64,000 nt of DNA, from contig CAMDOM010000002.1 in assembly GCA_945903645.1 (NCBI GenBank), positions 104,034-168,033 on the forward strand. Direction: 5' to 3'. This stretch comes from Chryseobacterium gleum. Lineage in GTDB: Bacteria > Bacteroidota > Bacteroidia > UBA10329. A program made the translations under genes and the position numbers. Of the stretch, positions 1-64,000 are shown piece after piece. Within the stretch, counting starts at the first letter, position 1, and every line of letters begins with the position of its first letter. Under the pieces are notes generated by a model. That model saw nothing but the letters and a program-made list of their open reading frames with translations. It was not told the origin of the DNA and did not search any database.

Positions 1-103
1 CCATAGCCATATCCACATCGAAACTATTAAGTTTATCTGGCCTATTCAAACGGATTACTGCTACGTTGGCAACAATGGAAAATTCAATTTTACTGTATGA
101 CAT
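1..103 (-). CDS. Enoyl-CoA hydratase/isomerase (crotonase) family protein, N-terminal part, truncated by window edge
   Basis: Minus-strand ATG at 103; reads MSYSKIEFSIVANVAVIRLNRPDKLNSFDVDMAM, crotonase N-terminus (NRPDKLNSF). Confidence 0.75.
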   Translation of the reverse strand, partial: MSYSKIEFSIVANVAVIRLNRPDKLNSFDVDMAM

Positions 104-212
104 ACTTCGATTTTCTTATTCGGCTAAAGTAAATGTTGATTTCTGACTTAGCGCATTTTTTAGTTTCTCAACTTATCTAAATCAGCCATCTAACCCATAA
201 AACTCAATCATA

Positions 213-515
213 ATGAAACGGATTCTTTTTGTAGCACTTTTTAGCCTTACGCTTTGGACCCCAACTGCATTTGCACAAGGCGAACCGATGTATACCGGTG
301 CAGGTGTAGTTGATATGCTGAAAAAAGTGAATGAAGTGGTAGTAATCATGACTGGTTATGAATACACCTACAATGGTGAATGGCTTCAAACCATGAAATT
401 GGAGGATTCAAACACTGTAAGTTTTACTCGTGGACGAGTAAAGCACTCCTTCGATTTTCGAAAAATAGCGATGATCCAAGACGAAGGACGCTACATTAAG
501 CTTTGGATAAAATAA
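213..515 (+). CDS. Small secreted protein of unknown function
   Basis: 100-aa ORF with signal peptide MKRILFVALFSLTLWTPTAFAQG. Confidence 0.7.
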   Translation: MKRILFVALFSLTLWTPTAFAQGEPMYTGAGVVDMLKKVNEVVVIMTGYEYTYNGEWLQTMKLEDSNTVSFTRGRVKHSFDFRKIAMIQDEGRYIKLWIK

Positions 516-519
516 TCCG

Positions 520-903
520 CTAGTTAAGCATATAGGCCACTTCTAGCTTGAATTCTGGAATGGAGGCATTAAAGATTTCGCCTGTTTCGGTGCGAACCAT
601 TTGGTAATACCCTTTCATGCGTCCAATGCCTGTAGTCAGGTTACAGGCACTTTCGTAGGTGAATGATTCGCCAGATGAAAGAATAGGTTTCTCGCCAACC
701 ACACCTTCGCCATCAACGAGGGTATGCATGCCATTGCTGTCAAATATTTCCCAATGACGGGCCAATAATTGTACTTCAAAGTCGTTGTGATTTACTACCG
801 TTATGCGATAAAAAAATACATAATACCCTTTGTCAGAATCGGAGAATTCGGGTTTGAAGGTGACACGTGAAGAAATGTTGATACCTTGAGATAGCTGTGT
901 CAT
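520..903 (-). CDS. apaG: ApaG domain protein
   Basis: 127 aa; F-Y-R-I-T-V-V-N-H and LLARHWEIFDSNG...VDGEGVVGEKPILSSGESFTYESACNL are ApaG hallmarks. Confidence 0.92.
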   Translation of the reverse strand: MTQLSQGINISSRVTFKPEFSDSDKGYYVFFYRITVVNHNDFEVQLLARHWEIFDSNGMHTLVDGEGVVGEKPILSSGESFTYESACNLTTGIGRMKGYYQMVRTETGEIFNASIPEFKLEVAYMLN

Positions 904-923
904 GAGGTTTTACTTCGTATAGG

Positions 924-2210
924 TTAGTTATCCAAATATATTCGGCCTTGACGCCACATATCTACAGCACGAAACCAGTTGTCCTTATACAATTGTGATC
1001 TTTCGAGGCGATAATCATTGTCGGAAAACGGATTATTTACCCGAACAAAAACAAAGGTTACTGAGGTTGGGTTCCCAGGTTCGCCATAAGTCCATTGCTC
1101 GGAACTGGAGTTTTTGTAAAGCGTGTTAGGTGGGCCAAAAATGAGGTAGACCATACCGCGATCGGAGCGCCAACCTTCGGTGAAAGAAGAGAAATACGTG
1201 TTGGCGTCCTGCACTCGGGAATAATATTTTTCGATGAGAATACGTGCTCTATCTGCATTTCCTGCCAAAGCCAACCAAAATCTATCCACTTCAGCTTTGG
1301 GAAAATCGGCTGAGGTAAGCTTTTTAAACTCTTGATTGCTATTTATGTAGCGCAGAGGTGCAATGAGGTCATCTACCTCAACCACTCTAGGAAATCCATC
1401 TCTAAACCGATAAAGCGTTAATCCATCTCGTGTGCTATCGTTTACTTGAATATGATACATGCCCGCCTTGGGGAATGCAATTGGCGCATCCAACGAAACA
1501 ACAAAAACACTATCGGGTTGATAGTTAAATGGTGCGGGGCCTTCTGTTGAAAATGGTGGCTTGGGCAATGGGAAATCGCGGGAATAATACAGCACTCTGG
1601 CTTGGGTGATGCCCGAAGTATGGATGATTCGAATTTGCTCGTCTTTGGCCAAATAATCTTTGTAGAAAGGGATGTTTTCATTGATTTCAGTGACGTTAAA
1701 AAACTGTCGGCAGTTAGTATTGTTTCTATCTATGCCTAAGTATTTACGTGAACGAGTGTTGCGTTTGAGGTCTACCAAATCTAACTTGAGCAACGCAGTA
1801 GCAGACTTAGATGGCTTGAAACGCAGAGTTCCTTCAATGTATCGATTGGTGAGCGCAAGGACGCTATCTTGAAACAATACAACGGTACTATCTACTACGA
1901 TACGGCTTTCCAATTGACTATAAACTTCATACCTCAACCGGAATTCGGCTGAATAGTAGCCGCTGGCTGAGTTTTGCAAATAGAGCAGCTCGCTTGAAGC
2001 AATGCGAAAATTGAGTACAGAAACTGAATCGTTTTGGTGCGTTACCCGAAACTCCGGGTTGAGAACAGTGGCCTTTTTATCGTAGATGAAGGCTAGGTTT
2101 TGATCAGACAAGCGTTCGGTAGAATAACAGCCGCAGAACACTAAGATTGCCACTGCAAGAAGAGAAGCCAACCGTGTATCAAGTCCTATCATTTTGTATT
2201 TGCTCACCAA
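924..2210 (-). CDS. GWxTD domain-containing protein (putative lipoprotein)
   Basis: 428 aa, lipobox-like CGCYS, C-terminal DRGMVYLIFGPPNTLYKNSSSEQWTYG typical of GWxTD family. Confidence 0.75.
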   Translation of the reverse strand: MVSKYKMIGLDTRLASLLAVAILVFCGCYSTERLSDQNLAFIYDKKATVLNPEFRVTHQNDSVSVLNFRIASSELLYLQNSASGYYSAEFRLRYEVYSQLESRIVVDSTVVLFQDSVLALTNRYIEGTLRFKPSKSATALLKLDLVDLKRNTRSRKYLGIDRNNTNCRQFFNVTEINENIPFYKDYLAKDEQIRIIHTSGITQARVLYYSRDFPLPKPPFSTEGPAPFNYQPDSVFVVSLDAPIAFPKAGMYHIQVNDSTRDGLTLYRFRDGFPRVVEVDDLIAPLRYINSNQEFKKLTSADFPKAEVDRFWLALAGNADRARILIEKYYSRVQDANTYFSSFTEGWRSDRGMVYLIFGPPNTLYKNSSSEQWTYGEPGNPTSVTFVFVRVNNPFSDNDYRLERSQLYKDNWFRAVDMWRQGRIYLDN

Positions 2211-2788
2211 CTGGGTAGCGTTTGTTTGTTGTGGTTGCCAAAGTACGTAACTGGAGGGATATAAACTTAATGTGTGGATGTGGTTGTATGGTGAAGATAG
2301 GCAGATAATTGGCCCATTTAATCTCTCAATGAATGTACTTGTCTATTCTAGAAACTAGTAACAGACAAATATACTTGCAAAGGACAAATACTTTATTGAA
2401 AGTTTAATGCTACCAGAAGACTGCTAACAGTTCCAACGAGTTACACAAGTATATTTTTGTTCTCTAATAAACATTGCAAAATATCTACAAATTTAATAAT
2501 AACAAAGTGCTTTATTGATAATAAAAACCATCTTTTTAAATAATTTGAGTTCCGTTGTGACCACCACCATCATCCTTAAGCAATGAAAATACATCTGAAA
2601 ATAGAGACTCTTTCCTGTTTTATCCGATTGATTATTTGATGAACCTTGAAAACATTAGCCAATGAATAATACCTACTTTAGTAAAAACAAATGGCGTAAG
2701 TTAACCTTAGGAAGGCTATTGGTTGACTTCATCAAGATTTCGAAGTCTTACATTTGAGCGAATAACAAGAATATTCTTTCGGTTCAAA

Positions 2789-3592
2789 ATGAAAAAATTA
2801 TCCGTTCTCGCCATACTATTTGCTTTTGTGGCCTGCGCCACGGTGCCCGTAACTGGTCGCAAGCAAATGAACCTTCTGCCCGAAAGCCAATTGGTGGGCA
2901 TGGCGCTAACGAGCTACAACCAATTTCTATCGGAAAATCCAGCTTTGCCTATTTCTAATGCTCAAACAGCCCAAATAAAAGAAGTAGGTGATCGTATATC
3001 TAGAGCCGCTACAAAGTATTTGCGTTCCAAAGGCGCAGGCGATCGGGTTTCGGGCTTTAAATGGGATTTCAATTTGGTGAAGAGCAACGAGGTGAACGCT
3101 TGGTGCATGCCGGGCGGAAAGGTGGTGTTTTACACAGGCTTACTTCCCATAGCCAAAAATATAGATGGCATTGCCGTAATAATGGGACACGAAGTGGCCC
3201 ACGCCATAGCCCGCCATGGCAACGAGTGCATGAGCCAAGGCCTGATGGTGCAAGCGGGCGGAATGGCGCTAGATGTGGCGCTTTCGCAAAAATCGGCTCA
3301 AACCCGAAGCCTCTTTGCCCAAGCCTACGGATTAGGGGCGACCGTAGGCGCTGTGCTTCCATTCTCGCGCTTGCACGAAAGCGAAGCCGACAAGCTGGGA
3401 TTGGTGTTTGCTGCCATAGCTGGCTACAATATTGACGAAGCCGCGCCTTTTTGGCAACGCATGAGCAAGGTGGGTGGTGGCAGCCGTCCACCCGAATTCC
3501 TCAGCACTCACCCCGACCCTAACAGCCGCGACAAAGACATTCAAGAATATCTACCTACGGCAAAAGCGATAGGACGGAAGTATAAGCTTTAG
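2789..3592 (+). CDS. M48 family metallopeptidase (lipoprotein)
   Basis: HEVAHAIARHG zinc motif; ATG at 2789 gives MKKLSVLAILFAFVACATVPVTGRKQ lipoprotein signal, preferred over the 2723 start. Confidence 0.9.
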   Translation: MKKLSVLAILFAFVACATVPVTGRKQMNLLPESQLVGMALTSYNQFLSENPALPISNAQTAQIKEVGDRISRAATKYLRSKGAGDRVSGFKWDFNLVKSNEVNAWCMPGGKVVFYTGLLPIAKNIDGIAVIMGHEVAHAIARHGNECMSQGLMVQAGGMALDVALSQKSAQTRSLFAQAYGLGATVGAVLPFSRLHESEADKLGLVFAAIAGYNIDEAAPFWQRMSKVGGGSRPPEFLSTHPDPNSRDKDIQEYLPTAKAIGRKYKL

Positions 3593-3704
3593 GGCTTAAC
3601 TCGAAATTCCTTTGATTTGCAAACGCAATTTCCCGCTCTGGTATTCCATCAGTAATTCTAACTGCACTATTTTCCTTGACACGCGCTAAGACCGCTTCTT
3701 TACC

Positions 3705-4937
3705 ATGAAATTTGAAGATTACGATATAGACGAAGGCGTTAAGCGAAGTCTTGATAAACTAGGATTTAAAAAACCCACCGATATTCAATTTAGAGCCATA
3801 CCGGCCATATTGAAAGGCGAAGATGTTTTGGCTATAGCCCAAACAGGTACTGGAAAAACAGGCGCTTTTGCCATTCCTATTATCAGCACATTGCAATGGC
3901 GCAAGCGGCCCGATAGGCCAGATGGTGTGAAATGTATAGTGATGGCACCTACCCACGAGTTGGCTTTGCAGCTCACTGGGGTATTCACTTATTTGAGCAA
4001 ACATACCCGCGTCACCACGCTGTGCATTCATGGCGGGGTAGACCAAGACCCACAAATTGCTGGGTTAAACAAAGGGGTCGACATTCTTATAGCCACTCCC
4101 GGCCGTCTTTTCGATCTTGTGAGCCAAGGCCATTTGCGGTTGCATCGGGTAGAGATTTTGGTGTTGGACGAAGCCGACCACATGCTCGACCTCGGCTTCA
4201 TCAAAGACATCCGCGACTTGGTGAACAAATTGACCAATAAGCGCCAAACCTTATTCTTTTCGGCCACAATCAATCCGCACATAAAGGAATTGGCCAATTC
4301 GTTGGTATCGAATCCCATTCGTATTCAAGTTTCGCCCAAAGATCCAGTTTCGAAAAATATCACCCATTCGGTGGCATTTATCGGCATGGACGACAAGCGC
4401 TACTTTTTAGAACGCGTGGTGACTGAAAACCCCGAAAGCAAGATTTTGGTTTTTGTGCGCACCAAGGTGCGGGCCGAGCGTGTGTTCAAAGCCATGGAAC
4501 GGGTGAACATAAAAACCGTGACCATACATAGCGATAAAGACCAAGAGGAACGTGCCGAAGCGATGCAACATTTCCGTGCAGGCACCATTAAGATATTAGT
4601 GGCTACCGATGTGAGCGCACGTGGCATCGATATTCCCGATGTGGATTATGTGGTGAACTATGACCTGCCGGACAAGCCTGAAAACTATGTTCATCGCGTT
4701 GGTCGCACAGGTCGTGGAATTAAGAAAGGCTTGGCTGTTTCGTTTTGCAGCCTAGAAGAAACAGATATGTTGGAGGCCATCGAAAACTTTGTGGGCAAAC
4801 CCATCAATCGCGTACACATGGACAAAAGCGATTATGCCCAAACCATTGACTTTAGCAGTGAGCACGATTGGCGCACCCTTATCGCTAAAGAAGAAGAATT
4901 TCAATCAAACCTAAAAAAGAAAAAAGGAAAAAAGTAG
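3705..4937 (+). CDS. DEAD/DEAH box RNA helicase
   Basis: AQTGTGKT, VLDEADHMLD, SATI, HRVGRTGRG motifs. Confidence 0.95.
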   Translation: MKFEDYDIDEGVKRSLDKLGFKKPTDIQFRAIPAILKGEDVLAIAQTGTGKTGAFAIPIISTLQWRKRPDRPDGVKCIVMAPTHELALQLTGVFTYLSKHTRVTTLCIHGGVDQDPQIAGLNKGVDILIATPGRLFDLVSQGHLRLHRVEILVLDEADHMLDLGFIKDIRDLVNKLTNKRQTLFFSATINPHIKELANSLVSNPIRIQVSPKDPVSKNITHSVAFIGMDDKRYFLERVVTENPESKILVFVRTKVRAERVFKAMERVNIKTVTIHSDKDQEERAEAMQHFRAGTIKILVATDVSARGIDIPDVDYVVNYDLPDKPENYVHRVGRTGRGIKKGLAVSFCSLEETDMLEAIENFVGKPINRVHMDKSDYAQTIDFSSEHDWRTLIAKEEEFQSNLKKKKGKK

Positions 4938-5069
4938 ACTATTTGCACTTTATACGGTCAAGTTTCCAATGGTTTCTGTCCATTTCCCCTTCCTTTTGCA
5001 TGTTTCGCTCGAACTGTTAGCTTTGGGCACCTTTTAAGCATTTAACTTTTCGTTCACCTTAATTTTACC

Positions 5070-6746
5070 ATGGAACAAAAAATCTGGCATCAGCACTACC
5101 CCCAAGGCGTACCCACCGAAATCAATCCCGACAGCTATCCAAGCATCTTAGCTGCTTTTGAAGATAGCTGCGCAAAATATGGCGACAAAGTGGCGTTTGA
5201 AAACATGGGCGTTTCGCTCACATTCAATCAGCTGAAACAACGGTCGCACAACTTTGCTGGATGGTTGCAAAAAAACACCGACCTAAAGCCTGGTGACCGT
5301 ATTGCCCTGCAAATGCCCAACCTTTTGCAATACCCAATTTGCATCTACGGCTCAATGCTGGCAGGTTTGGTAGTGGTGAATGTGAATCCACTCTACACCT
5401 CGCGAGAGATGGAGCACCAATTCAATGATTCGGGTGCCAAGGCGTTGGTTATCGTAGCTAATTTCTGTAACGAATTGCAAGAATGTCTTTCTAAAACAAG
5501 CATCAAGCACGTTATCGTTACGCGCATTCCCGATTTGTTTCCGCAGCCCAAGCAGTTTATCGTCAATCTGGTGCTGCAATACGTGAAGAAAATGGTGCCT
5601 GCCTACAGCATCGCCAACACAATTGATTTTAGAGAGCTTGTAAAAGACCATGGCTTGAAATGCAAACCAGCCACTTTGAAAGGAAGCGACACTGCTTTCT
5701 TGCAATACACGGGTGGAACAACGGGTGTTTCTAAAGGAGCCATACTTACACATCGCAACGTGATTGCCAATATGGAACAGATGAAAGCTTGGATGGGCGG
5801 CACGTTAAACGAGGGCGAAGAAGTGATTATCACTCCGCTACCGATGTACCACATTTTCTCACTTACAGTAAATTGCTTGGCGTTTATTTGCCTTGGCGGT
5901 AAAAATGTGTTGGTTACCAATCCGCGCGATATTCCAGCATTCATCAAAGAATTGAAGGCGCAAAAATGGACGGTGATGACTGGGGTGAATACGCTTTTCA
6001 ACGCATTGCTAAACAATGACGAATTCAAAACCATCGACTTTAGCAAGGTGAAAGCTGTGATTGGCGGTGCAATGGCTATTCAACGCCCCGTGGCCGAAAA
6101 ATGGAAACAAGTGACTGGCAATATCTTGGTGGAAGGCTATGGCCTGACTGAAAGTTCGCCTGTAGCATCTGCAAATCCACTCAATGGTTCAGCCCGAATT
6201 GGAACAATTGGAGTTCCTGTGCCAAGCACCGACATGAAATTATGCGATGAAAATGGCAAGGAAGTAGCCATAGGCGAACGTGGTGAAATTCTTATTAAAG
6301 GCCCGCAGGTTATGGAAGGCTACTACAACCGTCCCGAAGAAACTGCCAACCAAATTAAAGATGGATGGTTGCGCACGGGCGATGTGGCGGTGATGGCTAC
6401 CGATGGCTATTTCACTATTGTAGACCGCATCAAAGACATGATTTTGGTGTCTGGTTTCAATGTGTATCCCAACGAGGTGGAAGAAGTGATTGCTGCACAT
6501 CCAAAGGTTTTGGAAGTAGCGGCAATTGGAGTTCCTGATGAGAAATCATCTGAAGCGGTAAAAGTATTTGTGGTGAAAAAAGATGCATCACTTACAGAAA
6601 AAGATATAAAGGACCATTGTGCCGAAAACATGACCGGTTACAAACGCCCGAAATATGTGGTGTTTAGGGATGAATTGCCTAAAACCAACGTAGGCAAAAT
6701 TTTACGCAGAGCACTTCGCGAAGAAGAGCAAGCGGCAACCAAGTAA
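5070..6746 (+). CDS. fadD: Long-chain acyl-CoA synthetase (AMP-dependent ligase)
   Basis: YTGGTTGVSKGAILTHRN, GYGLTESSP, GWLRTGDVA, PKTNVGKILRR. Confidence 0.9.
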   Translation: MEQKIWHQHYPQGVPTEINPDSYPSILAAFEDSCAKYGDKVAFENMGVSLTFNQLKQRSHNFAGWLQKNTDLKPGDRIALQMPNLLQYPICIYGSMLAGLVVVNVNPLYTSREMEHQFNDSGAKALVIVANFCNELQECLSKTSIKHVIVTRIPDLFPQPKQFIVNLVLQYVKKMVPAYSIANTIDFRELVKDHGLKCKPATLKGSDTAFLQYTGGTTGVSKGAILTHRNVIANMEQMKAWMGGTLNEGEEVIITPLPMYHIFSLTVNCLAFICLGGKNVLVTNPRDIPAFIKELKAQKWTVMTGVNTLFNALLNNDEFKTIDFSKVKAVIGGAMAIQRPVAEKWKQVTGNILVEGYGLTESSPVASANPLNGSARIGTIGVPVPSTDMKLCDENGKEVAIGERGEILIKGPQVMEGYYNRPEETANQIKDGWLRTGDVAVMATDGYFTIVDRIKDMILVSGFNVYPNEVEEVIAAHPKVLEVAAIGVPDEKSSEAVKVFVVKKDASLTEKDIKDHCAENMTGYKRPKYVVFRDELPKTNVGKILRRALREEEQAATK

Positions 6747-6767
6747 TCCCTTGTTGCAACTTTTAAT

Positions 6768-6800
6768 AAAGGAGCGAGTCGTTTGGCTCGCTCCTTTATT
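6768..6800 (+). terminator. Intrinsic terminator downstream of acyl-CoA synthetase
   Basis: Perfect stem AAAGGAGCGAG / CTCGCTCCTTT followed by ATTGTT. Confidence 0.8.
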
Positions 6801-6966
6801 GTTCGCTTAGTTTCTGAGCAATGAAAATTCGCAGCTACGCGAATGTATATAATGGGCTAAAACGCCAAAAATGTTCATGAACCACCTCATCTAGGTTCAT
6901 AAGGTGTTCACAATCGGTTAGTAGTCGGTTAGTCGATTGTGCGCAAATAGCGCCCAAAAAATTAGG

Positions 6967-6994
6967 TTGGCACGTCTCCACTCCCCTATCTTTG
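6967..6994 (+). promoter_or_regulatory. Bacteroidetes-type promoter (TTG-N17-TATCTTTG) in front of putative ncRNA
   Basis: TTG at 6967-6969 and TAnnTTTG at 6987-6994. Confidence 0.55.
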
Positions 6995-6999
6995 ACATA

Positions 7000-7290
7000 T
7001 CAAATAAGAGATAAAAGGCTGGCCGCAAGGTCACCTCCAAAGAAGTCTCACGGGACAGTCAGAGGAGAATCGTCAAAATCCAAAGTTCAGCTTGCTGAAT
7101 GATGGTAAGGTTGAAAGGAAAGAAATCTGCTTGCAGAAAGAAGACCAAGAGGCCAAATGAACCAACAGCTTGCTGGTGGGGAATTGCAGACAAAGCCAAA
7201 ATAACTGTAGTTTGAAGCCCTCATTAGGTTACGGCCTTTTGAATCGTTAAACGGAGATTAGCTTCAAGGCTGGTCTCCGTTTCTGTTTTG
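7000..7290 (+). ncRNA. Putative free-standing structured ncRNA, family not recognised
   Basis: Long-range helix AAAAGGC (7013-7019)/GCCTTTT (7234-7240); GGCC-GCAA-GGTC hairpin; three CUUG-tetraloop hairpins at 7086, 7126, 7162; terminator at 7248-7285; no ORF; flanked by convergent CDSs. Confidence 0.65.
7248..7287 (+). terminator. Intrinsic terminator of the putative ncRNA
   Basis: AACGGAGA ... TCTCCGTT followed by TCTGTTTT. Confidence 0.75.
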
Positions 7291-7333
7291 GGGAATATTG
7301 AGATTTTGAGGCATTGCCAATTTCAATTTGCGC

Positions 7334-9589
7334 CTATTTCAACTCCCAAGCCACTCCCACATATAACTCGCGGCCATGGATGGGGCTGTAGGAATAGGAG
7401 GTGTCGAACAACGGGCTAAAACCGATGTTGGCATTGGGATCATTGTATCCCGTTAGAGGAGAAACAGGCTGTTTGTAGTCCATAATGTTTTCCATTCCTG
7501 CAAAAATGCGCAACGAGGCTTTGTTCCATGTATAGGTTATTTGCAAAACATCCAAGTAAAAAGGCTTGGATGTTGTGGGGCGCGAAGTGGGCAAAGGCAA
7601 CCCTGAAGCATCCAAATCATACACTTTGGGCAAGTGCATTGGGCCTACAAAATTCATGGTATAGGCAAATTCGAGGTGTGCCTTTTTCCACCGATAAGAC
7701 AACACCCCATTGCCCGACCATTCGGATGCAAAATTTAAGAACGTAGATTCAAACTGACCAGCTGCATTGCGCTCGGTTTGCTTGGCGTTCAAATAATTGA
7801 ACCCAAGGCGTATGGTAATTGGAAAAGAAAAACTGTGATTAACAGCAGCACTAATGCCCCACGATTGGACGTTTCCATAGGTGTTGCCATAGATTATTTG
7901 CCCAGGACTGTCGTAGTTGGGAATAATACGATTGGTGAAATAGGTGTAAAATCCATCTACATCTACGCTGCCCTGCGCTGTGCCAAGGGTGTAGATATGG
8001 TTGAAATTGAGTGCGGCATTGTATGATTGTTCCGGTTTCAATTCATCTTTTAGAACCACTTCGCGCTGACCAGTAATGAAGGCATGATCTTCGGTAAATA
8101 AGTTGACCACCTTAAATCCTGTACCCAAATTGAGGCGAAATGTAGTCCACTGTCCTGGGCGATATTTTAAGTTGACACGAGGTGAAAACACCTGGCCATG
8201 CACCGAATAATAGTCTAACCGCACGCCACCCAGCAATTGCCAAACGCTTGGTTTTATGGTCCATTCGTCTTGCAGAAATATGCCGGGTATAAATTGACGT
8301 TCTGGTTCTATGGCCGTAGCAACGGTGTTGTCGTCATAAAATTGAAAGCGCCCGGTGAGTCCTGCAGTTAAATCATGCTTTTTTATCGCCCGATTCCAAA
8401 TTAGATTTCCAAATGCTATGTATTGCAAAGCGAGATACTGATTGGCGCCATAGTAGCTATCCTGATTGTGATAGCTTGCTGAAAAATCGAACCGAAATCG
8501 CTCTTTGAAAGGAAGTTCGTAGGTTCCAAACAGTTCTGCGCGATGGGTGTAAATGCTTTCGCCATAAATGCTGTCGCTACCACGCAGTTCTCTGTAGGCG
8601 CGGTCTTTCAAAAATGCCTCTACACCATTGCGTCTATCTTCGAAATAATACTTGCCCATAAGCTGCAATTTGCGCTGCTCTTTACGCTTCAAAGTCCATT
8701 TGGTGAAGGCGGAAACACGTTCCATGTTGACGATGTCTCCGAAACCATCTTCATTGTCATCGTCATATAAATCTACTGTTCCCACATTGGCACCAATGGT
8801 TCCGTTCCACTTGCCCACTTTTGGCGACCACGCAATGTTTCCGAAGGTTTCCAGGTGAGATGTTACCCGAATATCGGCAGCAATCAACGGTTGGTCTTGA
8901 GGGTTTTTAGTAATAATATTGATGACACCCGCCATAGCTTCCGACCCATAAAGCGTAGAATTCGGGCCTTTTATCACTTCAATTCGATCAATCATTTGCC
9001 TCGGAATGCCATTGAGACCATACACCGAAGCCAGATTGCCATATACAGGACTACCATCTACCAACAGGGCGGTATACTGTCCAGGAAAACCATTGATACT
9101 TATGCTATTGGTGTAACACACGCCACAACTTACCACCTCTTGAACGCCATTTATCAACTTAAGTGCCGACATTAAATTGGTAGGTGAAGTGGTGCGTTCA
9201 AGTAACTCGACCGTAATCACTTCCACTTTGACGGGTGATGCTGTAACGAAACTCTCTTTCATAGTACCACTCACCACAACTTCCTCCAAACCGAGCACAT
9301 CTGGCATTAGCGCAACTTTCCCCAATGCCACATCCGAACCGTTAACCGCAACCTTCACCTCTTCTCGTCTAAAACCAATGGCGCTAAACAACAACACGTG
9401 GTTGCCGTTGCCCACTGCTTTAAGGGTAAACTTACCGTCTACATCAGCGCTTGTACCTACGGAAGTGCCCTTCACTACAATGTTTGCAAATGGCACAGCC
9501 TCAGCACCACTGGTTACTTGGCCTGTAAGGACATGCTGCGCCCAAGCCACATTCGTAAGAAAATATAAGAGTAACGTCAGGATTTTCAC
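7334..9589 (-). CDS. TonB-dependent outer-membrane receptor with carboxypeptidase-like regulatory domain, probably metal-related
   Basis: 751 aa; N-terminal VLTGQVTSGAEAVPFANIVVKGTSVGTSADVDGKF, plug (GMxxI)IDRIEVIKGPNSTLYGSEAMAGVINIITK; divergent from mntR. Confidence 0.9.
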   Translation of the reverse strand: MKILTLLLYFLTNVAWAQHVLTGQVTSGAEAVPFANIVVKGTSVGTSADVDGKFTLKAVGNGNHVLLFSAIGFRREEVKVAVNGSDVALGKVALMPDVLGLEEVVVSGTMKESFVTASPVKVEVITVELLERTTSPTNLMSALKLINGVQEVVSCGVCYTNSISINGFPGQYTALLVDGSPVYGNLASVYGLNGIPRQMIDRIEVIKGPNSTLYGSEAMAGVINIITKNPQDQPLIAADIRVTSHLETFGNIAWSPKVGKWNGTIGANVGTVDLYDDDNEDGFGDIVNMERVSAFTKWTLKRKEQRKLQLMGKYYFEDRRNGVEAFLKDRAYRELRGSDSIYGESIYTHRAELFGTYELPFKERFRFDFSASYHNQDSYYGANQYLALQYIAFGNLIWNRAIKKHDLTAGLTGRFQFYDDNTVATAIEPERQFIPGIFLQDEWTIKPSVWQLLGGVRLDYYSVHGQVFSPRVNLKYRPGQWTTFRLNLGTGFKVVNLFTEDHAFITGQREVVLKDELKPEQSYNAALNFNHIYTLGTAQGSVDVDGFYTYFTNRIIPNYDSPGQIIYGNTYGNVQSWGISAAVNHSFSFPITIRLGFNYLNAKQTERNAAGQFESTFLNFASEWSGNGVLSYRWKKAHLEFAYTMNFVGPMHLPKVYDLDASGLPLPTSRPTTSKPFYLDVLQITYTWNKASLRIFAGMENIMDYKQPVSPLTGYNDPNANIGFSPLFDTSYSYSPIHGRELYVGVAWELK

Positions 9590-9606
9590 AGTCGCAAAAA
9601 TACATT

Positions 9607-9622
9607 TTTAGACTAATCTAAA
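9607..9622. promoter_or_regulatory. Putative MntR/DtxR-type operator
   Basis: Palindrome TTTAGACTAATCTAAA between divergent TonB receptor and mntR starts. Confidence 0.7.
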
Positions 9623-9659
9623 TTATTATTTTGAAGGAAGTAATTCATACTTTTGACGC

Positions 9660-10316
9660 ATGGAAAACTCCTTTACCGAAGAGAACTACCTAAAAGCAAT
9701 TTTTAAGCTATCGCGAAAAAGCGAATTGGGCGTAAGTACCAATGCTTTGGCAGAACGCATGGATACCAAAGCTTCGTCTGTAACCGATATGATGAAACGG
9801 CTATCGGCCAAAAATTTGGTGGATTATCAAAAATATCAAGGGGTAATTCTAACCGAAAAAGGCAAAAAAATAGCCGTTGACATTATACGGAAACATCGAT
9901 TGTGGGAGGTATTTTTAGTTAATCATCTCAACTTTGGTTGGGATGAAGTACACGAAGTGGCCGAGCAGATGGAACATATCAACAGCTCACTTTTGGTGGA
10001 TCGACTGGACAAATTCCTCAATCACCCGAAGTACGACCCTCATGGTGGACCAATTCCCGATAGCGATGGAAATTTCCCAGCACCAGCGCGCATCAAACTG
10101 GATGAACTGCTTGTAGGAAAAACATCCAAAGTGCTTGGCGTGACCGAGCATTCGGATAGCTTCCTCGCATATTTAAAGAAAGTGGGGTTGAATTTGGGAC
10201 AAGAATTCAAGTTGATGGACCGCCATGATTTCGACCGGTCGGTAGAGTTAAATATCCAAGGTGAAGTGCTTCATGTCAGTCATGACGTAGCCAAAAACAT
10301 ATTTGTAGCAAACTAA
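9660..10316 (+). CDS. mntR: Metal-dependent transcriptional regulator, DtxR/MntR family with FeoA-like C-terminal domain
   Basis: FTEENYLKAIFKLS...VSTNALAERMDTKASSVTDMMKRLSAKNLVDYQKYQGVILTEKGKK; C-terminal FeoA/SH3-like region. Confidence 0.88.
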   Translation: MENSFTEENYLKAIFKLSRKSELGVSTNALAERMDTKASSVTDMMKRLSAKNLVDYQKYQGVILTEKGKKIAVDIIRKHRLWEVFLVNHLNFGWDEVHEVAEQMEHINSSLLVDRLDKFLNHPKYDPHGGPIPDSDGNFPAPARIKLDELLVGKTSKVLGVTEHSDSFLAYLKKVGLNLGQEFKLMDRHDFDRSVELNIQGEVLHVSHDVAKNIFVAN

Positions 10317-10319
10317 AAC

Positions 10320-11147
10320 ATGGAACAATTTCAGCAATGGTTTTTGGGATTAACCCCAGTAATGCAAGCCCTTATCGCCACCACTGGCACATGGCTGCTT
10401 ACCGCTGCGGGGGCATCGCTAATCTTCTTTGTAAAAACAATGAATCGCCAATTGCTTGATGGCATGTTGGGTTTTACGGGCGGAGTGATGATAGCAGCCA
10501 GTTTTTGGTCGCTGCTTGCCCCTGCCATCGAAATAAGTGAGCAAACCAACCCCAACTTGCCCAACTGGCTTCCCGCAGCTGTTGGCTTTGTGGCTGGTGC
10601 GCTATTCTTATTCTCTTTGGATAAAGTACTGCCCCATCTTCATATCAACTTTCCGATTGAAAAGAAAGAGGGAGTAGACACCAAACTGAAGAGCCCACTG
10701 CTATTGGTGCTGGCCATTACGCTACACAATATACCCGAAGGATTGGCAGTAGGTGTGGCTTTTGGTGCAGTGGCGCATGGAATTGAAGGTGCTTCGATAG
10801 GTGCAGCCATTGCGCTTGCGATAGGCATTGGACTGCAAAATTTCCCAGAGGGATTGGCCGTTGCTGCCCCAATGCGCAGGCTGGGTGTGAGCCGATTTAA
10901 GAGCTTTTGGTATGGACAAATGTCGGCCATAGTGGAGCCAGTAGCTGGGGTTATTGGCGCTGTTGCGGTAATCTATGCGTTGCCTGTGCTACCCTATGCC
11001 TTAGCATTTGCAGCAGGGGCCATGATTTATGTGGTGATTGAGGAAGTAATTCCCGAAGCCAATATGGATAAATATGCCGATACCTCCACGCTTGGCTTTA
11101 TAGCGGGTTTCACCATCATGATGATTTTGGACGTGGCCTTGGGCTAA
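10320..11147 (+). CDS. ZIP family metal transporter
   Basis: TLHNIPEGLAVGVAFG and GIGLQNFPEGLAVAAPMRR motifs. Confidence 0.92.
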   Translation: MEQFQQWFLGLTPVMQALIATTGTWLLTAAGASLIFFVKTMNRQLLDGMLGFTGGVMIAASFWSLLAPAIEISEQTNPNLPNWLPAAVGFVAGALFLFSLDKVLPHLHINFPIEKKEGVDTKLKSPLLLVLAITLHNIPEGLAVGVAFGAVAHGIEGASIGAAIALAIGIGLQNFPEGLAVAAPMRRLGVSRFKSFWYGQMSAIVEPVAGVIGAVAVIYALPVLPYALAFAAGAMIYVVIEEVIPEANMDKYADTSTLGFIAGFTIMMILDVALG

Positions 11148-11539
11148 TCTACTAACTCATATTTCTCCCTGCACGCCTCGAAACAAGGATAGTTGAGAAT
11201 GAGATTTTCACCTTCCATCACGTAGGTTATCACGAAAGCACTGACTCCACAATTGTCAGGAGTGATTGCCATTTCAGCTGAAGAATAGGTTGCAGTCGAG
11301 CCTACTTCTGTGCTGGGATTCATTTGACATAAAAAACCATTAGACATTAGAGTTCCATCCGCAAAAAACTCAATGGTTTTGTCGCTATCCACAGGTTCAA
11401 ACTGGCCACTACCATCACCTGGGTCGGCCAATACTTCAATCAAATGCCAGCTATTTACAAGTTCGGGTGCTTCGTCTTCATCACAGCCATTTAGGGTTAA
11501 TGCCAACACACCTAGTGAAAAGAGAAAACCCTGTTTCAT
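11144..11539 (-). CDS. Lipocalin-like small lipoprotein of unknown function
   Basis: 131 aa, MKQGFLFSLGVLALTLNGCDEDEAPELVNSWHLIEV lipoprotein signal. Confidence 0.65.
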   Translation of the reverse strand: MKQGFLFSLGVLALTLNGCDEDEAPELVNSWHLIEVLADPGDGSGQFEPVDSDKTIEFFADGTLMSNGFLCQMNPSTEVGSTATYSSAEMAITPDNCGVSAFVITYVMEGENLILNYPCFEACREKYELVD

Positions 11540-11548
11540 GGTTTAATT

Positions 11549-12877
11549 TTAAACGGGAACAACTTCAGCGTAAAGATCGAAATATTCGGCACCAGTGATG
11601 CGCACATCTGCAAAATCGCCAATGCGCAAGTAATTTCCTTCGGCTTTCACTAGCACTTCGTTGTCCACTTCAGGCGAATCGAATTCTGTTCTTCCCACAA
11701 AAAACTCACCTTCTTTTCGGTCAATCAGCACCTTTAAAACTTGACCAATTCGGGCTTGATTTAACTCTTCCGAAATCTCCTGTTGCGCTTCCATAATGCG
11801 TTCGGCCCTGCGCGCTTTTTCCTTCTTGGGCACATTATCTTCCAACAAATAGGCATGGGTATTTTCTTCGTGCGAGTAGGTGAACACGCCCAAACGCTCG
11901 AATTTGGATTCCTTCACCCATTGCAACATGGTTTCAAAATCGGCTTTCGTTTCGCCCGGATAGCCCACAATTAAAGATGTGCGAATGGCAATGCCCGGCA
12001 CCTTTGTTTTGATTGTCTGCAGCAAACGGTCTGTTTTTTCTTTGGTGGTGCCTCTGCGCATGGATTTGAGCATGGTATCAGAAATGTGCTGCAACGGCAT
12101 ATCCAAGTACTTGCAAATTTTAGGTTCGCGGGCCATCACTTCCAAAACATCTTCTGGAAATCCTGCCGGAAATGCATAATGCAAGCGAATCCATTCAATG
12201 CCATCTACTTGGCAAAGGGCGGTGAGCAAATCGGCCAATCTTCGACTTCCGTAGATATCCAAACCATAATAGGTAGAGTCTTGTGCAATAAGCATGAGCT
12301 CCTTGACGCCTTTTGCGGCCAGTTTCTTGGCATTTTCCACCAATTCTTCGATGGGAGTTGATACATGTTTACCGCGCATCAGCGGTATGGCGCAAAACGA
12401 ACATGGCCTATCGCAGCCCTCCGATATTTTGAAATAAGCATAGTGCGATGGCGTGGTTAGCAACCGCTCGCCCACCAGCTCATGCTTGTAGTCGGCACCA
12501 AGTGCTTTGAGCAATCGTGGCAAATCGCGCGTGCCGAAATACTCATCTACATTGGGAATTTCCTTCTCCAAATCGGGTTTGTAACGTTCAGAAAGGCATC
12601 CTGTAACAAACACTTTCTCCACCAATCCATCCTTTTTGGCTTGCGCATAGCGTAAAATGGTGTCAATGCTTTCTTGCTTGGCATTGTCAATAAATCCGCA
12701 GGTGTTTATCACCACGATATTGGCGTCATCGTTGGCCGCCTCATGTTCGGCATCCATATTATTGGCTTTCAGTTGGCCCATAAGCACTTCGCTGTCGTAT
12801 ATATTCTTGGAACAGCCAAGGGTGATTACGTTGATCTTATTCTGCTTTAGTGTTTTCGTTTTCATATCGGGCGGCAA
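11549..12877 (-). CDS. rimO: Ribosomal protein S12 methylthiotransferase RimO
   Basis: NVITLGCSKNIYDSEVLMGQL, ISEGCDRPCSFCAIPLMRGKH, C-terminal TRAM domain. Confidence 0.95.
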   Translation of the reverse strand: MPPDMKTKTLKQNKINVITLGCSKNIYDSEVLMGQLKANNMDAEHEAANDDANIVVINTCGFIDNAKQESIDTILRYAQAKKDGLVEKVFVTGCLSERYKPDLEKEIPNVDEYFGTRDLPRLLKALGADYKHELVGERLLTTPSHYAYFKISEGCDRPCSFCAIPLMRGKHVSTPIEELVENAKKLAAKGVKELMLIAQDSTYYGLDIYGSRRLADLLTALCQVDGIEWIRLHYAFPAGFPEDVLEVMAREPKICKYLDMPLQHISDTMLKSMRRGTTKEKTDRLLQTIKTKVPGIAIRTSLIVGYPGETKADFETMLQWVKESKFERLGVFTYSHEENTHAYLLEDNVPKKEKARRAERIMEAQQEISEELNQARIGQVLKVLIDRKEGEFFVGRTEFDSPEVDNEVLVKAEGNYLRIGDFADVRITGAEYFDLYAEVVPV

Positions 12878-13024
12878 AGATGGGGATATTCATTCGCTCA
12901 GTACCCTACAAAATGTGCTACCAACATCGATGCAAAAGGAAAATGACCTTAACACTTGATGCCCGACACACAACCGAATGCAAGCAGTTATAGTTTGTGA
13001 CTTTTATCGAACTTGGTGCCTCGA

Positions 13025-14032
13025 ATGAAGCATATATTATTTTACGGTTCGGGAGCGGTTAACTTATCGTTAATGGGGTGGATAAACCGCTCTGAATTGC
13101 GCATCACCGTTCTGGCTCGGCCCAACTCCGCTGCGCAACTACGGGAACATGGCGTTGAGGTGGAACTGGGAAAATTCATTACCAAAGTGCGCCCCGAAGT
13201 GGTTACAAGTCTGGATGAACTGGAGCGCCCTGACCTTGTGGTTATTGGGGTAAAGGCATACACGCTAGACACTGCTGCGGCCGATATTCGTGCCCATTAT
13301 GGACGAGAAATTCCCGTGCTATCGGTGCTTAATGGGGTTCGTCATATTGACTTTCTAAGATCTAAGTTCACCAATGTGTTGTTTGCCACCATCTGTTTCA
13401 ATGCCTATCGAAAATCGCCCCATCGGGCGGTGGCCATGTCGCGCGGCCCTATTATCCTCACCTATTCGCGCGCTGCAGAAAAGGAAGTGAGGCGCGAAGT
13501 ATTTGCCCTCCTAAAAGGCCGCGTTGAAATACTGCAAAGCAAAGATGCCATGGATGTGGCCTGCAACAAACTGATTGTGAACTTGAGCAACGCATTAATG
13601 ACCATGGTGGCGTTTCACAACAACAGAGATTGCGAATTACCTGCGCTGCAACACATTATGTCGCGCATGATGTGGGAAGGCGTAACGGTGATGCGGGCCC
13701 ACGGCATTCACGAAACCAAAATTCCGGGCCTACCCACTTGGCGCATGATGCTATTAAGTCGCTATCTGCCTCAGTTTATCACCGTGCCAATTCTTAAGAA
13801 AAAATTGTCCCTGTCTGCCATCAACAGTATGGCGCAAGATGTGGAAGCAGGCCAAACCACCGAGATTGAAGAACTGAACGGACACTTCATTTCTATGGCT
13901 TCCAAGGTAAAAGTAACCATACCTTACAACAAAGCCGTCTATCGTATATTCAAAGAATGGTTGGCAGATTCAACCGAGCCATTAACGCCTTCCGAATTAC
14001 TAGACCGCATTAAGTCTGTTCCTAGGCGATAG
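13025..14032 (+). CDS. Ketopantoate reductase (PanE/ApbA) family protein
   Basis: MKHILFYGSGAVNLSLMG Rossmann motif, VIGVKAYTLDTA; ATG at 13025 preferred. Confidence 0.8.
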   Translation: MKHILFYGSGAVNLSLMGWINRSELRITVLARPNSAAQLREHGVEVELGKFITKVRPEVVTSLDELERPDLVVIGVKAYTLDTAAADIRAHYGREIPVLSVLNGVRHIDFLRSKFTNVLFATICFNAYRKSPHRAVAMSRGPIILTYSRAAEKEVRREVFALLKGRVEILQSKDAMDVACNKLIVNLSNALMTMVAFHNNRDCELPALQHIMSRMMWEGVTVMRAHGIHETKIPGLPTWRMMLLSRYLPQFITVPILKKKLSLSAINSMAQDVEAGQTTEIEELNGHFISMASKVKVTIPYNKAVYRIFKEWLADSTEPLTPSELLDRIKSVPRR

Positions 14033-14649
14033 CGCAAATGATCGCATAGCACCAGCAACCCTTTGTCGTAGGTAATGTTGTTGGTAATAATAACATGCGC
14101 CTCATCTCTGTAAGGCTTCAAAAATTTCTTGTACGATGGCAACACATGGTGGTCCCATTGATAGCGCACAGTTTGCTCCGAGTATCCCCGCTCTTCGGCA
14201 TCGCGTTGTATTCTGCGTTGCAGCTTAATTTCCTCCCGCACATCCAAATACACCCGCAAATCCAGCAAATCGCGAATTTCTTTGTAGTGAAACACAAACA
14301 AACCCTCCACCACTATGATGGGTGCGGGCTGCACAGTGATTACCTGCGGTTCTTTGCCGGGCGTGTTAAAGGTGTATTCTAGTTTTTGGATGGCCTCTCC
14401 GCGAATTAGCGCCTGCACATCGCGCTGAAACATAGCCTGATCTATAGAAGTGGGCAAATCGTAGTTCACCTCGCCTTGACTATCGCGCTTTTGCTCCGCT
14501 TTGGGTTTGTAATAGTTGTCCTGCGACACCATGCAAATACTCCCTTTAGGCATCTCCTCTTCCATTTGCCGCAAAAACGAAGTTTTGCCCGAAGCGCTGC
14601 CGCCCGCTATACCTATCACGTATCTTCCTTGGGCAGCGTGCTTCATCAA
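13939..14649 (-). CDS. udk: Uridine kinase
   Basis: VIGIAGGSASGKTSFLRQ, SQDNYYK, VVEGLFVFHY; C-terminus overlaps the convergent panE-like gene. Confidence 0.92.
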   Translation of the reverse strand: MMKHAAQGRYVIGIAGGSASGKTSFLRQMEEEMPKGSICMVSQDNYYKPKAEQKRDSQGEVNYDLPTSIDQAMFQRDVQALIRGEAIQKLEYTFNTPGKEPQVITVQPAPIIVVEGLFVFHYKEIRDLLDLRVYLDVREEIKLQRRIQRDAEERGYSEQTVRYQWDHHVLPSYKKFLKPYRDEAHVIITNNITYDKGLLVLCDHLRYRLGTDLMRSSNSEGVNGSVESANHSLNIR

Positions 14650-14825
14650 TTTTTTGGCTGTTTATAGGTTTTGGCTTGTTGCGCCAAAAGTAAAACGGAT
14701 ACATTCGTTTATCCTATCAATAATTGCTTTGTTTCAGATTTAAAGAAGCTTAGGAAATTCCCAGTGAGTGCCCTACCTCCCCTTCCCCCCCTTTCCACTT
14801 TTTGCTGTAAGTTTGCCGCACTAGC

Positions 14826-15380
14826 ATGAGCATGGCACCACGCATTATACTGGACAGCACCCAACTGTCGCTATCGGTAGAACGGATTTGCTATCAGCTT
14901 ATAGAAAACCACAACGATTTTAGTGCAAGTGTGCTTATTGGGTTGCAACCGCGCGGCATTTATTTGGCCCGCAGAATTCACGCCCGTCTTGTGGCCCTTA
15001 CCGGCAATGCCAGCCTTGCCCTTGGCGAACTAGATGTGACCTTTAACCGCGATGACCATCGCAGCAGGTCCGAGCCTATTATTCCATCGCCCATGCGCAT
15101 GGACTTCCTCATCGAAGGAAAAAAAGTTATCCTTATAGATGATGTGCTCTACACCGGCCGCACCATTCGCGCAGGTCTAGATGCCATGATGGCCTTTGGA
15201 CGCCCTTCGCTGGTAGAACTAGTGGTGCTTATAGACCGCAGATTTAGCCGCCAACTGCCCATAGAAGCCAACTATGTTGGCAAGCGCATAGACACCATCG
15301 TTTCGGAGCGCGTAGAAGTGCGCATTTCTGAATATGGACAAGATGATTCGGTAAAACTTTATTCGTCTGAAATAGAATGA
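14826..15380 (+). CDS. pyrR: Bifunctional pyr operon regulator/uracil phosphoribosyltransferase PyrR
   Basis: [26 protein letters not shown] loop, [22 protein letters not shown]. Confidence 0.93.
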
Positions 15381-16318
15381 GCGGACTTTCGGTCAAACAT
15401 CTCCTTGGCATAAAACAGCTGACCACAGCCGATATTGAACTCATATTTAAAACGGCCGACAACTTTAAGGACGTCATCAACCGCCCTATAAAGAAAGTTC
15501 CGTCTCTGCGGGAAATTACTATTGCCAATCTGTTCTTCGAAAACTCTACCCGAACCAAACTATCGTTCGAATTGGCCGAGAAGCGCCTTTCGGCAGATGT
15601 AATCAACTTTTCGGCCTCTGGTTCTTCGGTCAAAAAAGGCGAAACTCTTGTGGACACCGTCAATAATATCCTTGCCATGAAAGTGGACATGGTGGTGATG
15701 CGTCACCCTGATGCTGGTGCAGGTCAATTTTTATCACGTCATATAGATGCAGTAATAGTAAATGCAGGCGATGGAGCACATGAACACCCTACTCAAGCGC
15801 TTTTAGATGCATTTTCTATTCGCGAAAAACTAGGAAGTGTCGCGGGCAAAAAAGTTGCTATTATCGGAGACATTCTCCACTCGCGCGTGGCGCTCTCCAA
15901 CATTTTTGCGCTTCAAAAATTGGGGGCTGAAGTTAAAGTATGTGGTCCGGCCACGCTCATTCCCAAACACATTCGCGCGTTGGGTGTAACAGTAGAACCC
16001 AATTTGAGAAAAGCATTAGAATGGTGCGATGTGGCCAATATGCTGCGTATTCAGCTAGAGCGGCAGGATGTGCAGTATTTCCCATCCCTAAGAGAATATT
16101 CGCAGAACTATGGCCTCACTGGCAAAATGCTCCGCGAATTGGATAAAGAAATCGTGATTATGCACCCTGGGCCCATCAATAGAGGGGTAGAAATCACTTC
16201 TGATGTAGCCGATGGCAAAGATTCCATCATTCTAAATCAGGTAGAAAATGGAGTAGCCATTCGCATGGCAGTGTTGTATTTGTTGGCAGGTCAAATTATT
16301 CCCAGAGAGAATAGATAA
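15377..16318 (+). CDS. pyrB: Aspartate carbamoyltransferase catalytic subunit
   Basis: [46 protein letters not shown]; 4-bp overlap with pyrR. Confidence 0.96.
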
Positions 16319-16384
16319 CCATTTTGGATAAAACTGTTTATAAGATTGAAAAATTTCTAATTTCGCCCCGACTATATTTAGCGC

Positions 16385-16759
16385 ATGAATTTCGAGATAG
16401 AAAAAAAAGAGGGTTACGCGGTAGTTCGAGTGATGCTCGAAAAATTGGATAGTCAGATTTCACCTGCCCTCAAATCTGAATTAGTTGTTTTAAACGCAGA
16501 TGATTTCAAAAACATAATCATCGATTTAACGGACACACGCTATTGCGATAGCTCTGGTCTTAGCGCAATTTTGGTAGCCAACAGGCTTTGCAAAAACTCA
16601 GGAGGCACCTTTGTGCTTTGTGGTTTGCAGCGCTCTGTGTCTAAACTTATATCCATTTCGCAGTTAGACACAATCCTCAACATCACTCCAACCCTGCAAG
16701 AAGCAGTAGATTTTCTTGCTATGGAAGAAGTTGAGCGCGACCTTGATAATGACGAATAA
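16385..16759 (+). CDS. STAS domain protein (anti-sigma factor antagonist-like)
   Basis: IIIDLTDTRYCDSSGLSAILVANRLCKNSGG. Confidence 0.85.
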   Translation: MNFEIEKKEGYAVVRVMLEKLDSQISPALKSELVVLNADDFKNIIIDLTDTRYCDSSGLSAILVANRLCKNSGGTFVLCGLQRSVSKLISISQLDTILNITPTLQEAVDFLAMEEVERDLDNDE

Positions 16760-16774
16760 ATTTCTTTACTTTTG
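16743..16774 (+). promoter_or_regulatory. Bacteroidetes-type promoter for T9SS cargo gene
   Basis: TTG ... TACTTTTG, 29 nt upstream of ATG at 16803. Confidence 0.4.
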
Positions 16775-16802
16775 TACCGAACCTTTAACCAAAAACCAAA
16801 TC

Positions 16803-17681
16803 ATGAAAAAAGTTCTACTTTCTCTTACCGCTGGCTTGTTATCAGTAACGATGGCATCAGCACAATGTGTTCCCAATGTTCAGTTTGCAGATTCAACCTT
16901 TGGTCTTTGGCCAGATAGCGTTCCATTCTTGAACGCTGGACCAATGGGCGGAGTCGCTTTCAGTTCACAAATTGACCTCAAAACATTTGTTGACACAACA
17001 GTAACTGCTGTTGGCCAAAATGTTGTAATTTCTATTGATGCTTTTAAAATTTTAAGCGTGTCAGGTCAGCCAGCTGGATTTACTTGGTCTGCTGATGGTC
17101 CAACATGGAACGAGACAGATCAGACTTGGTACAACGCTGGAACTTCTCCAAACCTTACTCCAGTGCAAGGTTGCTTGTCAATTTTGGCTGACGCGGCTTC
17201 AACTGCTGCTGCAGCTCCTGCAACTGGTTTCACTGATTACCCATTGGTAGTTACTGTTGACGCCCGTATTGCTGCTACAAGCATCGATCTTAGCTTTATC
17301 GGTATCGGACCTGGTGCCTTCTTGAGTGCAGTACCACCGGCTGTTGGTGGTGGTGCTTTTGTTATTGAAACCTATGTTCTTCGCGTTTATGCTGCAACTG
17401 GAGTAGCTGAAATGTTGAACACTTCACGTTTCGAGCTTGGTCAAAACTACCCAAACCCAGCTGCTGATGAGTCTGTAATTAGCTTTACTACTCCTTCTGT
17501 TAGCAACGTTGAGTTCCGTGTTTACAACATGCTTGGAATGTTGGTTAAGTCGCAAGACATCCTTTCTGAGAAAGGTCTTAACCAATTAAAAGTTAACACT
17601 CGTGATTTTTCTGCAGGAATGTATGTTTACACTATGACTAACGGTGGAACTACTCTTACTAAAAAAATGACTGTGAAATAA
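16803..17681 (+). CDS. Secreted protein with T9SS type A C-terminal sorting domain
   Basis: MKKVLLSLTAGLLSVTMASAQ signal; FELGQNYPNPAADESVISFTTP...GMYVYTMTNGGTTLTKKMTVK. Confidence 0.88.
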   Translation: MKKVLLSLTAGLLSVTMASAQCVPNVQFADSTFGLWPDSVPFLNAGPMGGVAFSSQIDLKTFVDTTVTAVGQNVVISIDAFKILSVSGQPAGFTWSADGPTWNETDQTWYNAGTSPNLTPVQGCLSILADAASTAAAAPATGFTDYPLVVTVDARIAATSIDLSFIGIGPGAFLSAVPPAVGGGAFVIETYVLRVYAATGVAEMLNTSRFELGQNYPNPAADESVISFTTPSVSNVEFRVYNMLGMLVKSQDILSEKGLNQLKVNTRDFSAGMYVYTMTNGGTTLTKKMTVK

Positions 17682-17701
17682 GCTTCGGCCAAACACATTG
17701 A

Positions 17702-17737
17702 AAGCCTCGAACCTTCTAAGGTTCGAGGCTTTTTTTT
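17702..17737 (+). terminator. Intrinsic terminator
   Basis: AAGCCTCGAACCTT-CT-AAGGTTCGAGGCTTTTTTTT, perfect stem plus U-run. Confidence 0.92.
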
Positions 17738-17762
17738 GTCTTCATTCCTCAAATTTCACGCA

Positions 17763-19949
17763 GTGGAAAAGAAAGTACTTCTTATTACGCCTCCATTTAC
17801 GCAGCTAAATACACCCTACCCTGCGACCATGTATTTGAAAGGATATCTGAACACTCAAAGTGTTTCGTCCTTTCAAATGGATTTGGGAATTGAAGTGATC
17901 CTTCAATTATTCTCTTCGTCCACGATGACGTTGCTTTTTGAAAAAGCAGCATCAAAATGCACAGCACTTTCAGAAAATTCAGTACGGATTCTATCCCTTA
18001 AGTCAGATTATATACGCACTATTGATGCAGTAATTGGCTTTCTACAGCATAAAAATCCTACCCTGGCCCATGCCATTTGTACTGGTAATTTACTTCCAGA
18101 AGCATCTCGTTTCACTCAATTGGAAGATTTAGAATGGGCATTTGGCACCATGGGCACGCAAGACAAAGCGAGCCATCTCGCCACATTGTACCTCGAAGAC
18201 ATTTCGGACTTCATTATTGAAGCTATTGATCCGCATTTCGGTTTTAGCCGCTATGCTGAACGATTGGCTATTTCGGCATCAACGTTTGACGAACTGCAAA
18301 CAGCGCTTTTCGCGCCTGAAAGCATTGTGGATAGCTTGATGCTGGGCATTTTGGACGAACGCATAAAGCAAACAAACCCATCGTTCGTAGCGCTATCCGT
18401 GCCCTTTCCTGGAAACTTGTATGCTGCCTTGCGATGTGGAAAATGGATTAAACACAACTATCCAAGCGTCCGCATTGCCATGGGCGGTGGGTATCCGAAT
18501 ACTGAACTTCGCTCCCTTTCTGACCCTCGCGTATTTGATTATTTGGACTTCATCACGTTAGATGATGGTGAAACTCCGATAACGCATTTGCTCGAATACA
18601 TAGATGGCCTCCGCCCAATTGAAAACTTGAAGCGAACTTTTGCGCGAATTGAAGGAAAAGTAACGTATTGCAATGCCTCAAAGACTCCTGATGTTGCTCA
18701 GTTTAACGTTGGAACACCCGATTACTCAGACCTTAAGCTAAACGATTACTTATCGGTGATCGAAGTGGCCAATCCCATGCATCGCATGTGGAGCGATGGC
18801 CGCTGGAACAAACTCACCTTGGCGCATGGTTGCTATTGGGGAAAATGCACCTTTTGCGATATTTCTCTCGATTACATTCAACGCTACGAACCAAGTTCTG
18901 CCAAGCTAATTTGCGATAGAATTGAAACCATCATAGCGCAAACGGGAGAAAAAGGTTTTCATTTTGTAGATGAAGCCGCTCCTCCATCGCTAATGAAAGA
19001 GTTGGCGTTGGAAATTTTGCATCGAGGACTCATCATTGTTTGGTGGACCAATATCAGATTTGAAAAAAGCTTTACGCCTGACTTGTGCATCCTACTTCGC
19101 GAATCTGGATGTATCGCAGTTTCTGGTGGGCTAGAAGTAGCCTCAGATAGATTGCTTCAATTAATAGATAAAGGCGTCACTGTAAATCAAGTTGCGGTGG
19201 TAGCAGACAATTTTACCAATGCTGGCATTATGACGCATGCCTACCTAATGTATGGATTCCCCACGCAAACAGCTCAAGAAACAATAGACTCGCTCGAAAT
19301 TGTGCGGCAAATGTTTGAGGCTGGAGTTATCCAATCGGGCTTTTGGCATCAGTTTGCTATGACAGCTCATAGTCCAGTAGGAATTGACCCAAAATCATTT
19401 CAAACAGAGGTAGAAAACAATACCCTGGGAACTTTCGCAAACAATGAAATTGCATTTGTTGATACCACTGGAACAAACCATCCTCGCTTTAGCAAAGGCC
19501 TTCGAACTTCACTATTCAACTTTATGCACGGAGTTGGATTTGAAATTCCATTAAGCGATTGGTTCAATTTTCGGGTACCAAAAACTAAAATAGCGCCAAA
19601 CCAAATCGAAGCTGCAATTACCAACTCACCAACATTAGAATTGAAGCCTTCATCTAAACTGGTGTGGATTGGTGGTCAGGTTGAAATTCGAAAAATCTCA
19701 AATTCAAAATCTGACTTGGTTAACCTAGTTGCAATAAACAAGCAACAAGACATAACAATCACGCTAGAAGCAAAGCAAGCTGAATGGCTTCTTGCAACTC
19801 TAGATAAAATCTCAGCGCGACAGGGAAAAGCGAGTACCATTAGCTTAATTCAATCCGATTTCATGGAAAAAACTGGGTTATCGTTCGAACCATTCTTTCA
19901 CCGCAATGAAGTAGAGTCACTTCGACAAAATGGTTTATTACTCATTTAA
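17763..19949 (+). CDS. B12-binding-domain-type radical SAM protein
   Basis: VLLITPPFTQLNTPYPATMYLKGYL N-terminus; HGCYWGKCTFCDISLDYI Fe-S motif; YLMYGFPTQTAQETIDSLE; GTG start at 17763 preferred because the TTG at 17736 lies within the terminator. Confidence 0.82.
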   Translation: MEKKVLLITPPFTQLNTPYPATMYLKGYLNTQSVSSFQMDLGIEVILQLFSSSTMTLLFEKAASKCTALSENSVRILSLKSDYIRTIDAVIGFLQHKNPTLAHAICTGNLLPEASRFTQLEDLEWAFGTMGTQDKASHLATLYLEDISDFIIEAIDPHFGFSRYAERLAISASTFDELQTALFAPESIVDSLMLGILDERIKQTNPSFVALSVPFPGNLYAALRCGKWIKHNYPSVRIAMGGGYPNTELRSLSDPRVFDYLDFITLDDGETPITHLLEYIDGLRPIENLKRTFARIEGKVTYCNASKTPDVAQFNVGTPDYSDLKLNDYLSVIEVANPMHRMWSDGRWNKLTLAHGCYWGKCTFCDISLDYIQRYEPSSAKLICDRIETIIAQTGEKGFHFVDEAAPPSLMKELALEILHRGLIIVWWTNIRFEKSFTPDLCILLRESGCIAVSGGLEVASDRLLQLIDKGVTVNQVAVVADNFTNAGIMTHAYLMYGFPTQTAQETIDSLEIVRQMFEAGVIQSGFWHQFAMTAHSPVGIDPKSFQTEVENNTLGTFANNEIAFVDTTGTNHPRFSKGLRTSLFNFMHGVGFEIPLSDWFNFRVPKTKIAPNQIEAAITNSPTLELKPSSKLVWIGGQVEIRKISNSKSDLVNLVAINKQQDITITLEAKQAEWLLATLDKISARQGKASTISLIQSDFMEKTGLSFEPFFHRNEVESLRQNGLLLI

Positions 19950-20027
19950 AATGGAACTCTAGAATCTTCGCGAAACCAACTCGATTAATTTGAATCTTAG
20001 GAAACGAGGCTAGGTGTTAAAAAATAA

Positions 20028-20056
20028 AGCCGAAACACCCTAAAGTGCTCCGGCTA
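20028..20056 (-). terminator. Intrinsic terminator of Crp/Fnr gene
   Basis: Minus-strand AGCCGGAGCACTTTAGGGTGTTTCGGCT followed by TTATTTTTT. Confidence 0.65.
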
Positions 20057-20106
20057 ATCTGGAAATTTTTCCCTCTGTTGAGGGGGCATCACACATCCAA
20101 CCCCTA

Positions 20107-20820
20107 TTAAACGTGGTCGGCCATTCCAGAAGATAACTCAGCCTCTAAACCAGCGGCATTTTTCACAGTAATTGTTATTCTATTAAATCCAATGTACCCT
20201 GCACGTCTTAGGTCATTCAAAACTGCCGTAACAAATTGCCTTGAAGCGCCCGTTAAATTGGCAATATCTTGATGCGTCATGTAATGCGAAAAAACTACGC
20301 CAGCATCGGCTGGTCTCCCCACTTTTTTAGCGTAACTAAGAATAAAGTCTATCACCCTAGAACGTGAATCTTGAAATACATAAGCTTCAAAACGCTTCTC
20401 AGCTGAACCAACACGAGCTCCAAGTCCCGTCATTATTCTAAACATTAAATCCGAATTTTCTACCATAGCTTGCTTCAAATCAGCAACGCGTATCGCGTAA
20501 TACGTACATGAACCCCTAAATGGAATTGCAAACTCGCTTCTCAAATCCTCACCTGTCAATCCAAGTTCACCAAAAACTTCCCCAGGCATAACTATTGACT
20601 TTAGTACTTCTTTACCGTCTAGATAGAAATTACCAATTTTAACTAATCCTTCCTCTAATATAAAAACATGTTCAGCTGAATCGCCAGCTTGATACACAGA
20701 CGAACGTGATGGTCTGTACTTAATAACGCCACCAGCAGCAAGCTTTTCCAAAATTGCTACAGGTATATCCTTAAACAAAGAAATTGATTCAAGATGAATT
20801 ACAGTGAGTTTTTTATCCAT
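20107..20820 (-). CDS. Crp/Fnr family transcriptional regulator
   Basis: cNMP-binding fold (GDSAEHVFILEEGLVKIG...GEVFGELGL) plus HTH (MTHQDIANLTGASRQFVTAVLNDLRRAG). Confidence 0.92.
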   Translation of the reverse strand: MDKKLTVIHLESISLFKDIPVAILEKLAAGGVIKYRPSRSSVYQAGDSAEHVFILEEGLVKIGNFYLDGKEVLKSIVMPGEVFGELGLTGEDLRSEFAIPFRGSCTYYAIRVADLKQAMVENSDLMFRIMTGLGARVGSAEKRFEAYVFQDSRSRVIDFILSYAKKVGRPADAGVVFSHYMTHQDIANLTGASRQFVTAVLNDLRRAGYIGFNRITITVKNAAGLEAELSSGMADHV

Positions 20821-20880
20821 TACATTAAGCTTTTGATTCGTTAAAGGTCTAATAAATTATCTTACAAAATTAAGTACGTA

Positions 20881-20901
20881 AGTGAAAATTTCATTTTCAC
20901 T
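20881..20901. promoter_or_regulatory. Perfect inverted repeat upstream of Crp/Fnr gene
   Basis: AGTGAAAAT-TTC-ATTTTCACT, about 60 bp upstream of start codon. Confidence 0.4.
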
Positions 20902-21328
20902 AAGTGTTTCACGTAATTTATTGATTTTGCGAACAATAATTTTTCAAATTCATCTATTTCTTCCGTCAAATTTGAGTCATTCCAATCAATAATGAAGTTG
21001 ACATTTATATTGCTAACTCCTATGAAACAGAGAAAATGGTTTTATAACCTGCCTTTTAAAATTCAATTTATCTACTGGGCGTAATAATTAACTCGACTTA
21101 TTCTTTAACTCATCTTTAATAAAAATTGAAAATTTTGGAAAGACTAAAGAATATTCCAAATAGCGTTTAACTTTGCACGTGCTTCTGCTGTAGAATTACC
21201 GATGGCACACCATATTAATATTCGAAAAGCTCCATTACAGGAGTTTACAAGTTCAATCACCTTTAACCGCACTGCTATAGCACGTTTCTACTCTTTCTGA
21301 TCTGTTACTAACCTAAAAGAGAGAAATC

Positions 21329-21913
21329 ATGCGACTGACTGCACTGAGTGATTATCAGCTCATAAAGCTGTACATCAATGGAAACGAGAGGGCAATGGGC
21401 GAAGTTATAAGCCGTCATAAAGACCGTCTGTACACCTATCTTATTCTTTTATTGAAAGACCGTCAGTTGGCTGATGATTGTTTTCAAGACACCATCGTTA
21501 AGGTAATTGATACCATTCGAGCAGGGAAGTACAATGATGAGGGAAAATTCAAACCGTGGATGATGCAAATTGCGCACAACATTGTAATTGATTATTTCCG
21601 AAAACAACAAAAGATTCGAATTCAGCATAGTACAGATGAATTTGACGTGTTCTCCGTAATCGGAAATGGAGACCTTTCTGCGGAAGACAAGATGGTGGAG
21701 GAGCAAATTCATACTGATTTGCGCAGATTGGTGGCTATGCTACCCGAAGATAAGCGGGAAATAGTGCTTATGCGGGTTTATGCAAAAATGCCGTTCAAGG
21801 AAATTGCATGGGTAACTAATTGCAAGCTAAGTACCACCATCGGCCGTATGCGAGTTGCACTGTCATTATTGCGCGGACTAATGGAAGAACACAATGTGAA
21901 ATTGGTTGCGTAA
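21329..21913 (+). CDS. ECF-type RNA polymerase sigma factor
   Basis: Region 2 (LADDCFQDTIVKVIDTI...FKPWMMQIAHNIVIDYFRKQQK) and region 4. Confidence 0.93.
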   Translation: MRLTALSDYQLIKLYINGNERAMGEVISRHKDRLYTYLILLLKDRQLADDCFQDTIVKVIDTIRAGKYNDEGKFKPWMMQIAHNIVIDYFRKQQKIRIQHSTDEFDVFSVIGNGDLSAEDKMVEEQIHTDLRRLVAMLPEDKREIVLMRVYAKMPFKEIAWVTNCKLSTTIGRMRVALSLLRGLMEEHNVKLVA

Positions 21914-21935
21914 AAAGAGTTAATTCAAGATAGAG

Positions 21936-21977
21936 AACCTGCGCTTCATAGGAGACTATATCGCGCAGGTTTTTTTA
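21936..21977 (+). terminator. Intrinsic terminator
   Basis: AACCTGCGC ... GCGCAGGTTTTTTT. Confidence 0.8.
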
Positions 21978-22026
21978 TTCCAATTTAACAATGGACTCTT
22001 TTTAGATATCCAGCTACTTTTACTTC

Positions 22027-22896
22027 ATGCTATTACCCAGTTCAAACACCTTCGAAGCGCTTCGGCAGCTTTTTCGCGAACATCTTCAATCTGTGCATGA
22101 AATTTCCGAAATCGATTTTTTGTTTCGGATTGTGATGGAGGAAAAACTGGGTATTAAATGGAATCAACTTCTGCTGACAGAGCGGTATTCCGAAAGTGAC
22201 ATCAACTTGGTAAGCCCCATACTTGAAAAATTGATTGATGGCAAACCATTGCAGTATATTCTTGGCTTTACAGAGTTTTTGGGATGCAAATTGAACGTGG
22301 ATTCTCGTGTTTTAATTCCACGTCCAGAAACAGAGGAATTGTGCGATTTGATTCTGAAAGGAAACGCAAAAACTTCAGTTTTGAATGTGCTTGATATTGG
22401 TACGGGAAGTGGTTGCATTCCAATTGCGTTAAAGCGTCATGCCCCACAATGGGAACTTTTTGCTATTGATATTGATACCAATGCAATTCTGCTAGCAGCA
22501 GAAAATGCAACCTTGAATAACACTAGTATCCATTTTTCAAGGTTGGACGTTTTACAAACCGCGGCTTTGGCAGGCGAATTTGACATTATCATTAGTAATC
22601 CGCCCTATGTAACAGAATCTGAAAAAACATCTATCCATCAAAACGTGTTTGCAAATGAGCCTCATTTAGCATTGTTCGTTCCAGATAATGATGCTTTATT
22701 GTTTTACAGAAAGATTACCAAACTTGCAGTGCAATCGCTAAAAAAAGGCGGAAAGCTGTATTTCGAGATTAACGAAAGATTTGGTATTGAAACGCTGGAA
22801 CTTTTGGTGGAGTCGGGATTTCAAAAATGTCAAATCATTAAAGATTTGAGCGGAAAGGAACGTTTTGTTGCAGGGCAACTTATGGCCGCTCCTTAA
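22027..22896 (+). CDS. prmC: Release factor glutamine methyltransferase PrmC
   Basis: LIPRPETEELCDLI, VLDIGTGSGCIPIAL, IISNPPYV. Confidence 0.95.
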   Translation: MLLPSSNTFEALRQLFREHLQSVHEISEIDFLFRIVMEEKLGIKWNQLLLTERYSESDINLVSPILEKLIDGKPLQYILGFTEFLGCKLNVDSRVLIPRPETEELCDLILKGNAKTSVLNVLDIGTGSGCIPIALKRHAPQWELFAIDIDTNAILLAAENATLNNTSIHFSRLDVLQTAALAGEFDIIISNPPYVTESEKTSIHQNVFANEPHLALFVPDNDALLFYRKITKLAVQSLKKGGKLYFEINERFGIETLELLVESGFQKCQIIKDLSGKERFVAGQLMAAP

Positions 22897-24427
22897 CTAA
22901 ATGATTCCCGTTAAGAAGAAATCCATATGATTTCATTGGTTTTACTTTCAGAGATTTGAATTTTAGCGTTTTGCAATAAATCCAAGTTGCTTTAGATTCT
23001 TGAGCAGTTAAATCCAAGAGCATGTACCCATGATCAGTCAAGTTTACATAGCGAAGATGAGGGTTGCGTTTCGGGGATTTCGTTACGCTTTCCGCCATAC
23101 TTGCTACAAATTTTCCTTGCATTTCATCTAAATTTCTGGACGAAATGCTTGGGGTAATAAACTCCGCTCCTATCACACCCTTACCAGTTCTTCGGGTATA
23201 AATGGCCTTGTCCATAGGATTTCGAGTTAGATCCATTCCCCAAGACGTATGAATATCTCCAGTTATGACCACTACATTTCTGACATCCTTAGACTCCAAT
23301 TTTTGAAATATATAATCACGATTCGATGGAAAACCATCCCAGCCATCCATATTACGCTGCCTGTTTTTGGCGAATATGGTAAAATCCATAGCCGAAAACA
23401 TCACGGGATTTCCAATCACTTTCCATTTGGCTTTGGATTTTAACAAGCCTTCAGTTAACCAATCGGTTTGAGCATTTCCAAGCATAGTCTGCTCATGCAA
23501 ATGCAGTCTTGGGTCTCTAAAATCGACCATGGGTTGAGCTCGCCCTTCCAAACGACCATCTAGCATAAATAAATCGGCCAAACCTCCATAGTTAAACTCG
23601 CGAATAATCGTTTTCTGCTCAGGATTCATTATTGGCATCCATTCGAAATACACTTGCCGCGCAATGGATTTACGGACCTCCCAATCGCCTTCGTTTGCAT
23701 CGTGATTATCAGCTCCGTTTTTAAAGCTATTATTCACAAATTCATGGTCATCCCAAATTAAAATAAACGGATGCAGTCTATGCGCTTCGGCCAAGTCTGC
23801 ATCCATTCGGTATTGGGCATATCGGCTTCGATAGTCATTTAAGCTTATAATTTCATGTGGTGGAATGTGGGCACGCATGGCACCAGCACGAGCCCCAGAT
23901 TCGTAGATATAATCTCCCAAATGAACCACGGCATCTAAATCTTTACGGGCGGCAATGAGCGCGAAAGCATTGAAATAGCCTGACTGATAATCAGCACAAC
24001 TAACCACCGCAAACCGCAACGATTCTGGATTTTCAGGTGCAGTTCGCGTTCTTCCTATTGGCGAAAACTTTCCACCTACCTCGAACTGATAGAAATAAGT
24101 GACACCAGGAAGCAACTTTTGGGCTTCTACATGAACAGTAAATGCGGATGATTGATTGGCAATCACAATTCCTGAATCCACAATATTGTCCAACGCGGTG
24201 TCGGTAGCTATTGACCATTTTACATTGTATTGGAAAGTATTGTCAGTAGAAAAAACCTTCGTCCACAGCACTACTTTATCTTGCCTTGGATCACCAGAAG
24301 CTACACCAAAAGGAAATAAACTACCCGATTCTACGGCTTGTTTCACTATTTCGGAATGGAAAAAAGCCTGAGCAATGACTGTGCAATGCAAGCCAATAGA
24401 CAGCGCAATAATAAGGAACGGTTTCAT
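22880..24427 (-). CDS. PhoD-like alkaline phosphatase
   Basis: FPFGVASGDPRQDKVVLWTKV, HLGDYIYESG, LIWDDHEFVNNS. Confidence 0.92.
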   Translation of the reverse strand: MKPFLIIALSIGLHCTVIAQAFFHSEIVKQAVESGSLFPFGVASGDPRQDKVVLWTKVFSTDNTFQYNVKWSIATDTALDNIVDSGIVIANQSSAFTVHVEAQKLLPGVTYFYQFEVGGKFSPIGRTRTAPENPESLRFAVVSCADYQSGYFNAFALIAARKDLDAVVHLGDYIYESGARAGAMRAHIPPHEIISLNDYRSRYAQYRMDADLAEAHRLHPFILIWDDHEFVNNSFKNGADNHDANEGDWEVRKSIARQVYFEWMPIMNPEQKTIIREFNYGGLADLFMLDGRLEGRAQPMVDFRDPRLHLHEQTMLGNAQTDWLTEGLLKSKAKWKVIGNPVMFSAMDFTIFAKNRQRNMDGWDGFPSNRDYIFQKLESKDVRNVVVITGDIHTSWGMDLTRNPMDKAIYTRRTGKGVIGAEFITPSISSRNLDEMQGKFVASMAESVTKSPKRNPHLRYVNLTDHGYMLLDLTAQESKATWIYCKTLKFKSLKVKPMKSYGFLLNGNHLVKERP

Positions 24428-24509
24428 TTTTGAACTTCGAATTGAAAAGCCGAAAATAGGGTCTTATCTCATGGTTTTCTTATTCTAGTTTCTCACCTTT
24501 ACCACCTAA

Positions 24510-26809
<2,300 letters not shown>

Positions 26810-26844
26810 TTAGTAGTGCAAACCAACGAGAAAACCTTTGACCC

Positions 26845-27072
26845 ATGCTGCTAGATAAAGTAACTGATATTTTTGTAAAGATTGATAACTTCTGTTTGGA
26901 GTTCGAGACGGAGTTCAAACGTGCCCGTCTGGAAGGTTCCGAAGGGAAACCTTCGATGGAAAGGAAAGCTGGTCTTTGCGACTCTGAGGTAATCGCTATA
27001 CTGATTCTGTTTCACGGTGCGCAGTTCCGCAATTTCAAAGGGTTCTACAATCACATCAAGAAGCTTCGGTAG
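26845..27072 (+). mobile_element. Truncated IS982-family-like transposase (N-terminal fragment)
   Basis: LLDKVTDIFVKIDNFCLEFETEF...LCDSEVIAILILFHGAQFRNFKGFYNHIKKL resembles IS982 transposase N-terminus; no catalytic part follows. Confidence 0.7.
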
Positions 27073-27200
27073 GTGCGCGTTATTTACCACAGAGGAATCC
27101 TTTGGAACACTTGCACTGGCGCGGGGGAAGTAGTCGGTTCGGAACTTTTCCACTAGCGTTCCGAAACCTCGGAAGGAATGTTTAGGCGGGTGCAGGAATC

Positions 27201-28013
27201 CTAAGATTCGGGTACTTTGATCGCTTTTTTCACCTCCGTCCAAGTGGAATCGTGTAGGGCGGATTGGTAGGTGATGGTATCATCGGGACATGCTTGTACG
27301 ATATAGGCGGCACGTTCTTTCGAGTCGGGGTGGGTACTCATCCACGAATAGAACTGTTCTGATGCGTTTGAATCATCGGATAGTTTGTATAAAAAATCGG
27401 CAAATGGGTGGGGATTTAGCTTTGCCGCGATGAGGTATTCAACAGCTTTGATGTCGGCCTCTTTTTCTAAACCTCTGTCAAAAGCCGAGGATGAAAGGAG
27501 CTTAGATGCTTCGAATATAACGTCTGCTCCACCTTTGCCCGATGCCATGGTTACAAGGACGGAAAGCCCTATTTCTTTGACGAGTTTTTTCATTACGTGA
27601 TTCATCTGAATATGAGCAATTTCATGACAGATAACCCCTGCTAATTCTTGTGGGTTTTGGGAAGCAGAAATCAATCCGCTATAAACAACAAGATGTCCGT
27701 TTGGAAGAGCAAATGCATTGATGTCGTCTTTGAGCACGACATGAACTTTGATATGTTCGCGATTAAGATTGTTGCTTTGGCAAATAGTAGTAACCATACT
27801 GTCTACTGCACTTACAATAACAGGATTTACATAGCCATTTTCTGACTTATCGAACATTTTCCAAAACAAGTCACCGAGTTTTTCTTCGGTTTGGTCCACT
27901 ACTTTTTCTACTCGAAACATGCCCATCCAATCTACTTTTTCAAGGCTGTACCAGATGCCAAAGAATAGTGCTACTAAGAGTGTTGCTTGAGCTACAATTT
28001 TGAGCGCCTTCAT
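27201..28013 (-). CDS. M48 family metalloprotease
   Basis: GVICHEIAHIQMNHVMKK; STHPDSKERAAYI. Confidence 0.9.
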   Translation of the reverse strand: MKALKIVAQATLLVALFFGIWYSLEKVDWMGMFRVEKVVDQTEEKLGDLFWKMFDKSENGYVNPVIVSAVDSMVTTICQSNNLNREHIKVHVVLKDDINAFALPNGHLVVYSGLISASQNPQELAGVICHEIAHIQMNHVMKKLVKEIGLSVLVTMASGKGGADVIFEASKLLSSSAFDRGLEKEADIKAVEYLIAAKLNPHPFADFLYKLSDDSNASEQFYSWMSTHPDSKERAAYIVQACPDDTITYQSALHDSTWTEVKKAIKVPES

Positions 28014-28450
28014 CTTTTAATAAGTAAGTCGGTCAAGTCTCCATACAGCCACCACTTTACATGTATCCCTTTTCTAGTTTGTATCAGCGCATAAATGGTT
28101 GCAACGAATTCTGTTAGGTTGAATAGCAAAGCAGTAATAATGTAGGCAATAAAGGATGAATCTATTTCACGGTCGCCAAAGATTAAGGAGATAGTCCACC
28201 AGAAACCGAAGCTATTGATAAGTAACATGGACAGCTGAGACAATAGCGCCTGCGTGCAATGCCATCTAACGAAGTAGGTTGCTTTTCTATTTTCAAGAAA
28301 AAAGATGAACGTAGCAATGAGGTTGATTATAGGAAGCGGAAGCCCTGCAATTATTGCTATCAGCGACATCAAATAGCTATTTGACGCGCGTTCGGATTCG
28401 TGCTCTCCTGGCAGTTCTGTTTGGTTTATAATCCCTTGGTAATGTTCCAT
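28010..28450 (-). CDS. DUF4870-like multi-TM protein
   Basis: 146 aa, several TM segments, NRKATYFVRWHCTQALLSQLS. Confidence 0.6.
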   Translation of the reverse strand: MEHYQGIINQTELPGEHESERASNSYLMSLIAIIAGLPLPIINLIATFIFFLENRKATYFVRWHCTQALLSQLSMLLINSFGFWWTISLIFGDREIDSSFIAYIITALLFNLTEFVATIYALIQTRKGIHVKWWLYGDLTDLLIKR

Positions 28451-28941
28451 ATCCAGTTTAAAATGACCAATACTATTAGTGGGATTGCAATTGTGGGGCG
28501 TGCAATAATTTTCTCGGTCTTGCCATAAAACTCAATCAAGGTGCTTTGTTTGGTTATTAAATCAAATGCAGCCCATAAAGGCGCTACAAGCATTATGAGT
28601 GCGATGCATAGTCCCATTGGGTTTATTAGCATTGCATCTTGAAGATTGCCGTGCATTAATGCCATGACTGATCTAGTAGAACCACATGATGGGCATGGTA
28701 TGCCAAAAAGGTGTTTGACTATGCAAACATCTACACTTTTTGTGTTTTGAAGTAGTGCAAAATAGCTATAGATAAGCCATCCATAGCCCACTGCGATGGT
28801 AACATATAGAAGCGCATAGCATTTTGCCCTACTCCAATATATCAATGCAGGAACTGTTGAAGTTTTTGATAGTTTTTTTCGCGGGTGGCTCCTTGTATCA
28901 TAAACCAATCTACAATGGTCCAAATGCCAAAACCACCGCAT
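28426..28941 (-). CDS. DUF2752 domain-containing membrane protein (start uncertain)
   Basis: HLFGIPCPSCGSTRSVMALMHGNLQDAMLINPMG; first residues overlap the TM2 gene so true start is probably internal. Confidence 0.78.
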   Translation of the reverse strand: MRWFWHLDHCRLVYDTRSHPRKKLSKTSTVPALIYWSRAKCYALLYVTIAVGYGWLIYSYFALLQNTKSVDVCIVKHLFGIPCPSCGSTRSVMALMHGNLQDAMLINPMGLCIALIMLVAPLWAAFDLITKQSTLIEFYGKTEKIIARPTIAIPLIVLVILNWIWNITKGL

Positions 28942-29180
28942 GTTAGTAGTTTGCCTACACCCATACCTGTGTCACCAATCATGAAACGGTCTACTCCGAA
29001 AGCGCCCGCTAGTATTGAAATTATTATACTAGTTGTTGGATCTTTTAATTGCAAGGTCGAAATCATTGGCCATTTTGAATCGTCCAGAGTAATGAGTCGT
29101 TCTCTGATTCCATTAATCTGATGACTTTCGAAAAATTTTGCATTAGTCATGATAAACATATCCACTTTTTGCGATTCCAT
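28842..29180 (-). CDS. TM2 domain-containing protein
   Basis: SIIISILAGAFGVDRFMIGDTGMGVGKLLTCGGFGIWTIVDWFMI. Confidence 0.88.
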   Translation of the reverse strand: MESQKVDMFIMTNAKFFESHQINGIRERLITLDDSKWPMISTLQLKDPTTSIIISILAGAFGVDRFMIGDTGMGVGKLLTCGGFGIWTIVDWFMIQGATREKNYQKLQQFLH

Positions 29181-29490
29181 TGGTTGAGGAGTTTTTTGGT
29201 TTTCTTACTCGTAAGGCTTTTCAGAATCCGCCAGTTTTGGAGTGGTTTCTTGCTCCAATTAGTTTTCAATAGTACTAAAAATAATTGTTTCCTACTCTCA
29301 TTGTCTTAAATTATCAAATTATACAAGAGCCAATTGATACTGCTCGATTTTCGCATGGTAGAAGCTTATATCAACCGAATACTTCTTCGGCCGCGAGGAT
29401 TCAATCAGCCCATCGCGATTATACAGAGGGTATTGATGGCAGAAGGGCTTGCATTACAAAGTACTAGATTAAATGTAAGTTACTAGTTCA

Positions 29491-29511
29491 GTACTATGCA
29501 ACACATAGTAC
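29491..29511. promoter_or_regulatory. Palindromic operator-like site
   Basis: GTACTATG-CAACA-CATAGTAC between divergent TM2 and LemA transcription units. Confidence 0.4.
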
Positions 29512-29717
29512 CTAATTTTCAATAACTTATTGATTGTCAATATTATTATTTTTAACCGAATGCATATAACGTATAAATTCCATCCATTTTTCTTCTCAAA
29601 ACAAGATTCTCAACGCGAGAAGAATTGCTAATTTCCGATAGGAAATTAACAGTAAATCAAATCATCTTATGCTTCGCACTCTGCTTAAGACTACCTTTGT
29701 GCAAACAATCATAAATC

Positions 29718-30293
29718 ATGAAAAAACTACTTTTTCTAATACTTATTGCCGCTAGCGCAAGTCTTCAAAGCTGTCAATACAACACCATGGTAGAACGCCA
29801 AGAAGCAGTTGTAGCGCAGTGGGCTCAGGTTGAAAATGTGTATCAACGTAGAGCGGACCTTATACCTAACCTTGTTTCAACCGTTAAAGGCTATGCCGAA
29901 TTTGAACAAGAAACATTGACTGGTGTAATTGAAGCCCGTGCGAAGGCCACAAGCGTTAGCATAGACCCAAGTAAATTAGATGCCAACAGCATTCAGAAGT
30001 TTCAAGCAGCTCAAGACGGCCTCTCCTCTGCCCTGTCTAAACTTATGGTTGTGGTAGAAAAATACCCAGACTTAAAGGCGAACCAAAACTTTCTTGAGTT
30101 GCAAGCGCAACTGGAAGGAACTGAAAACAGAATTGCTGTAGAGCGCAAGAAATACAATGAAGTTTCGCAAGATTACAATACCTACATCAAGAAGTTTCCA
30201 AACAACATCATTGCTGGATGGTTTGATTTCGAGCAAAAAGAGTACTTCAAGTCTGATGCTGGTGCGGAGAAAGCACCTAAAGTTGAATTCTGA
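29718..30293 (+). CDS. lemA: LemA family protein
   Basis: YNTMVERQEAVVAQWAQVENVYQRRADLIPNLVSTVKGYAEFEQETL. Confidence 0.95.
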   Translation: MKKLLFLILIAASASLQSCQYNTMVERQEAVVAQWAQVENVYQRRADLIPNLVSTVKGYAEFEQETLTGVIEARAKATSVSIDPSKLDANSIQKFQAAQDGLSSALSKLMVVVEKYPDLKANQNFLELQAQLEGTENRIAVERKKYNEVSQDYNTYIKKFPNNIIAGWFDFEQKEYFKSDAGAEKAPKVEF

Positions 30294-30295
30294 TT

Positions 30296-30733
30296 TTGAA
30301 GGCAAAAGATTTATTCGCTCCGGCTCAAATTGAAGCTGTAGAACGCGCAATAAAGGTAGCTGAAGTGGCCACTTCGGGAGAATTGCGGCTCTATTTAGAG
30401 GACAATTGCAAGGAAGACTTAATGGATCGTGCTGCGTTTTTGTTCGACAAATTAAATATGCAGAAAACGGAGAAACGCAACGGTGTGCTCATTTATATGG
30501 CAGTAGAAGACCAGCGTTTCGCCATTATTGGCGATGCGGGAATTAACGCAGTTGTGGAACCTGATTTTTGGGATTCCATCAAGGATGAGATGCTTCAGTC
30601 ATTCAAGAATAATGAGTTTGAACGAGGTCTTATTGCGGGTATTACCGCTTCTGGAAAAGCCTTGGCGAAGCATTTCCCCTATGATGGAGCAACGGACAAC
30701 AACGAATTATCTGACGACATCATTATATCATGA
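30296..30733 (+). CDS. TPM domain-containing protein
   Basis: AIKVAEVATSGELRLYLED...FAIIGDAGINAVV. Confidence 0.85.
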   Translation: MKAKDLFAPAQIEAVERAIKVAEVATSGELRLYLEDNCKEDLMDRAAFLFDKLNMQKTEKRNGVLIYMAVEDQRFAIIGDAGINAVVEPDFWDSIKDEMLQSFKNNEFERGLIAGITASGKALAKHFPYDGATDNNELSDDIIIS

Positions 30734-31527
30734 GGAATCGAATCGTTGTTTTTCTTCTTCTAGTCCTAGCTATAATTCAAAATTTTGCATTTGCTCAAGA
30801 ATTTCCTGTTCGCACAAACCGATTAGTAAATGACTTCTCTTCTACCCTTTCAAAGGAGGAAGTCTATGAACTAAACGCATTGCTAGAGAATTATGAAGAT
30901 TCATCTTCTATTGAAATAGTCATCGTTATGATGCCCACTTTGGATGGATATCCAATTGAAGATTATGCTTTTCAATTGGGTGAAAAATGGGGCATTGGAA
31001 AGGGTACAACAGACAATGGCGCTCTGTTATTAGTGAGCATTGCCGAGCGCAAAATGTGGATAGCAACAGGATATGGCCTAGAGAGCAGCTTGCCTGATGG
31101 CCTCGTTAAGCGTATTATAGAAAACGATATAAAACCGCACTTTACGGAGGGAGCGTATTTTATAGGATTAAAATCGGGGTCTGAGGCGATAATGCTGGCC
31201 ACGAAAGGTGAGTATAAAGGCGAAAAAAAAGAAGTTTCGCAAAAATCGTTTGGACTTTTAGGTCTTATCCTTCTGATTTTCCTAGTTATTTGGATAGTAA
31301 AAGCCATGCAGGTAAAGCAATATGCCACAATGAACCATCTTTCGTTTTTGGCGGCTTGGGCCTTGCTCAACAGTGCAAGCTCTAAACACTCTGGCTCCTG
31401 GTCCGACTTTTCTGGCGGAAGAGGGCACTTTGGCGGTGGTGGATTTTTTGGTGGTGGCGGAGGTGGTGGTTTTGGAGGATTTGGTGGTGGCAGTTTTGGT
31501 GGTGGCGGAGCTGGCGGAAGTTGGTAG
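30730..31527 (+). CDS. TPM domain (YgcG-like) membrane protein with Gly-rich tail
   Basis: VNDFSSTLSKEEVYELNALLENYEDSSSIEIVIVMMPTLDGYPIEDYAFQLGEKWGIG; C-terminal GGGG repeats ending GGSW. Confidence 0.9.
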   Translation: MRNRIVVFLLLVLAIIQNFAFAQEFPVRTNRLVNDFSSTLSKEEVYELNALLENYEDSSSIEIVIVMMPTLDGYPIEDYAFQLGEKWGIGKGTTDNGALLLVSIAERKMWIATGYGLESSLPDGLVKRIIENDIKPHFTEGAYFIGLKSGSEAIMLATKGEYKGEKKEVSQKSFGLLGLILLIFLVIWIVKAMQVKQYATMNHLSFLAAWALLNSASSKHSGSWSDFSGGRGHFGGGGFFGGGGGGGFGGFGGGSFGGGGAGGSW

Positions 31528-31577
31528 TTTAGTTTTCTTAATCTGTCACGGAACTTTTCTTCCAGAAAAAGGTTTTA

Positions 31578-32303
31578 ATGAATCTTAAACCTCGTATTTT
31601 TTTGAAAACATCAGAACTTTCTCCAGAAAAAAAGAACGAAGCTGAATTTCTGTATCTCATTCTAGCTGGAATTTTCATTGCCTCTCTGGTTTCCTGCAAT
31701 CTCATATTCCAGAAGTTCTTTTATTGGTATCCGATGGGATTTCCATTGTTCGAAATTTCAGTTGGAATTCTACCCTATCCTATCACTTTTTTGGTGACGG
31801 ATATAATCTCAGAGATATATGGCCAAAGGCGAGCTAACGCGGTAGTTACAGCTGGATTAGTTGCCAGTGTCTTTGTTTTAGGCATGGTAACCCTAGCCAA
31901 TATATTACCATCCACCGAGTGGTCTCCAGTCAGTTCTGAACTATTTACCAAAGTATTTGGTCTTACAGGTGTTTCCGTAGGAGCTTCCATGTGCGCCTAT
32001 CTACTTGCTCAGTATATTGACATTCGTGTCTTCCATTTTTGGAAGAGAGTAACGCATGGAAAGCATCTTTGGATAAGAAATAATGCGTCAACGCTAACAT
32101 CACAATTAGTAGACACAACGGTAGTGATGCTACTGATGTGCGGTATGGGAGTAATAGATTGGTCGCTGTTTTGGCCACTATTTGGAAGCGGATATCTGTT
32201 TAAAGCTATAATTGCGTTACTTGACACGCCTTTCATGTATTTTTTCACTTGGCTTATTCGCAAGCGATTAGGGCTAGTTGAAGCGCAAGAAGTAGTGTAC
32301 TAA
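31578..32303 (+). CDS. Queuosine precursor transporter (YhhQ/VUT family)
   Basis: PYPITFLVTDIISEIYGQRRANAVV signature. Confidence 0.9.
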   Translation: MNLKPRIFLKTSELSPEKKNEAEFLYLILAGIFIASLVSCNLIFQKFFYWYPMGFPLFEISVGILPYPITFLVTDIISEIYGQRRANAVVTAGLVASVFVLGMVTLANILPSTEWSPVSSELFTKVFGLTGVSVGASMCAYLLAQYIDIRVFHFWKRVTHGKHLWIRNNASTLTSQLVDTTVVMLLMCGMGVIDWSLFWPLFGSGYLFKAIIALLDTPFMYFFTWLIRKRLGLVEAQEVVY

Positions 32304-32376
32304 TTGACCAACGAGCGTGTATTGAATTGTCAATTAATCACAAACCGTAAATCCGTAATATTGCATCTGGAATCTC

Positions 32377-33111
32377 ATGCAGATATTAAACGGAATACTA
32401 CATCTCAGAAGCAAGCAGCAGCGTCAGTTCGCTCTGCTTATTGATCCCGATAAAATTGAGGGAAATGCCTTAGCGAAACTTGCAAAACGCGCACAACATT
32501 CGGGTGTAGACTTAATCTTTGTGGGAGGAAGTCTTTTGGTAAAAAACTCGCTTTTTGAGTGTGTTCAAACCATTAAAGAACATTGCAATAAGCCAGTGGT
32601 GTTGTTTCCTGGCGATAATATGCAGGTAGTTCCAAATGCAGATGCTATACTCCTTCTTTCTGTAATTTCAGGCCGAAATCCTGAAATGCTTATTGGAAAG
32701 CATGTTGTAGCTGCACCGCGACTAAAACATAGTGGATTGGAGATTATCTCAACCGGATATATGCTTATTGATAGCGGAAAGCCTACCACTGCATCATATA
32801 TGAGCAACTCCCAGCCTATTCCGAGAGATAAGGATGATATTGCGGCTTGCACTGCAATGGCTGGAGAAATGCTTGGTCTGAAGTGCCTATTTATGGATGG
32901 AGGAAGTGGCGCACAAAACTCCGTTTCCGAAACTATGATACAGGCAGTGTCGAGCAGCGTGAGCATTCCTTTAATTATTGGAGGCGGCATTCGCACTCCT
33001 GAAATGACCAAGGCTAAGTTTGATGCTGGGGCCAATATCGTAGTTGTTGGAAATGCCATTGAAAAAGACAGCACTTTGCTTGAGGAAATGGTGTTTGCAG
33101 CGCATTCATAG
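32377..33111 (+). CDS. Geranylgeranylglyceryl/heptaprenylglyceryl phosphate synthase family protein
   Basis: LLIDPDKIEGNALAKLAKRAQHSGVDLIFVGGSLL; SGYM-like STGYMLIDSGKPTTASYMSN; IIGGGIRTPEMTKAKFDAGANIVVVGNAIE. Confidence 0.9.
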   Translation: MQILNGILHLRSKQQRQFALLIDPDKIEGNALAKLAKRAQHSGVDLIFVGGSLLVKNSLFECVQTIKEHCNKPVVLFPGDNMQVVPNADAILLLSVISGRNPEMLIGKHVVAAPRLKHSGLEIISTGYMLIDSGKPTTASYMSNSQPIPRDKDDIAACTAMAGEMLGLKCLFMDGGSGAQNSVSETMIQAVSSSVSIPLIIGGGIRTPEMTKAKFDAGANIVVVGNAIEKDSTLLEEMVFAAHS

Positions 33112-33148
33112 AGTGCTCTCAACCTTTTCAATTCGCTGATAGGTTTCG

Positions 33149-33421
33149 ATGACGGTTTCTTTGGAAATTACGCTATATCCGCTTACTACAGATTACCCTC
33201 CAATTATTAACGGCTTTTTGCAGCGAATTCACAAAAGTGGATTGACTGTTGTGACCAATGGAATGAGTACCCAAGTTTTTGGGGAATATGATGCTGTTCT
33301 AGACGCATTTCGAGAAGCGCTACGACCTTCCTTTGAACTTGAAAAAGTGGTGTCCGTTTCCATAAAACTGATTAACAGCGATTTACCTCCCGACCGTTGG
33401 GATGCATCGGCATGGAGCTAG
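33149..33421 (+). CDS. Thiamine-binding protein (YqgV/YkoF-like, COG0011 type)
   Basis: 90 aa, LEITLYPLTTDYPPIINGFLQRIHKSGLTVVTNGMSTQVFGEYDAVLDAF. Confidence 0.78.
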   Translation: MTVSLEITLYPLTTDYPPIINGFLQRIHKSGLTVVTNGMSTQVFGEYDAVLDAFREALRPSFELEKVVSVSIKLINSDLPPDRWDASAWS

Positions 33422-33999
33422 GAGATTTATTAGAATTTTCGGCTATTGCATTTGCTTTAGGATATGTAGTACTGGCAGCAAAAGAAAATATCTGGTGTTG
33501 GTTGCCAGCATTTGTTAGTTCTGCCCTCTATGCCTACATCACTTGGAAAGCACAATTGGTAGGCGAGAGCTTCATTAGCATATTCTATATGGGAATGGCG
33601 GTTTATGGTTGGAAACAATGGCATTCATCCAAGACTACTGCCCAACATTTACACATTTCTGAATGGAAAATACAATGTCACCTCTTCGCGATAGCTGTAG
33701 GATTGGCAGCCACAATTTCCCTTGGGTTTGCCTTTCAAAAGTTGTTTGGCTCTGCCATGCCCTATTTGGATGCGTTTACCACATCATTTAGCCTTATTGC
33801 TACCTATTTAGTCGCGCGTAAAGTGCTTAGCAATTGGATATATTGGATAATAATAGATGCCCTCAACATATTTCTCTATTGGAATCGAGACTTAAAGATG
33901 AGTGCAGTCCTTTATCTTTTGTACACCATTCTGGCAATGTGGGGTTATTTTAGCTGGCGAAAATCATGGAAAAAAAGCCAACAATCATTGCCCTTGTAG
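33412..33999 (+). CDS. pnuC: PnuC family vitamin transporter (nicotinamide riboside or thiamine)
   Basis: ENIWCWLPAFVSSALYAYITWKAQLVGESFISIFYMGMAVYGWKQW; NIFLYWNRDLKMSAVLYLLYTILAMWGYFSW. Confidence 0.88.
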   Translation: MELGDLLEFSAIAFALGYVVLAAKENIWCWLPAFVSSALYAYITWKAQLVGESFISIFYMGMAVYGWKQWHSSKTTAQHLHISEWKIQCHLFAIAVGLAATISLGFAFQKLFGSAMPYLDAFTTSFSLIATYLVARKVLSNWIYWIIIDALNIFLYWNRDLKMSAVLYLLYTILAMWGYFSWRKSWKKSQQSLPL

Positions 34000-34493
34000 G
34001 CCCAGAAAGTTCAGGAAAAACCACACTGGCAAATCAACTTGCGATGCATTTTGGAGCTGAACTGGTTGCCGAATTTGCCCGAGAATACATTGAAACCCTT
34101 AATCGGGCGTACACAAAGGAGGATGTGGCATTCATCGCCAAACAACAAGTGGAATCAGAGAATCGGGCAATTCAATCGGGCAACCCAATTATTATATGTG
34201 ATACAGATGTTTTAGTTGTGAAGGTTTGGCGAGCCGTGAAGTGGGGTGATACTGATTCTTTGGTCGAAAATCGCTTCAAAAACCAAGAAGAGCGATTGTA
34301 TCTGCTACTCCGCCCAAACCTACCTTGGGAAGCCGACCCGCAGCGGGAACACCCAACGGAAAGAAATGAGCTTTTCACCTACTACGAAGATTACCTCATT
34401 CAAGCCAAAAAGAGCTATGCAATTGTTGAAGGCGTTGGCATGCTGCGGTTTGAAAATGCATTAAAGGCCATTTCATGGGAATGCCAACTTTAA
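33966..34493 (+). CDS. NadR-like AAA ATPase/kinase
   Basis: IALVGPESSGKTTLANQLAMHFGAELVAEFAREYIE. Confidence 0.88.
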   Translation: MEKKPTIIALVGPESSGKTTLANQLAMHFGAELVAEFAREYIETLNRAYTKEDVAFIAKQQVESENRAIQSGNPIIICDTDVLVVKVWRAVKWGDTDSLVENRFKNQEERLYLLLRPNLPWEADPQREHPTERNELFTYYEDYLIQAKKSYAIVEGVGMLRFENALKAISWECQL

Positions 34494-34631
34494 ATGAGCC
34501 AATTGGAACCTTAATTGATTTGTGATTTCAAAAACAAGAATAAACCTCTGAAGAATTATTGCGTTCTCCGTCATCAACTACCACCAAAATCTGCTAATTA
34601 AACTTGGTCAAGCTTTTACGACCTTTATGCC

Positions 34632-34751
34632 ATGTCAACCAACGAAAAGCCCCCCATTTTTAAATCATGGACAGGCTGGTATGCTTTGCTCATACTGGTG
34701 TTGGGCGGGTTAATTCTTGCGTTTTACGCACTAACTAACTACTACAAATGA
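34632..34751 (+). CDS. Small single-TM protein (39 aa) translationally coupled to symporter
   Basis: MSTNEKPPIFKSWTGWYALLILVLGGLILAFYALTNYYK; stop overlaps downstream ATG (ATGA). Confidence 0.65.
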   Translation: MSTNEKPPIFKSWTGWYALLILVLGGLILAFYALTNYYK

Positions 34752-36484
34752 GCGCGCTAGATTGGATTGTTCTGCTAGGAACACTGTTTTCTATCGTGGC
34801 TTATGGCACCTACAAAACTCGTGGCAGCAAAGACTTAGAAGGTTACCTTAAAGGTGATAATGATGCAAAATGGTGGGGGATCGGCATTGGGATTATGGCA
34901 ACCCAAGCCAGTGCAATTACCTTTCTAAGCACTCCAGGCCAAGCATACACAGATGGTATGCGCTTCGTTCAGTTTTATTTCGGGCTTCCAATAGCCATGA
35001 TAATTCTATCGGTTACGTTCATTCCGATTTTTCATCGACTCAAGGTTTTTACAGCTTATGAATTTCTCGAAAGTCGTTTTGACCTAAAAACACGGACACT
35101 CGCTTCCATATTATTCCTTGTACAACGCGGTTTAGCAGCAGGAATTACCATCTATGCACCTGCAATTATTTTAAGTACGCTCCTCGATTGGAATTTAACC
35201 TTTACTAATATTCTGATTGGCTCGCTGGTAATCGTTTACACCGTTTCGGGTGGCACACGGGCTGTGGCACAAACTCAAAAGCAGCAAATGGCTGTGATGA
35301 TGGGCGGCATGTTTTTGGCGGGAATCATGGTTGTTTCCATGCTACCAAAGGACATTAGCATAAATGATGCTATGCATGTGGCAGGTAAGATGGAACGGCT
35401 CAATATTGTGAATTTCAATTTCGATTTGAATGACCGTTACAATTTTTGGTCAGGAATCACTGCAGCCCTATTCCTTTTTATGTCCTATTTCGGTACAGAC
35501 CAATCCCAAGTACAGCGCTATATCACTGGAAAAAGCATAACCGAAAGCAGACTTGGTCTAATTATGAATGGACTACTGAAAGTGCCCATGCAGTTCATTA
35601 TTCTGCTTATTGGAGTTATGGTTTTTGTATTTTATCAGTTTCAAGAACCACCCGTTTTTTTCAATCGTGTACAATCGGAAATTTTGCAGCAATCAGAACA
35701 TGCATCAGCATTTTCAACACTAGAGAAAGAGCATAGCGCTGTTTTCGAACAGAAAGAAATCGCGCTGCGTTCCATGGTTTCTGCCCTTGAAATGGGCGAC
35801 ACTATAACTGCAAACAAACATGCCCAACATGCAAAAGAACTATTAGCAAAGGGAGAAGGCATTCGAAAAAACGTTAAGGAATTAGTACTAAAAAACGACC
35901 CGAAAGCAGAGACCAACGACCGTGATTACATCTTCATGACCTTTGTGATGGACTATTTGCCCCATGGCATGGTAGGACTCCTTTTTGCGGTAATGTTCTG
36001 TGCGGCTATGTCAAGCACTTCATCTGAGCTCAACGCGTTGGCTTCCACCACTACAATAGATTTGTACAAGCGTTCGTTTAGAGCACAAAAGAGTGATGCG
36101 CACTATCTAAGTTCGTCCAAATGGTTTACGTTACTCTGGGGCATTCTTGCTATACTTTTCGCCACAACCGCATCACTTTTCGAGAACTTGATTCAGGCGG
36201 TTAATTTGCTTGGCTCGCTATTCTACGGCACTATTTTGGGTATTTTTCTTGTGGCGTTTTACGTACACTATATAAAAGGACAGGCCGTATTTATAGCCGC
36301 CTTAATTGCCGAAGGTGTAGTACTTTATATCCATTGGATGAATGCCGAGGGCACAGCTCCACAATGGCTCACCATGGGTTATTTGTGGTATAACGTGGTT
36401 GGCTGCTTATTGGTCGTAGCGATTGGAATTCTAATCCAACAATTCATAGGAATAAGTACGAACACCTCCACTAAAACAGTGTGA
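34748..36484 (+). CDS. Sodium:solute symporter (SSS family)
   Basis: GIGIMATQASAITFLSTPGQAYTDGMRFVQFYFGLP; FGTDQSQVQRYITGKS; SSTSSELNALASTTTIDLYKR. Confidence 0.94.
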   Translation: MSALDWIVLLGTLFSIVAYGTYKTRGSKDLEGYLKGDNDAKWWGIGIGIMATQASAITFLSTPGQAYTDGMRFVQFYFGLPIAMIILSVTFIPIFHRLKVFTAYEFLESRFDLKTRTLASILFLVQRGLAAGITIYAPAIILSTLLDWNLTFTNILIGSLVIVYTVSGGTRAVAQTQKQQMAVMMGGMFLAGIMVVSMLPKDISINDAMHVAGKMERLNIVNFNFDLNDRYNFWSGITAALFLFMSYFGTDQSQVQRYITGKSITESRLGLIMNGLLKVPMQFIILLIGVMVFVFYQFQEPPVFFNRVQSEILQQSEHASAFSTLEKEHSAVFEQKEIALRSMVSALEMGDTITANKHAQHAKELLAKGEGIRKNVKELVLKNDPKAETNDRDYIFMTFVMDYLPHGMVGLLFAVMFCAAMSSTSSELNALASTTTIDLYKRSFRAQKSDAHYLSSSKWFTLLWGILAILFATTASLFENLIQAVNLLGSLFYGTILGIFLVAFYVHYIKGQAVFIAALIAEGVVLYIHWMNAEGTAPQWLTMGYLWYNVVGCLLVVAIGILIQQFIGISTNTSTKTV

Positions 36485-36555
36485 TGCAATTCCTAAATTG
36501 GGAATTACCAACTTAAAAGCACACATGATTTGCAGAAGATAAGAACTAGCTAAAG

Positions 36556-37422
36556 TTATTTCTTAAGTTTAACTATTAACTCTTCATTGCGTTTCACGTA
36601 TCCAAAGTCACCATCAGCATTGGCTTTCGCCATCGAAAGCGATTTTTCAGCAGTTTGAATTGCTTCGTCCTTTTTGCCCATTTTACCCAGCAATTCAGCT
36701 TTGCGATGCACATACCAAAACGCATCTGGATTCATTTCTACAGACTTGTTCATCCAAACCAAAGCTTGATCCAAATTCTTTTCTTTACTCATGTAATAGA
36801 CAGCTGCATTATGGTAATCGCCAGCTTTTGGTTCATTTTTAGACTCAAGCAAAGTAGCACGAATAGCCGCTTCAATTTTCGAATCTATATCCATAGAAAC
36901 CTGCAAATCGATAGCAGTATTCTCCCACGCTAATGAAAGAGTAGCACCTTCATCTTTGAAATTGGCGAAATCAACAGTAAAACTCTCTACTGCATCCCGA
37001 AGCAAACGTGGTTTCACTACTACGCGGGCAGCGTCAAATTCCTGTTTGTAGGCGCTTACACCATCCATTGCTGAGTCTTTAGAAATAATTACAGTCCATT
37101 CTTTTTCTCCAGGAATAGACAGCAACACATATTTACCTGCAGGTATTGCCGTTCCATTAACGTTTACTGCGTCTGCAAACTTTATTGTGGTAACAGCATT
37201 AGCTCCAGTTCTCCACACTTCATTATAGGCTACAACATCGCCAAACACTTTTCTGCCCTTCATACCAGGACGAGAATAATTGACTTCCACTTCCGTGAGC
37301 GCCACTTTTTGCTTTATAGTTGCGGTTGGACTAGGTCTTGGAGTTTGAATCTGTCCCAAAGCGTTTAACGAAATCAAGGACGAATAGGCGATGGTGGCAA
37401 TAGCGTAAAATATGGTTTTCAT
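36556..37422 (-). CDS. DUF2911 domain-containing protein with C-terminal TPR-like region
   Basis: RPSPTATIKQKVALTEVEVNYSRPGMKGRKVFGDVVAYNEVWRTGANAVTTIKF. Confidence 0.9.
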   Translation of the reverse strand: MKTIFYAIATIAYSSLISLNALGQIQTPRPSPTATIKQKVALTEVEVNYSRPGMKGRKVFGDVVAYNEVWRTGANAVTTIKFADAVNVNGTAIPAGKYVLLSIPGEKEWTVIISKDSAMDGVSAYKQEFDAARVVVKPRLLRDAVESFTVDFANFKDEGATLSLAWENTAIDLQVSMDIDSKIEAAIRATLLESKNEPKAGDYHNAAVYYMSKEKNLDQALVWMNKSVEMNPDAFWYVHRKAELLGKMGKKDEAIQTAEKSLSMAKANADGDFGYVKRNEELIVKLKK

Positions 37423-37554
37423 TGTTAATGGTAAATTGTTTAGAATGGCGAAGTTAAAGTTCTAAGGCAGTAAAGCTGCGATTGCAGCAGACAAAAATGC
37501 AATTACACGAAGAAAATTATCTGAAATAAATTTACGAACTCGGATATTTGCACC

Positions 37555-37971
37555 ATGAAATTTGAAAATCAAGAGTATCAAGTTAGTGTGGATGTTCAAG
37601 TACGCTTTAGAGATACCGATATGTTGGGTCACGTGAACAATGCGGTCTATTTAAGCTGGATGGAACTAGGTCGGATGGCTTTTTCAGACTCGAAATGGCC
37701 ATTTATTGAATGGAAAAATGAAGGTTTTATTCTAGCCCATGTTTCCATAGATTATGTAGAGCCCGTGTTCTTAAATGACATTGTTCGCGTATACATGCGC
37801 ACAGGAAAAATTGGCACTAAAAGCGTTCATCTTGAGTGTATTATAACCAAACAGGATAGTCGAGGAGAGCGCATTACAGCAAAAGGCCTAAACATTATAG
37901 TGGCTTTTGACTATGCGAATAATAGAAGCATGGAACTTCCAGAACATTGGATATCTGTGCTTCAGAGCTAG
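37555..37971 (+). CDS. Acyl-CoA thioesterase (hotdog, YbgC/4HBT-like)
   Basis: VQVRFRDTDMLGHVNNAVYLSWMELGRM. Confidence 0.93.
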   Translation: MKFENQEYQVSVDVQVRFRDTDMLGHVNNAVYLSWMELGRMAFSDSKWPFIEWKNEGFILAHVSIDYVEPVFLNDIVRVYMRTGKIGTKSVHLECIITKQDSRGERITAKGLNIIVAFDYANNRSMELPEHWISVLQS

Positions 37972-38017
37972 GGTATTTTTCCAGAAAGAGCTGGACCTAC
38001 CGCACGATAGAAAAAAC

Positions 38018-38049
38018 AAAACCCGCTCATACCTTTGTATGAGCGGTTT
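38018..38049. terminator. Bidirectional terminator between convergent genes
   Basis: AAACCCGCTCATAC ... GTATGAGCGGTTT. Confidence 0.7.
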
Positions 38050-38070
38050 AACAATTTAAAACTCCTAATT

Positions 38071-38652
38071 CTATTTCTTCTTCTCTGGAGCAGACGCTGG
38101 AGAGGTATCATCTTGCCCATCCAACACTATTCCCAATTCCTTCACTAATTTCAAGGTCACATTATCCTCCTCAGGACCTGAAAGAACAATCGTAGATCCA
38201 CTACCATCAATTGAATTAAGGATATAGCTATATCCATCTCGCTTGCGAATAGTATCCAATGCTTTGCGAATACGATTTAGTGCAGGCTGCATCATCTCAT
38301 CACGTTTTTGCTGCAATTGTTGCTCAGCTTTACGAGATGATTCCTGCAATTTATTATCACTTTCCAAGGCCTTTTCTTGAATTTGGAGTGCCGAAGCTGT
38401 ATCTTTTGCTGCTAATGCTTTCTGAAACTGTTTTCCTAAAATTTCTTGTTCCGCTTTCAAGTCGTCCAAAGGCTTTTTAAGGCCAGTGGCATAAATATTC
38501 AAGTCTTCATTTACTTTTTTGTTCTCTGGCATCACACCGATGATGGCGTTCAAATCCGCATAGGCAATTTTTTGAGCCAAAGACATTAAAGGAGTTATTA
38601 CAACTAAAATCACAAGTAAAAATACATTCATGCTGTTTTGATTTAAATACAT
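38071..38652 (-). CDS. OmpH/Skp family outer membrane chaperone
   Basis: KIAYADLNAIIGVMPENKKVNEDLNIYATGLKKPLDDLKAEQE, coiled-coil. Confidence 0.85.
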   Translation of the reverse strand: MYLNQNSMNVFLLVILVVITPLMSLAQKIAYADLNAIIGVMPENKKVNEDLNIYATGLKKPLDDLKAEQEILGKQFQKALAAKDTASALQIQEKALESDNKLQESSRKAEQQLQQKRDEMMQPALNRIRKALDTIRKRDGYSYILNSIDGSGSTIVLSGPEEDNVTLKLVKELGIVLDGQDDTSPASAPEKKK

Positions 38653-38764
38653 CTATGTTTAACCTGAAACAATATTTTTTATTTCTCTAAAAAGGAAAAA
38701 AAGAAACATGTTTCTGATTCTTCAACAAAAAGCAATGTTAAAAAGTGTACAAGCTCAAATTTCA

Positions 38765-39202
38765 TCACTTAATCTTTTGAGGCTCAGCAGGAACACCAGT
38801 GTCTTTCACATCCATTTTATCAGGCTTGCCCGCCTTAAAGTTCCCCTCCAATTTGGCATCATCCATTAAATCACCAGCTAAATTCCAGTAAAAATGCCCA
38901 CGCCCCTCCATTTTAGCAGCTTTCCACATGCCGATATACTTATCACCATTACTGTAGATATAGGTGCCTCGCCCTTCCATTCTACCTGCAATAAAAGCTC
39001 CTTTATACACGTCTCCATTTGTAAAAGAATATACCCCATAACCTTCACACTTACCCTGTCTCCAAAGCCCTGTGTATTTATCACCATTATCAAATGTATA
39101 AGTACCATTGCCGTTAAAACAATTTCCTTCTGTACATTGAGCAGAAACATCGTTGACAACTAGAAGGAGAACTACTGATGCTAAAAAGAAGTTAGTTTTC
39201 AT
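38765..39202 (-). CDS. MORN repeat-containing secreted protein
   Basis: Repeats NGDKYTGLWRQGKCEGYGVYSFTNGDVYKGAFIAGRMEGRGTYIYSNGDKYIGMWKAAKMEGRG. Confidence 0.9.
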   Translation of the reverse strand: MKTNFFLASVVLLLVVNDVSAQCTEGNCFNGNGTYTFDNGDKYTGLWRQGKCEGYGVYSFTNGDVYKGAFIAGRMEGRGTYIYSNGDKYIGMWKAAKMEGRGHFYWNLAGDLMDDAKLEGNFKAGKPDKMDVKDTGVPAEPQKIK

Positions 39203-39381
39203 GGAAATGAAGATTAATTAAAGTTATAAAATTATGCAAATATGCCTAAGGTTTAACGGTCATTTTCATTCTACAGTTTCAATTTAATCTGATAGTAATA
39301 AAATAGAGTTTTGGCGTTTGGATTGGGATGGATTGTAAACATGATTCGCGCTAGCAGGCGATAATACCACCCCATCAAACC

Positions 39382-39608
39382 AAAAAAGGCTCCCATCCAA
39401 ATATGGAGGCCACTGAAAAAGTGGCTGTTTATCAAAAGAGGCTGTTTTCAACTTAGAAAACAGCCTCTTTTCTTTAAAGTATTTGGGTCGGGACGCACAA
39501 CTACTCTCGTATAGTCGATTCTCAGAGCCTTTATTTTATTTTTCTAAAGAGTTTAAAATATTAAAGGACTTTTTCAGTGCCCTTCAAATATGGATGGGAG
39601 CCTTTTTT
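39382..39608. mobile_element. MITE-like element with about 40-bp imperfect terminal inverted repeats
   Basis: Left AAAAAAGGCTCCCATCCAAATATGGAGGCCACTGAAAAAGT, right end reverse complement AAAAAAGGCTCCCATCCATATTTGAAGGGCACTGAAAAAGT; internal perfect hairpin AAAAGAGGCTGTTTTC/GAAAACAGCCTCTTTT. Confidence 0.65.
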
Positions 39609-39637
39609 ATATTACCTAAAGCTGGTTCTCTTCGATT

Positions 39638-41965
39638 CTAATCAAAGATAACTTCCATTTCTACCCTCCTATTTTTCTGTCTTCCCTCGGGGGTATCGTT
39701 TGGATAAGCAGGTTTTGTCTGTCCAAACCACAATACATTAAATTGACTGGCATTCACCCCTTTCATTCGAAGATATGCTTCCACCGCTCTGCTTCTTTTT
39801 TCTGAAAGCTTCATGTTCAAATCGGGTTTTCCAACATTGTCTGTGTGTCCGCTAATTTTTAACTTGTAATTGGTTTTATTCACAAGCAACTCTGCCAAAT
39901 TAGCCAAAGATGCATATGAACTTGGTTTGATGATATCCTTACCTGATTCAAATTCGAGATTGGAAAAAGCTGTATTAAGTACCTCCTGCTCTTTTTCTTC
40001 AATTACTGGACAGCCGCGATTTTCTGGTGGACCAGGTGTGCGCGGACAATCATCCACATGATCAAATAGACCATCACCATCCGTATCGGGCCATGGACAT
40101 CCTTGATTCTCTTTTGGCCCAACAATATCAGGACAGCGATCATCATTATCTAATACTCCATCACCATCTCTATCCCCAAATGGACATCCGTTGTTATCTA
40201 CTGGTCCAACAACATCTGGACATTTGTCCACGTTGTTCAAAACACCATCTCCATCAGTGTCTGGCCATGGGCAACCTTCGTTGGCAGGATCGCCAGCTAC
40301 CTCTGGGCATTTATCAATATTATCGGTTACTCCATCACCATCGGTGTCCTTCCAAGGGCAACCATTGTTTTCAATTGCTCCTGCAATATCTGGACATGTA
40401 TCCATATTGTCCAAAACGCTATCGGCATCTCTATCGCCCCATGGACAGCCCTTATTCTCAATTTTACCTGATTCATCTGGACAATTATCATCCTTATCTG
40501 CAATGCCATCCCAATCGCGGTCTGGACAGCCGCTAAAGATTTTCAATCCATATTCGTCCGGACATGCATCTTCCAAATCGGCAACACCGTCACCATCCTT
40601 GTCGCTAATCTTGGGCTTTTTATCTTTGTACCCAAATACCATGTTCAATCCGCTGTGGAAATGGAAATTCTGAACATGTTGCGGAATGATTGGGGCTAGG
40701 ATATTATCCATGGTGAGATACCATTGAATTGGCCCCAAGGTGAGCGAAAACCCAGCGCCAAGGTTAGCAAAACTGCGATTGTTGTACATATAATTAGCAG
40801 AAATCGCGAAGACGTGCCCAAAACGCTTGGTGTAATTGATAGATACCGCAGGCTCGAAATGACCCTTAAAAATCTCACCATAAAAATCCAATCCAACTCT
40901 ATTGTTCTTGTTGATATTGTATGCACCACTCACATAGATACGAGAAGGCAATGAAGTGGTATAAATTGTTCTTGCCGAGTCAATCTTAAAGGTGTTAGCA
41001 ATTGAATCTCCAAAATTCTCTAGATAATTGGTGCTGTCTTGATCAATAAACTGAACCAAATCCAATCCTTGGTAGGTGAAGTTGGCATTATCCATCACAT
41101 AGTTCACAGGTTTTTCATTCCAAAATATCATACCCAAGTCGAGTGCACTTGCCGCTAATTCCCACTTCTCGTTGATTTTGTATTGACCACCTAGGTTAAA
41201 AGCAAACCCATGATTGTTGCGATTGAAAAGGTAGCCGGTCATGTCGCTACCGAAATTATCCAACTCCCCATCGAATAGTCCAGAACTGTTAACCCTGAAA
41301 TTTGATGTAGCAGTGATATCAAAACTATTCCTATCCGTAAAAATGCTAAACTGACTATTGTCGGACGAAATATTCTCCATGCCATAGAGGTACTTGATCG
41401 TAAGACCAACATTCAGTTTCTTTTTCAATAATGTTCTTGCATAGGTAATCCCATATTCACGGTAGTGAGTTGCATCTAAATCAAGATTGCTAAAATCTAC
41501 GCGCTCACCCAAAAATGCTCCATTTCCTCTCCACACAAAATCAAGTAGCGATTTAGGGATGGTGGCTTTGGTTGAAATACGCTCGGTGACATTGACATAG
41601 ATGAAATTGTTCTTCTCCTTCCCGAACTTGAAACTGAAGGACAACAAGTCGAAATTGGCATTGACACTTAAATAACCCGTGTTGCCCATTTTTTCTATTG
41701 CATTGCCAATGTTAAGATACAGGGAGTCCCCATTTTTCTGAACCAAATCTGAATAGGCAAATGCACTGAATCCTCCTGCAATATGATTGCTAGAAAGCAT
41801 GGGCAATCCAAGATGCCATTTGCTCTCTGGTATGTACGCAGGGTTGATGTAGTTCCGCTGGGGAACTATAGTCATGCCTTGAATAGTGAAATCGTACTGC
41901 GCTTGTGCATTAAAAAACCCAAGCGATAGGCAGATTGCAAGTAGGAATGCGTATAAGTTTCTCAT
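39638..41965 (-). CDS. Outer-membrane protein: N-terminal beta-barrel (DUF5723-like), TSP type-3 repeats, C-terminal OmpA domain
   Basis: DxDGDGVxDNxDxCP repeats; OmpA LKISGHTDNVGKPDLNMKLSEKRSRAVEAYL; N-terminal TIVPQRNYINPAYIPESKWHLGLP. Confidence 0.9.
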   Translation of the reverse strand: MRNLYAFLLAICLSLGFFNAQAQYDFTIQGMTIVPQRNYINPAYIPESKWHLGLPMLSSNHIAGGFSAFAYSDLVQKNGDSLYLNIGNAIEKMGNTGYLSVNANFDLLSFSFKFGKEKNNFIYVNVTERISTKATIPKSLLDFVWRGNGAFLGERVDFSNLDLDATHYREYGITYARTLLKKKLNVGLTIKYLYGMENISSDNSQFSIFTDRNSFDITATSNFRVNSSGLFDGELDNFGSDMTGYLFNRNNHGFAFNLGGQYKINEKWELAASALDLGMIFWNEKPVNYVMDNANFTYQGLDLVQFIDQDSTNYLENFGDSIANTFKIDSARTIYTTSLPSRIYVSGAYNINKNNRVGLDFYGEIFKGHFEPAVSINYTKRFGHVFAISANYMYNNRSFANLGAGFSLTLGPIQWYLTMDNILAPIIPQHVQNFHFHSGLNMVFGYKDKKPKISDKDGDGVADLEDACPDEYGLKIFSGCPDRDWDGIADKDDNCPDESGKIENKGCPWGDRDADSVLDNMDTCPDIAGAIENNGCPWKDTDGDGVTDNIDKCPEVAGDPANEGCPWPDTDGDGVLNNVDKCPDVVGPVDNNGCPFGDRDGDGVLDNDDRCPDIVGPKENQGCPWPDTDGDGLFDHVDDCPRTPGPPENRGCPVIEEKEQEVLNTAFSNLEFESGKDIIKPSSYASLANLAELLVNKTNYKLKISGHTDNVGKPDLNMKLSEKRSRAVEAYLRMKGVNASQFNVLWFGQTKPAYPNDTPEGRQKNRRVEMEVIFD
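40015..40600 (-). repeat. Tandem thrombospondin type-3 repeats (coding)
   Basis: About seven units of the type DTDGDGVxDNxDxCPxxxGxxxNxGCPW. Confidence 0.85.
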
Positions 41966-42004
41966 GTAATAAGGATAGAATATTGGGGTTAACTACAAAG
42001 TATA

Positions 42005-43696
42005 TTATAAATCCTCCAAGTCGGAAGGACTGGCTTTCAATTTTACTTGTAGCCCAATGCGTACCTGCAACCTATCATCACCATAAATGCGGATATTATC
42101 TACCGCATCATTTGTAGATATCATGTCGCCATGAATTATCATGTATTTCGCTCCAAAAATGCTAGCTACACGTGAACTATCAATAGGCACATCATTGTTT
42201 GTATTTACTGGAGATATCACTTTGCCATTGGCATCAATAGGTCCAGAACGCAATACAAACGAACCATCTGCCAAGATGGAATCTATTACATTATACAAGC
42301 TATCTGTGAGATACAACTTAAGAATGCCGTCCATAGGGAAGCCATTCACAGTGTTTATGCGCAATAATCCTCTTTCTATATTTCCTTGCAGATTGGACAG
42401 TTCCCCCAACGGATATTCCAAGGTATCTTCCACAATAAAGTGATTCGATTTGCCCCAAAAAGGCAGTTCGGCCTCTGCTTTCACCTCCACTACACTATTG
42501 CGTGATGCAAAATTGTACACCTGCCCGTTGGCATTCACTTGCGAATCGAAATCGTGATGCAGACTATTGAAATTGCCATTCACCAGCGGGTTAATATTGC
42601 TATTGTCACGCGTGAAATAGAACGATTGAATTGATGAATCGCCCAAAGCAGGAGCAGCGGCTATTGTAAACGGACTTGGCATAACCTGACCATAATTGAA
42701 ATTGATGGTACCCGCCTGACCTTCTCCATACAACTGTTGAACACTAACCTGAATTGGCACACCAATCGTATTTTTTACTGTTAAGCGCAGGCGAGGGTCT
42801 TCGAAATAAAGTGTTCCATTATCCAGCAAATCCATTTGTACTACTCCACTCGGTATCTCCAAAGCGAATTGGCCAAAATAGCCATCAGCAAAAGCCAAAA
42901 CAAGGTCTGAGAACCCTTGGGTGATTGCTACACTGTTCGCTGTGGTAGGATTTGCTCCACCGCCATCTTGTAAATTTAATGTATAGATAATCGGTAGCGT
43001 GTTGGTTGGACCACCGTTATCTAAATCCAATTCATAACCCGCCAAATCGACTGTAATACTTTGAGAAACCAAGCCTCCTGTGTAATTAATCGGGATAGAT
43101 TGCGAAAATGACACCCCATTTAATCTCAACTCTGGCAAAGAAACTAATAGCGAACCGCTATGTTGAAAATTGCTCAACAGGGCAATGTTTAGGCTTCCAC
43201 TTTCCAGCACCAATGTACTCATTTGGCTTCCTGTTGTTCCATTAAATACTATTGGAAACGCAACATTCACTATTTTCTGTACCTGTCCAGATAAATTGAA
43301 GTCCGCTACTTCACCACTATTAAGAGAAATGCTTTGGTCGATGCCCTGTGTGCCCGGTATCTCCAAAAAGTCGTTTAGCGTTTCCGAAAAAACAGTTCGG
43401 GTATACACTAGAGTAATGAAATTGTCATCGCCATATGTGTAGTAGTTATTTTCATCATACCCAACAATATCTGCTGCCGTCAAAGACGAGAATACCAACG
43501 GAAACGCCAAGTCAGGATTCCATTCGAACAAATCCTCTTGCATGGTATCCATGTCGAAATAATCTTCGGTACACGATGGAAGTACCATAGCTACAATGGT
43601 TAGCAAAACAAGTGCAGCTAACGAGTGGGTCTTAAATTTGGTCATGGAAATAGCATTAATGAATCGGACGAAAGTAACTTTTTTGCGCCTAATCAA
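42005..43696 (-). CDS. Hypothetical cell-envelope lipoprotein
   Basis: 563 aa; FKTHSLAALVLLTIVAMVLPSCTEDYFDMDTMQEDLFEWNPDLAFPLVFSSLT. Confidence 0.65.
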   Translation of the reverse strand: MIRRKKVTFVRFINAISMTKFKTHSLAALVLLTIVAMVLPSCTEDYFDMDTMQEDLFEWNPDLAFPLVFSSLTAADIVGYDENNYYTYGDDNFITLVYTRTVFSETLNDFLEIPGTQGIDQSISLNSGEVADFNLSGQVQKIVNVAFPIVFNGTTGSQMSTLVLESGSLNIALLSNFQHSGSLLVSLPELRLNGVSFSQSIPINYTGGLVSQSITVDLAGYELDLDNGGPTNTLPIIYTLNLQDGGGANPTTANSVAITQGFSDLVLAFADGYFGQFALEIPSGVVQMDLLDNGTLYFEDPRLRLTVKNTIGVPIQVSVQQLYGEGQAGTINFNYGQVMPSPFTIAAAPALGDSSIQSFYFTRDNSNINPLVNGNFNSLHHDFDSQVNANGQVYNFASRNSVVEVKAEAELPFWGKSNHFIVEDTLEYPLGELSNLQGNIERGLLRINTVNGFPMDGILKLYLTDSLYNVIDSILADGSFVLRSGPIDANGKVISPVNTNNDVPIDSSRVASIFGAKYMIIHGDMISTNDAVDNIRIYGDDRLQVRIGLQVKLKASPSDLEDL

Positions 43697-46337
43697 TTAT
43701 GAGTATTGACAACCCTTGATCTATGCCCGTAACCACCAATCGCTGGGCTGTGGGCATGGCAACAACATCAAACAGAGATGAACCATTAAGCGGAAATCCT
43801 TCTAGGGGCACACCCGTAGCATCGAACAACATTACTTGGTTATCTTCTGGAAAGGAATACCCAATGCCAAAACGATTTTTAGCCAACTCAATGGAAAAAG
43901 GACCAACAGCACCGGGTGATAACCGCTGTTCGAAAATCATTTTTTTCGAGGCAGCAAACACCATCAGCACATTGAGGTCGGACAACACAAACTCTGGTTC
44001 GCCATCGGTATTCAAATCTGCCACCATAAACTGATGTTCTGGGCTGCATTTGAGGAATTCAATTTGCTTCACCTTTCCATCCAAACCAATATGATGCACT
44101 GTGCCTTGCGTATCGGTAACGTAAAACCCTGTATGCTTCTGATTTTTGGAAGAAAAAGGTTGGATAACGGCATTACTAGATAGTTCAATTTCTTCTTTAA
44201 TCGCAACGCGTTTTGCACCTGTTCTTTCCAACAGATGGATTTTACCGCTGCTCTCTGCAACACACAGGTAATCTTTCTTTTGTGCCGAAAGATGGGCTAC
44301 CGCGGTAGTGACAGGTGAACTTGTTTTCTCAAATTTCCACCCTTTCACCTGCTTGCCATCTATCCCAAAGTTGTAGACCCGTTTATTTTTGCAGGCCACA
44401 AGTAAGCGATATTCATACTTACCGTCATAATCTATGATTTGCATGGGTGCAGACAAAGGCGATTCTAGATTGACGGGAAAACCCGCCACATCCTTGCCGT
44501 TTCTATCCCAAAGGTGGATTTGTTTGCTGGTGCTAAAGAGGTAATTGAGACTGGCATCGGCTTTGGAGCCCACCTGAACTGCCTTGCCTACAATGGGCTC
44601 GCTTAGTGCGCGCTTAAATAATTCTTGGCCCGTTTGGTTGAACAAATACACATTACTCGAGGCATCTTGAGCAAAAACCTCAGGCTCTTTCGATAGATGA
44701 TTGCGCATCCACAATGGGCGCCCTAGCACTTGAGCATCCATACTTGCTACTGATTCGTTACTTGATTTACTATTCCAATCGGGATTGTATTGCCAATACA
44801 CATTGGCGTAAAACGCTTTGCCGGTGCTACTAAACTGTGCTCCAAAGGCTGGCAATTGCTCAAACAACTCCTGCAAATTATTCCACATACGTGCGCCATC
44901 AGAAGATAGGTGCGCTTGTATGACCTGCTTTGCCTGCGACAGTCTATTGAAGCTAAACACATTGAACGATGAGCTAAACTGTTCCATAAAGGTGGCAAAC
45001 TTGGCATCGGTGGCTAGGGTGCGGTCGGCTTGCAACTGAAGAACATAGGCTTGAACCGCTTCGGCTGTGCTCCCAAAAATGATGAAGTCGTTGTAGCGAG
45101 TAAAGTAGTTGCCCTCTACATCCGCCATGGCTTCTCCAAATATGAGTTGCAACAATCCAGGTATAGGCATAGCCCGAACTGTGGCTGTGTCTGAACCTGC
45201 CTTATCTGCCAAACTATGCACCAACTTGTCTGCCAGTTCGGGCGAGTTCACTTGAAACAACGCAAATGCCTTGCCCGACTTTTGCACCGATGAAGTACCC
45301 AACACACAGGTGCCAAACTGCTTGCCCATCCACGGAAAGAAATGTTGGCGCACATCGACCTTAAGGGCCGCATTCAATGTGTCCATGCGTTGTTTATACG
45401 CGACAGCTGCATTGCGCTGCTCCAATTGCTGCACATAGTCGAGCTGCAACTTTTGCATATCGCTAATGCCAAACATTAAAAAGGAAGATGTCTGATCAGG
45501 TATGGCCGACTGAAAGGTGAGTTGTTGTGGTTTTTGATTATGAAACAGCCCAAGCAATGTGGGCAACGAATCGGAGGTGTAGCTAAACCCATTCATTACG
45601 GAGCCTTCGGGTTCGGTGCTTACATCAAGGGCAATCCAATCGCCCATTTCATTCCATAACGAAGAGGCACGGAATAAACGCAAGGGCAGGCGCACAAACA
45701 GATTCATTTGCACGTTTTTGCCCGCTGCTGTGCGCGCCATTTGCAAGCGCTTATCGGTATGCAATGCTTTGCCAGTTTCTAATGCTTCGAATGACTGTGC
45801 TAACAACTTCGGACTATCGCTCACCACTATAAACCCTTGCACAGCGGCTACCGACAGTCCCCAAGCAGCATGGGTAAGCACGCTATGGATTCCTATCTTA
45901 TAAGCCTGAAATGCTGAGGTAGCCAACACATTCTCGAGGATTATCTCCAAGTCTTCCGCAGGAATAGCTGCCTTGGGTTGAATTACCGTAAGGACATGCA
46001 TGCCCGAATCTCCATGCACCGTGTGGAATGAATGCAACACAGATGCACCTTCTAAGCTAAGTTCGCCCCGAACCAACGAATCGAGTAGCAAACTGCGCTG
46101 CATTGGCACACCGAAGGATGGTGCCGATAGCATCAATTGCGCATAGGGCAACTCCATCAACGGGGTGATAGCAGCGCGCATATCTGCAAACTCCAAAAGT
46201 ACACTGGCCGAAAGAGGCACTGCTTCCAGTGGCTCTACATTACGCTCTTCGGCAGTACTGCCCCAAAAATAGACCCCAACACCAACCGCAATGGCGATGA
46301 CTAGGACAATGCCTACAAGAATGAGATTACGTTTCAA
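43689..46337 (-). CDS. DUF3352-like protein with C-terminal beta-propeller-like region
   Basis: 882 aa; N-terminal TM; AVPLSASVLLEFADMRAAITPLMEL; ADLNTDGEPEFVLSDL. Confidence 0.65.
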   Translation of the reverse strand: MKRNLILVGIVLVIAIAVGVGVYFWGSTAEERNVEPLEAVPLSASVLLEFADMRAAITPLMELPYAQLMLSAPSFGVPMQRSLLLDSLVRGELSLEGASVLHSFHTVHGDSGMHVLTVIQPKAAIPAEDLEIILENVLATSAFQAYKIGIHSVLTHAAWGLSVAAVQGFIVVSDSPKLLAQSFEALETGKALHTDKRLQMARTAAGKNVQMNLFVRLPLRLFRASSLWNEMGDWIALDVSTEPEGSVMNGFSYTSDSLPTLLGLFHNQKPQQLTFQSAIPDQTSSFLMFGISDMQKLQLDYVQQLEQRNAAVAYKQRMDTLNAALKVDVRQHFFPWMGKQFGTCVLGTSSVQKSGKAFALFQVNSPELADKLVHSLADKAGSDTATVRAMPIPGLLQLIFGEAMADVEGNYFTRYNDFIIFGSTAEAVQAYVLQLQADRTLATDAKFATFMEQFSSSFNVFSFNRLSQAKQVIQAHLSSDGARMWNNLQELFEQLPAFGAQFSSTGKAFYANVYWQYNPDWNSKSSNESVASMDAQVLGRPLWMRNHLSKEPEVFAQDASSNVYLFNQTGQELFKRALSEPIVGKAVQVGSKADASLNYLFSTSKQIHLWDRNGKDVAGFPVNLESPLSAPMQIIDYDGKYEYRLLVACKNKRVYNFGIDGKQVKGWKFEKTSSPVTTAVAHLSAQKKDYLCVAESSGKIHLLERTGAKRVAIKEEIELSSNAVIQPFSSKNQKHTGFYVTDTQGTVHHIGLDGKVKQIEFLKCSPEHQFMVADLNTDGEPEFVLSDLNVLMVFAASKKMIFEQRLSPGAVGPFSIELAKNRFGIGYSFPEDNQVMLFDATGVPLEGFPLNGSSLFDVVAMPTAQRLVVTGIDQGLSILIID

Positions 46338-46438
46338 AGGATTGGCGAGCCTAGATTTCGTTTGTTCGAACGAGATGAACGCAAATTTAACACAATCAAT
46401 GGGGAAGTACCGACTTTAGACAGCTTTTGTAAGAATGA

Positions 46439-48523
46439 TTAATACTTCAATAACGCCTCTATGGCTTTTGCCACTTTTTCATCTGACGGTATCATTGCAG
46501 TTTCTAAGGTGCTATTGAGCGGAATGGCAGGCATATCTTCCGAACCTACAACCCTCACTGGCGCATCTAGCGCTTGAAAGCAGTTGTCGGAAATGCGCCC
46601 TGCTATGCTTTGTGCAAACGAGTTAGAAACTGGTTCTTCAGTAACCACCAAGCAGCGACCATGCCTACGCGCTGTAGCATATATTAGCTCTTCATCTAAC
46701 GGTTGCAACGTTCTTAGGTCGATAACCTCCACTTGGCCTTTGAATGCCTTTGCCGCATTCTTGCTCCAATACACTCCCCTTCCGTATGTAATTATGCCAA
46801 TACTTTCGCCCTTTACAATTGCTTCGGCCGTGGCTTCAAGCACTACCCTACCCTTTCCAAATGGAATCACATAATCTTCGCTGGGCTCTATGGTTCGGGC
46901 TTCTTCGGTGCCTTTGATCTTGCTCCAATACAACCCTTTGTGTTCGAGCATCACTATAGGATTGGGGTCGTAATAAGCAGCTTTCATCAATCCTTTCAAG
47001 TCTGCTCCCGAACTAGGGTAGGCCACTTTGATGCCCTTGATGTTGCACAACACACTTTCTACACTACTGCTGTGATAAGGGCCTCCACTACCGTAGGCCC
47101 CAATGGGTACACGAAGAATACAGCTTACAGGCCATTTGCCATTGCTTAAAAAACAGGAGCGACTTACTTCGGTGAACAACTGATTAAGTCCCGGCCATAT
47201 ATAATCGGCAAACTGCACTTCTACTATGGGTTTGAGCCCTGCGGCACTCATGCCCACAGTGCTACCAATAATAAACGCTTCCTGAATGGGTGTGTTAAAT
47301 ACCCGATGATCGCCAAAGGTTTCGGCAAGAGTGGCTGCTTCGCGAAACACACCTCCCAATCTACGGCCCACATCTTGCCCATAGAGCAAACATTCGGGGT
47401 GCTTAGCCATCAATTCGCGAATGGCAAACAAGGCGCTATCTACCATTACGGTAGGTTCTTTGCCTGCGGGGCTGCGCTCTCCCACTTCTTCTGTGATAGG
47501 TGTTGAGGCAAACACATGGGTAAACAAATCTTCGGGACGTGGGTCTTCGAAGGTCAGTGCTTTTTCATATTCTTTTTGCACAAACGCACGGGCCTCCGCT
47601 TCTATAGCCAGCAATTCTGCCTCGGCAAAGTCTGCTTGCAGCATGGTGGCATGTAATAGTGGAAATGGGTCGCGCTTGGCATGGGTGGCCAAATCTTCGG
47701 GAGTGCGGTAAAAGTCCATGCGCACCCCAGAGGTATGGTGGTTGAGCAATGGCACTTTGGCATGCACCAAAATGGGCCTACGTTGCACCCTCACGGTGTG
47801 TATGGCCAGCTGCATAGTCGTATAGCATTCCACAAAATCGCTGCCATTAATGGTGAACACTTCCAGCCCTGGAAAGCCTTTGGCATAGGCCGTGGCATCC
47901 ATAGCACGTATTTCATCGGCATTGGCAGATATGTCCCACTCGTTGTCTTGCACCACATAAATAATGGGTAATTGCTTAAGCACCGCCATTTGCAACGCTT
48001 CCGACACTTCGCCCTCGGTCATGGCGGCATCACCAATGCTGCACACCACAATGGGTTTTAGCGATAGGTTGGCGTCCAGCTTCATAGTTTCGCGATATTG
48101 AATGCCCATGGCTATGCCTGTAGTAGGAATTACCTGCATGCCTGTTGCGGAACTTTGATGCGCAATTTTGGGCATGTCATCGCGCTTCAAACTGGGGTGA
48201 CTGTAGTAGGTGCGACCGCCAGAAAAAGGGTCATCGCGCTTGGCCAATAGTTGCAGCATAAGCTCATGGGGCTGCAACCCAATGCCCAACAATATCGAAT
48301 CGTCCCTATAATATGGGGCTACAAAATCTTGAGGCAGCAATTGCAGCGCCACTGCAAGCTGTATGGCTTCGTGGCCACGGCTGGTGGCATGAACATATTT
48401 GCTGGTAATCCTCGCGTTTTCTTCATACAGAACCGTCATAGCTTTAGCGTTACACATGAGAGTGTAGGCCTTTTGGAGCAATTCGCGCGGCAGGTCAACT
48501 TTGTTTTTTGTAACCGATGTCAT
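46439..48523 (-). CDS. Branched-chain alpha-keto acid dehydrogenase E1, fused alpha and beta subunits
   Basis: Alpha part SIGDAAMTEGEVSEALQMA; beta part LYGQDVGRRLGGVFREAATLAETFGDHRVFNTPIQEAFIIGSTVGMSAAGLKPIVEVQFADY. Confidence 0.92.
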   Translation of the reverse strand: MTSVTKNKVDLPRELLQKAYTLMCNAKAMTVLYEENARITSKYVHATSRGHEAIQLAVALQLLPQDFVAPYYRDDSILLGIGLQPHELMLQLLAKRDDPFSGGRTYYSHPSLKRDDMPKIAHQSSATGMQVIPTTGIAMGIQYRETMKLDANLSLKPIVVCSIGDAAMTEGEVSEALQMAVLKQLPIIYVVQDNEWDISANADEIRAMDATAYAKGFPGLEVFTINGSDFVECYTTMQLAIHTVRVQRRPILVHAKVPLLNHHTSGVRMDFYRTPEDLATHAKRDPFPLLHATMLQADFAEAELLAIEAEARAFVQKEYEKALTFEDPRPEDLFTHVFASTPITEEVGERSPAGKEPTVMVDSALFAIRELMAKHPECLLYGQDVGRRLGGVFREAATLAETFGDHRVFNTPIQEAFIIGSTVGMSAAGLKPIVEVQFADYIWPGLNQLFTEVSRSCFLSNGKWPVSCILRVPIGAYGSGGPYHSSSVESVLCNIKGIKVAYPSSGADLKGLMKAAYYDPNPIVMLEHKGLYWSKIKGTEEARTIEPSEDYVIPFGKGRVVLEATAEAIVKGESIGIITYGRGVYWSKNAAKAFKGQVEVIDLRTLQPLDEELIYATARRHGRCLVVTEEPVSNSFAQSIAGRISDNCFQALDAPVRVVGSEDMPAIPLNSTLETAMIPSDEKVAKAIEALLKY

Positions 48524-48706
48524 GCAACAAAAATAGGGGATTGAGGAATGACGAATAATACACTTTAAGGGATAGTGTCTTTTGCTCCTTTAATCCCACT
48601 AAAATGTGTGCAAAAAACTTCTTCCTCAAAACAAAATCAAACCCCTTAGTCTGCTGAGCAACACACAAACAATGCACGCATTCTATTAAATCTATATATT
48701 AGCCCC

Positions 48707-50134
48707 ATGAAAAAACTTTTCCTCTCCATCGCTATTGCCTCCATGCCTTCATGGACATTTGCACAGGGCACTATTATAGAAGATACCCTAATTCTTCACC
48801 TCACCACAGCCGACATTGATGTGCTGCTGTCGGATGCAGGTCTGCCATCAGGCATTTTACCCTTGGAGTACGAAGTAGATGTGCATCGCATAGTATATGA
48901 CACTCCCGACCCGAACGGCAACCCTACCTATGCTTCGGGCTTGGTGTTTATCCCTACCAATGTGCCTTGCCCCTTGCCACTTATCTCCTATATGCATGGC
49001 ACTAAGGTTATAAAAGAAGAAACGTTCTACTACCTGCGGGACGAATGGTTTTTGGGCGCAGTAATGTCATCGTCAGGTTATGTATCGACCATGGCCGATT
49101 ATTTGGGATTGGGTTTTAGCCCGGGGTTCCACCCTTACCAACACAATCGCTCGCAGGCCACGGCTACCATCGACTTATTGCGGGTAGCCAAATCCATTTG
49201 CGCGGCTACCGATGCAGAGCTTAATGGACAGTTGTTTCTTACAGGATATTCTCAAGGTGGACACGCCACTTTAGGTACGCATCAAATAATTCAAGAAGAG
49301 TACGCCAACGAGTTTACCGTAACCGCCTCGGCACCCGGCAGCGGCCCCTACAACCTTTCGGGCAATCAGTTTGATATGGTTGCTGCGCTTGAGCCTTATG
49401 CTGTGCCGGGCTATTTGCCGTATCTTATCTTGTCGTATCAAAGCGTGTATGGCGATTGGTACACCGATTACTCCGAAATTTTCACGCCTCCCTACGACCA
49501 AACGCTTCCTCCCCTATTTGATGGTACACATAGCTTTGGCGAGATAAACGAAGCAATGAACGATACACCAAGATTGATTATTGTACCCGAATATGCCGAT
49601 GCATTTTTTGGCGACCCGAATCACCCAGCCATGGTCGCATTGCGCGAAAACGATGTGTACGATTGGGTGCCCGAGGCGCCAGTATTGCTCAACTATTGCA
49701 GTTCTGACCAAGAAGTGACCTATCTCAACGCCTTGTTTACCGAGCAATGGATGAATGATCTGGGTGCTACCAACGTTACTTCCATAGAACGATCTAGCAC
49801 CCTAAGCCATTACGAATGCGCACAGCCTACCTTGTTGTTTTCCAAAGGCTGGTTTGACAGTTTGGTAGAATGGTGTCCTGCGGGTGTAAACGACCGCGAG
49901 GTGATGATGGATGTGAATGTGCAGCCCAACCTTGTTCAGGATGGGTTTATTCGCCTTACGAATAGCTACCCTGTAGAATTGACGCTTACCGATTTGAGCG
50001 GCCGCCAACTAATACAACGCTCAGTACGCGATAGCAATGCTGCCATTCCATTGCCCAATGGTGCTAGTGGCATGTTTTTCGTAACGGTGCGAAGCGGCAA
50101 CTCTCAACGCGTGCAGCGAATTGTGGTGTTGTAA
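48707..50134 (+). CDS. Secreted alpha/beta hydrolase (secretory lipase-like) with T9SS sorting domain
   Basis: LFLTGYSQGGHATLGTHQ nucleophile elbow; C-terminal QPNLVQDGFIRLTNSYPVELTLTDLSGRQLIQRSV...MFFVTVRSGNSQRVQRIVVL. Confidence 0.85.
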   Translation: MKKLFLSIAIASMPSWTFAQGTIIEDTLILHLTTADIDVLLSDAGLPSGILPLEYEVDVHRIVYDTPDPNGNPTYASGLVFIPTNVPCPLPLISYMHGTKVIKEETFYYLRDEWFLGAVMSSSGYVSTMADYLGLGFSPGFHPYQHNRSQATATIDLLRVAKSICAATDAELNGQLFLTGYSQGGHATLGTHQIIQEEYANEFTVTASAPGSGPYNLSGNQFDMVAALEPYAVPGYLPYLILSYQSVYGDWYTDYSEIFTPPYDQTLPPLFDGTHSFGEINEAMNDTPRLIIVPEYADAFFGDPNHPAMVALRENDVYDWVPEAPVLLNYCSSDQEVTYLNALFTEQWMNDLGATNVTSIERSSTLSHYECAQPTLLFSKGWFDSLVEWCPAGVNDREVMMDVNVQPNLVQDGFIRLTNSYPVELTLTDLSGRQLIQRSVRDSNAAIPLPNGASGMFFVTVRSGNSQRVQRIVVL

Positions 50135-50159
50135 AATCTAGTTGCTTTTTAAACAAGAA

Positions 50160-50196
50160 AAAGGTCCAAAGGAAAAACGATTCCTTTGGACCTTTG
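50160..50196. terminator. Bidirectional terminator
   Basis: AAAGGTCCAAAGGAA / TTCCTTTGGACCTTT. Confidence 0.85.
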
Positions 50197-50213
50197 GTTT
50201 TAAGGGTAGTGAC

Positions 50214-51236
50214 TTAAGGTTGTGTAAAACAGAAATTACCCGGAATTACCCCCACATTAAACGTGTCTATAGCCGCACCTGCATCGGTGTAGCAATACAC
50301 TTTGCCGTTTTGGTTGTAGTCTAACGGGTCGGAAGTGTAGATAGTGCTGGCAGCTTTATCCACCCCAAGTTTGTAATAGTAGCCTGCAATTATGGGCGTT
50401 GAAGGAATCGTTTCTACATCAATGGAGCACGCATATACCCCACCATCAAGAAAATAGAGCATGGTGCCTGCTGCATTGGTTTGCAAATTTCCGGGATAGC
50501 TATCCAGTGAAGTGAAATCTAAGCTCAACTCCATGTCTAAGTTAGCTGGATTGATTCGTGCCAATTTGGGCAACTCCACTTGAAATCCACCTGTAGTTAG
50601 CACCCACAATTTGTTGTTGGCATCCACCGTAAGGCTCGATGGTTCTTCGCCAATCATAACACTATCGGTAATTTGGTCGGTAGTGGTATTGATGCTATAT
50701 ACATAGCCGCTACCAGCGCCTGCGGCAAACACAGTGCTGTCAATTACCACCATCTCTTCCACCCAGCCATTGGTGGCAATAGCGCCAGTAATGGTGAGGT
50801 TTTCTGGGTTAAAAATGGTGATGGTGTTGGAATACAAATCACTCACGTAGGCTTTGGTATTGCTCACAAAAGCTATGAAGCGAGGTGAATTAAGTCCAGA
50901 AATAGTACCCGCAGAAGTTAAATCGGAGAGGTTAACCACTTCAATTTTGCCCGAATTGTTGACTACGATATAGCCTTTGTCGCCACGCACGGCCATAGAC
51001 TGCGCCACATCGCCCAATGGAATTTCGTTCACAGCAGTGAATACATCGTTAGTCAATGTATCGTTTACCTTATTAAAGAACGACAGCGAAGCATTGCCAC
51101 CACCAAAATTGCCTTCGTTGAGGATGAATACCCCATTGGTAAAGGAGTTCACATCCACCGTTGGGTCTTCGGTATCCGAATCGCAAGAGGTTAATACAAA
51201 AAAAGAAAACAAGGAAAACAGCAGGATTTTTTTCAT
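50214..51236 (-). CDS. Surface beta-propeller lipoprotein (YncE/DUF5074-like), candidate BtuG-type B12-binding protein
   Basis: MKKILLFSLFSFFVLTSCDSDTEDP lipoprotein with acidic export-like signal; NEGNFGGGNASLSFFNKVNDTLTNDVF; directly downstream of riboswitch-linked TonB receptor. Confidence 0.75.
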   Translation of the reverse strand: MKKILLFSLFSFFVLTSCDSDTEDPTVDVNSFTNGVFILNEGNFGGGNASLSFFNKVNDTLTNDVFTAVNEIPLGDVAQSMAVRGDKGYIVVNNSGKIEVVNLSDLTSAGTISGLNSPRFIAFVSNTKAYVSDLYSNTITIFNPENLTITGAIATNGWVEEMVVIDSTVFAAGAGSGYVYSINTTTDQITDSVMIGEEPSSLTVDANNKLWVLTTGGFQVELPKLARINPANLDMELSLDFTSLDSYPGNLQTNAAGTMLYFLDGGVYACSIDVETIPSTPIIAGYYYKLGVDKAASTIYTSDPLDYNQNGKVYCYTDAGAAIDTFNVGVIPGNFCFTQP

Positions 51237-51278
51237 GATGATTATTGGTTTGATTGGTTGTTTTTAATTGATTTAGGT

Positions 51279-53186
51279 TTAAGATGAAAAGGTGTAGGAT
51301 AGTGTAACTCTAAAAGCTCTGCCCGGCATGGGGCGCCAAGCAATGGCTTGGTACTGTTGATTGAAAAGATTGTCGATAGCCCCACCCAATTGCAGGGCAT
51401 GCTGCTTTATTGGAAGGCGATAGGAGGCCGAAATCCAGCTAACATGAAATGCAGAAAGACTACTCAAATTGTCGGATGAGGTGTAGCGTTGCCCTGTGTA
51501 TTGGAGGCCATACATGCCCACAAGCCCTTTCCATTGCACCGAAAGATGGCCTTTGGCGCTGTGAATAGGGGTGTATATCAATTGTTTTCCAACGGCTTCA
51601 TCGCTCGGGGTCATACTTTGGGTTACGGTGCTTTGCGTGAAATCGTATTCGGTATGCAACGACACCTGCACTTTACGAATAGTGGCACCCAATTGCAGTT
51701 GCAGTTCAACGCCCTGTGCCAACACCTTGCGCATGTTTTTCGGGCTCCAAATGCTACCTGCTCCTGGGGTCCACAAAATCCAGTTGTCCACCTCGGTGTG
51801 GAAATAGGTGGCGTTTACATCGAAATTGAATTTGTCCCAGCGTTTATAAAACCGCATTCCTGTTTCGAACGAAAAGCCTGTTTCGTTTTTCAAATCAGGG
51901 TTGCCGCCCGGAGTCCAATAGAGGTCGTTGAGGGAAGGTGTTCGAAAATTACGCGACACATTGGCCGATATTTTCCACCATTTTAAGGCATCTATCTCCA
52001 CCCCTGCTAAGGCTTGCACAGGGCTAAATTGGGCGTTTATCAAATCTTCTCGCGCCATAGCTTGTGCACTGAGCCATGAGGTTGGCGCATACGAAAGAGA
52101 GGCGAATAGCGCTTGCCAATGGCGCCAAACAGTCTCATGGCTATATGCTGAGTCCGAAATGGCGCGCTCGCTGCTATGGTCCATGCCTGACTTGAGCTCC
52201 AATTTTCGCGAAAGTTGATAGCGATAGCGCACAATAGTTTTGCTGGCTTGGTAGAGGTAGGGATAGCGGTAGTGATCGTTGCCATAGTATTCCTGCTGCC
52301 CTTGGATATAGGCAGTTGTGACCTCCAACAGCGATTTTGTACCCACACGTTTGTAACGCAATGCCAACCAAATATCCCTATCCCAAAGGGTTTCTTTTGT
52401 AGATGCCATAAGCATGGTGGCAGGGAGCAAGCGGTTGGTTTCTGATAAGCGAAAGTGCAGTGCCAGACCGTTGGCCTTGTTTAGCGCATAACCAATGGAT
52501 TGACTTACACCCCAAAGCTGCATGTCGGCATGTTCCATAGTGCGCATGGGGTGGTTTAACTTGCCCAAATCGGTGTAGTTAAAATCGTTTTTGGCTTGGC
52601 GATAGTTGAAGGACGTGTTGGCCCACAGCTTGTTTTTGCGCAGTTGCACTTTAGCACCAGCTGAATAGCTATGAAACGAGCCCCATTCGCCCGAGACAGT
52701 TGCAGTGATACCATTGGCCAATCTTGGGGTATGTTCAATCAACTCGATGGTGCCACCAATACCGCCAGAATGATGGGGCATAGCCGCTGCACCTGATAGC
52801 AGGCGAATGCCGCCCAAACCGTTAATCGGCATGGCACCCAAATCGCTCACACCCAGCATGGGGTCGTTGATGGAAATTCCCATCCAAACCACTTGGGTGT
52901 GGCCCGCAGTGGTACCGCGCATGGAGAAGGTGGCAATTCCTCCCGGACCATAGGCACGCACCTGCACATTGCCTTGCAGTTGCAACACGGTTGCCACATC
53001 TTGATGGGTGCTCAGTTGCAGCAACACACTATCGGTGGTGGTTTGCTTGGTTCCTATGGCATTGGCAATACGATACGCATCCACCCGCACCTCGGGATAG
53101 GTTAACGAATCGGTGACCTGAGGGAATGCAGAAACACACCACAGGCTAAAAGCCGCGCAAAAGAGGACTACTCTTATCATGAACAT
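51279..53186 (-). CDS. btuB: TonB-dependent vitamin B12 receptor (BtuB-like)
   Basis: Plug domain TQVVWMGISINDPMLGVSDLGAMPINGLGGIRLLSGAAAMPHHSGGIGGTIEL, C-terminal TF-like terminus; cobalamin riboswitch upstream. Confidence 0.85.
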   Translation of the reverse strand: MFMIRVVLFCAAFSLWCVSAFPQVTDSLTYPEVRVDAYRIANAIGTKQTTTDSVLLQLSTHQDVATVLQLQGNVQVRAYGPGGIATFSMRGTTAGHTQVVWMGISINDPMLGVSDLGAMPINGLGGIRLLSGAAAMPHHSGGIGGTIELIEHTPRLANGITATVSGEWGSFHSYSAGAKVQLRKNKLWANTSFNYRQAKNDFNYTDLGKLNHPMRTMEHADMQLWGVSQSIGYALNKANGLALHFRLSETNRLLPATMLMASTKETLWDRDIWLALRYKRVGTKSLLEVTTAYIQGQQEYYGNDHYRYPYLYQASKTIVRYRYQLSRKLELKSGMDHSSERAISDSAYSHETVWRHWQALFASLSYAPTSWLSAQAMAREDLINAQFSPVQALAGVEIDALKWWKISANVSRNFRTPSLNDLYWTPGGNPDLKNETGFSFETGMRFYKRWDKFNFDVNATYFHTEVDNWILWTPGAGSIWSPKNMRKVLAQGVELQLQLGATIRKVQVSLHTEYDFTQSTVTQSMTPSDEAVGKQLIYTPIHSAKGHLSVQWKGLVGMYGLQYTGQRYTSSDNLSSLSAFHVSWISASYRLPIKQHALQLGGAIDNLFNQQYQAIAWRPMPGRAFRVTLSYTFSS

Positions 53187-53224
53187 TTTTCATTTCCATC
53201 CTTTCTTCCCGAAGGGGGTGGAAA

Positions 53225-53425
53225 CATGATGCTTGAGGCAGGTCTTCTGACTTGTTCTACTTTCTATCGGGCCTTCCCATTGCGCTTTGCAACAGTGGCA
53301 CTGGTTATTCAGAAAGTTCCTAATTCAATACATGAACTAGGATAAAGAACTTACAGCTGCGGGAACAGTATCCGATTCTCACGGAATTCCCATTTTAATC
53401 CGTCCCATTCGAAATGAATGTTCAA
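53225..53425 (-). promoter_or_regulatory. Cobalamin riboswitch
   Basis: Minus strand: GGGAATTCCGTGAGAATCGGATACTGTTCCCGCAGCTGTAA ... CAGTGCCACTG ... GGGAAGGC ... GAAGACCTGCCTC. Confidence 0.92.
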
Positions 53426-53528
53426 GAACCAAAAGCGGGGCAAATGTAGAAAGGTTATCGGAACAAAACGGTTATCTTTTTTTTGTACCAGTAGAGGCAA
53501 TGTACCAAAATCTCATGCCAGGATACTG

Positions 53529-53668
53529 TTTCACGCAAAGTGGCTAAGACGCTAAGAAAACGGGAGAAACAAATGGAAGGAATACATATTAAATGGAGTA
53601 CATCGCAAACTACATACTTGGTAATTGTAATTATTAGAAACTTTGCGTCTTCGCGGCTTTGCGAGAAA
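53529..53668. repeat. Inverted intergenic repeat pair of the GCAAAG/GACGC type
   Basis: TTTCACGCAAAGTGGCTAAGACGCTAAG (53529-53556) and reverse complement TTTCTCGCAAAGCCGCGAAGACGCAAAG (53641-53668). Confidence 0.7.
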
Positions 53669-53733
53669 AAATCTTCTCAATATCGTACAACGTGAAAAAC
53701 AAAAGCGTTACGGTAATGCCCGCGTATGGGGAA

Positions 53734-54828
53734 TCAGTCCAACCGAAACGCCACCTGCCCCACGCGTACAGTTTCGGTGCCATTGGAAAGTGTTTCGCGC
53801 AGCAACAAATGGGCTGTAGCTGGCAATTCCAACACTTCTTTCATGTTCCGGATGGCGCCAGCAGGCACAAAATGCTCGTGCAATTGAGGCAATAACTCGC
53901 TGGCTGTAAAAGCGCTTGCGGCATCTTTCAATAGTGCCATAAGTTCCTCGCGGTATTGCAAGCGGTGTTGCACAGTGGCGTACTTAAGGTCGGTGCCCAA
54001 GGCTTCTCTACCAAGAATTCGGCACAACTCCTGAAACTGCTTGTCGCTTCCTACTGCCAACACTAGCATGCCGCCATCTTTGCAGGTAAGAATTTCACCA
54101 TAAGGACAAATGTTGGGATGCACAGAGCCCGAACGCGTTGCAATTTGCCCACCCATCAGCCAGTTGGTGGCATAGTTGCTTAGTGCCGACACGGCAGCAT
54201 CGAAAAGTGAAGTGGTAACATGGCAGCCTTTACCAAATCTGGCCTTATTGAATAAGGCGAGCAGTAATCCTTCTTTTAACTGATGGGCAGCAAGAATATC
54301 GATAATGGCCAACGGAAATTTGAGTGGCGGACGGTCGGCAAAACCATTCATTGCCATGTAACCAGCCTCTGCTTGCAACACCACATCGTAGGCTGCGCGA
54401 GGGTCATCGTCACCATAGCCCGTAATACTTCCGTAAATTACTTCGGGATTGTATGCTTGCACAGAATTATAATCCAACCGTAGTTTTTTGTCGTCACCCG
54501 GTTTGAAATTGCTAACAACAACATCCGATTCTCTTGCTAGCTGTAAAGCTTTGGCGTGTCCTTCTTCCGATTTGAGGTCGAGCAAAAGATGGGTTTTGCC
54601 CCAATTGACAGAACAGAAATAGGCAGAGTGATTTTGGTTTTCGGGCTCGGTGGCAAGTTTCCACGATCGGGTTATATCGCCACCTGTGAGTTGGTTTTCT
54701 ATTTTGGTAACTGACGCGCCAAGCTCAGCCAAAAACGTACCTACCGAAGGGCCAGCAAGCACCGAGGCCAACTCCAGTACCTTTATACCACTTAAATCAG
54801 TTCTCGTGTTGTCGGCCAAGTTGCTCAT
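53734..54828 (-). CDS. CaiB/BaiF family CoA transferase
   Basis: GIKVLELASVLAGPSVGTFLAELGASVTKIENQLTGGDITRSWK; DVVVSNFKPGDDKKLRLDY; YGSITGYG. Confidence 0.92.
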   Translation of the reverse strand: MSNLADNTRTDLSGIKVLELASVLAGPSVGTFLAELGASVTKIENQLTGGDITRSWKLATEPENQNHSAYFCSVNWGKTHLLLDLKSEEGHAKALQLARESDVVVSNFKPGDDKKLRLDYNSVQAYNPEVIYGSITGYGDDDPRAAYDVVLQAEAGYMAMNGFADRPPLKFPLAIIDILAAHQLKEGLLLALFNKARFGKGCHVTTSLFDAAVSALSNYATNWLMGGQIATRSGSVHPNICPYGEILTCKDGGMLVLAVGSDKQFQELCRILGREALGTDLKYATVQHRLQYREELMALLKDAASAFTASELLPQLHEHFVPAGAIRNMKEVLELPATAHLLLRETLSNGTETVRVGQVAFRLD

Positions 54829-55786
54829 TACTTCCTTTCACTTTCAGTTCCATTTCAATAATTTCCTCTTGCTCTTGCGGTGAAAGTTGGCGGTCGTATA
54901 AGGGTTTCAAATCGGGCTGACCTGCATTTACCCATGCAGTATACCACAAACTCCCTACGGCAAGCACACTGGCGCGCATTCTGCGTTCTACTTGGCCATT
55001 TAGCCGGTTGTGATATTCGCGCGAATACTCTTTGGAATAGACCTGCATCAAGGCTTGCCCGCGATTTTCCATCGCATATTTCATATCGGTAGGAAAACTG
55101 GCATTCAGTTCGCGTTCAAAACGTAGAACGCTATCAACAGCATTGTTGCTGGCCTCTACCACTTCCCAAGCAAAATTGAGTGGGTCTTCAATGTATTCTG
55201 CTCGGCCTACCAAAAAGTCATACTCATCCGAAAACAACTCGGGCAATCTACTTTCCCAAAACCCATGAATGCCCACTTGGTCGGTCATTTTTCCGTTGTA
55301 ATTCTTGGTGGTGTGCAAGGGCACATGCGCATCGCCCACATAATGCCCAAGCTCTGTAGAGTACTTTAAAATGTGGTCGAGATTGCCCTCTTGAAATGCT
55401 TTTGTGAGGCGAAACATCATAATGTCAATGTGCCAAGGCACTATTCCGTAGGCTTTCAGGGTGTCTTCGCTGTATTTTGCTACGGCATCTTTCCACAAGC
55501 GCGGCATGGTTTTAAATGGGTCATCCTTGCTGTAGTGATCGATGTCAATATAATGGCGTGGCGCCTCATCTTTGCCAATATATCTGCGTTTATCGGGGTC
55601 AATGGCATGCTCATAGATGTAGTTGAGATTTCGCTTGTAAAGCCCAATCATCTCCTCTGGCAAGGTGAATATGGCCAGTTTATTGATGGTTTTGTGCCCA
55701 AAAAAACCCCATGGAAAAACCATGTTTTGCCCCATTAACATGAGGGTACACGTGAGTAGAATACGGGTAATCCAAACCTTCACCAT
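54797..55786 (-). CDS. Zinc-dependent phospholipase C/nuclease-like secreted protein
   Basis: WGFFGHKTINKLAIFTLPEEMIGLYKRN; HYVGDAHVPLHTTKNYNGK; GIHGFWESRLPEL. Confidence 0.85.
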   Translation of the reverse strand: MVKVWITRILLTCTLMLMGQNMVFPWGFFGHKTINKLAIFTLPEEMIGLYKRNLNYIYEHAIDPDKRRYIGKDEAPRHYIDIDHYSKDDPFKTMPRLWKDAVAKYSEDTLKAYGIVPWHIDIMMFRLTKAFQEGNLDHILKYSTELGHYVGDAHVPLHTTKNYNGKMTDQVGIHGFWESRLPELFSDEYDFLVGRAEYIEDPLNFAWEVVEASNNAVDSVLRFERELNASFPTDMKYAMENRGQALMQVYSKEYSREYHNRLNGQVERRMRASVLAVGSLWYTAWVNAGQPDLKPLYDRQLSPQEQEEIIEMELKVKGSNEQLGRQHEN

Positions 55787-55926
55787 TGGTGGGCCAAGAT
55801 ATGAAATAGAGGTAGTCTATTCGTATGAACATATTCTTAACAATATGGTTTGGGTAGTCACTAGAGTAAAGAGGTTTATTCGCAACCTCCTCTTGTAATA
55901 CCTAACTTTGCATCCAATATAGCAAC

Positions 55927-57150
55927 ATGAGCGAAATCGAGATAATATTGGATAGTGTAAAGGATGCCATTGAAGATATTCGAAATGGCAAAGTGGTGGT
56001 AGTAGTGGACGATGCCGACCGCGAAAACGAAGGTGATTTTGTAGCCGCAGCAAGATGTGCAACACCTGAAATGATAAACTTCATGGCTACGCATGGTCGC
56101 GGGTTGATTTGTGCGCCATTGGTGGAACAGCGTTGCGAAGAGTTGGGTTTAGAACTTATGGTGAGCCGCAACAGTGCAGCATTCGAAACGCCATTTACAG
56201 TGTCGGTTGACCTAATTGGTCATGGTTGCAGCACAGGAATTTCGGCAAGCGACAGAGCCAAAACCGTTAAAGCACTCATTGACCCAACTATTCGCCCAGA
56301 AGAGCTTGGAAAGCCCGGTCACATTTTTCCTTTAAGGGCACGTGTGGGTGGAGTATTGCGCAGAGCAGGCCACACCGAAGCGGCTATAGATTTGGCTCGC
56401 TTGGCAGGTTTTGAACCAGCAGGCGTGATTGTAGAAATAATGAATGAAGATGGCTCAATGGCGCGGCTTCCTGAGCTTACCGTTATTGCCAAACGCTTCG
56501 GGTTGAAACTCATTTCCATCAAAGATTTAATTGCCTACCGTATAGCAAACGAATCCCTTATTGAACGTGAAGTGGATGTGGATATGCCAACAGAATGGGG
56601 CAATTTTAAACTTCATGCCTATAAGCAAACTACCACTGGACAAACCCACCTTGCTTTAGTGAAAGGTACTTGGGAAAAGGATGAATCCATATTGGTTCGC
56701 GTCCATTCTTCGTGCGTTACAGGCGATATTTTCGGCTCATGCAGGTGCGATTGTGGACCTCAACTTCATGCAGCTATGCGCATGGTAGAAGAAGCAGGCA
56801 AAGGCGTTATCGTTTATATGAACCAAGAAGGCCGTGGAATTGGCCTAGTCAACAAGCTGAAAGCCTATAAATTACAGGAGCAAGGAATGGACACGGTTGA
56901 AGCTAATATTGCACTAGGCTTCGATATGGATGAGCGAGACTATGGTATTGGTGCTCAAATTTTGCGCGATCAGCAGGTCAGCAAAATGCGTTTAATGTCA
57001 AACAATCCTAAAAAGCGCACAGGTTTGGTTGGATATGGCTTAGAAGTGGTTGAAAACGTGGCCATCGAAACCGATGCCAACGACCATAATCGATTTTATT
57101 TGGAAACAAAACGAGATAGAATGGGGCATACGCTCAAGGTTTCGAAGTAG
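55927..57150 (+). CDS. ribBA: Bifunctional 3,4-dihydroxy-2-butanone-4-phosphate synthase/GTP cyclohydrolase II
   Basis: [58 protein letters not shown]. Confidence 0.97.
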
Positions 57151-57206
57151 TACAACCCTTGCTGCCACTTGGTTTTCGAACATTTTATAGAATTAGTTGA
57201 TGTACG

Positions 57207-57236
57207 TTGCAATTGAAATCGCAAATTCTATATTTG
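57207..57236 (+). promoter_or_regulatory. Bacteroidetes-type promoter of tRNA-Lys
   Basis: TTG-N19-TATATTTG, about 22 bp upstream of the tRNA. Confidence 0.7.
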
Positions 57237-57258
57237 CAGCCGCGTTTTTAGGACGTAC

Positions 57259-57331
57259 GATCTGGTAGCTCAGCTGGTAGAGCATAACACTTTTAATGTT
57301 AGGGTCCTGGGTTCGAGCCCCAGCCAGGTCA
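57259..57331 (+). tRNA. tRNA-Lys (anticodon TTT)
   Basis: Cloverleaf: acceptor GATCTGG/CCAGGTC, anticodon arm TAACA-CTTTTAA-TGTTA, T arm CTGGG-TTCGAGC-CCCAG. Confidence 0.96.
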
Positions 57332-57336
57332 CACCG

Positions 57337-57370
57337 AAAACCCGTTATCTTAATTGATAACGGGTTTTTT
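57337..57370 (+). terminator. Intrinsic terminator of tRNA-Lys
   Basis: AAAACCCGTTATC-TTAATT-GATAACGGGTTTTTT. Confidence 0.92.
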
Positions 57371-57427
57371 GTTGACCTTTTTTGAAAGGCTACATTTGTG
57401 TGATTTTACATTCAATCTCTCCCAATA

Positions 57428-58498
57428 ATGCGTTCGGAAAGTTTCACCTTCTTAAAGAAATACTTAAATAACGCCTCGCCAACAGGCTTCGAATCTTCTG
57501 GCCAGCATCTATGGTTAGAATACATCAAACCTTATGTTGACGAGCATTTTTCGGATACCTACGGCACTGTGGTGGCTGTCATTAATCCCAAAGCCAAGTA
57601 TAAGGTAGTGATAGAAGCTCACGCGGACGAAATCTCGTGGTTCGTAAATTATATCACTAAGGAAGGACTTATTTACCTCAAGCGAAATGGCGGTTCAGAT
57701 CATCAAATTGCGCCTTCCAAACGGGTTAACATTCATACGAAAAAAGGAATAGTTAAAGGGATTTTTGGTTGGCCCGCTATTCATGTGCGCAATGCTTCGA
57801 ATGAAGAAGCGCCTAGTCTAAAAAACATCTTTTTAGATTTAGGATGCGCTTCTTCCGAAGAAGTAGAGAAACTTGGTGTTCATGTGGGTTGCGTTGTCAC
57901 TTTTGACGATGAAATGATGATGCTTAATGACCGCTACATCGTTGGGCGCGCATTAGACAATCGAATAGGTGGATTTATGATTGCGGAGGTTGCACGATTG
58001 CTCAAGGAAAAGAAAAAGAAACTTCCTTTTGGACTGTATATCGTAAATGCTGTGCAAGAAGAAGTGGGATTGCGTGGAGCAGAAATGATTGCGCATCGTA
58101 TTAAACCCGACTTGGCAATTATAACAGATGTTTGCCACGATACGCAAACTCCAATGTACGATAAAAAAGCGCAAGGAGATTTAACTGCCGGCAAAGGGCC
58201 TGTGCTAACATACGGTCCATCGGTGCACAACAATGTGTTAGACCTCATTTTGGAAGTGGCAGAAAGCAAGAAAATTCCATTTCAACGTGCTGCGGCAACT
58301 CGCGCTACTGGAACGGACACCGATGCGTTTGCCTACTCAAGTGGTGGCATCGCTTCTGCACTTATTTCGTTACCCTTAAGATACATGCACACGACTGTTG
58401 AATCGGTGCATAAAGATGATGTAGAAAACGTGATTCAACTAATATATGAGACCTTAACTCAGCTAAAAGACAACCACGATTTTAGCTACATAAAGTGA
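57428..58498 (+). CDS. M42 family metallopeptidase (glutamyl aminopeptidase-like)
   Basis: VVIEAHADEISWFVNYI; GRALDNRIGGFMIAEVARLL; VNAVQEEVGLRGA. Confidence 0.93.
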   Translation: MRSESFTFLKKYLNNASPTGFESSGQHLWLEYIKPYVDEHFSDTYGTVVAVINPKAKYKVVIEAHADEISWFVNYITKEGLIYLKRNGGSDHQIAPSKRVNIHTKKGIVKGIFGWPAIHVRNASNEEAPSLKNIFLDLGCASSEEVEKLGVHVGCVVTFDDEMMMLNDRYIVGRALDNRIGGFMIAEVARLLKEKKKKLPFGLYIVNAVQEEVGLRGAEMIAHRIKPDLAIITDVCHDTQTPMYDKKAQGDLTAGKGPVLTYGPSVHNNVLDLILEVAESKKIPFQRAAATRATGTDTDAFAYSSGGIASALISLPLRYMHTTVESVHKDDVENVIQLIYETLTQLKDNHDFSYIK

Positions 58499-58547
58499 TT
58501 CGATTGGACGATTTTTGACCAGTTGAAACATCGATTTCCTGAAACAA

Positions 58548-59639
58548 ATGGACGTCCACTCGCTTCTTATTTCTCTGCACAATTTACAAAGCAAAGGCAC
58601 CGAATTATATCCAAAAGGTATATTTCCATCCCAGCGGTTTCAACCCAAATTGGGTCTAGTTCGCGAAGACGACAATGTGTTTTTCACCGCCTGCATTGTG
58701 CATATCCTGCAAGAGTTGGCGCACACATTGGAGCCGAATGAGCGAGCCATAGCCCAGCAAATTTGCTCATCTGCTCGAGCTGCTTATCCATTGTACAAGA
58801 ACAAAGACGGGCGAGACACTTATAATTTCTGGAGAATACAGCCTAGTGGTCATTTTCCAAACGGAACATTTATGCATCGATTTGACCATTTTCGGATTCC
58901 AGATGATATAGATGATACCGCGCTTATTTTCCTCACCGAAAACGCTTCAAAAGAACGTGTTGGATTGCTGCGCGAAACATTAAAAAAGCACGCAAACTTA
59001 GCCTATCAACAAGCCAAAAATCCACCAAGGCACTATCGAAATCTCAAGGTGTATTCCACTTTTATTGGAAAGAATATGTACATCGAATTTGATGTGTGTG
59101 CCTTAAGCAATTTGATGCGACTCATTCTCAAACATTTCCCCCATGATTTAAACGAATACGACAGGGATACTCTCCATTTTATCTCCGAAGTGGTGCGAAA
59201 CGATGAATACGAGCGCATTCCATTTCAAATTGCACCCCAATATACCACTACGCCCATAATTCTGTATCACCTAGCGCGATTGCTATCCTATCTGCCACCC
59301 GAATACAGTCAGATTCAGTCCAAAGTAATGACGGCACTACAATCGTGGTTGGAGAAATTGCCCATAGGAATGGAAAAATTGATGCTAGAAAACGAACTGT
59401 TAAAACAAAATGGTTCGATGGCACCAACAGTTGTCTATACCCGTGATGTAACCAAAAACAAAGACTTCTTTTATTTTATTGCTGGATTGCTTACGGCCTA
59501 CGAAGGAGGCCAATTGCAAAAAATAGCCGAATCGCCTTGGACACACTTACGCTATCGCAGCGAAGCATTTAACCTTGCGTTGCTTTTGGAAAATGCTGTG
59601 TTGCGTAGAAACCTATTGCCCACTCAACCGATGGCATAA
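58548..59639 (+). CDS. Uncharacterised protein, probable alpha/alpha-toroid with DxDDTA motif
   Basis: 363 aa; TYNFWRIQPSGHFPNGTFMHRFDHFRIPDDIDDTALIFL and TFIGKNMYIEFDVCALSNLMRLILKH. Confidence 0.6.
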   Translation: MDVHSLLISLHNLQSKGTELYPKGIFPSQRFQPKLGLVREDDNVFFTACIVHILQELAHTLEPNERAIAQQICSSARAAYPLYKNKDGRDTYNFWRIQPSGHFPNGTFMHRFDHFRIPDDIDDTALIFLTENASKERVGLLRETLKKHANLAYQQAKNPPRHYRNLKVYSTFIGKNMYIEFDVCALSNLMRLILKHFPHDLNEYDRDTLHFISEVVRNDEYERIPFQIAPQYTTTPIILYHLARLLSYLPPEYSQIQSKVMTALQSWLEKLPIGMEKLMLENELLKQNGSMAPTVVYTRDVTKNKDFFYFIAGLLTAYEGGQLQKIAESPWTHLRYRSEAFNLALLLENAVLRRNLLPTQPMA

Positions 59640-59640
59640 A

Positions 59641-59671
59641 AAAAGCGTCCCTCATTTCGAGAGACGCTTTT
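59641..59671. terminator. Bidirectional terminator between convergent genes
   Basis: AAAAGCGTCCCTC-ATTTC-GAGAGACGCTTTT. Confidence 0.8.
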
Positions 59672-59694
59672 CATTTCTTTCCAGGAAATAACGC

Positions 59695-60414
59695 TTATTT
59701 CTTAGGCTCTTCGCCTTTGATTACGTCAATCAATTTTATGTCGAACAACAATACTTCGTTCGGGCCAATGCCGCTACCTTTTGGACCACCATTTGGTCCA
59801 TAAGCCAACTGACCAGGAATAAACACTTTATACTCCGCTCCTGGCTTCATCAACTGCAATACTTCCGTCCATCCTGGAATAACGCTACGCAAAAAGAACG
59901 TTACTGGCTCGCCACGGTCCTCAGAGCTATCGAAAACTTCACCGTTCATTAGTTTTCCAGTGTAATGCACTTTCACTTGATCCATAGTAGTTGGAGCTGT
60001 GCCTTCACCTTCTTTCAAAGCAATGTACTGCAAACCGCTTTCTGTGGTTTTAACATTTGCTTTTCCAGCATTTTCAGCCAAAAACTTCTTGCCAAGTGCT
60101 TCGTTTTCTTCGGCTTTCTTTTCGCTCAATTTTGCAAAGTAGCCTTGTACTGCCATTCCAGCTTGCTCTTCGGTCATCACCGCATCTTCGGTAATCAATG
60201 ATTGGCGAATGCCTGCCAATAATAAATCGAGGTTGAAGCTGCTGTCGATTCCTTCCGTGCGGAAATCCTTTAAAAGATTAGTACCAACAGAAACACCAAT
60301 AGCATAGCTCGCTGAATCTTCAGAAGAAGCAAGTGTAACTGGTTTAGAATCTTGTCCCTCGCAAGAGGAAAGTGCGGCAGCCATAAAAACTGCGATTGTG
60401 ATTGATTTTGTCAT
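59695..60414 (-). CDS. FKBP-type peptidyl-prolyl cis-trans isomerase (lipoprotein)
   Basis: SYAIGVSVGTNLLKDF N-domain; VKVHYTGKLMNGEVFDSSEDRGEPVTFFLRSVIPGWTEVLQLM. Confidence 0.95.
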   Translation of the reverse strand: MTKSITIAVFMAAALSSCEGQDSKPVTLASSEDSASYAIGVSVGTNLLKDFRTEGIDSSFNLDLLLAGIRQSLITEDAVMTEEQAGMAVQGYFAKLSEKKAEENEALGKKFLAENAGKANVKTTESGLQYIALKEGEGTAPTTMDQVKVHYTGKLMNGEVFDSSEDRGEPVTFFLRSVIPGWTEVLQLMKPGAEYKVFIPGQLAYGPNGGPKGSGIGPNEVLLFDIKLIDVIKGEEPKK

Positions 60415-60615
60415 TGGTTAAGTTTCTTTTTTTAAATCGGGCGCAAAAGTAACGGTATCATCGCTGTTTCAGTAAGTTCTGTTTGATTTTTCACGAATAT
60501 CATTTGCTAAAAAATGTTTAACCCTTGATGGCGATAACTCTTGGATTTCAGACTCATCATAGATAGCCCATTTTCGTTGGATGTTTCGTCTATTTGCAGC
60601 CTTAAATAGCAACCC

Positions 60616-62568
60616 ATGCGCATACTCGTATTTCTGGCGTTTTTTATTCTTCCAATAATGCTGCAAGCTCAGCAATATCAAGTTTTGTCGCCCGATGGAA
60701 AATTGAAAGCTGAAATAAATGTGGCAGGAAATATCCATTTCCGCTTGTATAGCGGAAAGCGCATTTTAATGCATTCGCGCCCAATAGGCATGACCTTAAA
60801 GGGTGGAAAAGCACTAGGAAAAAGCGAAACCGTTGTAACTACCGAAACTGCCAACGTAAGGAGAACTGTTCGTCCGGTAGCACCAACCAAAAATTCCACT
60901 ATTAAAGAAGAGTTCAATGGACTTACGTTAGTCTTAAGTAGCGGACTTCAGATTGAATTTAGATGTTTTGATGATGGATTGGCCTATCGTATGACCACAG
61001 TTTTGGATGGCGACATCAAAATTGAAGAAGAGCAGATGGGATTTGAAATTGTGAACGACCCGGATTGTTGGTTTCCAAAAGAAACGAGTATGTTCTCGCA
61101 CAACGAACACAAATTTGAAGAAACATCGAACCAAGTGCTTGCAAAAGGAAAAATGGCAAGCACGCCAATTCTCTGGAAATGGGGAAAAGGCCCACTTTTG
61201 CTTTACACAGAAACCGACCTTCGCGATTACCCCGGAATGTACCTCAAAACCATTGGTTCCGGAGGGTTCACTGCTGTGTTTCCAAAAGTGCCTGCCACCT
61301 ATTTCAAAGTATTGGACAGGTGGGTTATGTCTGCATTCAAACGCGAATATATTGCTAAGACATCAGGAAAACGCTCGTTTCCATGGCGCATATTTATAGT
61401 CGCAGATACTGATGCAGAGTTGTTGAATTCACAGTTGCCCTATTTGCTGGCTAATGCCCATAATGATGTGGAACCGACCGACTGGATTAAACCCGGTAAA
61501 GTGGCTTGGGATTGGTGGAATGCCAATAACTTGAAGGGCGTTGATTTCGAACCAGGAATCACCACCCAGACCTACAAATACTATATAGATTTCGCGGCTG
61601 CCAACAAATTGGAGTATGTAATTTTAGATGAAGGATGGTACAAACTAGGGCATCTGCTGCAAGTGAAACCCGAAATTGATATGCCCGAATTGGTGCGCTA
61701 TGCCGAAAGTAAAGGTGTGGGCATTATTCTGTGGTGCGCGTGGAAAACATTGGACGACCAGTTTGACGAAGCATTTGAACAATTCAGTGCGTGGGGCATC
61801 AAGGGTGTTAAAGTCGATTTTATGCAACGCACCGACCAATACATGACCAATTTTTATGAGCGCATTGCAAAAGAGGCATTCAGAAGAAAAATGTTGGTCG
61901 ATTTTCATGGCGGGCATTGTCCTAAAGGATTGCAGCGCACCTATCCCAATGTGCTCACATTTGAAGGTGTTCGCGGTTTGGAGTGGAACAAATGGTCGAG
62001 TCAAGCCACTCCAAAACATGACTTAACCCTTCCTTTTACCCGTATGATGACTGGCCCAATGGATTACACGCCTGGAGCCATGACCAATATTGCAAACCCG
62101 AAAAAGCATCGCGCCAATTTCAAGAATCCAAAAAGCATGGGCACGCGCTGCCACGAATTGGCCAAATACGTCATTTTCGAAAGCCCTTTGCAAATGCTAG
62201 CCGATGCTCCAACAGCTTATGAAAAGGAAGAGCAAACCATGAAATTTCTGAAAGCGGTTCCCACTGTTTGGGACGAGACTGTGGTGCTATCTGCCACAAT
62301 TGCCAATCATGTAGTAATGGCACGCAGAAAAGGTGATACGTGGTTTATTGGTGGAATGACAGCCAATGAGGGGCAAACCATCTCTATAGATTTAAGCTTT
62401 TTGGGCAGTGGAAATTTCGCAATGGACGTTTGGCGCGATGGTGACGACACGTTTACCAACGGCAGCAGTTTCGTTCATTTTAACGAAAGCAGTGTAAACA
62501 GCAGCATGAAATACGTGATTTCGATGGCCGAAGGTGGTGGCTGGGTTGCCGTGCTTCGCAAAAATTAG
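60616..62568 (+). CDS. Glycoside hydrolase family 97 protein
   Basis: YQVLSPDGKLKAEINVAGNIHFRLYSGK; KPGKVAWDWWNANNLKGVDFEPGITTQTYKYYIDFAAANKLEYVILDEGW; VLTFEGVRGLEWNKWS. Confidence 0.93.
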   Translation: MRILVFLAFFILPIMLQAQQYQVLSPDGKLKAEINVAGNIHFRLYSGKRILMHSRPIGMTLKGGKALGKSETVVTTETANVRRTVRPVAPTKNSTIKEEFNGLTLVLSSGLQIEFRCFDDGLAYRMTTVLDGDIKIEEEQMGFEIVNDPDCWFPKETSMFSHNEHKFEETSNQVLAKGKMASTPILWKWGKGPLLLYTETDLRDYPGMYLKTIGSGGFTAVFPKVPATYFKVLDRWVMSAFKREYIAKTSGKRSFPWRIFIVADTDAELLNSQLPYLLANAHNDVEPTDWIKPGKVAWDWWNANNLKGVDFEPGITTQTYKYYIDFAAANKLEYVILDEGWYKLGHLLQVKPEIDMPELVRYAESKGVGIILWCAWKTLDDQFDEAFEQFSAWGIKGVKVDFMQRTDQYMTNFYERIAKEAFRRKMLVDFHGGHCPKGLQRTYPNVLTFEGVRGLEWNKWSSQATPKHDLTLPFTRMMTGPMDYTPGAMTNIANPKKHRANFKNPKSMGTRCHELAKYVIFESPLQMLADAPTAYEKEEQTMKFLKAVPTVWDETVVLSATIANHVVMARRKGDTWFIGGMTANEGQTISIDLSFLGSGNFAMDVWRDGDDTFTNGSSFVHFNESSVNSSMKYVISMAEGGGWVAVLRKN

Positions 62569-62587
62569 TTGCATTTAAATCGATTAA

Positions 62588-62621
62588 ACAAAAAAGGCTG
62601 ACCACGCGGTCAGCCTTTTTT
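62588..62621. terminator. Bidirectional terminator
   Basis: AAAAAAGGCTGACC-ACGC-GGTCAGCCTTTTTT. Confidence 0.9.
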
Positions 62622-62641
62622 GTTTTAAGAACTTGAAAAAA

Positions 62642-63205
62642 CTACCCTTTCACGCGCTCCACATAAGCAGCTGTACGGGTATCAATGCGAATCATTTCAC
62701 CTTCATTCACAAATAGCGGAACACGAATTTCAGCTCCTGTTTCTAGTATTGCAGGCTTCATGCTGTTGGTTGCAGTGTCGCCTTTTACGCCCGGTTCAGA
62801 GCGTGTAATGAGAAGCTCAACAAATGTTGGTGCATCAGCAATTACCGCAGTATCGCCTTCAAACCCAACTTTTACAATCATTTCTGGCTTCAAAAACTGC
62901 AACGTTTCGCCAAACAACATTTTAGCGATATACAATTGCTCGTAGGTCTCTTGGTTCATACAAACAAGGCTATCCCCTTCTTCATACAAATATTGTAATT
63001 CATTGTATTGCACCCTTGCTATATCAACTGATTCGCCCGAACGATAGCGATATTCATAGTTTCTACCCGTTGCGATAGATTTCATTTTCACTTGATAGAA
63101 GGCACCTCCTTTGCCCGGCATGGTATGTTGCTTTTCGCTCACCATGCACAAATCGCCATTATGACGAATGATAGAACCTACTTTAATGTCTGATGTTGTT
63201 GCCAT
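62642..63205 (-). CDS. efp: Elongation factor P
   Basis: VGSIIRHNGDLCMVSEKQHTMPGKGGAFYQVKMKSIATG. Confidence 0.97.
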   Translation of the reverse strand: MATTSDIKVGSIIRHNGDLCMVSEKQHTMPGKGGAFYQVKMKSIATGRNYEYRYRSGESVDIARVQYNELQYLYEEGDSLVCMNQETYEQLYIAKMLFGETLQFLKPEMIVKVGFEGDTAVIADAPTFVELLITRSEPGVKGDTATNSMKPAILETGAEIRVPLFVNEGEMIRIDTRTAAYVERVKG

Positions 63206-63316
63206 TTTGCTTTTTTTATGCGCGGCAAAAGTAAGAATGGTTGGCTAGGTGCAAAAAATGGTTAGTCCACAATAAAAATCACCATTAATTGATTGCTTCA
63301 CCCGACCCAATGCACC

Positions 63317-63829
63317 TTACAAATAACGCCTTTGCACAACGGATACATGATGCTGCACATGGCCAATCAATATAAACGCGATGGCGCGAGCGCTTATGCC
63401 ATGGGTAGGACCTTTGCCTATAATGGCACTTTCAGCATCCGTCATGTGCTCAAAAAGAAGTGCCGTAGTTCTCCTAACGGCCAAAAATTCTTCCAATAAA
63501 CTATCCATCGACCTAGTGCTCACGTCCGTAGCTTCGGCATATGCATCTTCGTCAAACGGTTGCAGTTGGGTAGCTACATCGCCTCTAGAAGTTACCAAAG
63601 AGCGATAAGCAAAAACGCGTTCCGTATCAATCAAATGCATCAGCACCGTTTTAATGCTCCATTTGCCACTAGCATACGAAAAATCATGCTTCTCCTTTGA
63701 TATTGAACCAAAGAAATGCACCACTTTCGTAGTGCTTTCTTCAATTAAAAATGAAAACTCTCCCGCTGCAACTTGGTCTAAATAGCGTTGGAAGTACGGG
63801 TCGTATTCGTTTGTTGTTGGTCTATTCAT
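63317..63829 (-). CDS. DinB family protein
   Basis: KWSIKTVLMHLIDTERVFAYRSL; ARAIAFILIGHVQHHVSVVQRRYL. Confidence 0.9.
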   Translation of the reverse strand: MNRPTTNEYDPYFQRYLDQVAAGEFSFLIEESTTKVVHFFGSISKEKHDFSYASGKWSIKTVLMHLIDTERVFAYRSLVTSRGDVATQLQPFDEDAYAEATDVSTRSMDSLLEEFLAVRRTTALLFEHMTDAESAIIGKGPTHGISARAIAFILIGHVQHHVSVVQRRYL

Positions 63830-63921
63830 CTTAATTTGTTATTCTAATTAGTTATCCAGCAGGTGACGAAAGTCGGAAAGTTTAATCTCGTTACACTTAG
63901 AAATTCAATCTGAAATTCCAG

Positions 63922-64000
63922 CTATTTCCTCCCAAACACTTTCCCCAATAGTTCTGAAATACGAGCAATGGGATTCTCGCGAATCAATCGCTCTTCTTCG
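63922..64000 (-). CDS. C-terminal end of an unidentified CDS, truncated by window edge
   Basis: Minus-strand frame EEERLIRENPIARISELLGKVFGRK followed by stop. Confidence 0.4.
   Translation of the reverse strand, partial: EEERLIRENPIARISELLGKVFGRK

Follow-up and report, generated by a model that had tools for sequence, protein, structure and literature searches.

The window examined here (the whole stretch of DNA that was analysed, 64,000 nt) contains, between two protein-coding genes, a segment that raises two questions: does it specify a structured non-coding RNA (ncRNA), and, if so, to which family does that RNA belong and how might it be controlled? An earlier, sequence-only reading had placed a free-standing RNA gene of an unrecognised family at this site. 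Comparison with related genomes supports the prediction that positions 6987-7290 constitute a free-standing structured ncRNA gene that has no relative in Rfam, and the family of structured RNAs to which it belongs is almost certainly real.

The predicted transcription unit

The region from 7000 to 7242 is non-coding, with no overlapping open reading frame (ORF) of 50 aa or more. It is flanked upstream by a gene for an acyl-CoA synthetase (5070-6746, + strand) and downstream by a gene for a TonB-type receptor (7334-9589, - strand); thus, its description as a non-coding stretch between convergent genes is borne out. A symmetric GC-rich hairpin (AAAGGAGCGAG/CTCGCTCCTTT) at 6766-6803, between the acyl-CoA synthetase gene and the array of sites discussed below, is probably the terminator of that gene. 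Elsewhere, the window contains a cobalamin riboswitch (RF00174, 79.5 bits; 53220-53448, - strand) and a single tRNA, tRNA-Lys (ttt), at 57259-57332 (+ strand).

A Bacteroidota-type promoter lies on the + strand at 6967-6994. It is composed of a TTG -33 box (6967-6969), a 17-nt spacer, and the -7 box TATCTTTG (6987-6994), boxes which, from established knowledge of Bacteroidota promoters, we take to be a functional promoter. This TTG-N17-TATCTTTG arrangement had been recognised in the sequence-only reading, and it is kept in homologs as TTTGG...TANNTTTG. Given the position of the -7 box, and because the closing helix P1 (see below) begins there, the 5' end of the RNA is predicted to lie near 7000. 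The predicted product, about 290 nt in length (7000-7290, + strand), would end within the U-run of an intrinsic terminator (7249-7290, + strand), in which a stem of 15 pairs (7249-7282) is followed by CTGTTTTG/CUGUUUUG. The proposal that a terminator closes the unit is therefore confirmed, and the terminator is a strong one.

Comparative evidence for a structured RNA

Folding energy does not support the RNA. The region 7000-7242 folds no better than shuffled sequences (z = -0.28), and inclusion of the terminator (z = -2.2) provides no proof of a structured RNA either. Consequently, the argument must be comparative. A nucleotide search of related Bacteroidetes, as originally suggested, finds homologs both within the genus and beyond it: BLAST identifies congeneric members and a further one from a different family (G053), and the promoter, the 5' end, the 3' end, and the terminator are common to all seven sequences that were aligned. 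A covariance model, R1, gives full-length matches of 193 and 181 bits in two congeners outside its training set. Within the genus, the RNA is present in seven of nine genomes, the two negatives being 70% and 83% complete, and one genome (G007) has two copies. When the structure is written from comparison, compensatory (both-side) changes are present in 25 of the 43 pairs of the seven-sequence alignment; the covariation score is 0.513, versus 0.268 +/- 0.024 in shuffles, and all slid controls collapse. Since homologs with compensatory changes exist, the RNA goes beyond what chance would produce, and the covariation, which had been named as a check on the RNA, is strong.

The RNA (all positions on the + strand) is closed by P1, in which UCAAAU (7000-7005) pairs with GUUUGA (7210-7215). 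This helix undergoes C-G/U-A/A-U and G-C/A-U exchanges, its outer pair varies among C-G, U-G, and U-A across the family, and its pairing is maintained in 100% of cells in the genus set and in 97.5% of those in 46 diverse relatives. P1 is followed by an internal loop whose 5' strand is AAGAGAUAAAA (7006-7016; family consensus GAGRGAUAAAA) and whose 3' strand is AAAAUAACUGUA (7198-7209; family consensus AYAAUAACWGUA). Conservation of the 5' strand is partly imposed by the pattern that was used to scan genomes, whereas that of the 3' strand is not. Position 10 of the 5' strand covaries with the W of AACWGUA (A with U, G with A), which suggests a conserved, partly non-canonical pair. On the far side of the loop, P2 joins GGCU (7017-7020) to AGCC (7194-7197), with exchanges among GGCU/AGCC, GACU/AGUC, and GGU/ACC.

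The interior of the window RNA contains five further elements. P3 (GGCC-GCAA-GGUC, 7021-7032), which has a GNRA loop, and P6 (UCUG-CUUG-CAGA, 7126-7137) are placed from the covariation alignment. In the P4 arm (7034-7067), CUCC (7035-7038) pairs with GGAG (7064-7067) and, further in, GUCU (7045-7048) pairs with GGAC (7053-7056); the outer helix has compensatory change in three of its five pairs. P5 (UUCAG-CUUG-CUGAA, 7086-7099) has both-side changes in 7/7 columns, in a looser alignment that is 73% paired, and three of four pairs are compensatory in P7 (CCAACAG-CUUG-CUGGUGG, 7162-7179). Downstream of P1, a final hairpin, P8 (AGGU-UACG-GCCU, 7226-7237), has a UNCG-type loop that is mostly UACG across the family. 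Alignment of 46 diverse members provides family-wide support for P1, P2 (3/4 pairs covary), and P8 (compensatory change in 4/5 pairs); alignment of the interior across families is unreliable, and family-wide claims are limited here to P1, P2, P8, and the loops.

Much of this structure had been visible in the single sequence. The GCAA-loop hairpin is present as described, as is an arm given as CCTC...GAGG, which takes the form CCTCC...GGAG at 7034-7067. The three hairpins with CUUG loops (P5, P6, and P7) are also where they had been placed, but the loops themselves are not conserved, being UUCG, UUAG, UACG, or CUCG in relatives. In contrast, a helix proposed to join the two ends of the RNA, AAAAGGC (7013-7019) with GCCTTTT (7234-7240), has to be abandoned. 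Single-sequence folding yields this helix, but it has no compensatory change in seven relatives and it is incompatible with P2 and P8, two covarying helices that contain its bases instead. The helix that closes the RNA is P1.

Extent and architecture of the family

Many weak R1 matches (12-20 bits) are attributable to chance. Others, in other families (f23, f14, and f2), are the two ends of far longer RNAs, located 480-540 nt apart; these long members begin with CAAGTGAGRGATAAAAGGC and finish with AAYAATAACAGTAGCTTGG, a hairpin, and a terminator. A scan of GTDB genomes, with a pattern made from the promoter and the 5' end and leaving out the 3' end, returned 102 stretches, nearly all in Bacteroidota, and the 3' end follows in 93 of them at a distance of about 145-555 nt. 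Named carriers are Aquiflexum, Cognataquiflexum, Cecembia, Mariniradius, Rhodonellum, Pararhodonellum, Pleomorphovibrio, and Algoriphagus; further carriers include many MAGs of Bacteroidales, Flavobacteriales, and Flammeovirgaceae. The few records labelled Alphaproteobacteria or Chlorobiota presumably reflect errors of binning or naming, and a match in Runella (L105) is probably false, since it falls where the sequence looks coding. Of 149 Cyclobacteriaceae genomes, at least 30 carry the RNA, in 1-3 copies each, as judged by a model that is biased to short forms. Because RNA-negative genomes occur even in such carrier families, the RNA is not universally essential. At five loci (L120, L126, L145, L151, and L173), two copies of the ncRNA lie within about 0.8-2 kb, each with its own promoter; these are paralogous tandem genes.

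All members share the promoter, P1, the internal loop (GAGRGAUAAAA/AYAAUAACWGUA), P2, P8, and the terminator, and, family-wide, the loop that separates P1 from P2 hardly varies. The interior differs by clade and ranges in length from about 145 to 555 nt; thus, the window RNA is one of the shorter members of a family of large RNAs. In the 538-nt class of Algoriphagus, the consensus fold consists of tandem three-way junctions with the repeat GGCRY-AAGG...GAGACGGGYAACCGCAGAARUGC. Algoriphagus boseongensis has a form of 537 nt, and a form of 225 nt is predicted for Aquiflexum or Cecembia.

Such forms invite comparison with GOLLD, ROOL, and OLE, which are likewise free-standing RNAs of large size, rich structure, and obscure function and which form homo-oligomers (PMC12286853). 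An RNA-only assembly or scaffold of that type, in which the variable modules multimerise and there is no dedicated protein core, would suit a size of up to 555 nt and ornate, multi-junction folds like the tandem junctions of the 538-nt class. However, the RNA has no sequence or structure-profile similarity in Rfam to these families, the part most conserved is the small core, and an interior that shrinks to about 145 nt leaves little to assemble. We therefore consider this explanation distinctly unlikely. The present family differs further in having a core that is small and constant, an interior free to vary, and DnaA-like sites arrayed at the promoter, and in its restriction to Bacteroidota in what was found.

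Relation to known RNA families

A search of Rfam 15 with the window region, at E values up to 10, gives only unrelated weak matches outside the RNA. At the gathering cut-off there is no match to the RNA over the window, and there is none over 9 family loci or over 19, the latter containing only a TPP riboswitch elsewhere; the long forms give only weak matches, far below the cut-offs. The proposal of an unrecognised family, which Rfam was to decide, therefore holds for every length class. No description of the family was found among open-licence papers. Published transcriptome maps exist for Bacteroides thetaiotaomicron and Flavobacterium psychrophilum, and both of these mapped genera are absent among the named type-strain matches.

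A strong promoter, closed ends, and a wide distribution would all be expected of a divergent housekeeping RNA (RNase P RNA, tmRNA, or SRP RNA). This identity is scarcely credible: 11 of 12 carriers have RNase P RNA (RF00010) at another place (including G000:C33:28358-28721, 194 bits), ARAGORN detects the tRNA-Lys and no tmRNA in the window, even permissive Rfam searches give no match, and the copy number reaches 3. The sequence-only reading had been correct in setting aside both RNase P and tmRNA.

6S RNA (RF00013, RF01685) also has paired ends and a conserved internal loop, and the closed stem and large loop of the present RNA could serve as a polymerase decoy in which P1, the open loop, and P2 together resemble an open promoter. 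Neither 6S model gives anything over the cut-off in carriers, a result that favours this idea, although the same RF00013 search also missed a Bacteroides control, so that a true 6S RNA may have escaped it. On the other hand, P1 (6 bp) and P2 (3-4 bp) are too short for the duplex arms of 6S RNA, the interior is multibranched with short arms, the gene is multicopy, the RNA itself has no profile match, and weak, sub-threshold matches to 6S-Flavo (RF01685) are located elsewhere in three congeners (L232-L234). A 6S-like decoy is thus very improbable.

In Y and YrlA RNAs, which associate with Ro60, a conserved terminal stem and loop form the binding site and the interior is variable. The resemblance to the present family is one of principle; TROVE (Ro60) is found in none of 21 carrier genomes, with a positive Deinobacterium control. 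CsrB and RsmZ similarly contain repeated hairpin modules in variable number, but CsrA is also absent in 21 of 21 carrier genomes, with positive controls. These absences remove both the Ro/Y-RNA and the Csr-sponge readings. Flavo-1 RNA (RF01705), a Bacteroidota motif of 76 positions present in the same genomes, is a separate multicopy element, with up to 29 copies per genome, and lies at other places than the RNA. Within the genus, its matches number 29 in G004, 25 in G005, 11 in G008, 5 in G000, and none in G007.

Genomic context

Across family loci there is no general neighbour gene. Neighbours are mixed, and the largest cluster, a biotin carboxylase-like protein at 11 loci, comes mostly from one syntenic clade. 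The nearest downstream ORF is opposed in 53 of 81 members, and 83 of 93 homologs have a terminator-like element. IMG/VR viral contigs contain no match to the family pattern, and plasmids gave no match for the one member tested. Together, these observations point to a chromosomal RNA gene that acts in trans, as does the combination of 1-3 copies with varying neighbours. A cis-regulatory leader or riboswitch is rejected on the basis of the mixed neighbours, the opposed ORFs, and the terminators.

One form of trans action would be base pairing with mRNAs, in which the structure would only stabilise the RNA and its control by the cell cycle would resemble that of Caulobacter CcnA, an origin-encoded cell-cycle ncRNA that acts on mRNAs (PMC8959179). 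A free-standing unit with a terminator is consistent with such an sRNA, and the variable interior could hold targets. However, whereas such an sRNA would expose its seed, the segments conserved here are enclosed in an internal loop, and between families the interior lacks seed-like conservation; we regard a base-pairing sRNA as unlikely. CcnA is also comparable as an ncRNA gene tied to DNA sites of replication control, but it lies within the origin and is presumed to be activated by CtrA (PMC8959179), whereas the present RNA is multicopy, does not coincide with a skew switch in two genomes, and is structurally unrelated to CcnA as far as known.

An array of DnaA-box-like sites upstream of the promoter

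The promoter is preceded by an array of sites that lies outside the coordinates of the sequence-only reading. These sites resemble the boxes bound by DnaA, the protein that starts DNA replication. Five degenerate 9-mers (GGTTCATAA, TGTTCACAA, GGTTAGTAG, GGTTAGTCG, and TGTGCGCAA; 6894-6946, + strand) start at 6894, 6905, 6916, 6927, and 6938, an exact period of 11 bp. It is the top-scoring array of five sites with 11-bp spacing anywhere in the 64 kb, whichever strand is read, with 29/40 versus 24 for the next unrelated one. Relatives have sites at the same positions, at -95/-94, -86 to -83, -76/-75, -63/-62, and -52/-51 from TTTG. In 63 non-redundant promoter regions (-100 to -35, measured from the -7 box), TGTKNATAA on either strand is present at 73 sites, versus 1.9 expected from dinucleotide shuffles, and perfect TGTGGATAA boxes occur 10 times, versus 0.03 in shuffles. 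The sites keep fixed distances from the promoter, their commonest spacings being 11 and 13 bp. The array accompanies both copies of the RNA in a complete 5.04-Mb genome, and in four of the five genomes with a match the Bacteroidales-type array pattern is restricted to the RNA locus; RNase P promoters of the same genomes have no such array by eye.

The DnaA consensus is TGTGGATAA, and the weak DnaA-ATP sites of E. coli oriC are arranged in arrays 2 bp apart, which corresponds to an 11-bp period (PMC6727663). A fixed-position array of DnaA-box-like sites, as a DnaA-controlled promoter would have, is present. However, the window boxes match the consensus only in part (29/40) and the family most often has TGTTNATAA in place of the canonical TGTGNATAA, so the array could belong to another factor. 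Whether DnaA binds it is, in our judgment, an even call.

Similar sites also exist apart from the RNA. A complete Bacteroidales chromosome carries a DnaA-box-like array upstream of an ORF and without the ncRNA (L193, G395:C1:2146790-2146831), which is possibly oriC or another regulated site, and at L275 (G517:C1:1211374) three perfect head-to-tail TGTGGATAA boxes with a 10-bp period lie in intergenic DNA away from the ncRNA. An oriC-encoded RNA was considered and rejected for G000 and G100, neither of which has a GC-skew switch at the RNA, and thus the array is not the origin in these two genomes; in G517, one of two copies is near a skew change that is too gradual to place, and the other copy is distant from it.

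The array stands out no less than the RNA does, and the DNA could itself be the key element, as a datA-like site of DnaA titration or a regulatory site, with the RNA as a secondary product; the array in G395 (2,146,790-2,146,831) that stands without the RNA is consistent with this. The extensive compensatory change nevertheless indicates selection on the RNA itself, and array and promoter are locked at a fixed distance, which makes a primary role for the DNA improbable.

A possible mechanism

The reading that we prefer begins with a free-standing, trans-acting ncRNA, one of the short members of a family that occurs across Bacteroidota in lengths of 145-555 nt. DnaA, probably DnaA-ATP filling close, weak sites cooperatively, would bind the array and switch or tune the promoter. 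Because of this proposed action of DnaA, the level of the RNA would follow the replication or growth state of the cell. The constant core (P1, the 11/12-nt loop, P2, and P8) would be where a shared protein partner binds, a suggestion for and against which we see the case as equally strong; that the loop is the protein site is a guess prompted by its conservation. The variable arms, such as the tandem three-way-junction modules of the Algoriphagus type, may be clade-specific domains for scaffolding or for contact with targets. The mechanism as a whole, with a DnaA-tuned promoter, a partner-bound core, variable arms, and trans action, is put forward tentatively, its chance of being right in every part lying at best somewhat short of even. 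A broader generalisation, that these are phylum-wide modular ncRNAs, controlled directly by DnaA via weak sites in an oriC-like arrangement, whose RNPs couple replication or growth state to physiology, is possible but doubtful.

Significance

To our knowledge, bacteria have few known families of large ncRNAs, most of which came to light in Rfam-type searches. No Rfam model exists for the family described here, despite its strong covariation, its constant core, and lengths that run from 145 to 555 nt. It may have been overlooked because no type genome of Bacteroides, Flavobacterium, or Prevotella is among the scan matches. Cultured hosts exist in Algoriphagus, Aquiflexum, and Cecembia, and the presence of a DnaA-like array at the promoter of an ncRNA leads to a testable hypothesis, that expression of the RNA would be coupled to replication.
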